NCBI RefSeq assembly: GCF_900609055.1
Contig: NZ_UXAW01000034.1
Span: 1 to 64,000, forward strand
Length of the DNA: 64,000 nt
DNA from: Pseudogemmobacter humi
GTDB taxonomy: Bacteria; Pseudomonadota; Alphaproteobacteria; Rhodobacterales; Rhodobacteraceae
Reading direction: 5' to 3'
Both the position numbers and the translations under genes were made by a program. The number at the start of each line of letters is the position of its first letter. Within the stretch, counting starts at the first letter, position 1. Positions 1 to 64,000 of the stretch are shown piece by piece. The notes beneath the pieces are model-generated. The model was given only the letters and a program-made list of their open reading frames with translations. It had not been told where the DNA came from and made no database searches.

Positions 1-358
1 GAAATTCGTTGTAAGGATGGGATGCCATCACTAAAGTATGTATAGAACGTGATTATGGCTGTATGTCAATCACCACCCCCCGGTCTGCTCTGCCCGCACA
101 GCGGCGGAGGGTGCGGATTTGTGACGATATTTTCGGAAAATCCGCCGGGACCACCCCGGGCCGCAGCCTTGAAACCGCGATTTCGTGTCTCTCGCCAAAA
201 GCAACACAACAAATGGAAACACTCCCGCGATAGTGGCTGGAAGATGGAAGCAATCCTGAGCAAAGATCATCCGCGCCCGCCCTGCGAGCGGACGGGCGAT
301 ATGTTGAAGTGGCGCAGCCAACAGGGCACTGTCCTGCCGCAACCCGAAGGAGCCTGAT
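1..358. promoter_or_regulatory. Non-coding region upstream of the first hybrid kinase
   Basis: No convincing gene is seen here; the open frames in it look like GC-rich shadows without a ribosome site. The first 60 bases are AT-richer than the rest and carry ACTAAAGTATGTAT at 30-43, a 14-base string found again exactly at 22,817-22,830 in front of a response-regulator gene. The short palindrome TTTCGGAAA lies around 131-140. The strand and identity of the promoter for the kinase at 359 cannot be fixed by eye. Confidence 0.4.
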
Positions 359-2191
359 GTGATTCCTGCTCAACGAGAGCGTCCCCACGCCGGAGCTGCG
401 GATAACGACCCTCTGGCGCTGCTTGCGGCAATCCTGGCCACCGACAGCCGCGGCACGATCGTCTTTTCCGCCAAAGGGGAATTGCTGCTGGCCAATGCCG
501 CCGTGGGCGCGGCGCTTGTGGCGCAGTGGCATGGTTTCGGATCCTCTGCCGACTGGGCCCGGGCCCGCGATCAGGCCCGGCGGACGGGCAGCGCGCCGGT
601 CGCGCTTACGCCGGGTCTTTCGGGCGAGCTGAGCCTTGTCGCCCCCGACGACTCCCAGGCCGGGTGGTATCTGCTGCGTCTGGCCGAAGATGCGGGCGAA
701 AGCGAAGCGGCCCTGCGCGCGGGGCGGATCGCGGCCATGGCGCATGATCTGCGCGCGCCGCTGCAATCGCTGATGATCGCGGCGGATACCCTGGCCGGGC
801 AGCCGGGCGGCGATGCCCGCGCGGCAGAGATCGGCGCGCTGGCGCAACTGGCGCTGGATCAGATGCGCAATCTGCTGGAAACCGCGCGGATGGACGAGGT
901 TTCGGCCCATGTCGAGCCGGTCGAGACCTTCGATCTGACTGCGCTGGTGCGGGACATGGCGCGGCTTCTGGATCCGATCTGCCGGCGCAGCGACAACCAT
1001 ATCGTGCTGGAAATCCCCGAGCGGCCGCACTGGCACCGCGGCGCCCCGCATCTGATCCGCGCGGTGTTGCAGAACCTGATCACCAATGCCAACCGCTTCA
1101 ACATGAACGGGCCGGTGACGGTGCGGCTGCGGCTGGATCCCTCGGAAAGCGAGGCCGAACCCGTGGTCACGCTGGAGGTCGAGGATGTCGGCCCCGGGTT
1201 GTCGGACGCCGAGCGCCAGCTTCTGCTGAAGCCGCGCCGCAGCCTGTCTCCTTCGGCCAGCGCCGGCGGCTATGGGATGGGCCTTGGCATCGTGTCGCGC
1301 GCGGTCTCACGGCTGCGCGGCAAGATCACCGCCGAACCCGGAGAGGAGCGCGGCACCCTGTTTCGCATCTCTTTCCCGCTGGGGATCGCGCAGGGGCCCG
1401 ACGACACCGCGGCCCCCGCAGCCGGCAATCCGGTCAGTCTGGCCGGGCTGAAGATCCTCGTGGTCGAGGACAATCCGGTCAACCTCGCGATCCTGTTGCG
1501 CACGCTTGCCGATGCCGGGGCCGGAGCCGAAGGCGTGACCAGCGGTCAGGATGCGCTGAACCGGATCACCGCCACCGGCAGCGGTTTCGATCTGATCCTG
1601 CTGGACATCACCCTGCCCGATATCGACGGGATCGAAGTGGCCCGGCGGGTGCGCGCGGCCGAGACCGGCGACGAGTCCATCCTGATCGTCGGGCTGACGG
1701 CGCATGTCCGTGCGGTCGTGCATGGTTCGGGCCTTGCCGCCGGGATGAATCACATCCTGATCAAGCCGGTCAGCCCGTCGGAACTCCGCCGGGCGTTGCG
1801 CGCGCTGTGGGACGGTGTGCGCCCGCGGCAGCAGGATCATAAACAGGGGCGCGAAGTCGATATGATGCTGAACGAGAGGCTGGTCGAGGAACTGGTGGAC
1901 GAAATGGGGCGCGAGGCCTCGCTGTCCTTCATGCGCCAGGCGCTGGCCGAGGCGCGCGAAGTGCTTGCCGTCTTCCGTTCGGGCGGAGACGATGCGCATA
2001 TCCGCCACCGCATCCATTCGGCGATCGGCTCGGCCGGGCTAACCGGGCTGGCCGGGGTGGAATACGGGCTGCGGCGGTTGCAGGGCGATGCCCGCGCGGG
2101 CACCCGCAGCGACGAGGCGGCGGCGCTGGCCGCCGATATGATCGACAAAACCGGCGCACAACTGGAAAAGCTGGCCTCGGCCGCGGGCTGA
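359..2191 (+). CDS. Hybrid sensor histidine kinase with receiver and Hpt domains
   Basis: This 610-residue protein is a cytoplasmic phosphorelay kinase; no membrane span is seen. The N-terminal ~115 residues may be a small sensor (PAS-like) domain. A HisKA H-box (MAHDLRAPLQ, phospho-His about residue 129) is followed by a HATPase domain with an N-box (NLITNANRFN) and a G-box (DVGPGLSD). A receiver domain starts at ILVVEDN, with phospho-Asp about residue 416 in LILLDITLPD. The C-terminus is an Hpt-like domain with HSAIGSAG (His about residue 553). The start is GTG, overlapping an out-of-frame ATG, behind the AAGGAG-like stretch at 346-352. It converges with a second hybrid kinase 20 bases downstream. 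Its input and partner are unknown; the neighbourhood suggests control of the Tad and type I secretion locus. Confidence 0.88.
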   Translation: MIPAQRERPHAGAADNDPLALLAAILATDSRGTIVFSAKGELLLANAAVGAALVAQWHGFGSSADWARARDQARRTGSAPVALTPGLSGELSLVAPDDSQAGWYLLRLAEDAGESEAALRAGRIAAMAHDLRAPLQSLMIAADTLAGQPGGDARAAEIGALAQLALDQMRNLLETARMDEVSAHVEPVETFDLTALVRDMARLLDPICRRSDNHIVLEIPERPHWHRGAPHLIRAVLQNLITNANRFNMNGPVTVRLRLDPSESEAEPVVTLEVEDVGPGLSDAERQLLLKPRRSLSPSASAGGYGMGLGIVSRAVSRLRGKITAEPGEERGTLFRISFPLGIAQGPDDTAAPAAGNPVSLAGLKILVVEDNPVNLAILLRTLADAGAGAEGVTSGQDALNRITATGSGFDLILLDITLPDIDGIEVARRVRAAETGDESILIVGLTAHVRAVVHGSGLAAGMNHILIKPVSPSELRRALRALWDGVRPRQQDHKQGREVDMMLNERLVEELVDEMGREASLSFMRQALAEAREVLAVFRSGGDDAHIRHRIHSAIGSAGLTGLAGVEYGLRRLQGDARAGTRSDEAAALAADMIDKTGAQLEKLASAAG

Positions 2192-2210
2192 CGGCCGGGG
2201 CGTCGGCGGC

Positions 2211-4682
2211 TCAGCCGTCGCCCTCGTTCTCGGGCCGCGAGAAGAACTCGTCCGCCAGCCCCTTGAGCTGGGCGAAGCTGAGCGGCTTTTCCAGCGCGTA
2301 ATTGGCGCCGGCCTCTTCCAGATCGCGGCATTCCGAGCCCATGGTCGAGGCGGTGATGCCGATGATCGGCAGATCCTTGTCGGTCCGGCGGATCTCGCGC
2401 ACCAGTTCGCTGCCAACGAGACCGGGCAAGAGCTGATCGACCACCAGCATGTCGTATTGGTTGGCCCGGAACATCGCCAGCCCGTCGTCGCCGGTCTCGG
2501 CCCAGTCCACCTTCTGGAACAGTTTTCGCAGCCGGGCGCAGGTGATCTCGCCCACCAGCTTGTTGTCTTCGACCAGCAGCACGCTGCGGCTGGCATAGGC
2601 GGGGGTTACGTCACTCATCGTTGCGTTTTCCTGTTCTGCGTTGCGGGACGCCTGTTCCGCCCGCGCCGGATGGGTCAGGACGAACCTGCACCCCTTGCCG
2701 TCGCTTTGCAGAACCAGATCGCCCCCCATCAGCCGGATGGCCTTGCGGGCCGTGTAAAGTCCGAGGCCCGGGCGTTCCTCGGGGTTTTCGCCGCTGGTCT
2801 CGAACGGCTCGAAAATCCGGCGCCGGTGCTGTTCCGCGATCCCGACCCCATTGTCCGAGACCTGCCAGGTGACGGTCAGCTCGCCCCCGCTTCCCTTCAT
2901 GACCAGGGCGCTGAGAACCACATCGGTGCCTTTGGAATGCACGATGGCATTGTGAACCAGCTTGGACAAGGCGATGAACACCCGGCTGTAATCGCAGCGG
3001 ATCGACAGATCGCTGTGTTCGCTGGGGGCGGTGTGGATCACGATGCCGTTCGCCTCGGCGGCCGGGCGGAAGATGTCCAGGATCTGCTGCGAGATTTCCC
3101 GCACCGTAAAGCCGCCGCCGGCGCTCTGGCCGCCCTCGGCGCCGCTGCCGGCGCGCAGATCGTCGAGAATGGCGACGATGCGTTGCAGCGTCTTGTCGAA
3201 ACTGGCGCTGACATCCTGCCAGTCCATGCCGGATTGCAGTTCCTCGGCCAGCATCGACAGGATGGCAATCGGTGTGCGCAATTCATGCGAGGCGATGGAC
3301 AACAGCCTTTCCTCGCGCAGGACCGCCTCGCCCAGCAGTTTCTCGTAGCGCGCCAGGCGGGCGGCCAGCGCCTCCTCGCGGCGCAGCCTGACCAGTGCCA
3401 GCCAGGCGGTGGGGGGATCGTTGCGCAGGACATGGGCCTCGAACGTCTCTACCCGGGCCGCGTTCGTCTCGTCCTTCACCGTCAGTTGCAGGCGGACCGG
3501 ATCCTCGCCCGCCTGCCCGGTCTGAAGCGCCTGGAGCAGATCGAGCACGCCGGAAAAGGCGGAATCGCGGAAAAGCTCGGCGAAGCTGGCGCTGTGATCG
3601 AAGCCGAGCGAGCGCCCCGAGCCCTGGGGGAAGCGCATGATCCGTTCCTCCAGGTCGAGCTGAACGATCCAGCAGCCCGCGGCCTCGTGGAAGCGCAGCG
3701 TCGCCTCGGCCGGCGGGGTGCCGATGCGGGTGATCGGATCGCCGCCGGGGACGCGCCGGTTGCCGCTGATCAGCACGGTTAGCATCAGGGCGACGGCGAT
3801 GGCCTGGGCTCCGGCCACCGCCTGCGAAGCGGTGACGGCGAAGGCCAGTGCGGCGCCGGCCAGCGCCATGCCAAGCCCCATCAGCAGCGGCGGCTGGCGG
3901 ATCAGCACGGTGCAGATCATCGTTCCCGCCAGCAGCAGGATCACGGCCGCGCCGGTCGTGCCGAGCACGCTGATGGCCGGAACGGTCTCGATCACGGCAG
4001 TCGCCGCCAGTGCGGCCACCGCCGCCAAGAGCGGCAGCGAGGCCGGGGCCGGATCCTGCGCCGGGTCCTGGAGCGCGGCCAGACCCTGAAGCAGCAGGCT
4101 GGCGGCGGTCAGGGCGTATAGTGCGCCAAGCAGCGGCGCGACCGGCGGCGCAGGGACGACACCCTGCCCCGTCAGCAAGGGCAGGGCGGATGCGGTCAGC
4201 CAGAAGCCCCCGCCCAGAATGATGCCCGCCAGTACCAGATGCGCGGGATGCGACAGAATCCGCGGATCGGTGTCGCTGCGCAGGCGCAGCAGATGCCGTG
4301 CCGCGCGGCAAAGCGCGGCAAGCCCGGCCCCGGCGACCCAGGCCAGCGCCACGGCCAGCGGGCTGACGGTTTGCACCGTCACCGCAGGGGGCCAGAACAG
4401 GCCCGACATCAGCGGCATCCCCGGCAGCAGAAACAGACCGAGGCCCGAGGCAAGCAGGAATGGCGTGGAGCTTCGCCCCGGCGTGGCGGCATGCAGTTCG
4501 GCCAGCACCAGATGGACCGCCACCGACCAGATCAGCGCGGCCAGAGGCATCGCCTCGCCCAGCCCCATCCCCGGAAACCCGCTCAGCACAAGCTGCGCCC
4601 CGAAGGTCGGGATCAGCACCGCGCAAAGCGCGGTCACGATGCGAAAGGTGTGGCGGGCGGATCGGATGGCTTGGGTTGGCAT
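2211..4682 (-). CDS. Membrane hybrid histidine kinase with C-terminal receiver
   Basis: This is an 823-residue sensor kinase. The first ~300 residues are hydrophobic, with roughly eight to nine probable membrane spans and no recognised periplasmic sensor. A PAS-like linker follows. HisKA has the H-box SHELRTP (His about residue 465), and HATPase has VHNAIVHSKG and SDNGVGIAE. The C-terminal receiver begins SVLLVEDN, with phospho-Asp about residue 746 in LVVDQLLPG. It starts 22 bases beyond the tadC stop on the same strand, so it is probably the last gene of the leftward Tad operon. This gives a plausible role in controlling pilus or surface attachment, which is an inference from position only. 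Confidence 0.88.
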   Translation of the reverse strand: MPTQAIRSARHTFRIVTALCAVLIPTFGAQLVLSGFPGMGLGEAMPLAALIWSVAVHLVLAELHAATPGRSSTPFLLASGLGLFLLPGMPLMSGLFWPPAVTVQTVSPLAVALAWVAGAGLAALCRAARHLLRLRSDTDPRILSHPAHLVLAGIILGGGFWLTASALPLLTGQGVVPAPPVAPLLGALYALTAASLLLQGLAALQDPAQDPAPASLPLLAAVAALAATAVIETVPAISVLGTTGAAVILLLAGTMICTVLIRQPPLLMGLGMALAGAALAFAVTASQAVAGAQAIAVALMLTVLISGNRRVPGGDPITRIGTPPAEATLRFHEAAGCWIVQLDLEERIMRFPQGSGRSLGFDHSASFAELFRDSAFSGVLDLLQALQTGQAGEDPVRLQLTVKDETNAARVETFEAHVLRNDPPTAWLALVRLRREEALAARLARYEKLLGEAVLREERLLSIASHELRTPIAILSMLAEELQSGMDWQDVSASFDKTLQRIVAILDDLRAGSGAEGGQSAGGGFTVREISQQILDIFRPAAEANGIVIHTAPSEHSDLSIRCDYSRVFIALSKLVHNAIVHSKGTDVVLSALVMKGSGGELTVTWQVSDNGVGIAEQHRRRIFEPFETSGENPEERPGLGLYTARKAIRLMGGDLVLQSDGKGCRFVLTHPARAEQASRNAEQENATMSDVTPAYASRSVLLVEDNKLVGEITCARLRKLFQKVDWAETGDDGLAMFRANQYDMLVVDQLLPGLVGSELVREIRRTDKDLPIIGITASTMGSECRDLEEAGANYALEKPLSFAQLKGLADEFFSRPENEGDG

Positions 4683-4703
4683 GGCCGGTATTTTCTTCGC
4701 GGA

Positions 4704-5570
4704 TCAGAACGAGGTAGCGATGCGGTATACCGCCGGCGCCAGAAGCAGGATCAGCAGCGGGGGCACGGTGAACATCATCGTGCCCAGGGTCATCTTCGTC
4801 GGCAGGACATTCGCGCGCTCTTCGATCTTGCGCACCCGCCGGTCGCGCAGATCGGCGGCGAAAACCCGCAGGGTCTGGGCGATCGGCGTGCCCATCGAGG
4901 TGGATTGCACGATCACCGAGGCAAGCTGGCGCAGATCGTCGTTGTCGGTCTCCTGCGCCATCTTCAGCCAGGAATCCTGGCGCTCGGCCCCGGCCGCCAG
5001 CGCCTCGGTCAAAGCGGTGAAGCGGGCGGCCAGATCGGGATGCACCGGGCGCAGTTCGTCGGCGACCCGCATCACCGCCATATCGGTGGATTGCCCGGCC
5101 TCGACGCAGATCAGCATGAAATCCAGCGCATCAGGCAGCGCCAGCTCGATCCGCTTCATATAGGCCGCGCGGCGCTTGTCGATCACCACCACCGGCAGGA
5201 AATAGCCCATGACGCAGACGATCAGCATGACGCCAAGCCGGAAGGGCGGCGCAAGTTCCTCCAGCGCGGGCACGAGGCGGATCAGGATCAGCCCGGCGAT
5301 CAGCCCGGCCAGCGCGCATCCCGCCTTGGCATAGAGAAACAGCCGCACCGCCGCCGGATGCTGGAATCCCGCCTGATACAACTGCTTGCGCAGTTCCGAT
5401 GCGGCGGGCTGTTCGTCGGCCGAGACCAGTTGCAGATCCGGCGCGGCGGATTTCTTCCGCCCTGCCCAGGCCGAGGCGGGCGCGCGCTGGACGATCACCA
5501 GCGCCAGCGCCAGCATCAGGGCCGAGGCGATGAAGCCCCCCAGCAGAAGCCAGGCGCTCAGGGCCGTCAT
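4704..5570 (-). CDS. tadC: Tad pilus inner-membrane platform protein TadC
   Basis: This 288-residue protein of the type II secretion F (GspF) family is one of the two platform proteins of the Tad/Flp pilus machine. An N-terminal membrane span (residues ~5-27) and a pair of spans (~85-135) precede the cytoplasmic helical domain, where ALPDALDFMLICVEAG is the usual GspF signature. A last hydrophobic segment lies near the C-terminus. It follows tadB by 19 bases in the same direction. The pairing with TadB and CpaF makes the assignment firm. Confidence 0.92.
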   Translation of the reverse strand: MTALSAWLLLGGFIASALMLALALVIVQRAPASAWAGRKKSAAPDLQLVSADEQPAASELRKQLYQAGFQHPAAVRLFLYAKAGCALAGLIAGLILIRLVPALEELAPPFRLGVMLIVCVMGYFLPVVVIDKRRAAYMKRIELALPDALDFMLICVEAGQSTDMAVMRVADELRPVHPDLAARFTALTEALAAGAERQDSWLKMAQETDNDDLRQLASVIVQSTSMGTPIAQTLRVFAADLRDRRVRKIEERANVLPTKMTLGTMMFTVPPLLILLLAPAVYRIATSF

Positions 5571-5589
5571 GCTGCACCCGCCTTTCGGA

Positions 5590-6558
5590 TCATTCGATTT
5601 TCACCAGCCAGCGCATGAACAGGATATTCAGCGTCAGAAGCCCGCCCACCACCGCCAGCATCGGCAGAAAAAACGGCTTGTCGGAGATCTCTTCGAAATA
5701 GCCGGGGTTGATCGCCAGCAGCATGGTGGTGGCCAGCAGCGGGAAGAAGGACAGGAAGCGGCCCGACCATTTGGCCTCGGCGGTGATCGAGCGCACCTTG
5801 CGCCGCATCTGCTGGCGCCCGCGCGCGATGGCGCAGAGCCGTTCGATCACCTCGGCCAGATTGCCGCCGGATGCCGACTGGATCGAGACGGCGGCGGCGA
5901 AGAAACGCAGGTTCTGGTTCTGGCAGCGTTCCGCCATATCGCGCAAAGCCCGGACCGGATCCTGGCCATAGCTGATCCGGCGCGAGGTCTCGGCGAATTC
6001 GTCCGACAGGGGGGCGGTCAGCTCCTGCCCCACCGACTGGATGGCCGAGGCGACCGGCAGGCCGACCCGGAGCGAGCGCACGATCATGTCCAGCGCCTCG
6101 GGCACGGCGTCGTCGATTGCCGCCAGGCGGCGCCGGAAGCGCAGCCCGGCCCAGAAACGCCAGATCACGGCCGAAACCAGCAGCCCCGCCAGCGCCCCCA
6201 ACAGAAGATTGGTGCCGGTGGCGGCATTGGCCAGGATCGCGACCAGCGTCGTCACCGACAGCACCAGCACCAGAGTGATCCGGCGCATCTCGGTGCCGAA
6301 AGCGGCCAGATTGTCCCGCCCCGGCGCCACCTTGATGACCCGCGCCCACCAGCGGGGCGGATCCTCGCGCCGCAGCGCCTGCTGCCCGGCGGCGCGGTCG
6401 CGGTCCTCGGGGCCGGCGGTTTCGACCGAGCCCGAGAACCGCCGGATCACCGCCCGTTGCAGCTTGCGGTAATTCTCGGACAGCGCCATCCCTGCGGCGG
6501 CGGTCAGCAGCAGCAGACCGAAGCCGAGCATGAGCGAGAGGATATGCGACAGCACCAT
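5590..6558 (-). CDS. tadB: Tad pilus inner-membrane platform protein TadB
   Basis: This 322-residue GspF-family protein is the partner of TadC. It has an N-terminal membrane span (~5-27), two central spans (~95-135), the GspF domain with AVPEALDMIVRSLRVGLPV and a C-terminal hydrophobic hairpin (~265-315). Its start lies 4 bases after the cpaF stop, so the two are translated together. It is expected to form the membrane platform on which the CpaF ATPase acts. Confidence 0.92.
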   Translation of the reverse strand: MVLSHILSLMLGFGLLLLTAAAGMALSENYRKLQRAVIRRFSGSVETAGPEDRDRAAGQQALRREDPPRWWARVIKVAPGRDNLAAFGTEMRRITLVLVLSVTTLVAILANAATGTNLLLGALAGLLVSAVIWRFWAGLRFRRRLAAIDDAVPEALDMIVRSLRVGLPVASAIQSVGQELTAPLSDEFAETSRRISYGQDPVRALRDMAERCQNQNLRFFAAAVSIQSASGGNLAEVIERLCAIARGRQQMRRKVRSITAEAKWSGRFLSFFPLLATTMLLAINPGYFEEISDKPFFLPMLAVVGGLLTLNILFMRWLVKIE

Positions 6559-6562
6559 CGCC

Positions 6563-7948
6563 TCAGATCCCGTAAAGATCGGCGGGCAGGTTGATGCCCC
6601 AGCGGCGGAAGCGGTCGGAATAAGCAGAGCGCACGCCCGAAGCGGCGAAATGGCCTTCGACCTTTCCGTCGGGGGCCACGCCGGTGTGCTCGAAGAAGAA
6701 CAGCTCCTGCATGGTCAGCACATCGCCCTCGCAGCCGGTGATCTCGGTGATCGAGGTGATCTTGCGGCTGCCGTCCTGCAACCGGCTGACCTGGACGATC
6801 AGATTGACCGCGCTGGCCACCTGGCGGCGCAGCGCGCCGAGCGGGATCTCGATCCCGGCCATGGCGACCATGTTCTCCAGCCGGCTGGTGGCGTCGCGGG
6901 CGGAATTGGCGTGGATCGTGGTCATCGAGCCGTCATGCCCGGTGTTCATCGCCTGGAGCATGTCGATCACCTCGTCGCCGCGGGTCTCGCCCACGATGAT
7001 CCGGTCGGGCCGCATCCGAAGCGCATTGCGCAGGCAGTCGCGCTGCGTCACCGCGCCCTTGCCTTCGATGTTCGGCGGCCGGCTCTCCATCCGCCCGACA
7101 TGGGTCTGTTGCAGCCGCAGCTCGGCGGTGTCCTCGACGGTGATGATCCGCTCGCGCTTGCCGATATAGGCCGACAGCGCGTTCAGCAGCGTGGTCTTGC
7201 CCGAGCCCGTGCCGCCCGAGATGATGACGTTCAGCCGGCAGGCCACGGCCGCGCGCAGATAGGTCGCCATCCGGTCGCTGAGCGCGCCGAGGAAGGTGAG
7301 CTGGTCGAGGCTGAGCTTGTCCTTGCGGAACTTGCGGATCGAGACCAGCGTGCCGTCGAGCGCGATCGGCGCGATCACCGCATTGAGGCGCGAGCCGTCG
7401 GGCAGCCGCGCATCGACATAGGGCGTGGATTCGTCCAGCCGCCGCCCGACCGAGCCTACGATCTTTTGCAGGATCCGCCGCAGATGCGCCTCGTCCTGGA
7501 ACTGCACGTCGGTCAGTTCCAAAAGCCCGCCCTGCTCGACGAAAACCTGCTCGGGCCCGTTGATCAGGATGTCGGAGACGGTTTCGTCGTTGATCAGGAT
7601 CTCCAGCGGGCCAAGCCCCATCACCTCGTAATACAGATCCTCGACCAGCCCGTCGCGGTCCGAGCGGCTGACGGCGATGTTCTGCCGCGGAATCAGGTTC
7701 TTCAGGATGTTCGAGATCTCGGTCTTGATCTCGGCCTCGCTGGCCTGGATCAGCGCCGAAAGGTTCAGCGTCTCAAGCAGTTGCTGATGCGCCTGCTGGC
7801 GCAGCTCGGTCAGCTTGCGGCGGCGGTTGCGCGCGGCCCGGTTCTCGCCATCGGCCTCGGCTGCGGGCAGATCGGCGGGCAGGACGGGGCTGTCGGGCTT
7901 TGCCACGGCCGGATCGGCGGCCCTGTTCTGACGGAATTTGTCGAACAT
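6563..7948 (-). CDS. cpaF: Tad pilus assembly ATPase CpaF (TadA)
   Basis: This 461-residue secretion ATPase of the VirB11/GspE superfamily powers pilus extension and, in Tad systems, probably retraction. It has a Walker [10 protein letters not shown] (about residue 247), an Asp box, a Walker B-like [11 protein letters not shown] and a His box [13 protein letters not shown]. The open frame continues far upstream, but the family start is MFDKFRQN at 7,948. There ATG overlaps the cpaE stop by one base (TGATG), showing translational coupling. The N-terminal ~60 residues are charged and variable, as is common in CpaF. Confidence 0.94.
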
Positions 7949-9258
7949 CAGGTGAGTCCTCCCACCGCGGCGGGCCGCTGGCCGGCATGTTCGCGCAGAA
8001 GCCGGGCCAGATCGCGGATCGCCAGCCGCAGCGGATTGTTCGGTGCGTGATCGGCCAGCGGCGTTCCGGCGTTGCAGGCTGCGGTGATTTCCTCGCCCGC
8101 CTCGGGCAGCAGTTGCAGAAAGCCCGGGCCGCAGCTTTTCGCGAATTCGTCGCGGGCCTCGCACCAGGCTTTGCCGGGTTTGCGCGGGGTGTGGTTCAGC
8201 AGCCAGAAAAGCCGGGTCGGCGCGATGGCTTCGGACCGGATCAGGTCGCGCAGCTTGGCCGCGTTCTGGGCCGAGCGCACATCCAGGGTGCAAAGCGCGA
8301 AAACCGCATCCGCCCCGGTAAAGGCGGCCTCGCTCCAGTCCAGGATCTGATGCGGCAGGTCCAGGATCACCAGATCGGCCTTTTCCCGCGCCAGCGCCAG
8401 GATGCGCCGCAGATCCGCGCCGGTGATGCCGTCCGCGGGCAGGATCTCGCCCGGTCCCGCGAAGACCAGAAGATTGTCGTCCCGCCGTTGCAGGCACAGA
8501 TCGAAAGCCTCGGAATCCATCGTCGCGATATTGCGATAGGCGTCGAGCACCCGGGAATTGGCGGCAAGGTTCAGATAGGTGGCGACATTGCCGAACTGGA
8601 GGTTGAGGTCGATCAGGCAGACGCTGAGCTCAGGCATGTCGCGCGCCAGTTCCACCGCCAGATTGACCGCGAGCGCGGTTCCCCCCGCGCCGCCCGACAA
8701 GGGCTGGATCGCGAAGGTGCGGGCAGGGCCGGAAAGCGCCGCCGCCAGCGCCGTGGCCGGGGTCTCGGCGGGCTCCGCCGGTTCCGTCTGCGGCTGCTTT
8801 GCCGGGAACAGGCGCCGCCAGGAAAAGCCGCGCGCGGGCTTTTCCGTGCCAGACGAGGTTTCGGACGGCGCCGGGACCGTCGCGGCCGTCCTGAAGGGCG
8901 GGCCGTAAAGCACGGCGATCCCGGGATCCGGCTCCAGCCGCAGCCGCGATTTGGGCGGCAGCAGCACAGTGATCTTCGGCGAATGGCGTTTCGCCTCGGC
9001 GATGATGGCTCCGACCAGCCGCGGCGTCGCCTCTTTGCCCGCATCGGGTGCGATCACGATCTGATCGAAGGCGCCGCCATGATGGGTTTTCAGGAAATCG
9101 AACGCCTCGGCCAGGGTCAGATCGGTGCGCGCGGTTTGCCGGGGAAGCTGGGCGATCCAGGCCGAAAGCCGCAATACCGCGTCGATTCCGTCGCAGATCG
9201 AGCAGATCCGGCCCCCGTCCGCCGGTTCGGATGCGGCGCTTTCGCGGCCGTTCAGCAT
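7948..9258 (-). CDS. cpaE: Tad pilus localisation ATPase-like protein CpaE (TadZ)
   Basis: This 436-residue protein of the MinD/ParA-like CpaE/TadZ family places the pilus machine in the cell. It has an N-terminal receiver-like atypical domain (~20-140), a low-complexity linker and a P-loop domain. Its deviant Walker A is SGGAGGTALAVNLA, which lacks the usual lysines and resembles TadZ proteins of weakened ATPase type. CLIDLNLQFGN and VILDLPH mark the A' and B motifs. The start overlaps the end of cpaB by 7 bases, and the stop overlaps the cpaF start. Confidence 0.88.
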   Translation of the reverse strand: MLNGRESAASEPADGGRICSICDGIDAVLRLSAWIAQLPRQTARTDLTLAEAFDFLKTHHGGAFDQIVIAPDAGKEATPRLVGAIIAEAKRHSPKITVLLPPKSRLRLEPDPGIAVLYGPPFRTAATVPAPSETSSGTEKPARGFSWRRLFPAKQPQTEPAEPAETPATALAAALSGPARTFAIQPLSGGAGGTALAVNLAVELARDMPELSVCLIDLNLQFGNVATYLNLAANSRVLDAYRNIATMDSEAFDLCLQRRDDNLLVFAGPGEILPADGITGADLRRILALAREKADLVILDLPHQILDWSEAAFTGADAVFALCTLDVRSAQNAAKLRDLIRSEAIAPTRLFWLLNHTPRKPGKAWCEARDEFAKSCGPGFLQLLPEAGEEITAACNAGTPLADHAPNNPLRLAIRDLARLLREHAGQRPAAVGGLT

Positions 9259-10151
9259 GGCACTTCCATCACCGAACGGCTGCCGGCGCGCACCACGGCC
9301 GTCGCGCAGGTCCTGCGCTCCTCACCGCCGGTGATGGTGGCGACCAGAGCGCCCGCGGGGCTGGCGGCAGAGCCGGAGGTGCCGCGCACCACCAGCGGCA
9401 GATCCTCAAGTTCGCCGGGTTCGAGCACCACTTCGCCGGTGGCGGTGTTGCGGCTGCCGTTCGCGGGCAGAATGTGGAAATAGCCGGTCTGGTCGGCCTG
9501 AAGCATCCGCAATGCCTCCTGTCGGGCTCCCTCAACGATCAGCTTGCCGCCGAGCGGCCCCTCGCCCGCCACGATGCCTTTCACCGCCGGATCGCCGGTT
9601 CCCCTGGACGCCGGCAGGGCAAGCACCCTGAGCGAGGCGCCGATCAGCCGGCTGTCGGTCAGCCCGCCGCCGAGGTTGCGGGTCCAGATCACGTCGACCT
9701 TGCTGCCCACCTGAAGCATCCCGTCGAAATCCGCTAGGTTGCGCGGGGCGATGGCGAAGGCGCGGGCATCGGCCGCCAGGATCAGCCCCGAGTCGTTCCC
9801 GCCGCCGGGCAAGGCCAGATCGCCGGCGAAGATCAGATCTCCCGCCGCGATATCGGTCAGGGCGACAAACGTGCCGGCTTCGCCCGGCTCGGGCAGCAGG
9901 GTCAGCACATTGGCGGGAAGGTAGTCGGCCGGAAGCCGCAGGCTGGTGAAATCCGCCGCCCGGATCACGGCGCCGCGCGCGATATCGGCTTTGGGCACCG
10001 GCACCGGCACGGTCTCGCCGAAGGCGCGCAGGCTGGTCCTGACGGCCGCAAGCTCGGTTTCCAGCGCGCGGGTGTAATGGAACGTGCCGAAGCCCGCGGC
10101 CAGTGCCAGCGCGATACCAAGCGATATCAGTGCGATGATCTTGAACCGCAT
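9252..10151 (-). CDS. cpaB: Tad pilus assembly protein CpaB (RcpC)
   Basis: This 299-residue periplasmic protein is anchored by an N-terminal membrane span (~5-25). The SAF-like domain contains KADIARGAVIRAADF and two further repeats of that fold (LTDIAAGDLI), followed by the RcpC domain. CpaB is thought to connect the CpaC secretin to the inner-membrane parts. It lies between the small pilin-like gene and cpaE on the leftward strand. Size and domain order are typical of the family. Confidence 0.9.
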   Translation of the reverse strand: MRFKIIALISLGIALALAAGFGTFHYTRALETELAAVRTSLRAFGETVPVPVPKADIARGAVIRAADFTSLRLPADYLPANVLTLLPEPGEAGTFVALTDIAAGDLIFAGDLALPGGGNDSGLILAADARAFAIAPRNLADFDGMLQVGSKVDVIWTRNLGGGLTDSRLIGASLRVLALPASRGTGDPAVKGIVAGEGPLGGKLIVEGARQEALRMLQADQTGYFHILPANGSRNTATGEVVLEPGELEDLPLVVRGTSGSAASPAGALVATITGGEERRTCATAVVRAGSRSVMEVPC

Positions 10152-10180
10152 GGATGCAACCCAGAGTTTAATGAGCGGGC

Positions 10181-10396
10181 CTAATCATCGCCTCCCCGCC
10201 CGACACCGTCAACCGCATCGGAGATGATGGTTTCAAGTTTAGTCGTGACATTCCGCGCGATGCTTCCGTTCAGGATGGCCGCAACCGTGGTGGCAAAGGC
10301 CACCACCGCCGCGGTCAGCACCACCCAGTCCACGGTAACCGCAGCGTTTTCATCCCGAAGGAAAGCAGCGGGAGCGAAACGAACGGGGCTTTTCAC
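10181..10396 (-). CDS. Small Flp-like pilin or pseudopilin
   Basis: This 71-residue protein has one hydrophobic segment (~20-43) preceded by a basic/acidic N-terminus. The stretch NAAVTVDWVVLTAAVV resembles the processing region of Flp-type prepilins and pseudopilins (AVTV followed by an acidic residue), with Asp in place of the usual Glu. The start is GTG behind a strong AGGAGGAA ribosome site. It stands at the usual place of flp, upstream of cpaB, but lacks the typical ATAIEYGLIAA core. It may be the main pilin here or only an accessory pseudopilin. Confidence 0.7.
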   Translation of the reverse strand: MKSPVRFAPAAFLRDENAAVTVDWVVLTAAVVAFATTVAAILNGSIARNVTTKLETIISDAVDGVGRGGDD

Positions 10397-10485
10397 GCCT
10401 TCCTCCTGATGATCATGCGTCCAGGAGTGATTACACCCCTTTGTCGCATGATTACATCAAAAAGAGTATACCATACCCGCGGCGG

Positions 10486-11268
10486 TTACTGGAAAATCAT
10501 AAAGCCTATGGGCTTGCCGGCCAGCCAGGCCTCACGCGCGGCGGCGTAATGGCGCAGAGTCGCGTCGATCTCGGCATCCGACATCATCCCCTGCAACATG
10601 GTGCGCGCATCCCGGCTGCGCCCGTCCAGCGCATAGGCGATGGCCATATTCGCCCGCACCGTATCTCCATGCGAGGGGTCGCGCAGCAGCTCCTCCATCA
10701 GCTTGATGCCGTTGCCGATGTCGCGCGACAGCACCTGCGACAAGGCGTAGTTGCTGAGCAGCGGGAAATTCGTCGGATAAGTCCGCAAGGCGCGGCGGTA
10801 AACCTCCTGCGCCTCGGTATGGCGGGACAGATAGTCCAGCGACACCGCCTTGCCGGTCAGCGCGGTCAGATTGTCACGGTCCAGCTTCAGCGCCTGGTCG
10901 AAATGCTCGATCGCGACCTTCGGATGCATTTCCTGAAGCGCCAGATTGCCAAGCTGGTTGTGCACCTCGGGATCGCGGCGGTTCAGCTCGCGCGCCCGGA
11001 TCAGCGCATTCTGCGCCCGGCTGAACTGGCCCAGGGCGGTGTAGGATTTACCCAGCCCGATCAGCGCGGGAACGGATTTGGTATCCCGCGCGGCGGCAAG
11101 TTCGTAAAGACGGGCGGCTTCCCCGTAATCACCGATGGAATAGGCCGCCTCGGCCACCTGTCCGGTTTCCGAGGACTGCGGATTGTCCCCCGGCCCCGGC
11201 ATGACGCAGCCGGCAAGAAACAGCGACAAACCCAGTGCCACCGCTGGCGCGACCCGGCGCGAACGCAT
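10486..11268 (-). CDS. tadD: TPR lipoprotein TadD
   Basis: This 260-residue secretin pilotin-like lipoprotein belongs to the Tad system. The signal peptide ends in the lipobox LAGC at about residue 21, so the protein is lipidated. The rest is built of tetratricopeptide repeats (for example ALIGLGKSYTALGQFSRAQ and VHNQLGNLALQEMHPKVAIEHF). The start at 11,268 is chosen over an in-frame ATG 33 bases upstream because GAGGG lies 5-6 bases before it. It is probably the first gene of the leftward Tad operon; 84 bases separate it from the pilin-like gene. Confidence 0.88.
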   Translation of the reverse strand: MRSRRVAPAVALGLSLFLAGCVMPGPGDNPQSSETGQVAEAAYSIGDYGEAARLYELAAARDTKSVPALIGLGKSYTALGQFSRAQNALIRARELNRRDPEVHNQLGNLALQEMHPKVAIEHFDQALKLDRDNLTALTGKAVSLDYLSRHTEAQEVYRRALRTYPTNFPLLSNYALSQVLSRDIGNGIKLMEELLRDPSHGDTVRANMAIAYALDGRSRDARTMLQGMMSDAEIDATLRHYAAAREAWLAGKPIGFMIFQ

Positions 11269-11404
11269 TTTGCCCTCTTTCGCTTGGTGTAACGGGGGCA
11301 CGATATCTCCTGTCGGCGGTAGGGTCTACAGGGGGATCAACCCTGGAGTGTTGCAGAACTGCCAGTCTAGTTCATACTCTAAAGAATTAACATACATACG
11401 AATG

Positions 11405-11433
11405 TTGATATTCTTTTACTTTAGTCTTATCAG
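11405..11433 (+). promoter_or_regulatory. Candidate sigma-70 type promoter in the divergent region
   Basis: TTGATA (11,405-11,410) and TATCAG (11,428-11,433) are separated by 17 bases in an AT-rich stretch between the divergent tadD and the secretion operon. Just upstream at 11,392-11,399 is ATACATAC, the reverse complement of GTATGTAT, which also occurs at 36-43 and 22,823-22,830. The promoter reading is by eye only. Confidence 0.35.
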
Positions 11434-11439
11434 CCCCAC

Positions 11440-11607
11440 CGAAGCCTGCTGTGCCGCTGACGGTGGCATGCAGGAGGATTTGCGGGCCCGGCCCGGTTTT
11501 CCGGCGGATCTGCATCTTCGCCCGAAACCTGCCGGGCGATCAACCGGAGTAGTGCCGCCTTACTGCTTCGGGACTTGCTGTCGCCCTGTGCGACAGCTTT
11601 TTTTTTT
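11440..11607 (+). ncRNA. Candidate small RNA or transcribed leader ending in a terminator
   Basis: No plus-strand gene lies upstream of the strong intrinsic terminator at 11,577-11,607. The sequence between the candidate promoter and that terminator, about 168 bases, therefore either encodes a short independent RNA or forms an attenuated 5' leader of the gene at 11,713. It is GC-rich with several short stems and no convincing open reading frame. No known RNA family was recognised. Confidence 0.35.
11577..11607 (+). terminator. Rho-independent terminator, 105 bases upstream of the secretion operon
   Basis: GCTGTCGC (11,577-11,584) and GCGACAGC (11,590-11,597) form a perfect 8-bp stem with loop CCTGT, directly followed by ten T residues. 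It reads on the plus strand, in front of the BapA-like gene rather than after a gene. Confidence 0.85.
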
Positions 11608-11712
11608 GGCTGAGGGGGCCTCTTGGCAGGGGCCGTGCGCGGATGATATGGCATCAGGGAATCAGCCCGCAGCCCAGTGCCGCGACACCACTTTCCCGGG
11701 AGAATCGCGCAA

Positions 11713-12522
11713 ATGGTTGAGATATTTACTGTTTCCGGCGGTCAGCAGGGGGATGCCACCCGTGCTGTTTCCAATGACATCCGTCTCTCCGGCCCCTCCG
11801 ACGTGTATTTCGGTGCGGCGGCGGCGGGAATCGCCTATTACGAGAAATCCGGTTCCGACCTTCGGGTGACGCTGCTCGACGGCCAGGAGGTGATGGTCCG
11901 CAACTTCTTCGTAATCGGCGCGGACGGGGAATACAGCCGGCTGCTCGATGGCGGTGCGGGGGGCGAGGTCGAGGTCACCGGGCTGATTGCGCCCGAGCCC
12001 TTCATTCCGTCCGAGGCCGTGGTGCCTGCCGTTGCGGCGGTGGAGGACGAAAAACCCGTCGAGGTTGCGCCCACAGGCGCGCTGGCGGGCGGCGAAGAGA
12101 TCGTCGCCGTTTCGGTCGATGGTGAGGCGCCCGCAGGTGGCGGCGGTGCCGCGGTCGGCACCTTCGGGGGGATGTCGCTGGATCGCGCGTTCTTCGGCGC
12201 GGCGATGATGCCGGTTATGGTGACGATGATCCGCGGCGGCGGTGACGACGACGCGACCCCCGTGCCGGTGCCACAGGCCCAGGCCGCGGCAGTGCAAGAG
12301 ACGGTCGCCGAAGCGTCGGCGGATACGCCGATGGAGGCGGATACCGCGCTGCTGCTGGTCTCGATCTACGATGACGCCGCGCCGGCGGATACCGCGTCCG
12401 AAGCCGCTGGTTTCGCGCCGGAGGCCGCTGCGGATTCGTCCCTGACGGATTTCATCGCCTCGGGCTTCGATCTGACTTCCGCGCTGCTGGATGATCTCGC
12501 CATCCTTGCCATCGACGGATGA
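11713..12522 (+). CDS. Short BapA-prefix-like protein, probable type I secretion substrate
   Basis: This 269-residue acidic protein is encoded directly upstream of a complete type I secretion system. The first ~85 residues resemble the prefix domain of BapA/LapA-type biofilm adhesins, with LRVTLLDGQEVMVRNFFV as the clearest match. Then follow an Ala/Glu/Pro/Val-rich segment, a glycine-rich turn with a hydrophobic patch (~150-180), and an acidic C-terminus ending in hydrophobic and acidic residues (LDDLAILAIDG), a usual type I export tail. No RTX nonapeptides or long Ig-like repeats are present, so it is far shorter than known BapA/LapA adhesins. The start at the second ATG is chosen from a GGGAGA site. 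Its ATGA overlap with tolC indicates co-translation. Confidence 0.65.
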   Translation: MVEIFTVSGGQQGDATRAVSNDIRLSGPSDVYFGAAAAGIAYYEKSGSDLRVTLLDGQEVMVRNFFVIGADGEYSRLLDGGAGGEVEVTGLIAPEPFIPSEAVVPAVAAVEDEKPVEVAPTGALAGGEEIVAVSVDGEAPAGGGGAAVGTFGGMSLDRAFFGAAMMPVMVTMIRGGGDDDATPVPVPQAQAAAVQETVAEASADTPMEADTALLLVSIYDDAAPADTASEAAGFAPEAAADSSLTDFIASGFDLTSALLDDLAILAIDG

Positions 12523-13781
12523 GCCGTCCGGGCGCTCTCATGTCCTTTGGCCCATTCCGTCTTGCCGGGATTCTGGCGTTGCTGCTGGCTGCGGGACAAC
12601 CCGCTGCCGCCCAGTCGCTGAAAGAGGCGGTCCGGCTGGGGGCAGAGCGCGACCCGACCGTGGAATCGCTGCAACAGGCGGTGGCGCGCGAAACCACCAA
12701 TATCGAGATCGCCAAAGACGGCAAACGCCCGCAATTCAGCGTCTCGGGCGCCACCAGCAGCACCGATGACGATCCGGCGCTGACCGTGACGGTCTCGCAG
12801 GTGCTGGTCGACTGGGGCCTGGTCAAAAGCCGGATCGCCGCCGCCTCGCATGCGCGGGTGAAGGTGGTGGCCGAGCTGAAGATGGCGGTCGAGGATCTGA
12901 CGCTTCAGATTTCGGAACTCTATCTCGAACTGGAAATCCTCGATCAGAAGATCGCGGCAACCCAGACCTATATCGACTTCGCCACCCGGATCGAGGGTTT
13001 CTCGCGCAGCCGCGTGGCGGCGGGCCTGTCCGACAGCGCCGAGATCGCCCGCGCCCGGCTGGAGATCGCCCGCGCCGAACAGCGGATGGAGCAGTTGCGG
13101 GCCGACCAGATGATCACGCTCTCGCAGCTTGAGTTCATCCTGGGCAAGCCGGTCGCAAGCCCCGGCGTGCCGCCCGCGCTGTCGTTCACCGACCGTTTTT
13201 CCTCCAGCGCCAATGTGATCGCGGCCATCGTCATCGCTCCGGCCTATGTCGATGCGAAGGCCGATCTCGACATCGCGCTGGAAGGGATCAAGGCGGCCAA
13301 AGCCTCGAACAAGCCGAAGATCGTGCTCCAGGCCCAGGGCCGGCAGGATCTGACCGGCGGTCGCGGCCGCAGCGGCGCGATCGGGCTGACGGCGGGCGTC
13401 GATCTGAACAGCAGCTCCTTCAGCGGCCGTGCGGTGGTCGCCGCCGAGCAGGACCGCGCGGCGGCGGAATCACGGCTGAAGGCGGTAGAGCGCGATCTGC
13501 AAAACACCGTGCGGGTCTATGTCGAACAGATCCAGGTGCTGAAGGCCAATGAGGTCTCGCAGCGACGCCAGCTTGAACAGGCCCGCGAGGTGCTGGAGGC
13601 TTACGAACAGCAATTCGTGGGCGGCAGGCGCGAACTGATCGATCTGCTGACCACCGGCCGCGATCACTACGAAGCAGAAATCGACGAAATTGAGACATAT
13701 AAAGAACGAAAATATACGGAATATGCTGCCGCACACTCCGTTGGTATGCTAGGCTCTCTTTTGTTTGAGGCCCGGCAGTAG
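12519..13781 (+). CDS. TolC family outer-membrane channel of the type I system
   Basis: This 420-residue outer-membrane efflux protein has a signal peptide ending near AAAQS (about residue 33) and two repeats of long coiled helices with QNTVRVYVEQIQ-like heptads and VSQVLVDWG, typical of OEP/TolC proteins. The ATG overlaps the stop of the BapA-like gene (ATGA). An alternative start is the ATG 21 bases downstream. It forms the outer-membrane exit duct for the exporter encoded by the next two genes. Confidence 0.88.
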   Translation: MSRPGALMSFGPFRLAGILALLLAAGQPAAAQSLKEAVRLGAERDPTVESLQQAVARETTNIEIAKDGKRPQFSVSGATSSTDDDPALTVTVSQVLVDWGLVKSRIAAASHARVKVVAELKMAVEDLTLQISELYLELEILDQKIAATQTYIDFATRIEGFSRSRVAAGLSDSAEIARARLEIARAEQRMEQLRADQMITLSQLEFILGKPVASPGVPPALSFTDRFSSSANVIAAIVIAPAYVDAKADLDIALEGIKAAKASNKPKIVLQAQGRQDLTGGRGRSGAIGLTAGVDLNSSSFSGRAVVAAEQDRAAAESRLKAVERDLQNTVRVYVEQIQVLKANEVSQRRQLEQAREVLEAYEQQFVGGRRELIDLLTTGRDHYEAEIDEIETYKERKYTEYAAAHSVGMLGSLLFEARQ

Positions 13782-13815
13782 AGACGGGCATAGAGTCTGC
13801 AACCGGAACGGGACC

Positions 13816-15948
13816 ATGGCCGCCAGGGAAAACAGCGATCCGCTTGTTCTCGGACTGATCGAGATCTGCCGCGCGAACGGGATCGCGGCTTCGGCCGAGC
13901 GGCTGAGCGACGGGCTGCCCCGGGATGAGAACGGCCATCTCAGCCTGAACGCCACCGCCCGCGCCCTGCGCCGGGTGAACATGAGTTGCCGGATCGCCGG
14001 AGCCGACAGGCTGGATGCGATCCCGCCCGAGGCGCTGCCCGTCCTTCTGTTCCTGAAAGACGGCGCCACCGCGATGCTGGAGGCGCTGGAAGGCGAAAGT
14101 GCCACGCTGGTGCTGCCGCAGACCGGCGGCGGACGGGTGCAGCAAAGCCGGGCGGAACTGGCCGCCGCCTGGGACGGCCGCTTTCTCGCGTCAAAGCCGG
14201 TGGACGTGGTCTCTGCCCGGCTGGACGGGAGCGACCCCGACCGGCAGCACTGGATCCTCGGGCCGATCCTCGGCAATCTGACGATCTACCGCGATGTCTT
14301 CCTCGCCTCTTTCGTGGCCAGCCTGCTGGCGGTCTCGACGGCGATGTTCTCGATGCAGGTCTACGACCGCGTGGTGCCGAATCAGGTGTTCGACACGCTG
14401 TGGATCCTTGCCAGCGGCGTGGGCCTCGCCATCGCGCTGGAATTCGTGCTGCGGATGATGCGCGCCCGGCTGATCGACGTTTCCGGCCGCGATCTCGATC
14501 TGACGCTTTCGGCCCGGCTGTTCGAGCATGTCGCCAATCTGCGGCTGTCGCATCAGCCGCGCTCGACCGGGGTCTTCGCCAACCAGGTGCGCGATTTCTC
14601 GACCGTGCGCGAATTCTTCACCTCGGGCACCGTGGCGGCGATCTGCGACATTCCCTTCGTGCTGATCTTCATCGGCATCATCGCCTTCATCGGCGGGCCG
14701 GTGGCGCTGGTGGTGCTGGTGGGCGGCGTGCTGATGATCGGGCCGGGGCTGCTGATGCAGCGCAGCCTGGCGAAAGCCTCGCGCCAGAACACCCGCGAAA
14801 GCGCGGCGCTGAACGGTCTGCTGCTGGAGACGGTGTCCAATCTGGAAACCGTCAAGGCGGCCCGGGCCGAGGGGCGGCTGCACCGCGCCTATGTGCAACT
14901 GACCGCGACCATGGCCGAAACCGCCATCAAGGCGCGCGAGCAGACGACGTTCCTTGGCCAGATCTCGGCCTCGACGCAGCAGCTCTGCTACGGGCTGGTT
15001 GTGGTGGTCGGCGTCTATCAGATCGCGGCGGGCAGCATGACCACCGGCAGTCTGATCGCCTGCACGCTGCTGACCAGCCGGACGCTGGCGCCGCTGGCGC
15101 AGGTGGCGGGGCTGCTCGCGCGCTGGCAACAGGTGCGCGCGGCGATGGAGAACCTCGACAACATCATGGAAATGCCGGTCGAACGCCCGGCCGACCGCCA
15201 TTACCTGCGCGCCTCGGACATCCGTGGCGCCTATACGGTCCAGGACGTGACCTACGCCCATGACAAAGAGGGCGGCCAGGTCCTGAACATCCACGCCCTC
15301 TCGGTGCGACCGGGCGAGCGGATCGCGCTTCTGGGCGGCAACGGCGCCGGGAAGTCCACCTTCCTGCGGCTGATGGCGGGGCTGACCGATCCGGCGGGCG
15401 GAACCATCCTGCTCGACAACCTGGCGCTGGCGCAGATCGACCCGATCGACCGGCGCCGCCAGATCGGCTATCTGCCGCAGACCGCGGCTTTGTTCCAGGG
15501 CACCCTGCGCGAGAACCTCTTGCTCGACCATGGCCTTCACAGCGACGAGGAACTGTTCGAGACGCTGGACGCGGTGGGTCTGGGCCGCCACGTGCGCAAA
15601 CATGTGCGCGGGCTGGACATGCAGCTTTACGGCAATGCCAATGTATCGGGCGGCCAGCGCCAGGCCATCGGGCTGGCGCGGATCATCCTCCAGGATCCGC
15701 GGGTGGTGATCCTGGACGAGCCGACCTCGGCCTTCGATCACGCGACCGAGCAGCATGTGGTGCAGTTCCTGAAGACCTGGCTCGAAGGCCGCACCGCGAT
15801 CATCGCCACCCACAAGCGCGAGCTGCTGGCGCTGACCGAGCGCGCGGTGGTGCTGAAGGACGGCGCTGTCGCCCATGACGATGCGCTCGGCAAGATCATG
15901 GAACTGGCGCGCGCCACGGCCACCCAGCAGGTGAAGGCGGTGAAATGA
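13816..15948 (+). CDS. Type I secretion ABC exporter (LapB-like) with degenerate C39 domain
   Basis: This 710-residue inner-membrane ATPase-permease has an N-terminal ~125-residue peptidase-C39-like domain without the catalytic Cys/His pair, which therefore probably binds substrate, as in LapB and HlyB. A six-helix membrane domain spans ~150-440. The nucleotide-binding domain has Walker A GGNGAGKST (~507-515), signature VSGGQRQ and Walker B VVILDEP. The start at 13,816 replaces an in-frame upstream ATG because the family begins just before the C39-like fold. It overlaps the adaptor gene by 4 bases. Confidence 0.9.
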   Translation: MAARENSDPLVLGLIEICRANGIAASAERLSDGLPRDENGHLSLNATARALRRVNMSCRIAGADRLDAIPPEALPVLLFLKDGATAMLEALEGESATLVLPQTGGGRVQQSRAELAAAWDGRFLASKPVDVVSARLDGSDPDRQHWILGPILGNLTIYRDVFLASFVASLLAVSTAMFSMQVYDRVVPNQVFDTLWILASGVGLAIALEFVLRMMRARLIDVSGRDLDLTLSARLFEHVANLRLSHQPRSTGVFANQVRDFSTVREFFTSGTVAAICDIPFVLIFIGIIAFIGGPVALVVLVGGVLMIGPGLLMQRSLAKASRQNTRESAALNGLLLETVSNLETVKAARAEGRLHRAYVQLTATMAETAIKAREQTTFLGQISASTQQLCYGLVVVVGVYQIAAGSMTTGSLIACTLLTSRTLAPLAQVAGLLARWQQVRAAMENLDNIMEMPVERPADRHYLRASDIRGAYTVQDVTYAHDKEGGQVLNIHALSVRPGERIALLGGNGAGKSTFLRLMAGLTDPAGGTILLDNLALAQIDPIDRRRQIGYLPQTAALFQGTLRENLLLDHGLHSDEELFETLDAVGLGRHVRKHVRGLDMQLYGNANVSGGQRQAIGLARIILQDPRVVILDEPTSAFDHATEQHVVQFLKTWLEGRTAIIATHKRELLALTERAVVLKDGAVAHDDALGKIMELARATATQQVKAVK

Positions 15949-17114
15949 GCCAGACCGATTTCAGCCCCGACTACCTCGACGGCAGTTTCCGCCGCAGATC
16001 GCTGATCACCGCGCGCCGCACCGTCTGGCTGGTGGCGGCCTCGCTCTTGGTGGCGCTGCTCTGGGCGGCCATCGCCCAGATCAACGAGATTACCCGCGGC
16101 GACGGCACCGTGATCCCCTTGCGGCGGATGCAGACGATCCAGAGCCTCGAAGGCGGCATCCTCTCGGAACTTCTGGTGCATGAGGGCGATCTGGTGAAAG
16201 AGGGCCAGATCCTCGCCCGGATGGATGCGACGCGGTTCCGCTCGGCCTGGCTGGAGACCCGGGCCGAGATCGACACGCTCCAGGCCGAAATCGCCAGGCT
16301 GGAGGCCGAGGTGATGGAAAGCGACACCATCGTCTTCGACGGCGCCGACAGCGATCTGCGTGCCAACGAGCAGCGCCTGTTCAACGCGCGCCGCACCAAG
16401 CTGAACGAATCCATCGCCGCCGCCGAGGCCGAACGCGCCGCCATCGTGGCCCAGGTCGAGATCACCGCGCCCCTGGCCGAACAGGGCTCGGTCAGCAAGG
16501 TCGATCTTCTGCGCCTGCGCCAGCAGGAGGCCGCCCTTCAGGGCCGCATCAGCGAATTGCGCAACAATTACGTACAGGAAGCCTACAGCGATCTGGTGGC
16601 CAAGAAGGGCCGTTTGGTCGCGCTGGAGCAGCAACTGATCCAGAAACAGGACCAGCTCGACCGGACCGAGATCCGCTCGCCGGTGTCGGGGCGGGTGAAC
16701 ACCGTCAAGATCACCACGCTCGGCGGCGTGGTCCAGCCCGGCGAGGCGATCATGGAGGTCACCCCGGTCGACGACCAGCTGATGATCGAGACGAAGGTCT
16801 CGCCGCGCGACGTGGCCTTCATCGCGCCCGGGATGCCTGCCAGCGTGAAGATCACCGCCTATGATTTCTCGATCTATGGCGACCTGCGCGGCACGGTGAC
16901 CCAGATCAGCGGCGACACCGTGGAAGAGGAAACCGTGAACGGCGTGCAGGCTTTCTACCGCGTCATGGTGACGACCGAGAAAAGCTATCTCGAACGCAAT
17001 GGCGAGCAGCTGCCGATCCGGCCCGGCATGGTCGCCCAGGTCGATATCGAATCCGGCACCCGGTCGGTGCTGAGCTACCTCACCCGGCCCATCCTGCGGG
17101 CCCGGTTGCGTTGA
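15945..17114 (+). CDS. HlyD family periplasmic adaptor of the type I system
   Basis: This 389-residue membrane fusion protein has one N-terminal transmembrane helix (~25-45), a lipoyl-like half (GDGTVIPLRRMQTIQSLEGG), a long coiled coil (~95-235) and a second lipoyl half with IRSPVSGRVNTVKI, the HlyD signature. A C-terminal beta-barrel follows. It joins the ABC exporter to TolC. The start ATG overlaps the exporter stop as ATGA. Confidence 0.9.
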   Translation: MSQTDFSPDYLDGSFRRRSLITARRTVWLVAASLLVALLWAAIAQINEITRGDGTVIPLRRMQTIQSLEGGILSELLVHEGDLVKEGQILARMDATRFRSAWLETRAEIDTLQAEIARLEAEVMESDTIVFDGADSDLRANEQRLFNARRTKLNESIAAAEAERAAIVAQVEITAPLAEQGSVSKVDLLRLRQQEAALQGRISELRNNYVQEAYSDLVAKKGRLVALEQQLIQKQDQLDRTEIRSPVSGRVNTVKITTLGGVVQPGEAIMEVTPVDDQLMIETKVSPRDVAFIAPGMPASVKITAYDFSIYGDLRGTVTQISGDTVEEETVNGVQAFYRVMVTTEKSYLERNGEQLPIRPGMVAQVDIESGTRSVLSYLTRPILRARLR

Positions 17115-17115
17115 G

Positions 17116-17132
17116 GTTGTTGCGCAAACAAC
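17116..17132. repeat. Short inverted repeat after the adaptor gene
   Basis: GTTGTT-GCGCA-AACAAC is a perfect 6-bp inverted repeat starting 2 bases after the adaptor stop and 65 bases before cpaC. It has no T-run, so an operator or a weak stem is more likely than a terminator. A second hairpin, CGGGCG-GAAG-CGCCCG, lies at 17,162-17,177 just ahead of the cpaC ribosome site. Confidence 0.45.
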
Positions 17133-17196
17133 TACGGGTGGTATTGATGGGTTATGAGCCTCGGGCGGAAGCGCCCGGGAGGGAAGGAATGAACTG

Positions 17197-18513
17197 ATGC
17201 CCGGGAAGATTATCGCCGCGCTGGCGCTGTTCCTTTTGCTGTCGCTGGCCGGTCTGACCGAGGCGCAGCAGGTCTGGAGCGTGGGGCGCGGCAAGCTGGA
17301 GCTGAACGTCACCGAAGCCAAGTTCATCAAGCTGGAACAACCTGCCACGGCGGTGTTCCTGTCCAACCCCGCTGTGGCCGAGATCGACCTGCAATCGGCG
17401 CGATATCTTTACATCGTCGGCCGCAGCATCGGGGAGACCAACCTTTTCGTGCTGGGCGAAAACGACGAAGAGATCCTCAGCACCACGATTTCCGTCGGCA
17501 TCGACGCCGACCGGCTTGCCGCCGCAGCGAAAAGTTCGGTCAGCGGCGGCTCGGTTTCTGTCAGCACGGTCGAGGGTGCGGTTTTCCTCAGCGGCCGGGT
17601 GCGCAGCGAAGACGATGCGGCGACCGCAGGCGATGTGGTGGCGGCGCTGCTTGGCGAAAATGCGGTGATCGTCAACCGGCTTGAGGTCGAAACCGCAGCC
17701 CAGGTCAATCTGCATGTGCGCATCGCCGAGGTGTCGCGCTCGATCAGCGAAGACCTGGGGATCAGCCTGTCCGCCTCCAGCAGCAACGGGCGGCGCAGTT
17801 TCACCCCGCCCGCCTCCGCCGGTGGCGGGTTCGAGATCAGCATCGGCAGCGGCTCGCGCAACGTCAATCTGGTGCTGGATGCTTTGGCGAAGAACGGGCT
17901 CGTCACCATCCTGTCCGAGCCCAATCTGACGGCCCGCTCGGGCGAGACCGCGACCTTCCTCGCCGGCGGGCGCTTTCCCTATCCAAGCGAGAACGACGAG
18001 GGCAAGGTCAGTTATCAGCTCGAACCGATCGGGGTAGAACTGGAATTCACCCCGACGGTGTTCGATCAGAACAAGATCCGGCTTAAGATCGACACGCGGG
18101 TGCGCGACATCGACCCCGCCACTTCGGTCGATGCCGCGGTGCCCGCCCTGTCCGAGCGCAGCGCCACCACCACGGTGGAACTGGGCAGCGGCCAAAGTTT
18201 CGCCATCGCAGGCATGTTCCATACCGACAGCGTGCAGACGCTGAGCGGTCTGCCGGGGCTGGTGAACCTGCCGATCATCGGCGCGCTGTTCCGTTCGTCG
18301 AAGTTCGCGCGCGGCGAGACCGAACTGGTGATCATCGTCACCCCCTATCTGGTCGAGCCGACCAGCCCCGACAATCTGCGCACCCCCGTCGATGGGGTAA
18401 GGCCGGTCTCGGGCGGGATCGAGCAGATGGTGACGGGCCAGATGTCGAAAACCATCCGCCCGGGCGAAAAGGGCCAGTCCAAAGTCCGGCGCGGCGGATT
18501 TCTTCTGCAATAG
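17197..18513 (+). CDS. cpaC: Tad pilus secretin CpaC (RcpA)
   Basis: This 438-residue outer-membrane secretin of the type II/III secretion family has a signal peptide ending near TEAQQ. An N-terminal pilus-formation domain (LELNVTEAKFIKLEQPA) and a BON-like domain (STVEGAVFLSGRV) are followed by the secretin domain, with VTILSEPNLTARSGETATFLAGG and the terminal signature LVIIVTPYLVEP. It forms the pore for the Flp pilus. It begins 82 bases after the type I secretion operon, so it may be read from that operon or from its own promoter. The start follows an AAGGAA site. Confidence 0.93.
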   Translation: MPGKIIAALALFLLLSLAGLTEAQQVWSVGRGKLELNVTEAKFIKLEQPATAVFLSNPAVAEIDLQSARYLYIVGRSIGETNLFVLGENDEEILSTTISVGIDADRLAAAAKSSVSGGSVSVSTVEGAVFLSGRVRSEDDAATAGDVVAALLGENAVIVNRLEVETAAQVNLHVRIAEVSRSISEDLGISLSASSSNGRRSFTPPASAGGGFEISIGSGSRNVNLVLDALAKNGLVTILSEPNLTARSGETATFLAGGRFPYPSENDEGKVSYQLEPIGVELEFTPTVFDQNKIRLKIDTRVRDIDPATSVDAAVPALSERSATTTVELGSGQSFAIAGMFHTDSVQTLSGLPGLVNLPIIGALFRSSKFARGETELVIIVTPYLVEPTSPDNLRTPVDGVRPVSGGIEQMVTGQMSKTIRPGEKGQSKVRRGGFLLQ

Positions 18514-18522
18514 GACAAAGCG

Positions 18523-19068
18523 GTGAGCCAGAGACTGACGAGAATCCTTTTGCCGCTGATGGCCGCGGTTCTGCTTGCGGCCTGCGCGGCCGACCGGCCC
18601 CTCGTGCCCACCGAACGGATCAGCCCGCAGACGCATGAGGCGGTGCTGTCCTATTCCTTCCTGTCCTGTTCCGCCGAGATCGGCGCCGCCGAGCAGAAGC
18701 GGATCCGCGACTTCCTGAACCGCCTCGGACTGACGGCGCAGGACAGGCTGGTGGTCTCGGTGCCGAAGAACCGGCTGCCGGCCCGCGATGCCGAACGCAG
18801 GCGCACGCTCAGCCAGATCTTCGCCGCCTGGCCCGCGCAGGTGCGTTTCGTTCAGGACGAGGATTTCCGCGAACTGCCGCAGTCCGAACCCACCGGCATC
18901 ATCCGCGTCGTGCGCACCCATGGCGTCGCGGTGCATTGTCCCGATGGCCAGGGGGCGACCGGCTGCGCCGGGGCGCATAACCTGGCCGCAATGATCGCCC
19001 ATCCGGCGGATACGTTCATGCCCGCGCACGGGCGGCGCTATCTGCCCGCTTCCGGAGCCCGGCCATGA
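18523..19068 (+). CDS. cpaD: Tad pilus lipoprotein CpaD
   Basis: This 181-residue lipoprotein of the CpaD family has a signal peptide with lipobox LAAC (about residue 20). The family's C-terminal part shows GCAGAHNLAAMIAHPADTF. The start is GTG nine bases after the cpaC stop. CpaD proteins are thought to assist the secretin in the outer membrane. The gene overlaps tadE by 4 bases. Confidence 0.87.
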   Translation: MSQRLTRILLPLMAAVLLAACAADRPLVPTERISPQTHEAVLSYSFLSCSAEIGAAEQKRIRDFLNRLGLTAQDRLVVSVPKNRLPARDAERRRTLSQIFAAWPAQVRFVQDEDFRELPQSEPTGIIRVVRTHGVAVHCPDGQGATGCAGAHNLAAMIAHPADTFMPAHGRRYLPASGARP

Positions 19069-19508
19069 CAGAGCGGATGCGGCGGTTCCTTCGGCCCGAG
19101 GAGGGGGCGGTGACGGTGGAATTCGTCATCATCTTTCCGCTTGTCCTGCTGCTGTTCTTCCTGATCGTCTTCGCCAGCATGGGGATCTCGACCGCCAGCG
19201 ATGTGCAGCAGGTGGCGCATGAACTCGCGCGTCAGTCGATCGGGCGGCTCAGCCGCAGCGCGCCGGTGGAGGATGTCTGTCAGGATCTGGCCTCGGATAC
19301 CGCGCTGATGAACCATCTGGTGGACCAGAGCCTGCTGCTCAACCCGGCGAAACTTGCGGTGCAGCCCTGCCCGACCATGCCCACGGCAGATGGTTTCGTG
19401 ACCGTCACCGTCACCTATAATTTCGCGGGCAGCCTGGTTCAGGCACTGGGCAAGAACTTCGGGCTCAATCTGGGGATCATCACCCGAAGCTCGACGGTCA
19501 AGCTCTGA
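19065..19508 (+). CDS. tadE: TadE-like pseudopilin
   Basis: This 147-residue protein has a short cytoplasmic leader, the pseudopilin processing region EEGAVTVEFV and a single membrane span (~22-45). TadE and TadF are minor pilins matured by the prepilin peptidase and needed for Flp assembly. It overlaps cpaD (ATGA) and converges with the TadG-like gene, whose stop lies 4 bases away. Confidence 0.85.
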   Translation: MTERMRRFLRPEEGAVTVEFVIIFPLVLLLFFLIVFASMGISTASDVQQVAHELARQSIGRLSRSAPVEDVCQDLASDTALMNHLVDQSLLLNPAKLAVQPCPTMPTADGFVTVTVTYNFAGSLVQALGKNFGLNLGIITRSSTVKL

Positions 19509-19511
19509 CGC

Positions 19512-21215
19512 TCAGAGCGCCAGCTTGCCCGTGCAGGAGAAATCGTGAACCACCAGCTCGGCCGGGAGGATCTGAACACCCAGGATCTGCAACAGCCCCA
19601 TCACGATCCCGTCGAGCGCGCCCGCCAGCAGCGACAGAACCGGCACCAGCACCAGATTGGTGATGAGGCCCAGCACAGAATTGAGCAGGATGTTCAGCAG
19701 CGGCCCGAGCAGGCCGCCAAGCAGCGTCACCTTGATTTCCAGCCCGTTGATCAGTTGCCGGACGGCATCGCGCAACGGCGCGAACAATGAGGTCAGGCCG
19801 ACCGTCACCCCGTCACCCGCCAGAAACTGCTGATGGCTGATCGCCACCCGTTGCGGTGTGCCCACCAGGTTGCGCCCGGCCAGGTGCGATTCGATGGTGA
19901 TGGACACCAGCCCGCGCAGCGCGGCCGAGATATGGCTGTCCACCCGGCTTTGCAGCACCCGCGCCGAAAGCCCCAGATCCGCGAGACTGGGGGTGACGGT
20001 GAACTCGGCCAGGGTCTGGCTGCCGGTGGCATTGCAATACAGTTTCTCGGGCACGGCCCGAGCCCGGATCGCGCCCAGATCGAGATCGAGGCCGATCAGC
20101 GTCGGCAGACCTGCGGCGCCCAGATCCACGACATCCGCACTCACATCGACATTGGCCTGTTCGATCGTCGCTGCGGGTAGGGGGGAATCGCTCATCCGCG
20201 CGACCACCGTCACCGGCTGCGACAACAGACCCACCGTCAGACCGACATTCGCCACCGGCCCGAGATTGAGGCCCAGACCGATTGTGAGCCGCTCGTCGTC
20301 GGGCAGCTTCGCCCCCGCCAGCCCCAGCATCGCGGTCACCAGATCCAGCGCGTTCACCGAAATATCGGGCAGCACGTCGCCGATATGCGCCTCGGCCAGC
20401 CCGGGCGACAGTTTCAGCAGATCGCCAAGCCGCAGCGATGCCGGTGCGGAACCGGTCCCCACCGGCGTCAGCAGGCTGCCGAGCGGGTCCAGCCCCAGAA
20501 GCGAGCTCAGCCGGATCGGCGCGTTCAGCACATCGTTGAAGGTCACGAGCCCGGCGTCGATCCCGAGGTTCAGCGCCTCGGCCCCCAGACCGAGCAGGTT
20601 GTTCAGCCCGACCCGCGCATCGGCCAGCCCGCGGTATCCGGCGACATGGGTGGCCAGCCGCAGCCCCAGCACGTTTTGCAACAGCGGATCCAGCATCGAA
20701 CGGCTGGTGTTCACGCTCAGCAGCGAATTGCGCAGGGAAAAGACGATGATGTCGTTCTGCACAGCCACCGCGGCGCGGCGGATGGTGATGTTCTCGTCTT
20801 GCAGCACCGGCCGCAAGAGCAGCGGCGAGAAGGGCGAGGGCACCTTCACCCGCACCGCATTGCTGCCCACCGGATTGTTCTGGTTCGGATGCGGCGTGAA
20901 TATCCCGTCCTCGGGATCGTAGCTGCCCAGAAGAATGTCGGTGTCGGCCAGAGTGATCTCGCCATAGCGGTCGTTGCGCACGACCACCGCGCGCGCGGTG
21001 CTGCGCACCTTTGCCACGTCCGGCAGATACCGCGCGGCGCTTTGCGCCGCCAGGTCGGCCTGAGACTGCACATAGCGCTTTTGCGCGTTCAGCAGCGTCA
21101 CATCGGTCGCAAGGCCCCCGATCAGCAGTAAAAGCGGAAACATGATCACGAAGAACACCGTGACCGCGCCCTGACTGTCGCGCAGAAAACTTGTGAAAGG
21201 CCGGGCTTTGGTCAT
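19512..21215 (-). CDS. TadG-like pilus protein
   Basis: This 567-residue protein has an N-terminal segment SQGAVTVFFVIMFPLLLLIGG, resembling TadE/TadG leaders, with Phe where the pseudopilin Glu is expected. It is followed by the conserved TadG stretch LLNAQKRYVQSQADLAAQSAAR. The rest, rich in Leu, Gly and Val with many LLGL-type turns, is predicted to be exported. The start at 21,215 (MTKARPF) is chosen because it places the leader directly before the membrane span; an upstream in-frame ATG would add 41 unrelated residues. It faces the cpaC-cpaD-tadE unit and has its own promoter region, which overlaps the upstream region of the outer-membrane protein gene at 21,400. Confidence 0.75.
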   Translation of the reverse strand: MTKARPFTSFLRDSQGAVTVFFVIMFPLLLLIGGLATDVTLLNAQKRYVQSQADLAAQSAARYLPDVAKVRSTARAVVVRNDRYGEITLADTDILLGSYDPEDGIFTPHPNQNNPVGSNAVRVKVPSPFSPLLLRPVLQDENITIRRAAVAVQNDIIVFSLRNSLLSVNTSRSMLDPLLQNVLGLRLATHVAGYRGLADARVGLNNLLGLGAEALNLGIDAGLVTFNDVLNAPIRLSSLLGLDPLGSLLTPVGTGSAPASLRLGDLLKLSPGLAEAHIGDVLPDISVNALDLVTAMLGLAGAKLPDDERLTIGLGLNLGPVANVGLTVGLLSQPVTVVARMSDSPLPAATIEQANVDVSADVVDLGAAGLPTLIGLDLDLGAIRARAVPEKLYCNATGSQTLAEFTVTPSLADLGLSARVLQSRVDSHISAALRGLVSITIESHLAGRNLVGTPQRVAISHQQFLAGDGVTVGLTSLFAPLRDAVRQLINGLEIKVTLLGGLLGPLLNILLNSVLGLITNLVLVPVLSLLAGALDGIVMGLLQILGVQILPAELVVHDFSCTGKLAL

Positions 21216-21399
21216 GTCATTCTCGTCAGGGCGGCATGTTCCGGAGGCGGATCGCCCCCCGGATGAGTCATTCCAGGATAGGATGTATACAAAAGATGGC
21301 AAGAATCGGGTGCGCGCAACATCCGGTTGCGATATCACCCTGTTTGTCGTGATTCCGTCCGGCGTTTCCTGTCTCAGCTGCCACTGAGGAGATCAAGAC

Positions 21400-22704
21400 T
21401 TGGCTGCCCGTCTGCTCCGGCAACATGCGTTGCCCGTTTCCGTCTTTTTTGCCGCTGCGGGTTTCGCCCTGACCGGCGGGCTTCAGGCGCGCACCTATAA
21501 TGCGGTCGAAGTGCGCGGCGCCCAGTTCATCCCGCAGGAGAACATCACCGCCGCCTGCGAGATCGTCCCCGGCGTCAGCTACACCGCCGGAGACATGCGC
21601 GCGGTGCAGGATTGTCTGATGAACAGCGGCCAGTTCCGCAGCGTCCGGGTCGCGGGCGAGGGCGAGACGCTGGTCGTCTCGGTCGAGGAACTGAACGACC
21701 GCCCCGGCCGGATCGAACTGGGTCTCGCTTATGACAGCCGCGACGGCGCCGCCGCCAGCATCTATTTCGAGCGCTACAACCTGTTCCCCGGCACGTTCGG
21801 CGCGGTCGAGCTGAAATTCTCCGAAGAGGTGCGGTCGATCCAGACCCATCTCTATACCGCCGACGCCTTCGGCAATGTCGATTTCGGCCTCGATACCGGA
21901 TTGCGCACCACCGAATACGGCGATCAGGGCTTCACCACGAAGCGCGCCCTGATCGAGCCCTATCTCGCCTGGCCGTTCGACAACGGCGCCCGGGCCGAGT
22001 TCGGTCTGGGCTACCGCCGTGACGAGATGTCCGACGTGGTGCCGGGCGCCAGCGCGCTTTTCAGCACCGAGGCCGGCGTGGTCGATGCGCCTTATATCCG
22101 CATCGGGCTGAGCTATTCCGGCAACCCGGCCGAGAGTGGCGGCGGCGGCCTGGTGACCGGGCTCTCGCTGTCGCTGGACCAGTATTTCTGGGGCCTCGGC
22201 ACCGATCAGCGCACCGCCGAGACCCGGGTCGAGGCCGATGCGCGGTTCGCGCTGTCGGACAATACCTCGTTCCTCGTCAGCCTGCGCGGCGGGTTGGTTT
22301 CGGCCGAAAGCGGGCAGAGCACCCGGGCGGTGGACCGCTTCTTCATCGGCGGCGCTGATTTCCGCGGCTTCGCCCCGCGCGGCATCGGCCCGAAGGACGG
22401 CAATTACTTCGTCGGCGCCAACAAATATTACGTCACCAGCCTGGAATTGCAGCGCGAGATCGATGAGATCCTGGGCACCGAGCCCCGCGTGGGCCTGTTC
22501 GCCGATGTCGGCTCGGCCTGGGGGCTGGACGATACCCTCGGCGGCACCATCGACGACAGCCGCCAGATCCGCAGTTCGGTCGGCCTGTCGCTGACGCTGG
22601 ACATCGGCTCGGTCCCGGTATCGCTGTTCGTGGCGAAGCCGGTGGATTCGCTGCCGACCGATGACCGGCAGAGCTTCGGCGTCAGTTTCAGCACGTCTTT
22701 CTGA
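21400..22704 (+). CDS. BamA/TamA-type outer-membrane protein with one POTRA domain
   Basis: This 434-residue protein has a signal peptide, one POTRA-like domain (~32-95, YNAVEVRGAQFIPQENI) and a C-terminal beta barrel of the Omp85/surface-antigen type ending in Phe (FGVSFSTSF). FRGFAPRGIGP carries the RGF signature of loop 6. The start is TTG with a strong GAGGAG site 7-8 bases before it. The architecture suggests an outer-membrane assembly or translocation factor, related to TamA or ShlB/FhaC. No two-partner secretion substrate is seen nearby, so its client is unknown. Confidence 0.8.
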   Translation: MAARLLRQHALPVSVFFAAAGFALTGGLQARTYNAVEVRGAQFIPQENITAACEIVPGVSYTAGDMRAVQDCLMNSGQFRSVRVAGEGETLVVSVEELNDRPGRIELGLAYDSRDGAAASIYFERYNLFPGTFGAVELKFSEEVRSIQTHLYTADAFGNVDFGLDTGLRTTEYGDQGFTTKRALIEPYLAWPFDNGARAEFGLGYRRDEMSDVVPGASALFSTEAGVVDAPYIRIGLSYSGNPAESGGGGLVTGLSLSLDQYFWGLGTDQRTAETRVEADARFALSDNTSFLVSLRGGLVSAESGQSTRAVDRFFIGGADFRGFAPRGIGPKDGNYFVGANKYYVTSLELQREIDEILGTEPRVGLFADVGSAWGLDDTLGGTIDDSRQIRSSVGLSLTLDIGSVPVSLFVAKPVDSLPTDDRQSFGVSFSTSF

Positions 22705-22727
22705 ACCTGATTGCCCGCCCGTTCAGA

Positions 22728-22757
22728 ACACCGATGGCTAAGCCATCGGTGTTTTTC
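22728..22757 (+). terminator. Rho-independent terminator after the outer-membrane protein gene
   Basis: ACACCGATGG and CCATCGGTGT (22,728-22,737 and 22,743-22,752) form a perfect 10-bp stem with loop CTAAG, followed by TTTTC. It lies 24 bases after the stop codon. Confidence 0.9.
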
Positions 22758-22816
22758 TTTGCGTGCCGCCCAGGTGGCTGCCACGAAAATACCTTATTCT
22801 AAAGATTGTTTTGCCA

Positions 22817-22830
22817 ACTAAAGTATGTAT
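22817..22830 (+). promoter_or_regulatory. Repeated motif ACTAAAGTATGTAT upstream of a receiver gene
   Basis: The 14 bases are identical to 30-43. The core GTATGTAT also occurs inverted at 11,392-11,399. All three lie in AT-rich gaps near the genes of the surface locus. It is a candidate binding site or promoter element; the factor is unknown. Confidence 0.45.
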
Positions 22831-22866
22831 TTAATGAGCCATACCCATTGTTGGATGGAGGCCGTG

Positions 22867-23412
22867 GTGTTCAGATCCTGGCAGTCGCACGAGGCGCCGA
22901 AAACCATGCCGGACTCTGCTCTGGTGGTCCGCGTTCCCCCGCGCGACGATCCTCCGGCGGCCGAGGCGATGAGCCTCAAGGCCGACCGGCTTATCGACGC
23001 GCCGCTGTGCCCCAAGGGGCTGATCCTGATGTGCGGCGAGATGGGCAGCATGTCGCGCGATCTGTCGGAATGGGCAGACCGGATGCGCGCCGTGGTGATG
23101 GTGGTGTCGGAAAAGCGCATGACGATGGACTGGCTGCGCGAATACGCGCCGCGGCTGGATTTCATCCTGGTCGACTCGGATTACCTGGGCGACACCGAGA
23201 CGACGATCGACTTCTGTCTCCAGGTGCGCCGGGCGGTGCCCTCGCTGCCGGTGGTGCTGGTTTCCAGCGAGGTGCGCTCGCATGATTTCACCTGCGAGCG
23301 GATGATGGCCTGCGACGTGACGCTGAAGCCGCCCTTGTTGCAGACCGCGCTGACCATGGGCGTGCAGGCGGCCTATCAGAACAACGAGTATTACAACAGC
23401 GCGCTGGCCTGA
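22867..23412 (+). CDS. Atypical CheY-like receiver protein
   Basis: This 181-residue protein is recognisable as a receiver-type alpha/beta fold: LILMCGEMG at the first strand, the likely acceptor region FILVDSDYLGD, LPVVLVSSE, and VTLKPP with the conserved Lys. The first acidic pair of normal receivers is replaced by GEM, so phosphorylation is doubtful. There is no output domain. The GTG start at 22,867 has GGAGG five bases upstream; in-frame ATGs at 22,825 and 22,834 lie in or next to the repeated promoter-like motif and are less likely. It converges with a LuxR-type regulator, whose stop codon directly adjoins. Confidence 0.6.
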   Translation: MFRSWQSHEAPKTMPDSALVVRVPPRDDPPAAEAMSLKADRLIDAPLCPKGLILMCGEMGSMSRDLSEWADRMRAVVMVVSEKRMTMDWLREYAPRLDFILVDSDYLGDTETTIDFCLQVRRAVPSLPVVLVSSEVRSHDFTCERMMACDVTLKPPLLQTALTMGVQAAYQNNEYYNSALA

Positions 23413-24051
23413 TCAGACCAGTTTCAGATCCCGCGCGGTGATCACCGCCTGGGTGCGGTTGCTGACCCCCAGCTTGCGGCAGATCGACTTGACGTGCATC
23501 TTGACCGTGGCCTCGGCGAGCTTCAGCTTCTCGCCGATCTCGCGGTTGGGCTTGCCGTCGGCCAGTTCGTTCAGCACCGAGATCTCCCGCTCGGACAGCG
23601 GCGAGACGAAGGCGTTGCGGGCCTTTTGCTCCTGCATCAGCTCCAGCGGGAAATAACGCTCGCCCGCGGCCATGAAACGGATCGCATTGGTCAGGCTTTT
23701 CATCGAGGTGGTCTTGGGAATCACCCCCGCCGCGCCGTGTTTGGTCATTTCCTCGACCACGCGCGGCGTCGGCCCGCCGGTGATGATGCCGACCGGGCGG
23801 CCGCTGTTCATCTCGGCGATCTGTTTCAGGGTCTCGACCCCGTGCATGCCGGGCATGTCCAGATCCAGCAGGATCAGATCGAAACTGCCGTTCTTCTTCA
23901 GCTGCTCGACGGCGCCATCGACCGATACGGCCGTGCTGAGTTTGATGTCGGGCGTGTGTTCCAGCACCATGCCGATGATTTCAAGGATCAGCGTGTGATC
24001 GTCGGCGATCAGCACGTGAAGGTCAGGGGCCGTGGGGGGTGCATCCGTCAT
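23413..24051 (-). CDS. NarL/FixJ-type response regulator
   Basis: This 212-residue DNA-binding response regulator has a receiver domain (~10-125) with an acidic pair in IADDH, phospho-Asp63 in LILLDLDMPG and conserved Lys in VIPKTTS. A LuxR-type helix-turn-helix domain (~145-210) has LSEREISVLNELADGKPNREIGEKL and VKMHVKSICRKLGVSNR. No kinase gene is adjacent; the two hybrid kinases at 359-4,682 are candidate partners. Its promoter region (24,060-24,130) is AT-rich. Confidence 0.9.
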   Translation of the reverse strand: MTDAPPTAPDLHVLIADDHTLILEIIGMVLEHTPDIKLSTAVSVDGAVEQLKKNGSFDLILLDLDMPGMHGVETLKQIAEMNSGRPVGIITGGPTPRVVEEMTKHGAAGVIPKTTSMKSLTNAIRFMAAGERYFPLELMQEQKARNAFVSPLSEREISVLNELADGKPNREIGEKLKLAEATVKMHVKSICRKLGVSNRTQAVITARDLKLV

Positions 24052-24281
24052 CGCGCTGTTCTGTGCCCTGTGCTCTTCGGCATGTCGTAACTAAATAAAT
24101 TCAACGTAAAGAATGTCGTCCAAATGTCGGCACTGTCAAGACATCCGGGCAGGCGGGCAAGCCGAAGGCGGGCCTGATCCGCACCGGAGTAAGGCGAAGC
24201 CAGACCTTCGGCCGCATGACGTGCAGCCCGGGGCGGCTGACCTGTCCGTTCGTCTGGCGCTCCGGGTCAAAGGTCGGTGGG

Positions 24282-25838
24282 TCATTCCGAAGCCGTGGGG
24301 GTGACCCGCACCTTGTCGATGGCGCGGCCGTTCATCGCCACGATCTCGAAGCTCAGCCCGTCGAAAACGGTTTTCTCCCCCTCGACCGGCATATGGCCGA
24401 GCCGCCACAGGATATAGCCCGCCAGTGTCGAATAGCGCTCGGTGTCGTCCTCAAGATCCGCTTGCAGCAGTTGCGAGGCGCGGCGGATGTCGATCCAGCC
24501 GTCCAGCAGCCAGGACCCGTCCTCGCCGCGTTCCTCGGTCAGCGGATCCTCGTCCTCGTCGGGGAAATCGCCGGCGATGGCCTCCAGCACGTCGGTCGGG
24601 GTGACGATCCCCTCCAGCGAGCCGAATTCGTCGACGATCACCGCAAGCTGCACCGGCGAGCGGCGAAGCTGCTCCATCATCCGCAGCACCGAGACGCTTT
24701 CATGCAACACCAGCGGCTCGCGCACCGAGCGTTCGGGGTTGATCTTCCCCTCGGTCAGCAGGTCGCGCATCAGATCGCGCGCCAGCGCCACGCCGGTGAA
24801 ATCGTCCAGGTTGCCGCGCCCCACCAGAAAGCGCGAATGCTTCTGATCGAGGATCTGGTCGCGGATCTTCGCCTCGTCGGCATCGAGGTCGATCCAGTCG
24901 ATCTCGTTGCGCGGGGTCATCACCGAGGTGCAGGGCCGGTCGGTCAGGCCAAGCACGCCCTGGATCATGTCTTTCTCCTCGCGCGCGAACAACTCCTGCT
25001 CGGCGGCGCGGTCGGCGATCACATCGGCGGTGCCGCCCAGATCCACCTCGCCGCGCTTGCCGCCCAGAAGGCGCAGCACCGCCTCGGCGGTGCGGTCGCG
25101 CATGTCGCCCGAGGTGATGTATTTCTCGCGGTTCCTGCGGCCGATCTGGTTCAGCGCCTCGATCCCGACCGAGAAGCCGATGGCGGCATAGAGATAGCCT
25201 TTGGGGATATGGAACCCGAACCCTTCGACGATCAGCGAGAAGCCGATCATCATCAGGAAGCCGAGGCAGAGGATCACCACCGTCGGATGGCGCGAGACGA
25301 AGGCCATCAAGGATTTCGCCATCAGGAGCATCACCGCCATGGCGACGATCACCGCGATATACATGATCGACAGATGCTGAACCATGCCGACCGCGGTGAT
25401 CACGCTGTCGAGCGAGAATACCGCATCCAGCACCACGATCTGCAAGAGAACCTGCCAGAAGGCGACCTGGACCACGCCGGTCTGCTTGCGGCTCTGGTGG
25501 CCCTCAAGCCGTTCGTGCAACTCGACCGTGCCCTTGAACAGCAGGAACAGCCCGCCGAAGATCAGGATCAGATCGCGCCCCGAGAAGCCGTGGCCGAAAA
25601 TGCTGAACAGGTTTGTCTGAAGCGTGACGATCCAGGCGATCGAGGCCAGCAGGATCAGCCGCATCCCAAGCGCGAGTCCAAGCCCGGTGATCCGCGCCCT
25701 GTCGCGCTGATGGGCGGGCAGCTTGTCGGCCAGAACCGCGATAAACACGAGGTTGTCGATGCCCAGCACGATCTCAAGCACGATCAGCGTGGCAAGACCG
25801 GCCCAGGCGGCCGGGTCGGACATCCATTCAAAGAACAC
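24282..25838 (-). CDS. TerC-family membrane protein with CBS pair and CorC domain
   Basis: This 518-residue protein starts with a TerC domain of about seven membrane spans, with the acidic signatures [12 protein letters not shown] and [14 protein letters not shown] expected for metal binding. A cytoplasmic CBS pair (~300-420, [14 protein letters not shown] and [19 protein letters not shown]) and a C-terminal CorC/HlyC domain follow. The family is linked to manganese or other metal export. The start is GTG at 25,838, with GGAG nine bases before it; the frame is open 81 bases further upstream but that part does not resemble the family. Confidence 0.85.
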
Positions 25839-26229
25839 GGGTTCTGGCTCCGGAATGAGAAAGCCGCGCGGGCAGGGGCGCCGCGCGGCGGAAAAGGCAT
25901 GGGGCTGTGACGGCCGCAAAGGGGCCGGATCGCCGGTTCAGGAAAAGAGAGGGCGGGCGCGCAGCCCTACATCGGCTGGCGGGACCGGCACTTTCGCCGG
26001 GATCTTCCGCCGCGGCGGCAGGTGCGGGGCGTTCTGCGCGCGGGCGGGCGCCGGGCATGGCCGCAGGTGCCGGAGAGGCTCCGGTCTTTCTGCTGCATAA
26101 GCTGCCGTCGCCGCGTTGCACCGTTTCACCATGTTTCGCCGGCAGCACCGGCATGTCGGGGAAATATATTCGCCATCCCGGCCTGCCCGCAACCCTTTCG
26201 GGAAGAGGAAGTTCCCGCGCCGCGATGGA
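25839..26229. other. Gap between the TerC gene and the RND pump gene
   Basis: About 390 bases of GC-rich sequence with no supported gene. It should hold the leftward promoter of the TerC gene. I looked for a yybP-ykoY manganese riboswitch, known upstream of some terC genes, and could not recognise its conserved elements. Confidence 0.4.
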
Positions 26230-26252
26230 AAAGGGGGCCGCTGGCCCCCTTT
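26230..26252 (-). terminator. Terminator-like hairpin after the RND pump gene
   Basis: AAAGGGGGCC-GCT-GGCCCCCTTT is a perfect 10-bp stem with a 3-base loop, 5 bases beyond the stop of the leftward RND gene. In that direction the stem ends in four Ts (CCCCCTTTTCC), consistent with an intrinsic terminator. Confidence 0.8.
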
Positions 26253-26256
26253 CCGG

Positions 26257-29200
26257 TCAGTGCGAGGCCGAGGCCGATGGCCCGAACTGCCGTTCCACAT
26301 CGCGTTTGTGCAGCGCGAAGGACGCATCCGAGCGCGAGATCAGCGTGTAGAACATCGGCACCACGAACAGCGTGAACAGCGTGCCGATCAGAAGCCCGGT
26401 GAAGATCACCAGACCCATTGCCTGCCGCGCGGCGGCGCCCGCGCCGTCGGCGATGATCAGCGGCACCACGGCCAGCGCCATGGCGGCGGTGGTCATCAGG
26501 ATCGGCCGCAGACGGGTCTTCGCCGCCGCGACGATGGCCGCGCGGCGGGACAGCCCGTGCTCCTCGCGCTGCTGGTTGGCGAATTCCACCATCAGGATCC
26601 CGTGTTTGGTGATCAGCCCGATCAGGGTGATCAGCCCCACCTGCGTATAGATGTTCAGGGTCGAGACCCCGAAATACAGCGGCAGGATCGCGCCGAAGAT
26701 CGACAGCGGCACCGACATCATGATGACGAACGGGTCGCGGAAGCTCTCGAACTGCGCCGCCAGCACCAGGTAGATCACCACGATGGCCGCGCCGAAGGCC
26801 AGCAGGATCGTGTTGCCCTCGGATTTCTCCAGCCGCGACTGGCCCGAATAATCGACGAAGAAGCCGTCGGGCAGCACTTCGGCGGTGATCCGCTCCAGCT
26901 CGGCCAGCGCGACGCCGGTCGAAAGCCCGGGCATCGGCATCGCCTGAAGCGTGGCCGAGTTGAGCTGGTTGAACTGCTCGATCGAGGCCGCGCTGACGCC
27001 CGGGTTCAGCGTCACCACCGAGGAAAGCGGCAGCATCGCCCCGGTCGATGAGCGCACGAAGAATTCGCTCAGCCGCTCGGGGTTGTCGCGCCATTCGCGC
27101 GGCACCTGGGTGATGATGTCGTAGCTGTTGGAATCGCGGTCGAACTGCGCCACCGCACCGCCGCCGACCAGAAGGCCCAGCGTCGTGCCGATGTCGCTGA
27201 CCGAGACGCCCAGATTGGCGGCGCGGTCGCGGTCGATGGTCAGCCGCACCTGGGGCGCGTCGAAGGACATGCTGTTCTGCACCACGATGAACATGCCGCT
27301 CTGCATGGCGCGGTTGCGGATCTCGTCGGCGATCTCGACCACGCGCTCGGGCGGATAGATGGTTTGCAGCACCAGCGCGATCGGCAGCCCGCCCCCCGCG
27401 CCCGGCAGCGAGGGCGGCGAGAAGACGTAGCTTTGCAGGCCCGGCGTGCCGTCCAGCGTGGCCTGGATTTCGGCCTGGATCTCGGCCTGGCTGCGGTCGC
27501 GCGCGGCCCAGTCCTTCAGCGCCCAGATGTAGAAGCCGGTGTTCGCCGCCCCGCCCATCCCGGCGACCGAGAAATAGGTCTCCAGTTCGGGGATGTCCTT
27601 GGTGCGGGTGGTCACTTCGTCGGCGAAGGCCTGGGTGTAATCCAGCGTGGCGTAGCGCGGCGCGTTCATCAGCGCGAACAGCGCGCCCTGGTCTTCCTCG
27701 GGCGCGAGTTCCGACGAGGTGTTGAGGAACATGAAGCCGGTGCCGCCCAGAAGCGCCACCACCATCAGGAAGGTGACGGGCCGATAGTCGAGCGACGAGG
27801 ATACCCGCCGCTCATACCAGTTGGAAATCCCGTTCAGCGTGCGGTCGACGATCTTCTGGAACCGCCCCGGCTCGTCATGGCTGAGCAGCCGCGCCGACAT
27901 GGTGGGGGTGATGGTCAGCGCGACCACGCCCGAGATGACCACCGACCCCGCCAGCGTCAGCGCGAATTCGGTGAACAGGGATCCCGTCAGCCCGCCGGTG
28001 AAGGCAAGCGGCGCCAGCACGGCGGCCAGCGTGATCGTCATGGCGATCACCGGGCCGGTGATCTCTTTCATGCCTTTGATCGCGGCCTGCGGCGGCGTCA
28101 TGCCCTCGTCGATATGGCGGTGGATGTTTTCCACCACCACGATGGCGTCGTCCACCACCAGGCCGATGGCCAGCACCATGGCCAGCAGCGTCAGGAGGTT
28201 GATCGAATAGCCAAGCGCCAGCATCACCGCGCAGACCCCGATCAGCGACAAGGGGATCGTGATGATCGGCATGACCACCGAACGGAACGAGCCGAGGAAC
28301 AGCAGGATCACCACCACCACGATCAGCACGGCCTCGGCGATGGTCTTGAACACCTCCCAGATCGAGGCCGAGATGGTCTCGGTGCTGTCGTAGACCATGG
28401 TGATGCTCATGCCGTCGGGCAGCGTTGCCTGAATGCCGGGCAGGGCCTCCAGCACGTTCGAGGCCACGTCGAGCTGGTTCTCGCCCGGGGCAGGGATGAT
28501 GCCGATGAAGGTGCCGGGCTGGCCGCGGAAGGTCACGATCCCGTCCGGCTCGCCCGAGGCCAGTTCCACCCGCGCCACGTCGCGCAGCCGCACGGTGCCG
28601 TTCTCGCCCTGCATCAGCGGCAGTGCGCCGAAGGCCTCGGCGGTCTGGATGGTGGATTCCAGCGTCAGCGCATAGGCGAAATACTCGTTTTCGGTCTTGC
28701 CCGGCGCCGACAGGAAGTTCGAGGCGCGCACCGCCCCCAGCACCTCGGCCGGGGTCACGCCGCGCGCCGAGAGTTGCAGCGGATCCAGCCAGATCCGCAT
28801 GGTGAACTCCTGGCCGCCCAGGATCTCCATCTGCGCGACGCCCTGGATGTTGGTCACGCGCGGGCTGATCACGCGCTCAAGATATTCGTTCAGCTGTTCG
28901 GACGACATATTGGGGTTCTGCACCGCCAGATACATCAGCGCGAACGTCATGCCAGTGCCTTTCAGGATCACCGGATCCTCGGCGTCCGAGGGCAATTGCC
29001 CGCGCACCTGGTTGACCTTGGACATCACCTCGGTCAGCGCGATGTCGGGATTGGCGCCCAGCTTCATCTGCACCGTCACCACCGAGGCCGAGGGCCGCGA
29101 GGCGCTGGTGATGTAATCCACGTTCTCGGTGGTCGAGACTGCCGCCGCGATGGGCGAGGTGATGAAGCCCTGGATCAGATCGGGGCTGGCGCCGGGGTAG

Positions 29201-29349
29201 ATCGTGGTGACGGTGATCACCGATTCCTCGACCTCGGGATATTGCCGCACCGGCAGGTTGAACACCGAGGCAAGACCGAGGAACATGATCAGCGCGGCCA
29301 GCACCGTGGACAGGACGGGGCGGCGGATGAAGATTTCCGAAAAATGCAT
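26257..29349 (-). CDS. RND multidrug efflux permease (AcrB/MexF type)
   Basis: This 1,030-residue inner-membrane proton antiporter has the twelve-helix RND layout and two large periplasmic loops. The TM4 signature LVVDDAIVVVENIHRHI contains the conserved Asp pair used for proton relay. The N-terminus MHFSEIFIRRPVLSTVLAAL is typical of HAE1 pumps, and the C-terminal half ends with GLLIGTLFTLFVVPMFY. It lies 12 bases downstream of its adaptor gene in one operon. No outer-membrane channel gene is adjacent. Confidence 0.94.
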   Translation of the reverse strand: MHFSEIFIRRPVLSTVLAALIMFLGLASVFNLPVRQYPEVEESVITVTTIYPGASPDLIQGFITSPIAAAVSTTENVDYITSASRPSASVVTVQMKLGANPDIALTEVMSKVNQVRGQLPSDAEDPVILKGTGMTFALMYLAVQNPNMSSEQLNEYLERVISPRVTNIQGVAQMEILGGQEFTMRIWLDPLQLSARGVTPAEVLGAVRASNFLSAPGKTENEYFAYALTLESTIQTAEAFGALPLMQGENGTVRLRDVARVELASGEPDGIVTFRGQPGTFIGIIPAPGENQLDVASNVLEALPGIQATLPDGMSITMVYDSTETISASIWEVFKTIAEAVLIVVVVILLFLGSFRSVVMPIITIPLSLIGVCAVMLALGYSINLLTLLAMVLAIGLVVDDAIVVVENIHRHIDEGMTPPQAAIKGMKEITGPVIAMTITLAAVLAPLAFTGGLTGSLFTEFALTLAGSVVISGVVALTITPTMSARLLSHDEPGRFQKIVDRTLNGISNWYERRVSSSLDYRPVTFLMVVALLGGTGFMFLNTSSELAPEEDQGALFALMNAPRYATLDYTQAFADEVTTRTKDIPELETYFSVAGMGGAANTGFYIWALKDWAARDRSQAEIQAEIQATLDGTPGLQSYVFSPPSLPGAGGGLPIALVLQTIYPPERVVEIADEIRNRAMQSGMFIVVQNSMSFDAPQVRLTIDRDRAANLGVSVSDIGTTLGLLVGGGAVAQFDRDSNSYDIITQVPREWRDNPERLSEFFVRSSTGAMLPLSSVVTLNPGVSAASIEQFNQLNSATLQAMPMPGLSTGVALAELERITAEVLPDGFFVDYSGQSRLEKSEGNTILLAFGAAIVVIYLVLAAQFESFRDPFVIMMSVPLSIFGAILPLYFGVSTLNIYTQVGLITLIGLITKHGILMVEFANQQREEHGLSRRAAIVAAAKTRLRPILMTTAAMALAVVPLIIADGAGAAARQAMGLVIFTGLLIGTLFTLFVVPMFYTLISRSDASFALHKRDVERQFGPSASASH

Positions 29350-29361
29350 CGCGCGCGTCCC

Positions 29362-30459
29362 TTATTGGCCGGTAACGGTCAGCGGGACCGAATTGTCGAT
29401 CGCCACCTTGCCGCCCGAGGTCAGCCGGTTCTGGCCCGAGGTGGCGATCCGGTCACCGGCCGAGATGCCCTCGGTCACTTCGATCCGCCCGCCGGCGCGG
29501 CGCCCGAGCTTGACGAAAACCTGTTCCACGATCAGTTCGTCCTCGGCCTCGCCGTCGCGGATCACGAAGATCGTATCGCCGTAAAGGGTAGAGCTGACGG
29601 CGGTCTGCGGCACGGCGATCACGCCGTCTTCCTGCGGCTGGTTGATGGTCACGCGCAGGAACTGGCCCGGAACGATCTGCCCCGAGGGATTGTCCACCTC
29701 GGCCCGGACCGAGACCATCCGCGTGTTCGGATCGACCCGCGGCTCGATCCCGATGATGCGGCCCTGGGCCGAAACGTCGCTGACCTCGCTGTAGACCGTG
29801 ACCGGCCCGCCCATGGTCAGCGCCGCGAGCTGCTGCTCGGGCACCGAGAAATCCACCCGCATCCGCGACAGATCCTGCAAGGTGGCGTAGATCTGGCCGG
29901 GGGCGACATATTCGCCAACCTCGATCCGCGGAATGCCGATCTCTCCGGCGAAGGGCGCGGTCAGTTTCTTGCGGTCGAGCGCGGTCTGGCCCTGGGCCAC
30001 CTGGGCGCGGGCGCTTTCGGTCTGGGCCGCAGCGCTTTCCGTGGCATTGGCCGCCCCGACGCCGCGGTCCTGCAAGGTCTGGGCGCGGTTCGCGTCGGCG
30101 ATGGCGACCTGAAGCGCGGCTTCGGCGGCGGCCAGCGCGGCCTTCTCGCTGTCGTCGTCGATCTGCACCAGTTGCTGGCCTTCGGTCACGCTGTCGTTGG
30201 CGCTGAACATCACCTCACGCACCAGCCCGCCGGATTCGATGGCGAGATCCACGCCCTGGGCCGACAGCGCGGTGCCCACCGCGTCGATCCCGGGCTGCCA
30301 GGTCACCGGCTCTACCGTCTCGGCCGAGACGGGCACCGGCGGCGGCACCATTCCGCCCAGATATTGCGCGATCATCTCGTCGCGAAAGAATTTGAACCAG
30401 ACGATCCCGCCCACGACGAGGCCCAAAAGAATGATCGCAATAATGAGCCGCTTGATCAT
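29362..30459 (-). CDS. RND pump periplasmic adaptor (membrane fusion protein)
   Basis: This 365-residue AcrA/MexE-like adaptor has an N-terminal membrane helix (~4-22), a lipoyl domain (GGLVREVMFSANDSVTEGQ), a short alpha-helical hairpin (~100-140), and a second lipoyl half (LTAPFAGEIGIPRIEVGEYV) with beta-barrel and membrane-proximal domains. It couples the RND permease to an outer-membrane channel. It is the first gene of the two-gene operon. Confidence 0.93.
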   Translation of the reverse strand: MIKRLIIAIILLGLVVGGIVWFKFFRDEMIAQYLGGMVPPPVPVSAETVEPVTWQPGIDAVGTALSAQGVDLAIESGGLVREVMFSANDSVTEGQQLVQIDDDSEKAALAAAEAALQVAIADANRAQTLQDRGVGAANATESAAAQTESARAQVAQGQTALDRKKLTAPFAGEIGIPRIEVGEYVAPGQIYATLQDLSRMRVDFSVPEQQLAALTMGGPVTVYSEVSDVSAQGRIIGIEPRVDPNTRMVSVRAEVDNPSGQIVPGQFLRVTINQPQEDGVIAVPQTAVSSTLYGDTIFVIRDGEAEDELIVEQVFVKLGRRAGGRIEVTEGISAGDRIATSGQNRLTSGGKVAIDNSVPLTVTGQ

Positions 30460-30527
30460 CGATGTCTCCTGCTTCGCGGGCTTCCGGCGGCGTCATGACA
30501 ATAGTCCGGCCGCAACCCGGCATAACT

Positions 30528-30541
30528 GAACTGGTCGGTTC
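30528..30541. promoter_or_regulatory. Possible TetR-type operator upstream of the RND operon
   Basis: GAACTGGTCGGTTC is an imperfect palindrome of the kind bound by TetR/AcrR repressors of efflux operons. It lies about 70 bases upstream of the adaptor start. No TetR gene is present nearby, so the assignment is tentative. Confidence 0.3.
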
Positions 30542-30689
30542 GCTTAGTCAATGCTGCAAAGTTGCACACAGATCCTGGCATTTCCCTGAATAATGGATAG
30601 GGAAATGGCGGCAGATCACAAGCCCGCGCGTGCAATCGGCAAATCCATCCTCTTGATTTCAGCTTTTGCGCCATGTTAGCCCTTGGAAG

Positions 30690-30811
30690 TTCTCAGGGCG
30701 GGGTGAGATTCCCCACCGGCGGTGACAGCCCGCGAGCGCCTTTCTTCGGGAAGGGTCAGCAGATCCGGTGAAATTCCGGGGCCGACGGTATAGTCCGGAT
30801 GAAAGAGAACC
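30690..30811 (+). ncRNA. FMN riboswitch (RFN element)
   Basis: The conserved RFN blocks are visible in order: AGGGCGGGGTGAGATTCCCC, then ACCGGCGGTGACAGCCCGCGAGCGCC, GGTCAGCAGATCCGGTGAAA, TTCCGGGGCCGACGGT and ATAGTCCGGATGAAAGAGAAC. It ends about 80 bases before ribH and should repress it when FMN is plentiful. The expression platform lies in 30,812-30,891; no T-run is present, so control of translation is likelier than transcription termination. Confidence 0.95.
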
Positions 30812-30891
30812 GCGTATGGAACGGGCCTGCCCGGTCATGCGTGGGACATGCTCTGGGACCTGACACGTTAACGCAACGGATAGGTTCCGAA

Positions 30892-31341
30892 ATGACGACC
30901 AAAACTCCCCGTATCGCCTTCATCAAGGCAAGCTGGCACGCCGATATCGTCGATCAGGCGCTGGCCGGGTTCAACGCCGAGGCCGCAAAGCTGCTGCCCG
31001 GCGCGCAGATCGACGCCTTCGCGGTGCCCGGCGCTTTCGAGATGCCGCTGGTGGCGAAGAAACTGGCAAAGACCGGCAGGTATGACGCCATCGTCGCCGC
31101 CGCGCTGGTGGTGGACGGCGGCATCTACCGGCACGACTTCGTCGCCTCGGCCGTGGTCGACGGGCTGATGAACGTCGGGCTGGAAACCGAAGTGCCGGTG
31201 TTCTCGGTTTCGCTGACGCCGCACAATTTCCAGCCGGTGGATTCGCTGGTGAACTATTTCACCGATCATTTCGTGAAGAAGGGCGCCGAGGCCGCCCATG
31301 CGGTGAAGCAGATCCTCGACCTGGAGCCCTCGCTGGCCTGA
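30892..31341 (+). CDS. ribH: 6,7-dimethyl-8-ribityllumazine synthase, type II
   Basis: This 149-residue enzyme condenses 3,4-dihydroxy-2-butanone-4-phosphate with the ribitylamino-pyrimidine in riboflavin synthesis. ALVVDGGIYRHDFVASAVVDGL and VFSVSLTPHNF match the RibH2 class known from Brucella and rhizobia rather than the icosahedral RibH1 class. The start is the ATG at 30,892, after GGATAGG. The open frame upstream is riboswitch sequence. It stands alone, without ribD, ribE or ribBA. Its stop codon directly adjoins that of the convergent dehydrogenase gene (TGATCA). Confidence 0.92.
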   Translation: MTTKTPRIAFIKASWHADIVDQALAGFNAEAAKLLPGAQIDAFAVPGAFEMPLVAKKLAKTGRYDAIVAAALVVDGGIYRHDFVASAVVDGLMNVGLETEVPVFSVSLTPHNFQPVDSLVNYFTDHFVKKGAEAAHAVKQILDLEPSLA

Positions 31342-32991
31342 TCACGCCAGACGCAGGCGGTGGCGGTTTTCCAGCCTCGCTTGCGTCTGGTCCAGTTCCT
31401 GCTGCCGCCGCGCCTCGTCCCAGTGCAGCGCGGCGGCGGTCACGCGGGCGGCTTCGGCAAGGCCCGCCGCGCTCAGCCGCCCGGTCACCGCGAGGGCGGT
31501 GCGCCGCATCACCAGATCGTCCAGATGCACGACCTGCTCATGGCGCACCAGCCAGCCGAGCTCCTGAAGGCTATACTCCGGCGCATCCGCCAGCGGCGAG
31601 GGCGCCGCGCCCTCGGCCATCAGAACCGCGCGCGCGCCGCTGCCGTAGCGCGCCAGCAAGAGGGCGGCGCGTTCCTGGGTGGCGCCGGTCTCGCGCGCCG
31701 CCTGCGCCGCCCAGGCTCCGGGGTCGGCCGGATAATCCCGCCCGCCGCCGATCGGCAGGTCTTGCGTGGACACAAGCCGCGCGCGCCCCAGCCGGGTCAG
31801 CACCAGATCGGTCACCTCCTCGGCGAAACCGCGGAAGGTAGTCCATTTGCCACCCACCAGCGAGACGATGGGCCAGGACCGCGCCCCTTCGGGTTCCGCC
31901 ACCGGGGCGGAATGGTCGCGGCTGATCAGCCCCACCGCCGTTCCGTCCGAGGCCGGCAGCGGCCTTATCCCGGAACAGGCATAGACGATCTGGTCCTGGC
32001 TGAACCGCAACCCCGGCAACAGCCCCGCCAGCGCCTGCATGAAATAGGCGATCTCGTCGTCTTCGCAGCGCACCTCGTCGGGGTTCGCCGCGCGGATGTC
32101 GGTCGAGCCCACCAGCGCCCGGCCGAGATAGTCGAAGACAAGGCAGATCCGCCCGTCGTCGGCTTCGAAATAGATCATCCGCCCGTTCAGCGCCCGGATC
32201 AGCCCGGGGTGGTCCAGGAGGATATGCGAGCCCTTGGTGCCGCCGATCAGCCTGGACGGCGCGCCGAGGGTCTCATTTACCCGGTCGATCCAGGGACCGC
32301 CTGCGTTGATCACGATCTTTGGTCGCAGCGCCAGTTCGCGGCCATCCGCTGCCCGCAGCCGCACCACCGATCCGTCGGTGCCCAACAGCTCTGCATGGTT
32401 CAGCGCCCGCGCGCGAGGTTCGGCGCGCAGCCCGTCCTGGATCAGCTCCAGCACCAGCCGCTCGGGCATCGAGACCTTCGCGTCGTAATAGGTGCCCGCC
32501 GCCACGATCCGCGGCGTCAGCGGCGGGATCTCCCGCAGTGCCCGCGCCCTCGACCACAGCTTGTGCTTCGGCATCACCCGGCGCCGCGCGCCGTGGATGT
32601 CGTAGATCATCAGCCCGATCTTGATCAGCACCGCCCCCCGGCTGCGCGGCGCCGTGGTCGAGCCGAAAAGCGTGCGGATCGCCGCCGGAATCCCCCGCAG
32701 CCAGGAAAAGATCGGGATCACCGTATGCAGCGGATGGACGGCATGGGGCGCGTTTCTCAGCAGGAGATTGCGCTCCAGAGTCGATTGCGCGACCAGGCCG
32801 AATTCGCCGGTCTCCAGATATTTGATCCCGCCATGGATCAGCCGCGACGGCGCCGCCGAAGTGCCGGAACCGAAATCGCCCTTGTCGGCGATCACCACCT
32901 CAAGCCCCTGTTCGCAGAGGTCGCGGAAGCTGCCCGCGCCGTTGATCCCGGCGCCGAGGATCAGCACGTCGATGTCTTTCACGTCAGTCAT
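31342..32991 (-). CDS. GlpD-like FAD-dependent polyol-phosphate dehydrogenase
   Basis: This 549-residue flavoprotein is related to glycerol-3-phosphate dehydrogenase. It has the FAD-binding start VLILGAGINGAGSFRDL, GTSAAPSRLIHGGIKYLETGEF, VINAGGPWIDRVN, VGSTDI and SLVGGKWTTFRGFAEE. It should oxidise a polyol phosphate and pass electrons to quinone. It is the last gene of a leftward unit with an FGGY kinase and a DeoR regulator, its start overlapping the regulator stop (ATGA). It differs clearly from EryB at 42,659, so a separate substrate is likely; glycerol-3-phosphate is the simplest alternative. Confidence 0.8.
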   Translation of the reverse strand: MTDVKDIDVLILGAGINGAGSFRDLCEQGLEVVIADKGDFGSGTSAAPSRLIHGGIKYLETGEFGLVAQSTLERNLLLRNAPHAVHPLHTVIPIFSWLRGIPAAIRTLFGSTTAPRSRGAVLIKIGLMIYDIHGARRRVMPKHKLWSRARALREIPPLTPRIVAAGTYYDAKVSMPERLVLELIQDGLRAEPRARALNHAELLGTDGSVVRLRAADGRELALRPKIVINAGGPWIDRVNETLGAPSRLIGGTKGSHILLDHPGLIRALNGRMIYFEADDGRICLVFDYLGRALVGSTDIRAANPDEVRCEDDEIAYFMQALAGLLPGLRFSQDQIVYACSGIRPLPASDGTAVGLISRDHSAPVAEPEGARSWPIVSLVGGKWTTFRGFAEEVTDLVLTRLGRARLVSTQDLPIGGGRDYPADPGAWAAQAARETGATQERAALLLARYGSGARAVLMAEGAAPSPLADAPEYSLQELGWLVRHEQVVHLDDLVMRRTALAVTGRLSAAGLAEAARVTAAALHWDEARRQQELDQTQARLENRHRLRLA

Positions 32992-33746
32992 TTCACGGGC
33001 ACCAGGGTCAGGGGAACACCGGCCTCGCGCAGTGCGCGGGCGGTGTCCTGGGGAAGCATGTCGTCGGTATAAACCGCGTCGAAATCTCTCAGCCCGGCAA
33101 AGCGGTGCAGCGCGACCCGGCCGAATTTGGAACTGTCGACCAGCAGCACCTTGCGCGCCGCCGCCCGCAGCATCGCCTGTTTGACGCGGGTGACGCGGGC
33201 GTCCTGGATCAAAGCGTCCAGGTCAGAGACGGCCGAGGCCGAACAGATCGCCAGATTGACCCGCAGCCCGGCCAAAGCATTCTCGCAAAGGTGGCCGATG
33301 AAGGCGTTGTAGGTCGGATGATAATCACCGCCGAGCGCGATCAGCTCCAGATCCGGTTGCCCGGCCAGGCGCTGCATCAGCCCGAGGCTGTTCGTCGCCA
33401 CGGTCAGTGGCACCCGCCCCGGCAGGTGCGGACCAAGGGCCGCGGCGGTGGTGGAATCGTCGATCAGCACCGCCTGGCCCGGCAGAATCTCCGCCAGCGC
33501 GGCCCGCGCCAGCGCGGCCTTGGCCTGAGGCGCGCGGCTCTCGCGCCAGGAGAACAGGCTCTCATAGACGCCCGAGGGCTGGGCGCTGACCGCGCCGTGC
33601 AGCTTGCGCAACACGCCCTGGCGGGCCAGTTCCTCGACATGGCGGTGGATCGTCATCCGCGAGACGCCGAAGGCCATGGCCAGATCGTCGGTCCTGACCT
33701 CGCCGCGTTCGATCACATAAGCGGCGATTTCGTCGCGCCGGTTCAT
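32988..33746 (-). CDS. DeoR-family transcriptional regulator, kinase-dehydrogenase unit
   Basis: This 252-residue protein has an N-terminal winged helix (RRDEIAAYVIERGEVRTDDLAMAF, SRMTIHRHVEELARQGVLRK) and a C-terminal DeoR sugar-phosphate-sensing domain (QAVLIDDSTTAAALGPHL, VATNSLGLMQRL, KVLLVDSSKFGRVALHRF). It overlaps the kinase stop and the dehydrogenase start by four bases each, so it is translated as part of the catabolic unit it probably controls. Its effector is likely the phosphorylated polyol. Confidence 0.88.
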   Translation of the reverse strand: MNRRDEIAAYVIERGEVRTDDLAMAFGVSRMTIHRHVEELARQGVLRKLHGAVSAQPSGVYESLFSWRESRAPQAKAALARAALAEILPGQAVLIDDSTTAAALGPHLPGRVPLTVATNSLGLMQRLAGQPDLELIALGGDYHPTYNAFIGHLCENALAGLRVNLAICSASAVSDLDALIQDARVTRVKQAMLRAAARKVLLVDSSKFGRVALHRFAGLRDFDAVYTDDMLPQDTARALREAGVPLTLVPVK

Positions 33747-35257
33747 GTGCTTAAGCCCTCCAGCCGGGGCCAGAGCGGGGCCATCGCCTGCGCGATCTCG
33801 CAATGCAGAGCGTAGCGTTTCGCCATATCCGCGCTGCGGGCGGGATCGGGCCGCCAGGTCCGCCCGAGCGCGGCCAGATCGCGCGGGTCGGCGGTCGGGC
33901 TGTCGAACAGCCCCACGGCCGCACCGGCGCAAAGCGCCGCGCCCCAGGCGGCGGGCTCTTCGGTTTCCGTCACCGTGACCGGCATGGCCAGCACATCGGC
34001 GAAGACCTGGGCGAACAAAGGATTGCGCGAAATGCCCCCGGTCAGCATCGCGGTTTCCGGGCGGAACCCCTCGCGCAGGGCATCGACATGCAGGCGGTGG
34101 TTGAAGGCGATCCCCTCGATCACCGCCCGCAGCATGTCGCCGCGGTTGTGCCAGCCGCGCAGGCCGAGGAACCCCGCCGAGGCCCCCGCGCCATGCGGCG
34201 AGCCGAACAGATAGGGGTGGAACATCAGGCTGGAGTCCCGCCCGAAAGCCGCTTCGATTTCGGGCGTCACCACGGCGTGGAAGCTCTCGCCCGCCGCCTC
34301 GGTCCGGGCGCGGTCCTCGCCGCAGAGCGTATCGAGGAACCAGTCGTAATTCGCTGCCGAGGCGGGCGAGATCGCCATGTTGTTCCATTCGCCGCGCCTG
34401 AGCCCGTTGCGGCAGAACCAGCGCGGGTCGGTCTGCGGGTGCCCGGAAACCGTCTCGTTGATCGAATAGGTGCCGGCGACGATGGCGACCCGGCCCTTGC
34501 CGTGCCCGCCGATCCCGAGCGCCGAGGCCGTCACGTCATGCAGCCCGGCGACCACCGGCGTGCCCGCCCGCAGCCCGGTCAGCGCGGCGGCGGCTTCGGT
34601 CACATGGCCGACGATCTCATCGGGCCGCGCCACCTGGGGCAGGGACAGGGCGCCGAGGCCGTAGAGCGGCAGGATGTCGGGGTGGTAATCCTGGCTGGTG
34701 ACTTCGGTGAAAGAGGTGCTGGCCTCGGTCAGATCGGTGCCGATCGTGCCGGTCAGGCAGTAACGCAGCCAGTCTTTGCAGGCGAGAACATGCGCGATGC
34801 GGGCGAACCGCTCCGGCTCGTTGTCCCGTATCCAGGCCAGCAGCGCCGCCGGGGCCGAGGCATGCGGCATCTGCCCCGTCAGGGTCAGCGCCCGCGCGGC
34901 AGTCCCGTCCGCCGCCCACAGATCCGCAACCGCCCCCGCCCGGCTGTCGAGCGAGAGGATGCCGTTTCCGAGCGGCGCGCCCTCGCGGTCCAGCAGATAA
35001 AGCCCGTCGCCATGGGCGGTCGCCGCCACCGCCACGATGTCGCCAGCGCGGCCCGAGTTTTCCAGCGCCTCGGCCACCGCTTCCGCCGTCGCGCGCCACA
35101 GCGCCGCCATATCGCGCTCGACATGATGCGGGCGAGGCATGATCTGCGGCAGCCGCCGCCGCGCCACCGCAAGCGCCCGGCCGGTGGCGTCGAACACCAC
35201 CGCCTTGGTCACGGTCAGCCCGTTGTCGATCCCGAGAAGGCAGGGGGTGGCAGTCAT
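33743..35257 (-). CDS. FGGY-family carbohydrate kinase (second polyol or ketose kinase)
   Basis: This 504-residue FGGY kinase has the phosphate loop LLGIDNGLTVTKAVVFD, the nucleotide site IVAGTYSINE, and TAMLTGGISRNPLFAQVFAD with EEPAAWGAALCAG. The pattern GDGLYLLDREGAPLGNGILSLDSRA recalls the LyxK/YiaP L-xylulose kinase branch more than GlpK or EryA. The ATG at 35,257 has GGAG six bases upstream; the ATG five codons earlier lacks such a site. A perfect 17-bp palindrome lies 36 bases upstream of the start. The substrate is unknown. Confidence 0.82.
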   Translation of the reverse strand: MTATPCLLGIDNGLTVTKAVVFDATGRALAVARRRLPQIMPRPHHVERDMAALWRATAEAVAEALENSGRAGDIVAVAATAHGDGLYLLDREGAPLGNGILSLDSRAGAVADLWAADGTAARALTLTGQMPHASAPAALLAWIRDNEPERFARIAHVLACKDWLRYCLTGTIGTDLTEASTSFTEVTSQDYHPDILPLYGLGALSLPQVARPDEIVGHVTEAAAALTGLRAGTPVVAGLHDVTASALGIGGHGKGRVAIVAGTYSINETVSGHPQTDPRWFCRNGLRRGEWNNMAISPASAANYDWFLDTLCGEDRARTEAAGESFHAVVTPEIEAAFGRDSSLMFHPYLFGSPHGAGASAGFLGLRGWHNRGDMLRAVIEGIAFNHRLHVDALREGFRPETAMLTGGISRNPLFAQVFADVLAMPVTVTETEEPAAWGAALCAGAAVGLFDSPTADPRDLAALGRTWRPDPARSADMAKRYALHCEIAQAMAPLWPRLEGLST

Positions 35258-35293
35258 GGCGCGCTCCGTCATCCGACGAAGTTACCATTGCAT

Positions 35294-35310
35294 GATGTTA
35301 AATTAACATC
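35294..35310. promoter_or_regulatory. Perfect 17-bp palindrome, probable DeoR-type operator
   Basis: GATGTTAA-A-TTAACATC sits between two genes encoding or controlled by DeoR proteins and overlaps the stop codon of the upstream regulator gene. The ATGTTNNNNNNAACAT shape recalls operators of GlpR/DeoR-type repressors. It could control the kinase/DeoR/dehydrogenase unit. Confidence 0.6.
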
Positions 35311-36178
35311 AACTGGCGTTACAATCTTCTTCCGCAGGCACCGGCACCACCTGCAATTTCACCCCGGTCTGCCGCATCTGGTCAAGGATCCGGGGCGGCA
35401 CGCCCTCATCGACGATCACCAGGTCGAAATCGCGCAAAGGGCACATCGAATGCAGCGCGCGGCGGGCGAATTTGGTGTGGTCGGCCAAAAGGATGCGCCG
35501 CGCCGCGCTGTCGAACATGGCGCGTTTGGTCTCGACCATTTCGGGGCTCTGGTGGAAGGCGAGCCCGTCGGTGATCGCCGCCATCGACATGAACACCAGA
35601 TCCGCGCGCAGCCGGCGGATCTCGGCCGTCGTCACCGGCCCCATGAAAGCGTTGCACCAGGAATGGAACTGCCCGCCCAGACCCAGAAGCGAGATGTCGG
35701 GCGTGGCCTTCAGCGCGTTCATCAGCGTCAGCGAATTGGTGATCGCGGTCAGCGGCACGCGCTGCGCCAGATGCGGGATCATCTGCAACACGGTGGTGCT
35801 GTCGTCGAAGAACGCCGACTGGCCGGGCTCTATCGCGCTGGCCGCCGCCGCGGCGATGGCGCGTTTCTCGGCCGACTGGCGGCTTGTGCGGTAAACGTCG
35901 CTGGCCTCGATCAGGCTGGTGGGCGCGGCCGAGACCACGCCGCGCGTCTTGCGCAAAAGCCCGCGGCTGGCCAGTTCGTCCAGGTCGCGATGCGCGGTCA
36001 TCAGGCTGATGCCGAAGCGTTCGGTCAGATCCTCGATGCGGATCGTGCCCTCGGCCATCACGGTTTCGGCGATCATCTGGCGCCGGGCGATCTGGCGCGC
36101 ATGGCGGCTGTCGGCCGGAAGAATGTCTGCCGCCAGCCGCGGCTCGGGCTGGTCGGTCGATAGCCTGCTGTCGGACAT
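35309..36178 (-). CDS. DeoR-family transcriptional regulator, transporter-proximal
   Basis: This 289-residue repressor-like protein has a longer N-terminal tail (~30 residues) than usual. The winged helix (RRQMIAETVMAEGTIRIEDLTERFGIS, LMTAHRDLDELASRGLLRKTRG) precedes the DeoR effector domain (QSAFFDDSTTVLQMIPHL, ITNSLTLMNAL, RRILLADHTKFARRALHSM). The start at 36,178 has GGGAGG six bases before it. It lies between the transporter genes and the kinase unit, separated from the former by a strong hairpin. Confidence 0.88.
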   Translation of the reverse strand: MSDSRLSTDQPEPRLAADILPADSRHARQIARRQMIAETVMAEGTIRIEDLTERFGISLMTAHRDLDELASRGLLRKTRGVVSAAPTSLIEASDVYRTSRQSAEKRAIAAAAASAIEPGQSAFFDDSTTVLQMIPHLAQRVPLTAITNSLTLMNALKATPDISLLGLGGQFHSWCNAFMGPVTTAEIRRLRADLVFMSMAAITDGLAFHQSPEMVETKRAMFDSAARRILLADHTKFARRALHSMCPLRDFDLVIVDEGVPPRILDQMRQTGVKLQVVPVPAEEDCNAS

Positions 36179-36251
36179 GAGGCGCCTCCCGGGTGCGGGA
36201 TAGAGCATTTCGCCGGAAACGCAACGCCGCCTTCATGCGGGCCGCGAGAGG

Positions 36252-36278
36252 GGGCGGGCCGGGGTCTCCGGCCCGCCC
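36252..36278 (-). terminator. Strong hairpin after the sugar-binding protein gene
   Basis: GGGCGGGCCGG and CCGGCCCGCCC form a perfect 11-bp stem with a 5-base loop, starting 8 bases after the stop of the leftward binding-protein gene. In that direction it is followed by CCTCTC, not a T-run, so it may act as an mRNA-stabilising end or a partial terminator. Confidence 0.6.
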
Positions 36279-36285
36279 GCAGGGA

Positions 36286-37233
36286 TCATTCCGACAGAAC
36301 GAACGGGGCGGTGTATTTGTCCACGTTCTCGGCGGTGATCAGCAGGCAGTCGAACAGCTGCTTCTCGGTCGCCGCGCCGGTTTCGCCGGTCTTGATGAAA
36401 TTGTCGGCCTGGCGCACCGCCTCGGCCGAGAAGATGGCGACGGGTTGCAGCACGGTATATTGCATCTCGCCGGCCTTCACCGCTTCGACCGCATCGGGCG
36501 AGCCGTCGAAGCCGCCGACCTTGACCTGCTCCAGCTTGCCCGCCTCTTTCAGCGCGGCGATGGCGCCAAGCGCCATTTCGTCATTGCCAGAGATCACGCC
36601 GATGATGTCGGGGTTCGCCTGCAAGAGCGACTGCATCTTCTGGTAGCCCTGGGTGCGGTCCCAGTTGGCGACTTCCTGGCCCTTCTTCACCAGGTCGGGG
36701 TATTGAGTGATGACGGTCTCGTAGCCGTTCGAGCGGGTGGCGGCGTTGTTGTCCGCCGGATTGCCGAACAGTTCGACGAAATTGCCGCTGTCGCCGACCG
36801 CCTCGACCCATTGCTGCGCGCCAAGCGCCGCGCCCTGGGCGTTGTTCGAGACGAGCTGCGCCTTGGCGAGGCCCTCCTGGTTGATCTCGGCATTCACCAG
36901 GAACACCGGGATTCCGGCGTCGACCGCCTTTTTCACGGCGCCGATCGAGCCGTCGGCATTGGCCGGGTCGAGGATGATCGCCACCGATTTGTTGGTGATC
37001 GCGGTGTCGATCAGGGTGCTTTCGGTATTGGTGTCGCCTTTGTGCGACGAGACATTGGCGGTATAGCCCAGCTCTTCGGCGGTGGCTTTGGCGACTTCGC
37101 CCTCGGTGAACCAGTAGGGGTTCGCCGGATCGGTGACGATGATCGAGATCAGCCCATCGGCCGAGGCGGCATAGGCCATCATCGGCAGCGCGGCGGCGGC
37201 GCCCATCAGCGCGCGGCGGGTCAGTTTAAGCAT
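36286..37233 (-). CDS. Sugar/polyol ABC transporter substrate-binding protein (EryG-like)
   Basis: This 315-residue periplasmic protein of the RbsB/peripla_BP_4 class has a signal sequence with a twin-arginine-like TRRALMG, then ISIIVTDPANPYWFTEGEVAKA, AIILDPANADGS, VFLVNAEINQEGLA, VISGNDEMALGAIAAL and VKVGGFDGSPDAVEAV, the ligand-cleft motifs of ribose-type binding proteins. It is transcribed after the permease gene across a hairpin-bearing 82-base gap, with GGAGG eight bases before the ATG. By position opposite the ery genes it probably binds erythritol, and is comparable to EryG of rhizobia; a related polyol is possible. Confidence 0.85.
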   Translation of the reverse strand: MLKLTRRALMGAAAALPMMAYAASADGLISIIVTDPANPYWFTEGEVAKATAEELGYTANVSSHKGDTNTESTLIDTAITNKSVAIILDPANADGSIGAVKKAVDAGIPVFLVNAEINQEGLAKAQLVSNNAQGAALGAQQWVEAVGDSGNFVELFGNPADNNAATRSNGYETVITQYPDLVKKGQEVANWDRTQGYQKMQSLLQANPDIIGVISGNDEMALGAIAALKEAGKLEQVKVGGFDGSPDAVEAVKAGEMQYTVLQPVAIFSAEAVRQADNFIKTGETGAATEKQLFDCLLITAENVDKYTAPFVLSE

Positions 37234-37293
37234 TCGGATCTCCTCCCTGGGGTTGCGAAATGCGGGGTCTTGCTGTGTCCGCCCGGGGCGTGG

Positions 37294-37313
37294 CCCGGAC
37301 GGGGAAGTCCGGG
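37294..37313 (-). repeat. Stem-loop between permease and binding-protein genes
   Basis: CCCGGAC-GGGGAA-GTCCGGG is a perfect 7-bp stem 3 bases beyond the permease stop. Such intercistronic stems often raise the level of the distal binding-protein message by blocking exonucleases. No T-run follows. Confidence 0.6.
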
Positions 37314-37315
37314 GG

Positions 37316-38368
37316 TCACGCCTTGCGCGCGCCCTTGCCGTATTGGATCGAGTTCATCAGCACCGCGAGCACGATCACCGCGCCGGTGAACACCGTCTGC
37401 CAGTAGGACGACACGCCGACGATCACGAGACCGGCCGACAGAAAGCCGATCACGAAGGCGCCCAGCATGGTGCCCAGCACCGTGCCGCGCCCGCCGGTCA
37501 GCGCCGCCCCGCCGATCACCACCGCGGCGATGGCGGTCAGCTCGTAGGTGGTGCCCGCGGTCGGCCCGGCCGAGGTGAGCTGCGACGACAGCACCAGCCC
37601 GGCGATGGCCGAGAGCACGCCGGAAAGCGTGTAGACCGTGATCTTCACCCGCCTGACCGGCACGCCCGACAGTTCCGCCGCGCGCTCGTTCCCGCCCGAG
37701 GCGTAGAGCCAGCGCCCGAAGGCCGAGCGGCTGAGCATCGCCCAGGCGATCATGGCGCAGGTGAACAGCACGATCACCGAGATCGGAATCCCCCACAGCC
37801 GGTTGAAGCCCAGCCAGTTGAAGCCGGTGTTCCCGAGTTCGGCCTTGCCCGAAAGGTTGTTGTAGGTCAGGCCGTTGGTCATCAGGAGCGCCACGCCCCG
37901 GGCGACATACATCACGCCCAGAGTGGCCACGAAAGCGGGCACCCGGAACCAGGCGACCAGCACGCCGTTCACTGCGCCGACAAGACCGCCAAGCGCGCAG
38001 GTCAGCACCACCACCGCCCAGACCGGCGGATAGAGGATGACGCCCATCGCCTTCACCTCGACGCCCTGCATCATCGCGCCCGCCACCACGCCGCAAAGCG
38101 CAAGGATCGAGCCGACCGACAGGTCGATGCCGCCGTTCAGGATCACCAGCAGCATCCCGATGGCCAGAAGCCCGTAGATCGCCACCTGGCTGGCCATGAT
38201 CAGGAAATTCGGCAGCGTGAAATAGTTCGGCGACAAGAGCGAGAACACCAGGACGATGGCGATCAGGGCAAAGAAGGCGCGGCCTTCCAGCAAAAGGCGC
38301 AGCAGGCTGAACCCTTCGCCTTTGGGGGCGCTGGCAGGGGCCGGGCGGGTGTGGGACTGGTCCGACAT
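37316..38368 (-). CDS. Sugar/polyol ABC transporter permease (EryF-like)
   Basis: This 350-residue inner-membrane permease of the RbsC/BPD_transp_2 family has about ten membrane spans. GGIDLSVGSILALCGVVAGAM and AAVVIGGAALTGGRGTVLGT are the two standard family signatures. It lies 25 bases after the ATPase gene. The N-terminal ~28 residues are hydrophilic and proline-rich. Confidence 0.9.
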   Translation of the reverse strand: MSDQSHTRPAPASAPKGEGFSLLRLLLEGRAFFALIAIVLVFSLLSPNYFTLPNFLIMASQVAIYGLLAIGMLLVILNGGIDLSVGSILALCGVVAGAMMQGVEVKAMGVILYPPVWAVVVLTCALGGLVGAVNGVLVAWFRVPAFVATLGVMYVARGVALLMTNGLTYNNLSGKAELGNTGFNWLGFNRLWGIPISVIVLFTCAMIAWAMLSRSAFGRWLYASGGNERAAELSGVPVRRVKITVYTLSGVLSAIAGLVLSSQLTSAGPTAGTTYELTAIAAVVIGGAALTGGRGTVLGTMLGAFVIGFLSAGLVIVGVSSYWQTVFTGAVIVLAVLMNSIQYGKGARKA

Positions 38369-38393
38369 GAATGGTTTTCCCTGAACTGCTGTC

Positions 38394-39920
38394 TCAGGCC
38401 GCGTGCGCTTCGCCCGAGGCGGCCATGATCATTTCCTTGCTGGCGCTGGCGTCGAATTCGGCCGAGATCCGGCCCTTGTGCATGACGATGATGCGATGCG
38501 CGATGGACAGGCACTCGCTGACTTCCGAAGTCGTATAGACCACGGCAAGGCCCTGTTTCGCGCCCTCGGCCAAAAGGCGGAACACCTCGGCCTTGGCGCC
38601 GATGTCGATCCCGCGCGAGGGCTCGTCCAGCAAGATCACCTTCGGCTTCGTCGCCATGATCTTGCCGATCACCACCTTCTGCTGGTTGCCGCCCGAGAGC
38701 GAACCGATGGGCGCATTGCCGCCCGGGGTCTTGACCGTCACGTCGCGGATCGTGTCGCGGATCAGCTTCTGCTCGGCCCGGCGCGAGGTGAAGATCCCGC
38801 GGGTGAAGGCGCGGATCGAGGCGAGCGAGAGATTCTGCCCGACGCTCATCGTCTGCACCAGGCCGTCGCGCTGCCGGTCTTCGGGCACCAGCGCCAGCCC
38901 ACGCGCGATGCGCTGGGCGATGGAGAGATGCGAAATCCCCGCGCCTTCCAGCTCGATCCTCCCCGAGGCGGCGCGCAGCCGACCGGCGAGGGTCTCCATC
39001 AGCTCGGTCCGGCCGGCGCCCATCAGCCCGTAGATGCAGACCACCTCGCCCGCGCGCACATCCAGCGACAGATTGTCCACCACATTGTAGGGATTGCCGC
39101 CCGGATCGGGCAGTACCAGGTTCTGCACCGACAGCGCCACCTTGCCGAACTCATATCCCGAGGGCGGCGCGCCAAGGTCGTAATTCTCGCCCACCATATT
39201 GCGGACGATCCAGTTCAGGTCGATCTGATCGCGCGGCGCCCAGGCGGTCATGGTGCCATCGCGCAGCACCACGGCGTGATCGGTGATCTGGAGCGCCTCT
39301 TCCAGGTGGTGCGAGATATAGACGATGGAGACGCCCTTCGCGGTCAGGTCGTTGATCACTTTGAACAGCACCTCGACCTCGGAGGCCGACAGTGCCGAGG
39401 TCGGCTCGTCCATGATCAGGATCCGGCTGTCGACCGACAACGCCCGGGCGATTTCCACGATCTGCTGCTGGCCGAGGCGCAGATCCTCGACCGGGGTCAG
39501 CGGGTCGATGTCCTCCTCAAGCCCGGCCATCAGCCTGCGGACCTGGGCTTCCTCTTCGGCGTAGTTCACGCCGGTCGGCCCCATGATCTCGCGCCCCATG
39601 AAGATGTTGTCGCGCACCGAAAGGTTCGGCGCGAGGCTCAGTTCCTGGTGGATGATCGAGATGCCCAGATCGCGTGCATGGGTCGAGTTCTGGAACGTCA
39701 CCGGCTGGCCGTCGAGGATGATCTCGCCCGACGAGGGCTGGATCACCCCGGACAGGATCTTCATCAGCGTGGATTTCCCGGCGCCGTTCTCGCCGAACAA
39801 GGTGGTGACCTGGCCGCGGTGAATGTCGAAATTCACCCCCTTCAGCGCATGGACCGCGCCGTAGGATTTCGCCACGTTGCGCGCGGCAAGGACGACCTCT
39901 CTTGCATCCGGGCCCGCCAT
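38394..39920 (-). CDS. Sugar/polyol ABC transporter double ATPase (EryE-like)
   Basis: This 508-residue protein has two fused ABC domains, as in RbsA and MglA. The first has Walker A GENGAGKST (~43-51), LRLGQQQ in place of the signature and Walker B ILIMDEP. The second has a degenerate Walker A GLMGAGRTE, the signature SGGNQQK and Walker B VILLDEPSRGID. Such asymmetry is normal for carbohydrate CUT2 transporters. It starts one base after the DUF2291 stop. Confidence 0.93.
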   Translation of the reverse strand: MAGPDAREVVLAARNVAKSYGAVHALKGVNFDIHRGQVTTLFGENGAGKSTLMKILSGVIQPSSGEIILDGQPVTFQNSTHARDLGISIIHQELSLAPNLSVRDNIFMGREIMGPTGVNYAEEEAQVRRLMAGLEEDIDPLTPVEDLRLGQQQIVEIARALSVDSRILIMDEPTSALSASEVEVLFKVINDLTAKGVSIVYISHHLEEALQITDHAVVLRDGTMTAWAPRDQIDLNWIVRNMVGENYDLGAPPSGYEFGKVALSVQNLVLPDPGGNPYNVVDNLSLDVRAGEVVCIYGLMGAGRTELMETLAGRLRAASGRIELEGAGISHLSIAQRIARGLALVPEDRQRDGLVQTMSVGQNLSLASIRAFTRGIFTSRRAEQKLIRDTIRDVTVKTPGGNAPIGSLSGGNQQKVVIGKIMATKPKVILLDEPSRGIDIGAKAEVFRLLAEGAKQGLAVVYTTSEVSECLSIAHRIIVMHKGRISAEFDASASKEMIMAASGEAHAA

Positions 39921-39921
39921 G

Positions 39922-40575
39922 TCACTGCACCGTCACGCGGACCGGGGTGACCAGCCACATCTTCGGATTGATCAGCCGGAAGGCGCCGGTCACTTCCAGC
40001 GTCTTGCCGGCAAGGGCCGCGGTGTCGATCCCGTCCAGCACGGCGGCCTTCATCGCGCGGTTGATGCCCGAGCCCGCGTCCTGATATTCGATCTGGTTCT
40101 TGAAACTGCCGAAGGCGATGTCGCCCGGCGCGTCGCGCAGATCGGTGCCGTTGATCGCCGGCCCGGTTTGCAGGCGGACGCGGATGTCGTCGGGCAGGCC
40201 CTCGACCTTCATCTCGTAGACGCCGGATTTCACCTCGCCCGCGGTGCCGGTGAATTTCACCATCATGATCGCGCCGGTGGTCGAGGCGGTGCCATAGGCT
40301 TTCGCCGCCGCATCCTTGTCGGCCAAAGCGGCGGGGCCGAGGGTCAGCGCGTCCACGGCTTTCGCCTCGACGAATTCCTGGATGCGCGGAAATTCCTGCT
40401 GGCCGTAAGTGTCGGGCGAGAACGCCTGCTGGCGCACATCGGCCTCGGATCCGATCCGTACCACGGTGGTGTCGAGCGCGATTGCGGCCAGAACGGCAAG
40501 GATCAGCCCGCCGGTGATCAGGAGGCCGCGGCGGGATTGTGCCGGGCGCATAGCGGTTTCTGTGGACTGGCTCAT
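39922..40575 (-). CDS. DUF2291 family periplasmic protein of the transporter operon
   Basis: This 217-residue protein has one N-terminal membrane/signal segment (~18-38) and a beta-rich exported domain. It is recognised as DUF2291 by its overall pattern (ALTLGPAALADKDAAAKAYGT, GAIMMVKFTGT) and its place in front of a CUT2 sugar transporter, where this family is regularly found. Its job is unknown. The start at 40,575 (MSQSTETAM) is set by the signal segment; the open frame runs 98 codons further upstream through the intergenic region. It is the first gene of the long leftward unit. Confidence 0.75.
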   Translation of the reverse strand: MSQSTETAMRPAQSRRGLLITGGLILAVLAAIALDTTVVRIGSEADVRQQAFSPDTYGQQEFPRIQEFVEAKAVDALTLGPAALADKDAAAKAYGTASTTGAIMMVKFTGTAGEVKSGVYEMKVEGLPDDIRVRLQTGPAINGTDLRDAPGDIAFGSFKNQIEYQDAGSGINRAMKAAVLDGIDTAALAGKTLEVTGAFRLINPKMWLVTPVRVTVQ

Positions 40576-41091
40576 GCGGCGAACCCCGATGCGATGCGGA
40601 AAAGGCCGACGGGTGCGGCGGCGGCACAAGGCAGGCGATCCTGTGGCACGGTCCTTCTCCTCCCCTTCGCGATCCGTCCCTGCACGCTCCTCAACGCGCC
40701 GGCGCATGGGCCGGGGGATTCGTCGCCTCTGTCGATCCAATTGTGATAGGATAGTGATATATTGCTCGTCAAGTAAGATATGAAATGACGGCTTCTTGGG
40801 GCAGAGGGGCGCTTGCGGTCGCCCTGCGGCGGGGCGATTCGGCATGGTGGCCGACTCGGAAAGATCCACGGCGTCCGGAAGAGGCCTGTTCGCGTAACAG
40901 GCTTAAAAACATGAAATAAAATACAGATCCAGCCGCGGGTTCCGCGGGGCGGAATTGTCTCTCGATCACGGCAGGATCGCTCAGCATCTGACCTCATTTT
41001 AACTGAAATAATTTTCTGTGTCCGTAAAATAATTCATTCACTGTGCGATAGTTGTGTTATATATCCCCGGGGGAAGAGCGGGAGGCTGCCG
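40576..41091. promoter_or_regulatory. Divergent regulatory region of the polyol locus
   Basis: This 516-base gap separates the leftward transporter unit and the rightward ery operon. Two AT-rich patches stand out: 40,741-40,790, probably the leftward promoter, and 40,985-41,060, probably the eryA promoter. In the second, AAATAATT occurs at 41,006-41,013 and 41,027-41,034, spaced 21 bases apart (two helical turns), a candidate binding site for the SorC-type regulator EryD. No gene is supported inside. Confidence 0.55.
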
Positions 41092-42657
41092 GTGGCCGGA
41101 ACGGACATTCTGATCGGAATCGACGCGGGCACTTCGGTGATCAAGGCGGTGGCCTTCGATCTGGCCGGGCGGCAGCTTGCCAGCGCCGCGGTGCCGAACC
41201 GCTACACCACCGGGGCCGACGGATCGGCGACTCAGCCGCTGGCGCAGACCTGGGACGATTGCGCGCAGGCGTTGCGGATGCTGGGCGAAAAGGTCGAAAG
41301 CCTCGCCATCCGCACCGCCGCGCTGGCGGTGACGGGGCAGGGCGACGGCACCTGGCTGGCCGGGAAGGGCAACGCGCCGGTGGGCGACGCCTGGCTCTGG
41401 CTCGACGCCCGCGCCGCGCCCACGGTGGGCGAACTCGCCGCGCGGCAGGCCAACCGCGCCAGGTTCGAGGCGACCGGCACCGGGCTGAACACCTGCCAGC
41501 AGGGCAGCCAGATGGCGCATATGCGCGCGCACCGGCCCGAGCTGCTTGAGGCCGCCGAAGTGGCGCTGCATTGCAAGGACTGGCTCTATCTGAACCTTAC
41601 CGGGGTGCGGGCGACCGATCCTTCGGAGGCCAGCTTCACCTTCGGCAATTTCCGCAACCGGCAATATGACGGCACGGTGATCGCCGCCCTGGGGCTGGAA
41701 GATCAGCGCCACCTGCTGCCCCCGATCGTCGAGGGCACCGAAATCACCCATCCGCTGACGCCGGAGGCCGCGCGCGAGACGGGTCTGCGGGCCGGAACGC
41801 CGGTCAGCCTCGGCTATGTCGATATGGTGATGACCGCGCTGGGGGCCGGGGTCTATGGCGGCGGGGGCAGGGACGTGGCCTGTTCCACCGTGGGCTCGAC
41901 CGGGGTGCATATGCGCGCGGTGCGCTGGCAGGAGGTGCATCTGAACGCCGAAGGCACCGGCTATGTGATCTGCCTGCCGGTGCCGGGCGTCGTGACCCAG
42001 GTGCAGACCAATATGGCGGCGACGCTGAACATCGACTGGGTGCTGAACCTTGCCGCCGACGTGCTGAAGGGCTTCGGCCAGGACGCCGGCCCGCGCGATC
42101 TGGTCGGCCATATCGACCGTTGGCTTGTCGCCAGCCGCCCGGGGCAGATCGTCTACCATCCCTATATCTCCGAGGCGGGCGAGCGCGGCCCCTTCGTCAA
42201 CGCCCGGGCCCGCGCGGGGTTCACCGGCCTGTCGCAGGCCCATGGCTACGCAGATCTTCTGCGCGCGGTGGCCGAGGGCCTGGGCCATGCGATGCGCGAC
42301 TGTTACGCCGCCATGGGCCGCCTGCCGGGCGAGTTGCGGCTGACCGGCGGCGCGGCACGCTCGGCCGCTTTGCGCGGGATCTTTTCGGCCAGCGTGAACG
42401 CCCCGGTCCGGGTCTCTGCGCGCGAAGAGGCAGGCGCGGCGGGGGCGGCGATGATGGCTGCGGTTGCCATCGGCGCTTACCCGGACATGGACGCCTGCGT
42501 CGCTGAATGGGTGCTGCCGCTTCTGGGCGAGGCCGAGCCGCCCGACCCCGCGCTGGTCGCGGCTTACGACCGGATCTTCCCCGCCTACCGGGCCGCGCGC
42601 GAGGCGCTTCCCCCCGCATGGGACGCGCTCGCCACGGCCCGCCGCACAGGAGACTGA
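41092..42657 (+). CDS. eryA: Erythritol kinase
   Basis: This 521-residue FGGY-family kinase should phosphorylate erythritol to L-erythritol-4-phosphate. ILIGIDAGTSVIKAVAFDL is the N-terminal phosphate loop, CKDWLYLNLTGVRATDPSEASF the middle signature, CSTVGSTGVHMRAV the nucleotide region, and LRLTGGAARSAALRGIFSA with EEAGAAGAAMMA the C-terminal one. The assignment to erythritol rests on the eryA-eryB-eryC-eryD gene order known from Brucella and rhizobia. The start is GTG with GGGAGG six bases before it. Confidence 0.85.
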   Translation: MAGTDILIGIDAGTSVIKAVAFDLAGRQLASAAVPNRYTTGADGSATQPLAQTWDDCAQALRMLGEKVESLAIRTAALAVTGQGDGTWLAGKGNAPVGDAWLWLDARAAPTVGELAARQANRARFEATGTGLNTCQQGSQMAHMRAHRPELLEAAEVALHCKDWLYLNLTGVRATDPSEASFTFGNFRNRQYDGTVIAALGLEDQRHLLPPIVEGTEITHPLTPEAARETGLRAGTPVSLGYVDMVMTALGAGVYGGGGRDVACSTVGSTGVHMRAVRWQEVHLNAEGTGYVICLPVPGVVTQVQTNMAATLNIDWVLNLAADVLKGFGQDAGPRDLVGHIDRWLVASRPGQIVYHPYISEAGERGPFVNARARAGFTGLSQAHGYADLLRAVAEGLGHAMRDCYAAMGRLPGELRLTGGAARSAALRGIFSASVNAPVRVSAREEAGAAGAAMMAAVAIGAYPDMDACVAEWVLPLLGEAEPPDPALVAAYDRIFPAYRAAREALPPAWDALATARRTGD

Positions 42658-42658
42658 C

Positions 42659-44158
42659 ATGGAAACCATCGACCTTTTCGTGATCGGAGGCGGCATCAAC
42701 GGCGCCGGTGTCGCGCGCGACGCGGCGGGGCGGGGGCTTTCGGTGGTGCTGGCCGAGAAGGACGACCTGGCCGAGGGCACCTCTTCGCGCTCGGGCAAGC
42801 TGGTCCATGGCGGGCTGCGCTATCTGGAATATTACGAATTCCGCCTGGTGCGCGAGGCGCTGATCGAGCGCGAGGTGCTGATGAACGCCGCGCCCCATAT
42901 CATCTGGCCGATGCGCTTCGTGCTGCCGCATTCGCCGCAGGACCGGCCTGCCTGGCTGGTGCGGCTTGGCCTGTTCCTTTACGACCATCTGGGCGGGCGG
43001 AAGAAACTGCCCGGCACCCGCACGCTGAACCTGCGGCGCGACCCCGAGGGGGCGGCGATCCTCGACCAGTTCCCGAAGGGGTTTGAATATTCCGACTGCT
43101 GGGTCGATGACGCGCGGCTGGTGGTGCTGAACGCGCTTGGTGCTGCGGAAAAGGGCGCGCTGGTGCTGACCCGCTCGCCCGTGGTCAGCGCGGTGCGCGA
43201 AGGTGGCGCCTGGACCGTGACCACCCGCGACTCGCGCAGCGGGCAGGAGCGGGTTTTCCGCGCCCGCTGCGTGGTGAACTGCGCCGGGCCCTGGGTCTCG
43301 GACGTGATCGGCCGGGTTGCGGGCTCGAAATCCAGCCGCAACGTGCGGCTGGTCAAGGGCAGCCACATCATCGTGCCGAAATGGTGGGCCGGGCAGAACG
43401 CTTATCTGGTGCAGAACCACGACAAACGGGTGATCTTCATCAACCCCTATGAGGGCGACCTGGCGCTGATCGGCACCACCGACATCGCTTACGAGGGCCG
43501 GGCCGAGGAGGTGACGGCGGACGAATCCGAAATCGACTATCTGATCGCCGCGGTGAACCGCTACTTCAAGGAAAAGCTGCGGCGCAGCGACGTGCTGCAC
43601 AGCTTCTCGGGCGTGCGGCCCTTGTTCGACGACGGCAAGGGCAACCCCTCGGCGGTGACGCGGGATTACGTCTTCGATCTGGATGAGACCGACGGCGCGC
43701 CGCTTCTGAACATCTTCGGCGGCAAGATCACCACTTACCGCGAACTGGCCGAGCGGGGGTTGCACCGGCTGAAACGCATCTTTCCGCAGATGGGGCCGGA
43801 CTGGACCGCCCGCGCCCCGCTGCCTGGCGGCGAGATCCCGGGCGCCGATTACGAGAGCTTCGTGAACGCAAGCCGCGACGCCTTCCCCTGGATGCCGCGC
43901 GCTTTGGTGCAGCATTACGCGCGGCGCTACGGCGCGCGGATGAAGGATCTGGTCGGCGGGGCCGCTTCGCCGGACGGTCTGGGGCGGCATTTCGGCGGGC
44001 TGTTCTACGAGGCCGAGGCGCTTTATCTGATCGAAAAGGAATGGGCGCAGACGCCCGAGGACATCCTCTGGCGCCGCACCAAACACTATCTGCATCTGAG
44101 CCCCGCCGAGCGCCAGGCCTTTGCCGACTGGCTCGCTGCCCGCCCTGCCGCCGCCTGA
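42659..44158 (+). CDS. eryB: Erythritol-phosphate dehydrogenase (GlpD family)
   Basis: This 499-residue FAD enzyme should oxidise L-erythritol-4-phosphate to L-3-tetrulose-4-phosphate. It has LFVIGGGINGAGVARDAAGRG (FAD site), GTSSRSGKLVHGGLRYLEYYEF, VNCAGPWVSDVIG, IGTTDIAYEG and FGGKITTYRELAE, all GlpD-family signatures. The open frame runs upstream into eryA, but the ATG lies one base after the eryA stop. Its gene-for-gene place in the ery cluster distinguishes it from true GlpD. Confidence 0.87.
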   Translation: METIDLFVIGGGINGAGVARDAAGRGLSVVLAEKDDLAEGTSSRSGKLVHGGLRYLEYYEFRLVREALIEREVLMNAAPHIIWPMRFVLPHSPQDRPAWLVRLGLFLYDHLGGRKKLPGTRTLNLRRDPEGAAILDQFPKGFEYSDCWVDDARLVVLNALGAAEKGALVLTRSPVVSAVREGGAWTVTTRDSRSGQERVFRARCVVNCAGPWVSDVIGRVAGSKSSRNVRLVKGSHIIVPKWWAGQNAYLVQNHDKRVIFINPYEGDLALIGTTDIAYEGRAEEVTADESEIDYLIAAVNRYFKEKLRRSDVLHSFSGVRPLFDDGKGNPSAVTRDYVFDLDETDGAPLLNIFGGKITTYRELAERGLHRLKRIFPQMGPDWTARAPLPGGEIPGADYESFVNASRDAFPWMPRALVQHYARRYGARMKDLVGGAASPDGLGRHFGGLFYEAEALYLIEKEWAQTPEDILWRRTKHYLHLSPAERQAFADWLAARPAAA

Positions 44159-44165
44159 GGACGCC

Positions 44166-45098
44166 ATGAAGCTGACCCTTTCGCTGAACACCAACCCGCT
44201 GGTGAACCGCTTCGCCGAGCCCGCCGATCTGATCGACACGGTGGCGCGGCAGATCCGCATCCGCGATCTGCAACTGACGCATGAGTTCATCAACCCGTCC
44301 TGGCCCGCCCCGGTGATCCGGCGGCTGACCCGCGACATGGCGCAGGCGCTGGCCCGCACCGGGGTGCGGGTGACGAGCGGAATGACCGGGCCTTACGGGC
44401 GGCTGAACCACTTCGGCCACCCCGACCGCGACGTGCGGCGCTATTATGTGGACTGGTTCAAAACCTTCGCCGATATCACCGCCGATCTGGGCGGGCACTC
44501 GGTCGGCACCCAGTTCGCGATCTTCACCTATAAGGATTACGACGACCCGGCGCGGCGCGAGGACCTGATCCGCATCGCCATCGACTGCTGGGCCGAGGTC
44601 GCCGAACACGCCAAAGCCGCCGGGCTGAAATACGTCTTCTGGGAGCCGATGTCGGTCGGCCGCGAATTCGGCGAGACCATCGCGGAATGCCTCGCGTTGC
44701 AGGACCGGCTGACGGCGGCCAATATGGCGGTGCCGATGTGGATGATGGCTGATATCGACCATGGCGACGTGACCAGCCAGAACCCCGACGATTTCGACCC
44801 CTATGCCTGGGCGCGGGCGGTGCCGAAAGTCAGCCCCATCATCCACATCAAGCAAAGCCTGATGGACAAGGGCGGCCACCGCCCCTTCACCGCCGAATTC
44901 AACGCCAAAGGCCGGATCCAGCCCGCACCGCTGCTGGCCGCGCTGGCCGAAGGCGGCGCCACTGACAACGAGATCTGTCTCGAACTCAGCTTCAAGGAGC
45001 GCGAGCCGAACGACCGCCAGGTGATCCCTCAGATCGCCGAGAGCGTGGCTTTCTGGGCGCCCCATATCGACACCGGCGTGCAGGATCTGCATATCTGA
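44166..45098 (+). CDS. eryC: Tetrulose-phosphate racemase/epimerase EryC
   Basis: This 310-residue TIM-barrel protein of the xylose-isomerase-like family is the size of Brucella EryC, which was shown to interconvert L-3-tetrulose-4-phosphate and D-erythrulose-4-phosphate. Likely metal ligands lie in FWEPMSVGREFGE (Glu), MWMMADIDHGD (Asp/His), IIHIKQS (His) and ICLELSFKERE (Glu). The start ATG lies 7 bases after the eryB stop. Older annotations call this family erythrulose-1-phosphate dehydrogenase, which the fold does not support. Confidence 0.82.
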   Translation: MKLTLSLNTNPLVNRFAEPADLIDTVARQIRIRDLQLTHEFINPSWPAPVIRRLTRDMAQALARTGVRVTSGMTGPYGRLNHFGHPDRDVRRYYVDWFKTFADITADLGGHSVGTQFAIFTYKDYDDPARREDLIRIAIDCWAEVAEHAKAAGLKYVFWEPMSVGREFGETIAECLALQDRLTAANMAVPMWMMADIDHGDVTSQNPDDFDPYAWARAVPKVSPIIHIKQSLMDKGGHRPFTAEFNAKGRIQPAPLLAALAEGGATDNEICLELSFKEREPNDRQVIPQIAESVAFWAPHIDTGVQDLHI

Positions 45099-45122
45099 CC
45101 GCCCCGTCACGGAAGGACCGCC

Positions 45123-46079
45123 ATGCCGCCGCGCCCCCCTCTCGACCCCGAGGAAAGCCTCGCCATCCGCGCGGCCTGGCTGCATTACGCGGGCGGTCTG
45201 ACGCAAGGCGCCGTGGCGAAGCGCCTCGGCCTGCCATCGGTCAAGACCCACCGGCTGATCGCGCGGGCGGTGACCGAGGGCGTGGTCAAGGTATCGATCG
45301 ACGGCGACATCATCGAATGCGTGGAGCTCGAAGACCGGCTCTGTCAGCTTTACGGGCTGGAAAGCTGCGAGGTCGCGCCGGATCTGGGCGAAGAGGGGCT
45401 GCCCTTGCGCGCCCTTGGCCTCGCCGGGGCGGCCTTCCTGCGGCGCGAGATCGAGCGCGGCGAGCATGAGGTGATCGGTCTGGGCCACGGCCGGACCCTC
45501 GCCGCAGCCGTGCGGCAACTGCCGCGGTTCAGCGCGGGCGAGGTGCGCTTCGTCTCGCTTCTGGGCGGGCTGACGCGGAATTACGCCGCCAATCCGCATG
45601 ATGTGATGCACCGGCTGGCGGAAAAGACTGGTGCGCGCGCCTATGTTCTGCCGGTGCCGTTCTTCGCCCGCTCGGCCCAGGACCGGGCGGTGCTGCTGGC
45701 CCAGCCGGGGGTGCGCGAGATCTTTGACATGTCGGCGGCCGCCGGGCTGAAATTCGTCGGCATCGGCACCGCGGATTCCGGCGCGCAACTGGTCGCGAGC
45801 GGCATGATCGAGCCGCGCGAGATCGAAGAGATCACCGCCACCGGCGGCGTGGGCGAGATGCTCGGCCATTTCTTCGACGCGAGGGGGAGGGTGCTTGAAA
45901 CCACGCTGACCGCGCGCACGCTGGCCGTTGATCTGGGCGGCGCGGGCCGCACCGTCGCCGTGGCGGGCGGCGCGGACAAGACCGCCGCCATCCGCGCGGT
46001 GCTGCAAAGCGGCCGGCTGAGCGGGCTGATCACCGACGAGCCGACCGCGCGTGCGCTGGTCGCACAGGAAGAGGGATGA
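45123..46079 (+). CDS. eryD: SorC/DeoR-family regulator EryD
   Basis: This 318-residue regulator has an N-terminal helix-turn-helix (LTQGAVAKRLGLPSVKTHRLI) and a C-terminal SorC sugar-binding domain (VIGLGHGRTLAAAVRQL, VSLLGGL, GIGTADSGAQLVASG, ITATGGVGEMLGHFFD). Brucella EryD represses the ery operon and is relieved by erythritol. It lies inside the operon it probably controls and overlaps the next gene at ATGA. Confidence 0.88.
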   Translation: MPPRPPLDPEESLAIRAAWLHYAGGLTQGAVAKRLGLPSVKTHRLIARAVTEGVVKVSIDGDIIECVELEDRLCQLYGLESCEVAPDLGEEGLPLRALGLAGAAFLRREIERGEHEVIGLGHGRTLAAAVRQLPRFSAGEVRFVSLLGGLTRNYAANPHDVMHRLAEKTGARAYVLPVPFFARSAQDRAVLLAQPGVREIFDMSAAAGLKFVGIGTADSGAQLVASGMIEPREIEEITATGGVGEMLGHFFDARGRVLETTLTARTLAVDLGGAGRTVAVAGGADKTAAIRAVLQSGRLSGLITDEPTARALVAQEEG

Positions 46080-46846
46080 CGATGGAACCGAAGATCTGGG
46101 TGGGCACCAACTGGAAGATGCACAAGACCTTCGCGCAGGCGAAACGCTTCGCCGAGGGGCTGCTGGCCGCGGATAAGGATCACGATCCGCGCATCCAGCG
46201 CTTCATCATCCCGCCCGCGCTTTATGTGCGCGAGATCAAGGCGATGCTGGCGGGCACCTCGGTCATGGTCGGCGCGCAGAACATGCATTGGGCCGATGAG
46301 GGCGCCTATACCGGCGAAATCTCTCCGATGATGCTGAAGGATGCCGGGCTCGATATGGTCGAACTCGGCCATTCCGAACGGCGCGAGATGTTCGCGGAAA
46401 CCGACGAGGGCGTGGGCCTCAAGACCGAGGCCGCGGTGCGCCATGGGCTGATCCCGCTGATCTGCATCGGCGAGACTTTGGCCGACCGCGACTCGGGCCG
46501 CGCCGACGAGGTGCTGGCCGCCCAGACCCGCGCCGCGCTGGCGAAGCTCTCGCCCGAACAGCGCCAGGCCCGCATCCTGCTGGCCTATGAGCCGGTCTGG
46601 GCCATCGGCGCGAACGGCATCCCGGCAACGTCGGATTACGCCGACGCCCGCCAGGCCGCGATCATCGCAGTCGCGCAGGAGGTGACGGGCCGCCGTCTGC
46701 CCTGTCTTTACGGCGGCTCGGTCAATCCGGGCAATGCCGAAGAACTGATCCAATGCCCGCATATCGACGGGCTTTTCGTCGGCCGCTCGGCCTGGGAGGT
46801 CGAAGGCTATCTGGGCATCATGGCGCAATGCGCCGCCAAATTGTGA
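46076..46846 (+). CDS. eryH: Triosephosphate isomerase-like erythrulose-4-phosphate isomerase
   Basis: This 256-residue TIM-family enzyme has the substrate loop [10 protein letters not shown], catalytic His region [11 protein letters not shown], catalytic Glu in [11 protein letters not shown], and the phosphate-binding [13 protein letters not shown]. In Brucella the paralogue in the ery locus (EryH/TpiA2) converts D-3-tetrulose-4-phosphate to D-erythrulose/erythrose-4-phosphate intermediates rather than serving glycolysis. Two ATG codons 6 bases apart (46,076 and 46,082) are possible starts; the first overlaps the eryD stop. Confidence 0.85.
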
Positions 46847-46856
46847 GGGTGAGACG

Positions 46857-47318
46857 ATGAAACTGGCGATTGCGGGCGACAGCGCGGGCGAGGGCCTGGC
46901 GAAGATCCTGGCCGACCATCTGAAAGGCAGATACGAGGTCTCCGAGGTCTCGCGCACCGAGGCCGGGCCGGATGCGTTCTACGCCAACCTGTCGGACCGG
47001 GTGGCGAGCGGGGTGGCGAGCGGCGCATACGACCGCGCGATCCTTGTCTGCGGCACCGGGATCGGCGTCTGCATCGCGGCGAACAAGGTGCCGGGCATCC
47101 GCGCCGCGCTGACCCATGACACCTATTCCGCCACCCGCGCGGCCTTGTCGAACGACGCGCAGATCATCACCATGGGCGCGCGGGTGATCGGCCCGGAACT
47201 GGCGAAAGCCATTGCCGAGGCCTGGCTGGCCGAAACCGAAAACTTCGATGCCGCCGGCAAATCGGCGGGGAACGTCCAGGCCATTGACGCGGTGGACGCC
47301 AAATACAACAAGCGCTGA
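46857..47318 (+). CDS. rpiB: RpiB-family isomerase making erythrose-4-phosphate
   Basis: This 153-residue protein of the RpiB/LacAB family has [18 protein letters not shown] at the N-terminus, the catalytic Cys loop [14 protein letters not shown] and [19 protein letters not shown]. In Brucella the homologue (EryI) gives D-erythrose-4-phosphate, the entry point to the pentose phosphate pathway. It follows the TIM-like gene by 10 bases. Confidence 0.87.
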
Positions 47319-47340
47319 ACGCCAGCGCAAAGGAACCGCC

Positions 47341-48306
47341 ATGCTTCGCCTGCCCGCCGACCGCGCGCCCGAGGGGGCCACCCTGCAAGACCATCTGGCG
47401 GGCAGGGCGGGGCCGGTCGCGGTGATCCGGGCTTTTGCCGCGGCGCTGCCGGGGATCGCGGCCCGGCTGGCGGCGGGGCGGCTTTACGGCGACCCGGCGG
47501 CGACGGTGGGCATCAACGACAGCGGCGACAAGCAAAAGGCGATGGATGTCGCCGCGCATCACTATGTGCTCGGCCTGCTGAAGGATGCGGGCGTGGCGCG
47601 GGTGCTGTCGGAAGAGGCCGACGAGGTGACAGAGCTTGATCCCCAGGGCGCCTGGGATGTGGCGATGGACCCGATCGACGGCTCGGGTTCCATCGGCATC
47701 GGCGCGCCTCTGGGCCTCTTCTTCGCGGTCTTTCCGGCCGGGGCGGGTTTTCTGCGTTCGGGGCGCGAGATCGTCGCGGCGGGCTATGCCTCTTTCGGCC
47801 ATTCGCTGGATTACGGCTTCTCGCTGGGGGACGGCGTGGACCTTTTCGCCCATGACCCGGCGGACGGCGCCTTCCGCCTGACCCGCGCGGGCGTGCGGCT
47901 GAAACCCCAGGCCTCGACCATCGCTTACAACGCCTCGAACGAGCGGCATTGGGAGCCCGGCCTCCAGGCCTGGGCGCGGGATCTGCGGGCGGGAAAAGAC
48001 GGCCCGCGCGGGCGCGATTTCAACATGCGCTGGCTGGCGGCGGCGGCCGGAGAGCTGCACCGCATCCTGCTGGAAGGCGGCGCCTTCCTCTACCCCTCTG
48101 ATCTCCGCAAGGGTTATGCGCGCGGCCGGCTGCGCACGCTTTACGAGGCGTTTCCCATCGCCTTCCTGATCGAACAGGCAGGGGGCCGCGCGACCGACGG
48201 GCGCAGCCGCATCCTCGACCGTCTGCCCGAGGCTTTGCACGAACACACGCCGCTGGTGTTCGGCGCGGCGGATGAGGTGGAGCAGGTCGCGCGCTATCTG
48301 GCCTGA
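47341..48306 (+). CDS. Class I fructose-1,6-/sedoheptulose-1,7-bisphosphatase
   Basis: This 321-residue sugar bisphosphatase has the class I signatures: INDSGDKQKAMD, LSEEADEV (metal-binding acids), WDVAMDPIDGSGSIGIG, YASFGHSLDYGF and GAFLYPSDLRKGYARGRLRTLYE. It is the last gene of the ery operon, 22 bases after rpiB, with AAAGGA before the ATG. Erythrose-4-phosphate from this pathway can condense with dihydroxyacetone phosphate to sedoheptulose-1,7-bisphosphate, so a sedoheptulose bisphosphatase role or a gluconeogenic one both fit; sequence alone does not decide. Confidence 0.82.
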   Translation: MLRLPADRAPEGATLQDHLAGRAGPVAVIRAFAAALPGIAARLAAGRLYGDPAATVGINDSGDKQKAMDVAAHHYVLGLLKDAGVARVLSEEADEVTELDPQGAWDVAMDPIDGSGSIGIGAPLGLFFAVFPAGAGFLRSGREIVAAGYASFGHSLDYGFSLGDGVDLFAHDPADGAFRLTRAGVRLKPQASTIAYNASNERHWEPGLQAWARDLRAGKDGPRGRDFNMRWLAAAAGELHRILLEGGAFLYPSDLRKGYARGRLRTLYEAFPIAFLIEQAGGRATDGRSRILDRLPEALHEHTPLVFGAADEVEQVARYLA

Positions 48307-48309
48307 GGC

Positions 48310-49275
48310 TCAGAACACCGACCAGCCCATCCGGTGCGACAGCATCTCCAGTGCCTCGATCCCCAGCAGGGAATTGCCCTGGCCGTTCAGCCCCGGCGAC
48401 CAGACCGCGACCGAGGCCACCCCGGGCACCACCGCGAGGATCCCGCCGCCGACGCCGCTTTTCGACGGCAGGCCGACGCGATAGGCGAAATCGCCCGAGC
48501 CGTCGTAATGGCCGCAGGTCATCATCAGCGCATTGATCCGCCGCGCGCGCTCGGGCGAGACCACGCTGCGCCCGGTGGCCGGATTGCGCCCGCCATTGGC
48601 GAGGAAGGCCCCCGCGCGCGCCAGTTGTGCGCAACTCATCGTTACCGCGCAATGGTGGAAATAGACCCCGAGCACGTGGTCCGGCGGGTTGTTCAGATTG
48701 CCACAGGAATAAAGGTAATTCGCCAGCGCGGCATTGCGATGCCCGGTCGCCTTTTCTGCCCGAGCCACCGCCGGATCGGCGGCCACGCTTTCGTCATCGG
48801 CGACGAAACGCAGGAACCGCAGGATCTCGCCGATGGTCTCGCGCGGCGCACGGGCGCGCGACAGCAGCGCATCGGCGACCACCAGCGCACCGGCGTTGAT
48901 GAACGGATTGCGGGGAATGCCGCGTTCGTGCTCCAGCAGAACGATGGAGTTGAACGCATCGCCCGAAGGCTCGCGCCCGACCCGGCGCCAGAGCGAATCC
49001 CCCGCCATCCCAAGCGCCAGGGTCAGGGTGAACACCTTGGAAATCGACTGGATCGAGAACGGCATCTCTGCCTCGCCCGCCGCGAAAAGCCGGTTGTCGG
49101 TCAGCGTGACGGCGATGCCGAAATGCGCGGGGTCCACCCGCGCCAGCGGCGGGATGTAGTCCGCCGGCTGCCCGCGTTCGCTGCGCGACTGAAGCTCGGC
49201 CGTGATCTCTTGCAGCGCGGTTTCAAGCTCTGTGCCATCGACCGCGGCGCCGTTCTGGGCGGGGGTGTGCGTCAT
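48310..49275 (-). CDS. glsA: Glutaminase
   Basis: This 321-residue serine-dependent beta-lactamase-like glutaminase hydrolyses glutamine to glutamate and ammonia. The catalytic motif [27 protein letters not shown] (the central Tyr and Asn residues), HHCAVTMSC and [12 protein letters not shown] are all present. The start at 49,275 (MTHTPAQ) is preferred; an upstream in-frame start would add ten residues. Its stop lies 3 bases from that of the convergent bisphosphatase gene. Confidence 0.92.
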
Positions 49276-49473
49276 GCGCCGAGGCTGCTGCGCCCGGCCC
49301 GGCAAAGCAAGCCCGAATAGTGGCGGAAAGTCGGGGTTTTAATTTCTAGAATCCCCCGTGCCGACGCCGGTTAAACCCGATCTTAAGCACGGCAAAGCTT
49401 TCCTGATCCCTGCGACGGGCGAGGGAATGGGGCCTGCTGACCCCGCCGCATCAGGTGGAAAAGGGGTTCAGTC

Positions 49474-49938
49474 ATGATCGGTTTCATGGCCCGTCTGCGG
49501 GCGTGGAGTCTTATGTCCGTCGCTTGTGTTGCGATGGTTTGCGGTATCGGTGTCGAAAGGGCAGAGGCCCAGGCCCGCCCGCTGGTGATCCGCAGCGATC
49601 CGGGCGGTCTTCTGGGCGCGCGCAGCAAGGAGATCCGCCGGCTGCGCGCCAGCGGCGAGCGGGTGGAGTTGCGCGGCACCTGCAATTCGGCCTGCACGAT
49701 GTATCTGGGTCTTGCGAATGTCTGCGTCGACCGCCGGGCGAGCTTTGGCTTCCACGGTCCCAGCTGGTATGGCAAGGCGCTGCCGCCCACCCAGTTCGAG
49801 CACTGGTCGGTGGTGATGGCCGACAGCTACAAGGAGCCGCTGCGAAGCTGGTTCATGAACACCGCCCGCTACGAGATCCGCGGCCATATCCGGCTGAGCG
49901 GGGCGGAACTGATCCGGCTTGGCTATGCGGAATGCTGA
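49474..49938 (+). CDS. Small exported protein with ClpP/COG3904-like motif
   Basis: This 154-residue protein has a signal peptide (~1-33, cleavage near AEAQA). The mature part has GTCNSACTMYLGL followed by RRASFGFHGP, an arrangement seen in COG3904-type periplasmic proteins related to ClpP/crotonase, where the Ser of NSAC could be the nucleophile and the His of GFHGP its partner. Only a fragment of that fold would fit, so activity is uncertain. AAGGGG lies eight bases before the ATG. No functional partner is seen next to it. Confidence 0.65.
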   Translation: MIGFMARLRAWSLMSVACVAMVCGIGVERAEAQARPLVIRSDPGGLLGARSKEIRRLRASGERVELRGTCNSACTMYLGLANVCVDRRASFGFHGPSWYGKALPPTQFEHWSVVMADSYKEPLRSWFMNTARYEIRGHIRLSGAELIRLGYAEC

Positions 49939-49940
49939 CT

Positions 49941-50007
49941 GGCCGCTCTTCCGCCCTTACGGGCGTCATCGCTGAGCGAAGAGGTCCGTAAGGACCGATG
50001 AGCGGCC
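49941..50007. repeat. 67-base cloverleaf-like palindromic element
   Basis: An 8-bp outer stem, GGCCGCTC (49,941-49,948) with GAGCGGCC (50,000-50,007), encloses three hairpins: CGCCC-TTAC-GGGCG (49,952-49,965), TCGC-TGA-GCGA (49,969-49,979) and GGTCC-GTAA-GGACC (49,983-49,996). The two halves are also near-palindromic to each other. It fills the gap between two convergent genes and has no T-run. Loop sizes exclude a tRNA. A mobile repetitive element or bidirectional termination structure is likely. Confidence 0.7.
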
Positions 50008-50011
50008 CGCC

Positions 50012-50524
50012 TCAGCCGGGGGTGAAATTCACCGCCCGGCGATAGGCGCGCTGGCCGTAAAGCAGCGCGGCGGGATCATCGGACAGCACGACCGAAGTGA
50101 CATGACCGATGAAGATGTGATGCGTCTCCCAGTAGAGTGCCGTGGCGAGGCGGCATTCAAACACCGCCGTCGCGCCGCGGATCATCGGCTGGCCAAGCCC
50201 CCCGGGTTGCCAGGGTGCGTGATCGAACCGCTCGGTATGGCTGGCCAGCCCGCTGCGTCCGGCAAAGAGATCGGCGATCTCCTGCTGGCCCTCGTGCAAC
50301 AGATTGGCGCAGAAGGCGCGGTTCTTCAGGATCGCGCTGGCGGTGGAACTCTGGTGATGGATGCAGGCCAGCAGCGAGGGATGTTCGCCATCCGCCGAGA
50401 CCGAGGTCAGCGAACTGATCGTCACCCCGAAACGCCCGGCCTCGCCATCGGTGGTGGCGACGGCGACGAAGGTGGCCGCGCGGCTCATCCCCTCGACAAA
50501 GCAGCGGCGCAGTTCGGCATCCAT
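50012..50524 (-). CDS. Flavin reductase family protein (HpaC-like)
   Basis: This 170-residue protein has the flavin-reductase-like split barrel: MSRAATFVAVATTDG, GVTISSLTSVSADGEHPSLLACIH, FCANLLHEGQQEIADLFAG and a final HHIFIGHVTSV. Such proteins supply reduced FMN or FAD to a monooxygenase. No oxygenase gene is adjacent. It follows another flavin reductase-fold gene by 14 bases. Confidence 0.85.
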   Translation of the reverse strand: MDAELRRCFVEGMSRAATFVAVATTDGEAGRFGVTISSLTSVSADGEHPSLLACIHHQSSTASAILKNRAFCANLLHEGQQEIADLFAGRSGLASHTERFDHAPWQPGGLGQPMIRGATAVFECRLATALYWETHHIFIGHVTSVVLSDDPAALLYGQRAYRRAVNFTPG

Positions 50525-50538
50525 GTCAGGCTCCTGTG

Positions 50539-51180
50539 TCAGCTCTCGCCGGGCTTCCTGCCGGTGTAGTCGCGCCAGCGCGGGCGTTCCAGCCGGAATA
50601 TGTCATGGCTGCGGACGTAATCACTGCCGTAAGACCGCCCGATCAGATCCAGCTTCGGTGTGTCGATATGGCCGCGCGTGGCATCTTTCACGCAATCCTC
50701 GGCGATATGCACCGCCAGAACCTCGCCGATGAACAGCATCTGCGCCGGGCCGGTCTCGATCCCCTGCATCAGCCGGCATTCCAGCGCCACCGGGCTTTCC
50801 GCGATGCGGGGCGGCGCGACCCGGGCCGAGGGTGCGCCCGTCAGCCCCGCCAGCGCGAGTTCATCCACCCCTTCGGGCGCGTCGATCGAGGTCAGGTTCA
50901 TCGCCCCGGCCAGTCGTTCCGGCACCAGGTTCACCACGAATTCGCGGGTTGCGAGAATGTTGCGCGCGGTATGTTTCAGCCCGCCAGAAGCATCCGGCGT
51001 GATCCCAAGCGCGACCGTGGGCGGCGTATGCCCCATGACGTTGAAGAAACTGAACGGTGCCGCGTTGATGCCGCCGCCCGCGCCGTGTGTCACCACCCAG
51101 GCGATGGGGCGCGGCACGACCGTGGCGGCCAGAAGTTTGTAGGTGATGTCGGGCGCGGTGGCGGCAAGATCGAACAGCAT
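50539..51180 (-). CDS. Flavin reductase-like FMN-binding protein
   Basis: This 213-residue protein of the DIM6/flavin-reductase class has VVPRPIAWVVTHGAGGGINAAPFSFFNVMG (split-barrel FMN site), ARNILATREFVVNLVPE and an ALECRLMQGIETG strand; it is distinct from its shorter neighbour. GAGG lies eight bases before the ATG. The enzyme partner is unknown. It sits 4 bases from the HPP-CBS gene on the same strand, suggesting a three-gene unit. Confidence 0.85.
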   Translation of the reverse strand: MLFDLAATAPDITYKLLAATVVPRPIAWVVTHGAGGGINAAPFSFFNVMGHTPPTVALGITPDASGGLKHTARNILATREFVVNLVPERLAGAMNLTSIDAPEGVDELALAGLTGAPSARVAPPRIAESPVALECRLMQGIETGPAQMLFIGEVLAVHIAEDCVKDATRGHIDTPKLDLIGRSYGSDYVRSHDIFRLERPRWRDYTGRKPGES

Positions 51181-51184
51181 CGGC

Positions 51185-52333
51185 TCAGCCTCCGGTTCCG
51201 CGCTGATGCGCCAGCGCCGCGATAAGGTCGGTGCGGGTCACGATCCCGACGATCCGTTCGCCTTCAAGCACCGGCACCGCCTCGTTCGGCCCCTCGGCCA
51301 GCAAGGGCAACAGCGCCGGCATCGCCGCCTCGGGCGGCAGATGCGGCACGGTTGCGTCCATCACCTCGGCGGCGCGGACGGTCTGGCTGCCGCGGCGGCC
51401 CAGAAGCCCGCCGAGCGCCAGGACGAAGCGGCGGCCGCTGCGGTCGGCCTCTTGCTGGCCGCGCCGGATCAGATGGATCTGGAAGATCACGCCGCGATAG
51501 CGCCCCTCGCGGTCCACCACCGGAAGCGAGGTGAAACCGCGCTGCCGGAAGATCCCGGCCACTTCGGTCAGCGGGGTTTCGGGCCGCACGGTGACCAGAT
51601 CGCGCGACATGATCTCGGCGCAGCTCACCCCATCGGTGTGATGCTTCGAGGCCAGCAACTCGGCGGCGGCGATCAGCCGGGCCAGATCCTCGACGCCGAT
51701 GTTCGCGCTCTGCCGGAATTCCTGCAAAAGCCCCGCCAGTTCCTCGCGCGAGACGCCCAGCCGGTCCAGCGCGCGGGTGTCATGGGTGCCCTGGGCGTTC
51801 AGATCGGCGGGCTGGCGGAACGGATAACGGCGCCCGGTCAGCCGCGACCAGACTGTGGCCACCAGGATCAACGCCACTGTGCCCAGCCCCACCGGCGCCA
51901 GCACGAACCACGGCCCGAGCGCATGGACCGCATCGGGCGACAAGGCCGCGGTCAGCGCCACCGCGCCGCCGGGTGGGTGAAGCGCGCGGCAGACGATCAT
52001 CGCAAACAGTGCCAGCGTCGCCGCCAGCGCGATCCGCAGCCCCGGATCGTCGGTCAGCAGCACCACCGCCACCGCCGCGACGGCCGAGACGCAATTCCCC
52101 GCCAGCGCCGACCATGGCTGCGCCAGCGGGCTGTTCGGGATGGCGAAGACCAGCACCGCGCTGGCCCCGAAGGGCGCGATCAGAAAGAGGCCAAAGGCCG
52201 CTCGTTGCGCATCGGTTTCCAGAAAGGCCAGCAGCACCAGCATCCCCGCCAGCATCCCGCCGGCGGCCCGCAAGGCCTCGGTCCAGCCCGGAAAGCCGAT
52301 CGCCGGCCCGATATGCCTGAGGAACTGCCGCAT
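51185..52333 (-). CDS. HPP-family membrane protein with CBS domain pair
   Basis: This 382-residue protein has an N-terminal HPP domain of four membrane spans (~20-175) with the name-giving ALHPPGGAVALTAAL and FGASAVLVFAIPNSPLAQPWSALAGN (cut by family signatures), then a helical linker and two CBS motifs (CAEIMSRDLVTVRPETPL, AAEVMDATVPHLPPEAAM, ending VLEGERIVGIVTRTD). HPP proteins have been linked to nitrite or nucleoside-sensing transport roles; the substrate here is not known. GGAG lies seven bases before the ATG. Confidence 0.85.
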   Translation of the reverse strand: MRQFLRHIGPAIGFPGWTEALRAAGGMLAGMLVLLAFLETDAQRAAFGLFLIAPFGASAVLVFAIPNSPLAQPWSALAGNCVSAVAAVAVVLLTDDPGLRIALAATLALFAMIVCRALHPPGGAVALTAALSPDAVHALGPWFVLAPVGLGTVALILVATVWSRLTGRRYPFRQPADLNAQGTHDTRALDRLGVSREELAGLLQEFRQSANIGVEDLARLIAAAELLASKHHTDGVSCAEIMSRDLVTVRPETPLTEVAGIFRQRGFTSLPVVDREGRYRGVIFQIHLIRRGQQEADRSGRRFVLALGGLLGRRGSQTVRAAEVMDATVPHLPPEAAMPALLPLLAEGPNEAVPVLEGERIVGIVTRTDLIAALAHQRGTGG

Positions 52334-52369
52334 TCCATTCTCCGCTGTTTCGCGCGCCAGACTGCCGTT

Positions 52370-53812
52370 TCAGCGCGCGAGGGCAAGCAGCCCGTCGCAA
52401 TCAAGATGGGTTTCCATGTGATCGGCCAGACGGTCAAGAATTTGTTCCACCCGCGCGTCGTACCGCAGAACGGAATTCCCGGCGCCGAAGTCGCCAAGCC
52501 AGGCCCGGCGAAAGCCGTCCGCCGCGAACAGCCCGTGCAGATAACTGCCCTCGACCCTGCCGTCCGCCGAGCGCGCGCCCTCGGGCCTGCCGTCGAGCCA
52601 GGCGAAGGGCCGCGCGCAATCGGGGCCGGTGGTGACGCCGATATGGATCTCGTAGCCCTGCACCGTCAGCCCGGTCGCGGCATGCTGCGCCTGAACCCGC
52701 GCGAGCCGCTTGTCGCCCTGCATCACCGTGGTCACGTCGAGCAGACCAAGCCCCGGCGTCTCGCCCGGCGGCCCCTCGATTCCCCCGGGATCGGCGACCG
52801 AGCGGCCCAGCATCTGATAGCCGCCGCAAAGCCCGAGGATCCGCCCGCCGCGTCGGTGATGCGCGATCAGGTCGATATCCCAGCCCTGCTGGCGCAGGAA
52901 CGCCAGATCGCCGCGCGTCGATTTGCTGCCCGGAATCACCACCAGCGCGGCATCGCCGGGGATCGGCTGGCCCGGCAGCACCATTTGCAGGTTCAGCTCC
53001 GGCTCCATCTTCAACGGGTCGAGATCGTCGAAATTCGCGATCCGGCTGAGCGCGAGGCAGGCCACCTTCACCGGCCCGTCGCCCGAGGGCGCCAGATCCA
53101 GCGCATCCTCGGCGGGCAGAAGCCGCGCGTCGGGAAACCACGGCAAGACGCCGAAGCCGCGCCAGCCGGTACGCGCTTCGATCATCCGGTAGCCGTCGTC
53201 GAACAGGCTGGGATCGCCCCGGAAACGGTTGATCAGAAAACCCGCGATCTGCGCATTGTCGGCCGGGTCGAGCACGGCCTGCGTTCCGACGATCTGCGCG
53301 ATCACCCCGCCACGGTCGATGTCCCCCGCCAGCACCACCGGCACATCTGCTGCGACAGCAAAACCCATATTGGCGATGTCGCCCTTGCGCAGATTGACCT
53401 CGGCCGGGCTGCCCGCGCCCTCGACGATCACCAGATCGACCTGGGCTTTCAGACGCTGAAAGCTCTGATGCACCGAGGCCGCGATCTTCGGCTTAAGACC
53501 CGCATAATCGCGCGCCCGGACCGAGGTCAGCCGCTTGCCCTGCACCACCACCTGGGCGCCGGTATCGGTCTCGGGCTTCAGCAGCACCGGGTTCATGTCG
53601 CTGTGCGGCTCCACCCCGCAGGCCAGCGCCTGCAAGGCCTGGGCGCGGCCGATCTCACCGCCGTCCACGGTCACCGCGGCGTTGTTCGACATGTTCTGCG
53701 GCTTGAACGGCAATACGCTTAGCCCCCGCCGCCGCGCCACCCGGCACAGCCCGGCGACCAGCAGCGACTTGCCGACATTCGAGCCGGTGCCCTGGATCAT
53801 CAGCGCCTTCAC
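52370..53812 (-). CDS. cobQ: Cobyric acid synthase
   Basis: This 480-residue enzyme amidates four side chains of adenosylcobyrinic acid diamide with glutamine and ATP. The N-terminal P-loop domain has [18 protein letters not shown] and [10 protein letters not shown]. The C-terminal glutaminase domain has the nucleophile Cys in [12 protein letters not shown] and His in [10 protein letters not shown]. The start is GTG at 53,812, overlapping the stop of a small upstream ORF as GTGA. It is transcribed away from the rest of the rightward cob operon. Confidence 0.94.
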
Positions 53813-53973
53813 GGGCCGACCCCGCGGGAAAGAAGAAGGGGGCCCTGCCCCCGTCGCGTTCCGCGACTCCCCCGGGGTATTTGGGTCAGGATGAAAACCA
53901 TGGCAGCAAAACTGCGCCGCGCCTCGGGCCGCTTACGCGGGGGAGACGCGGCGCTTTCACTCTGGGCGGTCAT
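53809..53973 (-). CDS. Small ORF coupled to cobQ, partly made of repeat sequence
   Basis: This 54-residue open frame has a strong GGGAGG seven bases before its ATG and a stop that overlaps the cobQ GTG start (GTGA). Those two signs suggest real translation, perhaps only to couple cobQ expression. The first ~24 residues are basic and Ser/Ala-rich. The rest (FILTQIPRG onward) is encoded by the palindromic repeat at 53,838-53,897 and need not be functional protein. No family is recognised. Confidence 0.4.
53838..53897 (+). repeat. Modular palindromic repeat, copy A
   Basis: Layout: GGGGGCCCTGCCCCC stem, variable hairpin GTCGCG-TTC-CGCGAC, CCCCCGGGG, then TATTTGGGTCAGGATGAAA. Its first 39 bases (53,838-53,876) are identical, inverted, to 54,053-54,091. 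It lies upstream of cobQ, inside the small ORF. Confidence 0.85.
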
Positions 53974-54032
53974 CGGGATCCCTCCCTGTTCCGCCAGCCC
54001 GTTCTGACATGAGTCGGTTAACATAAGGTTGC

Positions 54033-54091
54033 TTTCATTCTGGCGAAAATATCCCGGGGGAGTCGCGGAACGCGACGGGGGCAGGGCCCCC
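54033..54091 (-). repeat. Modular palindromic repeat, copy B
   Basis: This is an inverted copy of A: 39 identical core bases, then a diverged tail reading ATATTTTCGCCAGAATGAAAG on the minus strand. It lies just downstream of cobO. Together A and B bracket about 155 bases containing the start of the small ORF. Confidence 0.85.
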
Positions 54092-54101
54092 ATACCCGGT
54101 T

Positions 54102-54737
54102 TCAGAACTCCACCCCGGCCTGGGCTTTGATCCCGGCGCGGAACGGATGTTTCACCATCGCCATCTCGGTCACCAGATCGGCGGCCTCGATCAGTTCCGG
54201 CTTCGCGTTGCGTCCGGTCAGCACCACATGGGTCATCGGCGGCTTTTCGTCCTTCAGAAACGCCAGCACCTCGCCGAGGTCCAGGTAATCGTAGCGCAGA
54301 GCGATGTTGATCTCGTCGAGCAGCACCATGCGGTTCCTCTCGTCGCGGATCAGCTCTTTCGCCTTTTCCCAGGCGCGGGCGGCGGCGGCGCGGTCGCGCT
54401 CCAGGTCCTGGGTCTCCCAGGTGAAGCCCTCGCCCATGGTGTGGAACTGGCACAGATCGCTGAAATTGTTCAGGAGCAGATCGCGCTCGCCGGTCGACAT
54501 CGCGCCCTTGATGAACTGCACCACGCCGCAGGGCATGTCATGGGCGATGCAGCGCAGGATCATCCCGAAGGCGGACGAGCTCTTGCCCTTTCCCGGCCCG
54601 GTATGGACGATGATCAGCCCCTTCTCGCCGGTCTTCTCCGCCATCATCCGTTCGCGCGCGGCCTTGATCTTCGCCTTTTTCGCGGCGTGGCGGGCGGCCT
54701 CGCCGCTCCCGTCGCTCTCGCTTGTTCTGTCGCTCAT
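54102..54737 (-). CDS. cobO: Cob(I)yrinic acid a,c-diamide adenosyltransferase
   Basis: This 211-residue CobO/BtuR-type enzyme transfers the adenosyl group from ATP to the reduced corrinoid cobalt. It has the P-loop VHTGPGKGKSSSAFG, CGVVQFIKGAMSTGE, the FHTMGEGFTWETQD loop and LLDEINIALRYDYLD. The start at 54,737 has GAGG five bases before it; the frame is open further upstream, through the complement of the riboswitch. The gene is divergent from the riboswitch-led cob operon. Confidence 0.93.
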   Translation of the reverse strand: MSDRTSESDGSGEAARHAAKKAKIKAARERMMAEKTGEKGLIIVHTGPGKGKSSSAFGMILRCIAHDMPCGVVQFIKGAMSTGERDLLLNNFSDLCQFHTMGEGFTWETQDLERDRAAAARAWEKAKELIRDERNRMVLLDEINIALRYDYLDLGEVLAFLKDEKPPMTHVVLTGRNAKPELIEAADLVTEMAMVKHPFRAGIKAQAGVEF

Positions 54738-54782
54738 CCTGGCCTCGCTTGACATTGCGGCGCTGTGGTGGCTTGGCTGTCG

Positions 54783-54971
54783 CCGGTGCTGGTTCCTGCC
54801 ATACAGCAGGCCAAGAGGGAATGCGACAGGCCCGTCCGGGCCGAAGCGCAGCCGCCCCCGCGACCGTGACCGGAAAGGTCGCCCAACCGCCACTGGCCCG
54901 CAAGGGCTCGGGAAGGCAGGGCGCCCGCTGGGCCATCAGGCCCCGAATCCGCAAGCCGGGAGACCTGCCAG
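54783..54971 (+). ncRNA. Cobalamin (AdoCbl) riboswitch
   Basis: Conserved elements appear in order: GGTGCTGGTTCCTGCC, GCCAAGAGGGAAT (54,810-54,822), GCAGCCGCCCCCGCGACCGTGA (54,847-54,868), the CCGCCACTG box, CGGGAAGGCAGGG, and the closing AAGCCGGGAGACCTGCC (54,953-54,969). It precedes the DUF1636-cobW-cobN operon by about 140 bases and should repress it when cobalamin is abundant. Confidence 0.95.
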
Positions 54972-55112
54972 CGCCCGCCGCCCGCCCCTGGCGCAAGCGG
55001 CATGATCCGAAACCGGCGGCCCGGGGGGTGCCGCAGTCCGGGCATGTCGGCCGCCGCCGCCCTGCATCGAGGCTGTTCCCCTGTCGCCCGCCAAGCCGCG
55101 CCGGAGGGGCCG

Positions 55113-55463
55113 ATGGCTGAGGAAACCGGGCTGGTGGTCTGCACCACCTGCCGCCTGCCGGGCGCGGATCCCGCCGCCCCGCGCGACGGGGCGCGGCTTT
55201 CCGCCGCACTGAGCGCGCATGGCGTCGCGCATCTTCAGCAGGAATGTCTCTCGGCCTGCGCGAACGGCTGCGCCGTCGTGCTGCGCGGCCCGGGCCGCTG
55301 GACCTATGTCCAGGGCGGGCTCGACCCGGATCTGCATCTGGAGGATCTGATCGGGATGATCCGCGCCTATGCCGCTGCGCCCGATGGCGTGGTGCCCTGG
55401 CGCACGCGCCCCGAGGTCATCCGCAAGAACACCATTGCCCGCATCCCGCCCATGGAGGCCTGA
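55113..55463 (+). CDS. DUF1636 metal-binding protein of the cobalamin operon
   Basis: This 116-residue protein has four conserved cysteines in CTTCR and CLSACANGC, resembling small thioredoxin-like [2Fe-2S] or metal-binding proteins. The family (DUF1636) is regularly found beside cobW in alphaproteobacteria, so a part in cobalt delivery or redox is plausible but unproved. It starts at the ATG with GGAGG five bases before it and is the first gene after the riboswitch. Confidence 0.82.
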   Translation: MAEETGLVVCTTCRLPGADPAAPRDGARLSAALSAHGVAHLQQECLSACANGCAVVLRGPGRWTYVQGGLDPDLHLEDLIGMIRAYAAAPDGVVPWRTRPEVIRKNTIARIPPMEA

Positions 55464-55464
55464 C

Positions 55465-56475
55465 ATGTCGCTCGAAAAAACCCCCGTCACCGTGATCACC
55501 GGCTTTCTCGGCGCGGGCAAGACCACGCTGATCCGGCATCTGTTGCAAAACCCCGGCGGGCGGCGGCTGGCCGTCCTCGTCAACGAATTCGGCGATGTCG
55601 GCGTGGACGGCGATCTGATCCGCGACTGCGCCGACGCCAACTGCCCCGAGGCCAATATCCTGGAGCTTACCAACGGCTGCATCTGCTGCACCGTGGCTGA
55701 TGAGTTCATTCCCTCGATCGAAAAGCTGATGGCGCTTGATCCGCGCCCCGACCATATCGTGATCGAGACCTCGGGCCTCGCGCTGCCCAAGCCCTTGCTG
55801 AAGGCCTTCGACTGGCCCGATCTGCGCTCTAAGATCACCATCGACGGCGTGGTCGCGGTGGCCGATGCCGAGGCCGTCGCGGCGGGCCTGTTCGCGCCCG
55901 ATCCCGCCCATCCGGGCACCGAGGCCGATCACGAGACGCCGCTCTCGGAAGTGTTCGAGGATCAGATCGCCTGCGCCGATATCGTGCTTTTGTCGAAAGC
56001 CGATCTCGCGGGCGAGGCGGGGCTGGCGAAGGCGCGCGAGGTGATCGCAACTGATGCACCGCGCGCCCTGCCGATGCTGCCGCTGACCGAGGGCGTGATC
56101 GACGCCCGCGTGGTGCTGGGGATCGGTGCGGCGGCCGAGGACAGTCTCGACGCCCGCCCCTCGCATCACGACGGCCATGACGATCACGATCACGACGATT
56201 TCGACACCGTGGTGGTGGATCTGCCCGAGCAGACCGACCCCGAGGCGCTGGCCGCCCGGGTCGCGGCGCTGGCCGCCTCGCAGAACATCCTGCGGGTCAA
56301 GGGCCATGTCGCGGTGGAGGGCCGGCCGATGCGCCTCCTGATCCAGGCCGTGGGCAGCCGCGTGCGCCATCAGTTCGACCGGCCCTGGGGCACGGCGCCG
56401 CGCCGCTCGCAACTGGTGGTGATCGCCGAGAAGGGCAATGTCGATGCCGCGGCGGTGAAGGCGGCGCTGGCCTGA
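55465..56475 (+). CDS. cobW: Cobalamin synthesis GTPase/metallochaperone CobW
   Basis: This 336-residue G3E-family GTPase has Walker A GFLGAGKTT, the metal-binding NGCICCTV (CXCC), IETSGLALPKPL, and the guanine-specificity stretch LLSKADLA. A His/Asp-rich segment at about residues 229-247 could bind Co or Zn. A CobW C-terminal domain follows. CobW is thought to deliver cobalt to the CobNST chelatase, and cobN follows directly. The ATG lies one base after the DUF1636 stop. Confidence 0.94.
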   Translation: MSLEKTPVTVITGFLGAGKTTLIRHLLQNPGGRRLAVLVNEFGDVGVDGDLIRDCADANCPEANILELTNGCICCTVADEFIPSIEKLMALDPRPDHIVIETSGLALPKPLLKAFDWPDLRSKITIDGVVAVADAEAVAAGLFAPDPAHPGTEADHETPLSEVFEDQIACADIVLLSKADLAGEAGLAKAREVIATDAPRALPMLPLTEGVIDARVVLGIGAAAEDSLDARPSHHDGHDDHDHDDFDTVVVDLPEQTDPEALAARVAALAASQNILRVKGHVAVEGRPMRLLIQAVGSRVRHQFDRPWGTAPRRSQLVVIAEKGNVDAAAVKAALA

Positions 56476-56476
56476 G

Positions 56477-59400
56477 ATGCACGTCCTCTTCCGCGAAAGC
56501 CATGGTCTCGACGAGGCCGACATCCCGCGCGATCTGGGGCAGACGCCCGCCGATCTCGTGGTGCTGTCGTTCTCGGACAGCGACCTTGGGGCTTTCGCGG
56601 CGGGCTGGCGGCGCGGGCGCGAGACGCTGCCCGCGCTGCGGCTGGCGAACCTGTCGGCGCTGACCCATCCGCTCTCGGTCGATACCTGGATCGAGCGGAC
56701 GCTGAGGGGCGCGAAAGGCGTGCTGATCCGGCTGATCGGCGGGGTGAACTACTGGGCTTACGGGGTGGAGCAGGTCTCGCGCGTGGCCCGCGCGGAAGGA
56801 ATCGCGCTGGCGCTGTTGCCGGCGGACGGCCGCCCCGACCCGGCGCTGGATGCGGCCTCGACCCTGCCGGTCTCGACGCTCCGCCGGCTGACCGGGCTGT
56901 GTGAGGCGGGGGGCGCGGTCGCGGCCCAGGGCGCGCTGGCGCAACTGGCGCTTGCGGCGGGGCTTTACGCCGGGCCGGTCCCGGGGGCCAAGCTGCTGCC
57001 CGAATTTGGCCTCTGGCATCCCGGGCAGGGGCTGGTCCAGGCCCCGCCCGGGGGCGAGGCGCCGCTGGTCGTCATCCCGTTCTACCGCGCCTGGGTCGCG
57101 GCGGGCGATACCGGCGGCATCGAGGGGCTGATCCGGGGCTTTGAGGAGGCCGGTTTCCGAGCCGTGGGCGCCTTCGTTCCCAGCCTGAAAGACGAATCCG
57201 CCGCCGCCTGGCTGCGCGCCGCTTTGCCCGCGCTCGCCCCGGTCGCCGTGGTCAATACCACCGCTTTCTCTGCCCGCGCGGCCGAGGGCTCGCCGCTCGA
57301 CGCCGCCGGGGTGCCGGTGTTCCAGGCGATCCACGCCACCGCCCCGCGTGAGGCCTGGGCAGGGGCGGAACGCGGGTTGTCGCCCGCCGATCTCGCCATG
57401 CATGTCGCGTTGCCCGAGGTCGATGGCCGCATCCCCGCCGGGGTGATCTCGTTCAAGGAAGCGGCTCTGCGCGACCCCGATCTGCAATTCGCGCGCCAGA
57501 GCCATGCCGCCGACCCGGAACGCATCCGGGCCACCGTGGCACGGGTCGCCGCCTGGCACCGACTGGCCAGCCTGCCCGCCGCTGCGCGCCGCGTGGTGCT
57601 GGTGCTCTCCACCTATCCCGGCAAGGCGCATCGCATGGCCCATGCGGTGGGGCTGGACGCGCTCGCCTCGGCCGGGGCGATGATGGAAGATCTCACGGCG
57701 GCCGGTTTCGCCACCGCCCCCGGCGCGGCGCTGGACCAGGCGCTGCAAGAGGAAACCCTCGCCTGGCCGCTGCCCGATTACCGCCGCGCGCTGGCCCTGC
57801 TGCCCGGGCCGCTGCAAACCGCCCTGCGCGAGACCCATGGCGCGCCCGAGGACGATCCGGCGATCCGGGCGGGCACCTTCCGCTTCCGCGCCACCCGCCG
57901 CGGCAATCTGATCGTCGCGCTGCAACCCGAGCGCAGCCCCGGCCCGGACCGCGAGGGCGAATATCACGACACCAGCAGGGTGCCCTGCCACGGCTATGTC
58001 GCCTTCTACCTGTGGCTGAAACAGCAGGCCGATGCGCTGGTCCATATCGGCGCCCATGGCACGCTGGAATGGCTGCCCGGCAAGGCGGTTGCCCTTTCCG
58101 CCACCTGCTGGCCCGAGGCGCTGATCGCGCCCATCCCGGTGATCTACCCCTTCGTCGTCAACGACCCGGGCGAGGCCGCCCAGGCCCGCCGTCGCCTCGG
58201 CGCCGTCACCCTTGGCCATCTCACCCCGCCGCTTGCCGTCTCCGGGATGCCCCCCGCCCTGGCGCGGCTGGAGCGTATGCTCGACGAATACTCCACCGCC
58301 GACGGGCTCGACCCGGCGCGGCGCGACCGGCTGATTGCCACCATCCGCGATGAGGCCCAGGCCGCCGGGGTAGAGGCTGATCTCGACATCCCCCCCGACG
58401 CTTCGCCCGCCGAGGCCATCCCGAGGATCGACCGCTTCGTCTGCGACGTGAAGGAAAGCCAGTTCGGCGAGGGTCTGCATATCTGGGCGCGCGGTACTCC
58501 TGTTCACCTTGATCCAAATACCCTCGGGGGTCCGGGGGCAGACAGCCCCCGGCCGCCGATGCAGGGCGATCCCGCCTCCATCACCGCCGAGCGCGGGGCG
58601 CTCATCGCAGCCCTCTCCGGCAAGCCCGTCGCCCCCGGCCCCTCCGGCTCGCCGTTCCGCGGCCGCGCCGATGTGCTGCCGACGGGGCGCAACCTCTACG
58701 GCACCGATCCGCGCGCGGTGCCTTCGCGCGCGGCCCATGCCCAGGGGGTGAAGCTCGCCGAAGAGCTGATCCGCCGCCATCTCCAGGACCAGGGCGACTA
58801 TCCGCGCGGGCTGGTGCTGAACCTCTGGGGCTCGGCCACGATGCGCACCGCGGGCGAGGAATTCGCCATGGCGCTGCATCTCGCCGGGGTAAAGCCGGTC
58901 TGGGATGAGGGCTCGGACCGCGTCAGCGGCTATGAAATCCTGCCGCTCGCGCTTCTCGACCGGCCCCGGATCGAGGTCAGTTTGCGGGTTTCTGGCCTGT
59001 TCAGAGACGTTTTTCCCGATCTCGCCCGGCTGTTCGACGCGGCCTGCGAAAGCCTCGCCGCCCGCGACGAGGCCGCCGACATGAACCCCTACACCGCCGC
59101 CCTGCGCGGGCCGCGGGTCTTCGCCCCGGCGCCGGGCGGCTACGGTCTCGGCATTGCCGAGGGGCAGTTCGGCGAGGACGCCCGCCGCGCCGCGGGCGAG
59201 GCCTGGCTGGCGGCTTCCGACCATACCGCCGCGGGTGAGCCCGCGCGCGAGATGCTGGAGGCGCGGCTGAGGGCCTCGGACGCTTTCGTCCATGCCCAGG
59301 ACATGCCCGAGACCGATCTCTTGCTCGCCATGGATTACGCCGCGCATGAGGGCGGTTTCGCCGCCGCGATGGAGCGGATCGGCGCTTTGAGGCCCGCGCT

Positions 59401-59773
59401 CTACCATCTCGACGCCACCCGCCCCGACCAGCCGCGTGCCCGGACCCTGGGCGAGGAAATCGCCCGCGTCACCCGCGCCCGCGCTGCCAATCCGGTCTGG
59501 TTGCGGTCGATGACCCGCCACGGCTTTCGCGGCGCGGCCGAGATCGCGGCGACGCTCGACCATCTGGCGGCTTTCGCCCATCTCGCCCGGGTGGTGCCCT
59601 CGCATCTGTTCGACCTCTATCATGAGGCGACTTTGGGTGATCCGGCGATCCGCGACTTCATGGCGGCGGCAAATCCCGGCGCGCTGGCCGCGATGGAGGA
59701 TTGCTTCCACGCGCTGGAAGGCGCAGGTCTGTGGTCAAGCCGGTCCAACTCCCGCGCGGCAGGTGTGCGATGA
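56477..59773 (+). CDS. cobN: Cobaltochelatase large subunit CobN
   Basis: This 1,098-residue subunit of the aerobic cobaltochelatase CobNST binds hydrogenobyrinic acid a,c-diamide. Conserved stretches include FYLWLKQQADALVHIGAHGTLEWLPGK (shown here only as family marks), VLPTGRNLYGTDPRAVPSRAA, VLNLWGSATMRTAGEEFA and LLAMDYAAHEGGF. Residues ~676-692 are encoded by a copy of the palindromic repeat (58,501-58,550), which keeps the frame open; related proteins have a short loop there. The gene starts one base after the cobW stop and overlaps cobG (ATGA). Confidence 0.94.
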   Translation: MHVLFRESHGLDEADIPRDLGQTPADLVVLSFSDSDLGAFAAGWRRGRETLPALRLANLSALTHPLSVDTWIERTLRGAKGVLIRLIGGVNYWAYGVEQVSRVARAEGIALALLPADGRPDPALDAASTLPVSTLRRLTGLCEAGGAVAAQGALAQLALAAGLYAGPVPGAKLLPEFGLWHPGQGLVQAPPGGEAPLVVIPFYRAWVAAGDTGGIEGLIRGFEEAGFRAVGAFVPSLKDESAAAWLRAALPALAPVAVVNTTAFSARAAEGSPLDAAGVPVFQAIHATAPREAWAGAERGLSPADLAMHVALPEVDGRIPAGVISFKEAALRDPDLQFARQSHAADPERIRATVARVAAWHRLASLPAAARRVVLVLSTYPGKAHRMAHAVGLDALASAGAMMEDLTAAGFATAPGAALDQALQEETLAWPLPDYRRALALLPGPLQTALRETHGAPEDDPAIRAGTFRFRATRRGNLIVALQPERSPGPDREGEYHDTSRVPCHGYVAFYLWLKQQADALVHIGAHGTLEWLPGKAVALSATCWPEALIAPIPVIYPFVVNDPGEAAQARRRLGAVTLGHLTPPLAVSGMPPALARLERMLDEYSTADGLDPARRDRLIATIRDEAQAAGVEADLDIPPDASPAEAIPRIDRFVCDVKESQFGEGLHIWARGTPVHLDPNTLGGPGADSPRPPMQGDPASITAERGALIAALSGKPVAPGPSGSPFRGRADVLPTGRNLYGTDPRAVPSRAAHAQGVKLAEELIRRHLQDQGDYPRGLVLNLWGSATMRTAGEEFAMALHLAGVKPVWDEGSDRVSGYEILPLALLDRPRIEVSLRVSGLFRDVFPDLARLFDAACESLAARDEAADMNPYTAALRGPRVFAPAPGGYGLGIAEGQFGEDARRAAGEAWLAASDHTAAGEPAREMLEARLRASDAFVHAQDMPETDLLLAMDYAAHEGGFAAAMERIGALRPALYHLDATRPDQPRARTLGEEIARVTRARAANPVWLRSMTRHGFRGAAEIAATLDHLAAFAHLARVVPSHLFDLYHEATLGDPAIRDFMAAANPGALAAMEDCFHALEGAGLWSSRSNSRAAGVR
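58501..58550 (-). repeat. Modular palindromic repeat, copy C, in frame inside cobN
   Basis: On the minus strand it has the same layout as copy A: a GGGGGCTGTCTGCCCCC stem, a short spacer, CCCCCGAGGG, then TATTTGGATCAAGGTGAAC. On the coding strand it is translated as VHLDPNTLGGPGADSPR. The variable central hairpin is missing, leaving a total length that preserves the cobN frame. Confidence 0.75.
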
Positions 59774-60894
59774 GCGGCATGACCAAAGGCTGGTGCCCCG
59801 GAGCGCTGCGCCCGATGATGTCGGGCGACGGGCTGGTGGTGCGTGTGCGCCCGCATGGCGGCAGGATCACCGCGGATCAGGCGCTGGCACTGGCAGATCT
59901 GGCGGAAGCGCATGGCAACGGGCTGATCGACCTTGGTTCGCGCGCGCATCTGCAACTGCGCGGCGTGGGCGAGGCGGGCCTGCCCGCGCTGCATGGGGCT
60001 TTGCGCGACCTTGGTCTTTTGGACGAGGACGCCGATACCGAGGCGCGGCGCAATATCCTCACCACGCCCCTGCACCGACCCGGCGACGAGACCCTGGCTT
60101 TGGTGGCGGAACTGGAAGCCGCGCTGCGCGATGCTCCGGTGCTGCCGGCGAAATTCGGCTTTGCGGTGGATACCGGACCGGCCTCGGTGCTGACCGGCGA
60201 TTCCGCCGATATTCGCATCGAACGGGCGGAATCGGGCCTGATCCTGCGCGCCGACGGGATGGAGGCCGGCGAAAGGGTGACGGCAACGACTGCCGTGCCC
60301 CGCGCGATGGACCTGCTCGGCTGGTTCCTCGGCCAGGGCGGTGCGGGGCGGATGGCGCGGCTTATCGCTTCGGGGCAAAGCCCCTCGCTCTGCGCTGGTT
60401 CCCCGCCGCTGAAAGGCGCGGCGCTGAAACCGGGGCCTTGCGAGGCGGGGCTGTGCCTCGGCCTGCCGTTCGGCCAGATGCGGGCGGCGACCCTGCGCGC
60501 GCTTGCGCTTGCGCCTTTGCGGCTGACGCCCTGGCGGATGGTGGTGCTGGAGGGCGTCGCGGATGTCCCGCAGCATCCGGGGCTGATCGCCGATCCGGGG
60601 GATCCGCTTTTGAACGTCTCGGCCTGCACCGGCGCGCCGGGCTGCACCTCGGCCGGGGCGCCGACCCGCGATCTGGCGCGCAGGCTGGCGCCGCTGGTGC
60701 CGGCGGGCTGCCATCTGCATGTCTCGGGCTGTGCCAAGGGCTGCGCCCATCCGCAGCCCGCGCCCCTGACCCTGACCGCCAGGGACGGTCTGTTCGACCT
60801 GATCGAGAACGGCGCCCCCGACGCCCTGCCCGCTCTGCGCGGGCTTTCCCCCGACACCATCCCCGACCTGTTGCGAGGCCGATTTGCTCCATAG
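59770..60894 (+). CDS. cobG: Precorrin-3B synthase
   Basis: This 374-residue oxygen-dependent enzyme of the nitrite/sulphite reductase-like family makes precorrin-3B from precorrin-3A. It has CPGALRPMMSGDGLVVRVRP near the start, and the [4Fe-4S]/sirohaem-type cysteines in SACTGAPGCTSAGAP and HVSGCAKGCAHP. Its presence marks the aerobic route. The start ATG overlaps the cobN stop; the end overlaps cobH by 11 bases. Confidence 0.92.
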   Translation: MSGMTKGWCPGALRPMMSGDGLVVRVRPHGGRITADQALALADLAEAHGNGLIDLGSRAHLQLRGVGEAGLPALHGALRDLGLLDEDADTEARRNILTTPLHRPGDETLALVAELEAALRDAPVLPAKFGFAVDTGPASVLTGDSADIRIERAESGLILRADGMEAGERVTATTAVPRAMDLLGWFLGQGGAGRMARLIASGQSPSLCAGSPPLKGAALKPGPCEAGLCLGLPFGQMRAATLRALALAPLRLTPWRMVVLEGVADVPQHPGLIADPGDPLLNVSACTGAPGCTSAGAPTRDLARRLAPLVPAGCHLHVSGCAKGCAHPQPAPLTLTARDGLFDLIENGAPDALPALRGLSPDTIPDLLRGRFAP

Positions 60895-61513
60895 TTACGA
60901 AACCGACGGCGCGGCGATCTACACCGCCTCTTTCGCCACCATCCGCGCCGAGGCCGATCTGGCCCGCTTCACCCCCGAGGAAGAGGTGGTCGCCGTCCGC
61001 ATGATCCACGCCAGCGGCATGGTGGAGCTGGCGCCGCATATCCGCTTTGCCCCCGGTTTCGCGGTGAAGGCCCGCGCGGCGCTGGAGGCCGGGGCGCCGG
61101 TGCTGTGCGATGCGAGAATGGTCAGCGAGGGCATCACCCGCGCCCGCCTGCCCGCCGGGAACGCGGTGATCTGCACGCTCCAGGACCCTGCGGTGCCGGA
61201 GCTGGCCGCGCGGATCGGCAACACCCGCTCGGCCGCGGCGGTGGAGCTGTGGCGCCCGCATCTGGAGGGCGCGGTGGTGGCGATCGGCAATGCGCCGACA
61301 GCGCTGTTCCACCTTCTGAACCTGCTGAAGGATCCGGCCTTTCCGCGCCCCGCGGCGATCATCGGCTGCCCGGTCGGCTTCATCGGCGCGGCGGAATCGA
61401 AAGCGGCGCTGGCGGCGGACGATCCCGCGCCCTGGTGCGTGGTGGACGGGCGGCTCGGCGGCTCGGCCATCACGGTCGCGGCGGTGAACGCGCTGGCGAG
61501 CCGGAAGGAATGA
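60884..61513 (+). CDS. cobH: Precorrin-8X methylmutase
   Basis: This 209-residue enzyme moves a methyl group from C-11 to C-12 to give hydrogenobyrinic acid. Typical stretches are RMIHASGMVELAPHIRF (the catalytic His region), LCDARMVSEGI, AIGNAPTALFHLL and CPVGFIGAAESK. The start is TTG within the end of cobG, with GAGG five bases upstream. It overlaps cobI by 4 bases. Confidence 0.93.
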   Translation: MLHSYETDGAAIYTASFATIRAEADLARFTPEEEVVAVRMIHASGMVELAPHIRFAPGFAVKARAALEAGAPVLCDARMVSEGITRARLPAGNAVICTLQDPAVPELAARIGNTRSAAAVELWRPHLEGAVVAIGNAPTALFHLLNLLKDPAFPRPAAIIGCPVGFIGAAESKAALAADDPAPWCVVDGRLGGSAITVAAVNALASRKE

Positions 61514-62232
61514 GCGTGACGGGTAAGGTGATCTGCATCGGCCTCGGCCCCGGCGACCCCGAGCTGATGAGCCTGCGCGCGCACCGGCTGCTGACCTCGG
61601 CCCGGGTGGTGGCCTATTTCCGCAAGGCGGGCAAGACCGGCCAGGCCCGGCGCATGGTCGAGGGGCTGATCCCCGGGGACGCCGAGGAATGGCCGATGGA
61701 ATATCCGGTCACGACCGAGATCCCCTTCCAGGACCCGGCCTATAACGCCGCGCTCGCGCCGTTCTACGAGGAATGGGCGGCGCGGCTGGCGGCGGCCACG
61801 GCGGGCGGCAATGTCGTGGTGCTGTGCGAGGGGGACCCCTTCCTCTACGGCTCGTTCATGCACCTGCACTCGCGCCTGCCCGAGGGAATGGCCGAGGTGG
61901 TGCCGGGCATCCCCGGTATGGTCGGCTGCTGGAACGCGACCGGCCGGCCGATCACCTGGGGCGACGATGTGCTGACCGTGCTGCCCGCGACCCTGCCCGA
62001 GGCGGAACTGTTCCGCCGGGTGGCCGATACCGATGCGCTGGTGGTGATGAAGATCGGCCGCAACCTCGACCGGCTGCGGCGTGCGCTGGCGGCGGCGGGG
62101 CGGCTGGAGGACGCCTGGCTGGTGGAACATGGCACCATGCCTGCGGAAAAGGTGCGCCGGCTGGGCGATGTGGAGGGCGAGGCACCCTATTTCTCAATCG
62201 TCATCATCCATGGCCGGGGGCGTCGGCCATGA
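61510..62232 (+). CDS. cobI: Precorrin-2 C20-methyltransferase
   Basis: This 240-residue SAM-dependent methyltransferase of the tetrapyrrole family has ICIGLGPGDPELMSLRA at the N-terminus, VVVLCEGDPFLYGSFMHL in the middle and VPGIPGMVGCWNATG. ATG overlaps the cobH stop as ATGA. Its own stop overlaps a possible upstream start of cobJ. Confidence 0.93.
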   Translation: MSVTGKVICIGLGPGDPELMSLRAHRLLTSARVVAYFRKAGKTGQARRMVEGLIPGDAEEWPMEYPVTTEIPFQDPAYNAALAPFYEEWAARLAAATAGGNVVVLCEGDPFLYGSFMHLHSRLPEGMAEVVPGIPGMVGCWNATGRPITWGDDVLTVLPATLPEAELFRRVADTDALVVMKIGRNLDRLRRALAAAGRLEDAWLVEHGTMPAEKVRRLGDVEGEAPYFSIVIIHGRGRRP

Positions 62233-62248
62233 CTGCGGACGAAGAGGC

Positions 62249-62333
62249 GGGGGCCCTGCCCCCCAGTCCATCGGTTCTTGAACCGATGGCGAACACGATG
62301 GACTACCCCCGGGGTATTTCGGTCAGGATGAAA
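62249..62333 (+). repeat. Modular palindromic repeat, copy D, at the cobI-cobJ junction
   Basis: It has a GGGGGCCCTGCCCCC stem, then a longer variable centre (62,265-62,304), CCCCCGGGGTATTTCGGTCAGG and ATGAAA. In the centre two mutually exclusive stems are possible: CCATCGGTTC with GAACCGATGG (10 bp), or AGTCCATCG with CGATGGACT (9 bp). The final ATG of the element is the likely start codon of cobJ. Confidence 0.8.
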
Positions 62334-63062
62334 GGCTGGATCGTCGTCGCCGGGCTGGGGCCGGGCGCGGAGGCGCTGGTGACGCCGGAGGTGTCTGCGA
62401 TTCTGGCCGCGGCGACCGATGTGATCGGCTATATCCCTTACGTCGCGCGGGTGCCGGACCGGGAGGGGCTGGTGAAGCATGCCAGCGACAACCGGGTGGA
62501 ACTGGACCGCGCCCGCCACGCGCTGGAACTGGCGGCCTCGGGGCGGCGGGTGGTGGTGGTGTCTTCGGGCGATCCGGGGGTGTTCGCCATGGCCTCGGCG
62601 GTGTTCGAGGCGATGGAGGCGGGGCCTGCGGACTGGCGCGAGCTGGATCTGCGGGTGCTGCCGGGGATCACCGCGATGCTGGCGGCGGCGGCGGCGGTCG
62701 GTGCGCCTCTGGGGCATGATTTCTGCGCGATCAATCTGTCTGACAATCTCAAGCCTCTGGATCTGGTGCTGAAGCGTTTGCGGCTGGCAATTGAGGGTGA
62801 TTTCGCGATGGGGTTCTACAATCCGCGCTCGCGTTCGCGCCCCGGGCAGTTCGACCGGGTGCTGGAGGTCCTGCGCGAGGGCTGCGAGCCGGAGCGGCTG
62901 GTGGTGCTGGCGCGGGCGGTGTCTACCCCGGAGCAGAGCGTGACCGTGTTGCCGCTGGCCGATCTGCGGGCAGAGATGGTGGATATGCGGACCATGGTGA
63001 TCCTGGGCTCGTCGCTGACGCGGCGGGTCGGGCGCTTCGTCTACACCCCGAGGTCGGCATGA
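62328..63062 (+). CDS. cobJ: Precorrin-3B C17-methyltransferase
   Basis: This enzyme of about 244 residues contracts the ring and methylates C-17. WIVVAGLGPGAEALVTPEV is the family N-terminus, VVVSSGDPGVFAMASAVFE and VLPGITAMLAAAAAVGAPL the core, and FAMGFYNPRSRSRPGQF a strong signature. The ATG at 62,328 is supplied by repeat copy D. An alternative ATG at 62,229 overlaps the cobI stop and would add 33 residues encoded mostly by the repeat. Neither has a good ribosome site. The 3' end overlaps cobK on the other strand by 22 bases. Confidence 0.9.
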   Translation: MKGWIVVAGLGPGAEALVTPEVSAILAAATDVIGYIPYVARVPDREGLVKHASDNRVELDRARHALELAASGRRVVVVSSGDPGVFAMASAVFEAMEAGPADWRELDLRVLPGITAMLAAAAAVGAPLGHDFCAINLSDNLKPLDLVLKRLRLAIEGDFAMGFYNPRSRSRPGQFDRVLEVLREGCEPERLVVLARAVSTPEQSVTVLPLADLRAEMVDMRTMVILGSSLTRRVGRFVYTPRSA

Positions 63063-63793
63063 AGCCAGGCGAGCACATCCTCCGGGCTGGCGGCGGTGGG
63101 CGCCTCGGGCAGCCGGGGCCGGTCGATCATCACCACCGGCAGGCCGAGATCGCGCGCGGCGGTCAGCTTGGCGCTGGCGCCCGCGCCGCCCGCGTTTTTC
63201 GCGACGATCATCTGAATGCCGTGGCGCTGCATCAGCGCGCGGTCCGAGGCCGTGTCGAACGGGCCGCGGGCGATCTCCAGCGTGACCTGCGGCAGGGGCA
63301 GGCTGCTGACCGGCGGATCGACGAGGCGCAGAAGGTAGTGATGCTGCGGCCGGGCGGCGAAGGGCGCCAGATGCTGGCGGCCGATGGCGAGGAATATCCG
63401 CCTCGGCGTCTCGCCGGTCGCCTGCACCGCCTCGGCGATGTCGGGCACCGGGGTCCAGGCGTCGCCCGGGCCGGGGCGCCAGGCCGGGCGCTCCAGCCGG
63501 ATCAGCGGGACGCCGGTCTCCTGCGCTGCCAGGGCGGCGTTCGTGCTCATCTGCGCGGCGAAAGGGTGGGTGGCGTCGATCAGGTGGCTGATGCGATGGG
63601 TGCGAAGGTATCCGGCCAGCCCCTCGGCCCCACCGAAGCCGCCGGTGCGCACCGGCACCGGCTGCGCCCGCGGGCTTTCCACCCGGCCCGCATAGGACAG
63701 CACGGCAGAGAGCCCGGCCCCGGCCACCAGGGCGGCAAGACGGCTGGCTTCGGTCGTGCCGCCGAGGATCAGCAGCCTGGGGGTATCGCGCAT
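63041..63793 (-). CDS. cobK: Precorrin-6A reductase
   Basis: This 250-residue NADPH-dependent enzyme reduces precorrin-6A (CobK/CbiJ family). It has LLILGGTTEASRLAALV at the N-terminus, HLIDATHPFAAQMSTNAA in the middle, IFLAIGRQHLAPF and IVAKNAGGAGASAKLTAARDLGLPVVMI (family marks) near the end. It is on the minus strand within the rightward operon. Its start ATG overlaps the start ATG of cobL on the other strand (CATG), and its end overlaps cobJ. Confidence 0.93.
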   Translation of the reverse strand: MRDTPRLLILGGTTEASRLAALVAGAGLSAVLSYAGRVESPRAQPVPVRTGGFGGAEGLAGYLRTHRISHLIDATHPFAAQMSTNAALAAQETGVPLIRLERPAWRPGPGDAWTPVPDIAEAVQATGETPRRIFLAIGRQHLAPFAARPQHHYLLRLVDPPVSSLPLPQVTLEIARGPFDTASDRALMQRHGIQMIVAKNAGGAGASAKLTAARDLGLPVVMIDRPRLPEAPTAASPEDVLAWLHADLGV

Positions 63794-64000
63794 GGGTGAG
63801 TGGCTTTCCATCATCGGTATCGGCGAAGATGGCCCGGCGGGCCTGTCGGAGGCAAGCCGCGATGCGCTGGCGGCGGCCGAGGTCGTGTTCGGCGGGCCGC
63901 GGCATCTGGCGATGATCGCGCACCCCGACAAGCGCGCATGGCCGGTGCCGTTCTCGCTGGCGCCGCTGCTGGCGTTGCGCGGGCGGCGGGTGGCGGTGCT
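63792..64000 (+). CDS. cobL: Precorrin-6Y C5,15-methyltransferase, 5' part only
   Basis: The frame starts at ATG 63,792 and runs open to the window end; about 69 residues are visible. EWLSIIGIGEDGPAGLSEAS and AEVVFGGPRHLAMI match the CobE/CobL methyltransferase N-terminus. The gene is cut by the window edge. Its start codon overlaps that of cobK, so it has no promoter gap of its own and probably depends on the riboswitch-led transcript or a promoter inside cobK. Confidence 0.88.
   Translation, partial: MGEWLSIIGIGEDGPAGLSEASRDALAAAEVVFGGPRHLAMIAHPDKRAWPVPFSLAPLLALRGRRVAV

Follow-up and report, generated by a model that had tools for sequence, protein, structure and literature searches.

Repeat-like DNA lies in frame, at one and the same site, in the cobN gene of seven out of 13 genomes of the genus, and we consider it likely that this state goes back to one in-frame insertion into the CobN linker, that the inserted residues have since drifted loosely, and that the copy in the genome analysed here still belongs to a live repeat family. 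The window is a stretch of 64,000 nt (C81:1-64000) from the genome designated G000, which comprises 4.47 Mb in 143 contigs. The features discussed are collected in Table 1. With a 163-aa query around the loop, cobN was the single match in G000 (E ≤ 0.001). The original prediction called the chelatase subunit essential; cobaltochelatase is required for cobalamin synthesis, while growth is not known to depend on it.

Table 1. Coordinates of the features discussed. Positions refer to the window unless a contig is specified.
Feature	Position	Strand	Basis or remark
cobN (short, 1098-aa form), aerobic cobaltochelatase large subunit	56477..59773	+	ORF, translation, PDB relatives 9uk9 and 7c6o
Insert between RGTP and GDPAS, VHLDPNTLGGPGADSPRPPMQ	58502..58564	+	21 codons, residues 676-696; congener and uninserted alignments
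Left module, class alpha, GTTCACCTTGATCCAAATACCC	58502..58523	+	Genome pattern search, position weight matrices
Terminal hairpin, CCGGGGGCAGACAGCCCCCGG	58532..58552	+	Fold
Full-length copy with central arm	53838..53896	-	Taken as intergenic; codon scan did not call coding
Full-length copy with central arm	54033..54091	+	Taken as intergenic
cobJ	62229..63062	+	Read from an ATG overlapping the upstream stop (ATGA); predicted start
Repeat copy before the conserved part of cobJ	62249..62333	-	In frame with cobJ
In-frame copy in nnr	G000:C98:56872-56899 (L046, L246)	reverse	

The original prediction had placed a repeat copy in the coding strand of cobN, at residues 676-692, and we could confirm it. 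The copy occupies 58502-58552, beginning at codon 676, and its first 28 nt show two mismatches to the family pattern, TTTCATNNTGNNNNAAATAYCCYSGGGG, which (with up to three mismatches allowed) is matched 189 times across the 4.47 Mb of G000, while the reversed pattern, serving as a control, is not matched once. The open frame suggests that the insert is translated as part of CobN. Since proline and glycine abound in the loop and the genome is GC-rich, a low-complexity loop might be thought to resemble the repeat by chance; yet, the module is specific and AT-containing, the control is empty over the whole genome, and the congeners carry the repeat at the same cobN site. These congeneric copies refute a chance likeness, the probability of which we consider next to nil.

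The terminal hairpin of the cobN copy has a predicted folding energy of -31.6 kcal/mol (z -2.8), with none of 200 shuffled sequences folding as well; for two full-length copies folded alongside, z was -1.8 and -0.1. It had also been predicted that loss of the central hairpin leaves the frame open. The frame is open, but the terminal hairpin is intact, and the open frame cannot be put down to a missing central arm, since G005 and G012 have cobN copies with longer centres that are open all the same. Copies without a central hairpin are found outside genes too, and a short centre occurs without a coding call in copies L031, L043, L044, L051 and L059.

Two types of copies can be told apart. Type A consists of CCCGGGGG or a similar sequence, a variable centre and a hairpin of a G-run and a C-run; type B shares the left module and continues with CCGCCGGAGGC. 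Type A accounts for 78 of the 115 flanked copies in G000, and its centre could be parsed in 63 of them (15 unparsed). In this set, to which the cobN copy belongs, the centre measures 3 nt in eight of the 63, and the hairpin loop CAGACAG, likewise found in eight of the 63, is a minority loop in G000. In the window, the length of the repeat ranges from 51 to 85 nt. The full-length copy at 54033 aligns with a copy in G002, a pairing made by one flank only. Head-to-head pairing was flagged for 45 of the 115 copies; the paired modules lie a few bases apart, one arm being of type A and the other of type B (e.g., L039, L047 and L054). By crude codon scoring, coding sequence reads towards the hairpin side in 45 of the 78 type-A copies of G000 and away from it in 22 (11 uncalled); reading towards the hairpin would fit an element that might be terminator-like.

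A search of Rfam with 10 loci left the repeat unmatched, the sole match being a cobalamin riboswitch (RF00174, 76.4 bits) at 54773-54986 of the window (L041:2241-2454), in the cob region. A generic repeat search of the window yielded mostly low-identity families that we read as codon-periodic noise, with the exception of one inverted pair, I1. None of the open-licence papers listed in literature searches describes the repeat; among the matches listed in a text search of that literature for the words of the repeat, only its 9-letter word was found, so that the absence of a description is weakly supported.

The left module, 22 nt in length, is mainly spelled in two ways, alpha (YTTCMYCYTGRNNNAAATACYC) and beta (TTTCATCTGTCNNNAAATATCC), between which five to six out of 19 positions differ together. 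The numbers of beta and alpha modules in whole genomes (at most one mismatch; controls all 0) were 0/195 in G000, 47/42 in G011, 125/119 in G004, 79/0 in G008, 65/0 in G005, 7/86 in G006, 34/0 in G009, 38/60 in G002, 3/63 in G010, 5/132 in G001, 40/28 in G003, 98/39 in G012 and 122/20 in G007. The cobN copy is of class alpha in G000 and of class beta in G012, G004 and—with two mismatches—G005, while it is mixed (a minor class) in G002; the copies of G001 and G007 are decayed and come closest to beta. In G000, the cobN copy best fits the alpha matrix of its own genome (27.0 bits), other alpha matrices giving 21.0 and 20.8 bits and beta matrices at most 8.3. A minor third spelling, TTTCATCTTGCCNNAAATATCC, intermediate between alpha and beta, occurs at G000:C75:84597, at G002:C33:94755 and in the cobN copy of G002. 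Over 120 genera of Rhodobacteraceae, each represented by one genome (G000 included), alpha was found in 47 and beta in 10, the control giving one match, in G095. Among the places listed, copies of one genome tend to share one spelling, and spellings differ between genera; this agreement within genomes may be a sign of concerted evolution.

Measured from RGTP to GDxxS, the insert in cobN is 21 residues long in G000 and G002, 24 in G004, 25 in G007, 26 in G012 and G001, and 30 in G005. It is absent from the congeners G008, where the loop reads RGWP-DESGTLR-GD, and G011, which has a different, shorter loop at the site. Uninserted loops are also found in three Haematobacter genomes (RGTP-QAGGGLA-GD) and in Paracoccus onubensis (RGTP-GTGGLT-GE); like the loop of G008, these belong to a class of six to seven residues. 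The cobN search left G006 and G010 unmatched and gave no more than a weak match in G003. In G009, the gene is split at contig ends (the end of C28, and C108) near the loop, which cannot be read for that reason, and the repeat might have caused the break in the assembly. Amongst named genomes, from which the best 80 loci were taken, the motif was present in 62, and only one of these carries the insert: Rhodobacter sp. SGA-6-6, which we take to be the same genome as G002. Its motif segment is 87 residues long as compared to 58-73 in the other 61 loci; given the uninserted form beside RGTP in Haematobacter and P. onubensis, cobN of the window is thus about 14 residues longer there (87 versus 73 in Haematobacter). 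Relatives lacking the repeat do not share the inserted residues but have the loop of six to seven, and the original prediction that an intergenic-type repeat became part of CobN is supported by the seven genomes of the genus, in which repeat-like DNA, decayed in two, specifies 21-30 residues.

On the left side, the borders of the insert are unlike, with extra codons preceding TTTCAT in G002, G004 and G005, while on the right side, five of the seven inserted genomes have the flank CCACAGGCGA in common. The copies of G000 and G012 both have CTCGGGGG and the CAGACAG loop, which would be a sign of common descent; the loop is also found in the cobN copy of G005. By eye, a possible short duplication (GGAACGCCC/GGAACCCCG) is seen beside the copy in G004. 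In a CobN tree from which the loop was left out (19 of 20 rows used; P. onubensis is absent, as its start motif was unmatched), G000 is the sister of G005, G004, G012, G001 and G007 with a support of 100/100. For G002, the support (62/44) does not decide between a place with the other inserted genomes and one with Haematobacter. The rpoB tree, in which G003 and G010 had no match, again unites the five genomes with beta or beta-like cobN copies (100/100) but places G000 weakly with G011, G009 and G002 (46/97). This conflict over the position of G000 speaks against the single insertion as we propose it; the histories of rpoB and of the cob cluster may differ, or else rpoB may simply lack resolution.

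Reciprocal pairing of copies by both flanks yielded 75 pairs from 287 copies. Between G000 and G012, 15 copies were paired, 14 of them alpha in G000 and beta in G012, at 10 out of 11 places, cobN included, some places holding two arms. Because the sampled copies of G012 comprised 50 beta and three alpha (the genome has 98 and 39, and the patterns of listed hits under-sample its alpha copies) and G000 has no beta, the proportion of 14 in 15 is largely fixed by sampling, and the result is that such places exist. The pairs of G000 and G007 include four alpha/beta and four alpha/alpha; all six pairs of G000 and G001 are alpha/alpha, with three to four differences in 19 positions, and the nine paired copies of G007 and G012, at six places, are all of the same class, without any difference outside three free positions. 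For 12 of the 14 alpha/beta pairs of G000 and G012, the modules were found to agree at 13-14 of 19 positions (0.71), and the right-hand parts have a mean identity of 0.66 (range 0.45-0.86), no higher than that of the modules; change has thus not spared the right-hand parts. Only individual pairs, L154/L310 (0.86) among them, clearly show a switch limited to the module.

The cobN linker could instead be a hot spot that members of the family entered independently in each lineage, the classes then reflecting separate insertions. The occurrence of alpha, beta and mixed copies at one cobN site in different species agrees with this, as do the unlike left borders, the strong divergence of paired copies in their right-hand parts, and the insert-free Haematobacter, which do not clearly fall outside the inserted group. 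However, an independent insertion would also be needed at each of the nine other places where G000 and G012 differ as alpha and beta, and the minority loop common to the cobN copies of G000, G012 and G005 as well as the right flank shared by five genomes argue for descent from one copy. We regard recurrent insertion as unlikely.

A respelling of the copies could, on the other hand, be brought about by selection on DNA: if the module were a binding site, a change in the specificity of its DNA-binding factor could have respelled the copies, that in cobN included. In many genera, one spelling per genome tends to hold (among the copies listed), the head-to-head pairs resemble dimer sites, and the positions distinguishing alpha from beta change jointly. 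G001 and G007 nevertheless retain decayed modules in their cobN copies, and both classes are numerous in several genomes, almost equally so in G004. We regard such selection as rather unlikely; it is also one of the two mechanisms within the explanation that we prefer.

At the protein level, the insert appears to be under loose constraint in the closest species. In the closest pair, G012 and G001, the insert has a pS of 0.187 and a pN of 0.229 (pN/pS 1.2) as compared to 0.195 and 0.015 (pN/pS 0.08) in the flanks (771 codons); synonymous and non-synonymous differences number four and 13 in the insert and 118 and 26 in the flanks (Fisher p = 2e-6). Values of pN also exceed pS in the pairs G012-G007 (0.482/0.375) and G001-G007 (0.454/0.303) but fall below it in G012-G004 (0.257/0.489), G004-G005 (0.126/0.545), G000-G012 (0.341/0.374) and G000-G002 (0.382/0.515). 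The three closest pairs thus give ratios of about 1.2-1.5 and the remaining ones of 0.2-0.9, noisy values, as each pair offers 19-26 codons. In an AlphaFold model of a 707-residue fragment, mediocre overall (mean pLDDT 69.5), fragment residues 365-383, corresponding to CobN 676-694, make up one of the 15 segments in which pLDDT falls below 50. The distance between aligned blocks is 122 residues in 9uk9 and 100 in 7c6o, versus 27 and 32 in CobN of the window, which means that the site varies in length within the CobN family.

One could suppose that the peptide was recruited for a selected function in CobN, for the insert has been kept in seven species and pN lies below pS in more distant pairs, for instance in G004-G005, a pair that likewise speaks against drift. 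Against recruitment stand the ratios above one in the three closest pairs, the variable length of 21-30 residues and the decayed sequence in two species. We consider such a function very unlikely; the inserted peptide most likely has none of its own.

CobN is not the sole host of in-frame copies. In nnr, which we take to be the gene for NAD(P)HX epimerase/dehydratase, a reverse-oriented copy lies in frame at one site in three genomes: G000 and G002, where it is of class alpha, and G009, where it is of class beta. The site has a plain loop in G003, G007, G001, G010 and G011, another loop in G005, a short one in G004, and two halves in separate frames in G012; nnr was unmatched in G006 and G008. 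The nnr tree does not separate G000, G002 and G009 from the insert-free G010 and G011.

At the start of the gene that we presume to be cobJ, a reverse copy probably forms an N-terminal extension in five genomes; it follows a start codon that shares bases with the stop of the preceding gene (ATGA or GTGA) and precedes the conserved GWxVVAGLGPG. The module was recognised at this place in G000, G004, G007 (three mismatches), G001 and G002, with an open frame in each of them; the extension in G012 is about as long but its module is unrecognisable, and the motif search was without a match in G005. In P. onubensis, Defluviimonas and others, cobJ begins directly at MSGW. The stretch from the hairpin to the conserved part lacks an in-frame ATG, GTG or TTG in G001, G004, G007 and G012 but contains an ATG in G000 and G002, so that translation of the extension is a prediction. 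In the window (62229-62333), the reverse strand of the copy ends in AGGATGAAA, which could double as an internal start, a similar ATG being present in G002. All five copies at this place are alpha, and the own-genome matrix fits best in G000, G001 and G002; for G004 and G007, the G002 matrix was the best of six, in a set without alpha matrices of G004 and G007.

Copies inside genes are rare by codon scans, which are imperfect. In G000, the scan called two out of 116 copies (cobN and nnr). A second scan with other thresholds, including the loci fetched for cobN and nnr, called two of 44 in G002 and one of 54 in G012, with known misses such as the nnr copy of G000; cobJ was flagged by neither. 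A scan of 63 congeneric copies flagged only cobN of G002 and missed that of G012. A match of the second scan in G007 (L243), in what is presumably accD, was taken as chance, and a long antisense frame over copy L051 was rejected as spurious.

Our preferred course of events would, then, begin with the repeat entering the cobN linker in frame in a lineage from which at least seven of the species in the genus descend; the insert is found at the same site and is absent from the outgroups, which suggests one single event. As the linker tolerates changes in length, the frame would have been kept while the residues drifted, as seen in the closest species. In the lineage of G000, the cobN copy would have stayed in the live family, its module being alpha as in every counted copy of that genome, while the sister clade in the CobN tree carries beta or relics of beta. 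The likeliest cause would be short-tract gene conversion among copies or else selection on the DNA module by a putative co-evolving binding factor: the class of the module equals that of the genome for cobN and nnr in G000 and for nnr in G009, and species differ at shared intergenic places, which points to homogenisation or to selection on DNA. The tracking of the genome class by the cobN copy is not universal, since the copies of G001 and G007 are decayed and that of G001 is a relic of beta in a mostly alpha genome.

We tentatively propose, rating it slightly less probable than its opposite, that concerted evolution of the repeat reaches into coding sequence, such that residues of the CobN loop (HLSEN in G012, HLDPN in G000) would be dictated by the state of the repeat across the genome and not by selection on the enzyme. 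As far as we have found, this reach of module switching into a protein is the novel element. The congeneric series of empty, alpha, beta, mixed and decayed sites lets one ask how dispersed repeats homogenise within a genome and whether a process at the DNA level can rewrite the residues of a protein.

Several known elements invite comparison. Like REP elements, the repeat is short, high-copy, hairpin-bearing and often paired; according to PMC3733652, REP elements with a RAYT transposase are palindromes tagged with GTAG or CGTC, motifs that, on inspection, the module consensus does not have. The RAYT-type domain PF01797 (Y1_Tnp) was found in none of the 13 genomes of the genus, while the control search gave matches in five out of 14. 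MITEs fused in frame to genes are described in PMC10969869; like them, the repeat is a small element that adds residues to a host protein. By eye only, and unlike what a MITE would show, terminal inverted repeats were not seen in the whole element; the possible short duplication beside the copy in G004 might be a target duplication.

The closest precedent would appear to be the Rickettsia palindromic elements (RPE), a likeness already drawn in the original prediction and one that holds for behaviour: in-frame insertion, a common site in orthologs and a tolerated loop. According to PMC3767692, RPE and the palindromic elements of Wolbachia are dispersed, lie in frame in protein genes and form same-site inserts in orthologs; orthologs may also carry elements of different type (RPE-4, RPE-6 and RPE-7) in the same or a nearby position, and solvent-exposed positions are reported. 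The present repeat likewise inserts in frame (in cobN in seven genomes, in nnr in three and, as it would seem, in cobJ in five) and occupies the same site in orthologs of all three genes. It does not keep to a single conserved peptide frame, being read forward in cobN and in reverse, in two frames, in nnr and cobJ, and it differs from the elements of Rickettsia and Wolbachia (100-150 bp) in being GC-rich, shorter and located in Rhodobacteraceae. In-frame repeats at shared protein sites are best described for Rickettsia and Wolbachia (PMC3767692, PMC10969869); here, they occur at common sites in a non-rickettsial genus, in genomes of 3.6-5.6 Mb and in an enzyme with solved relatives.
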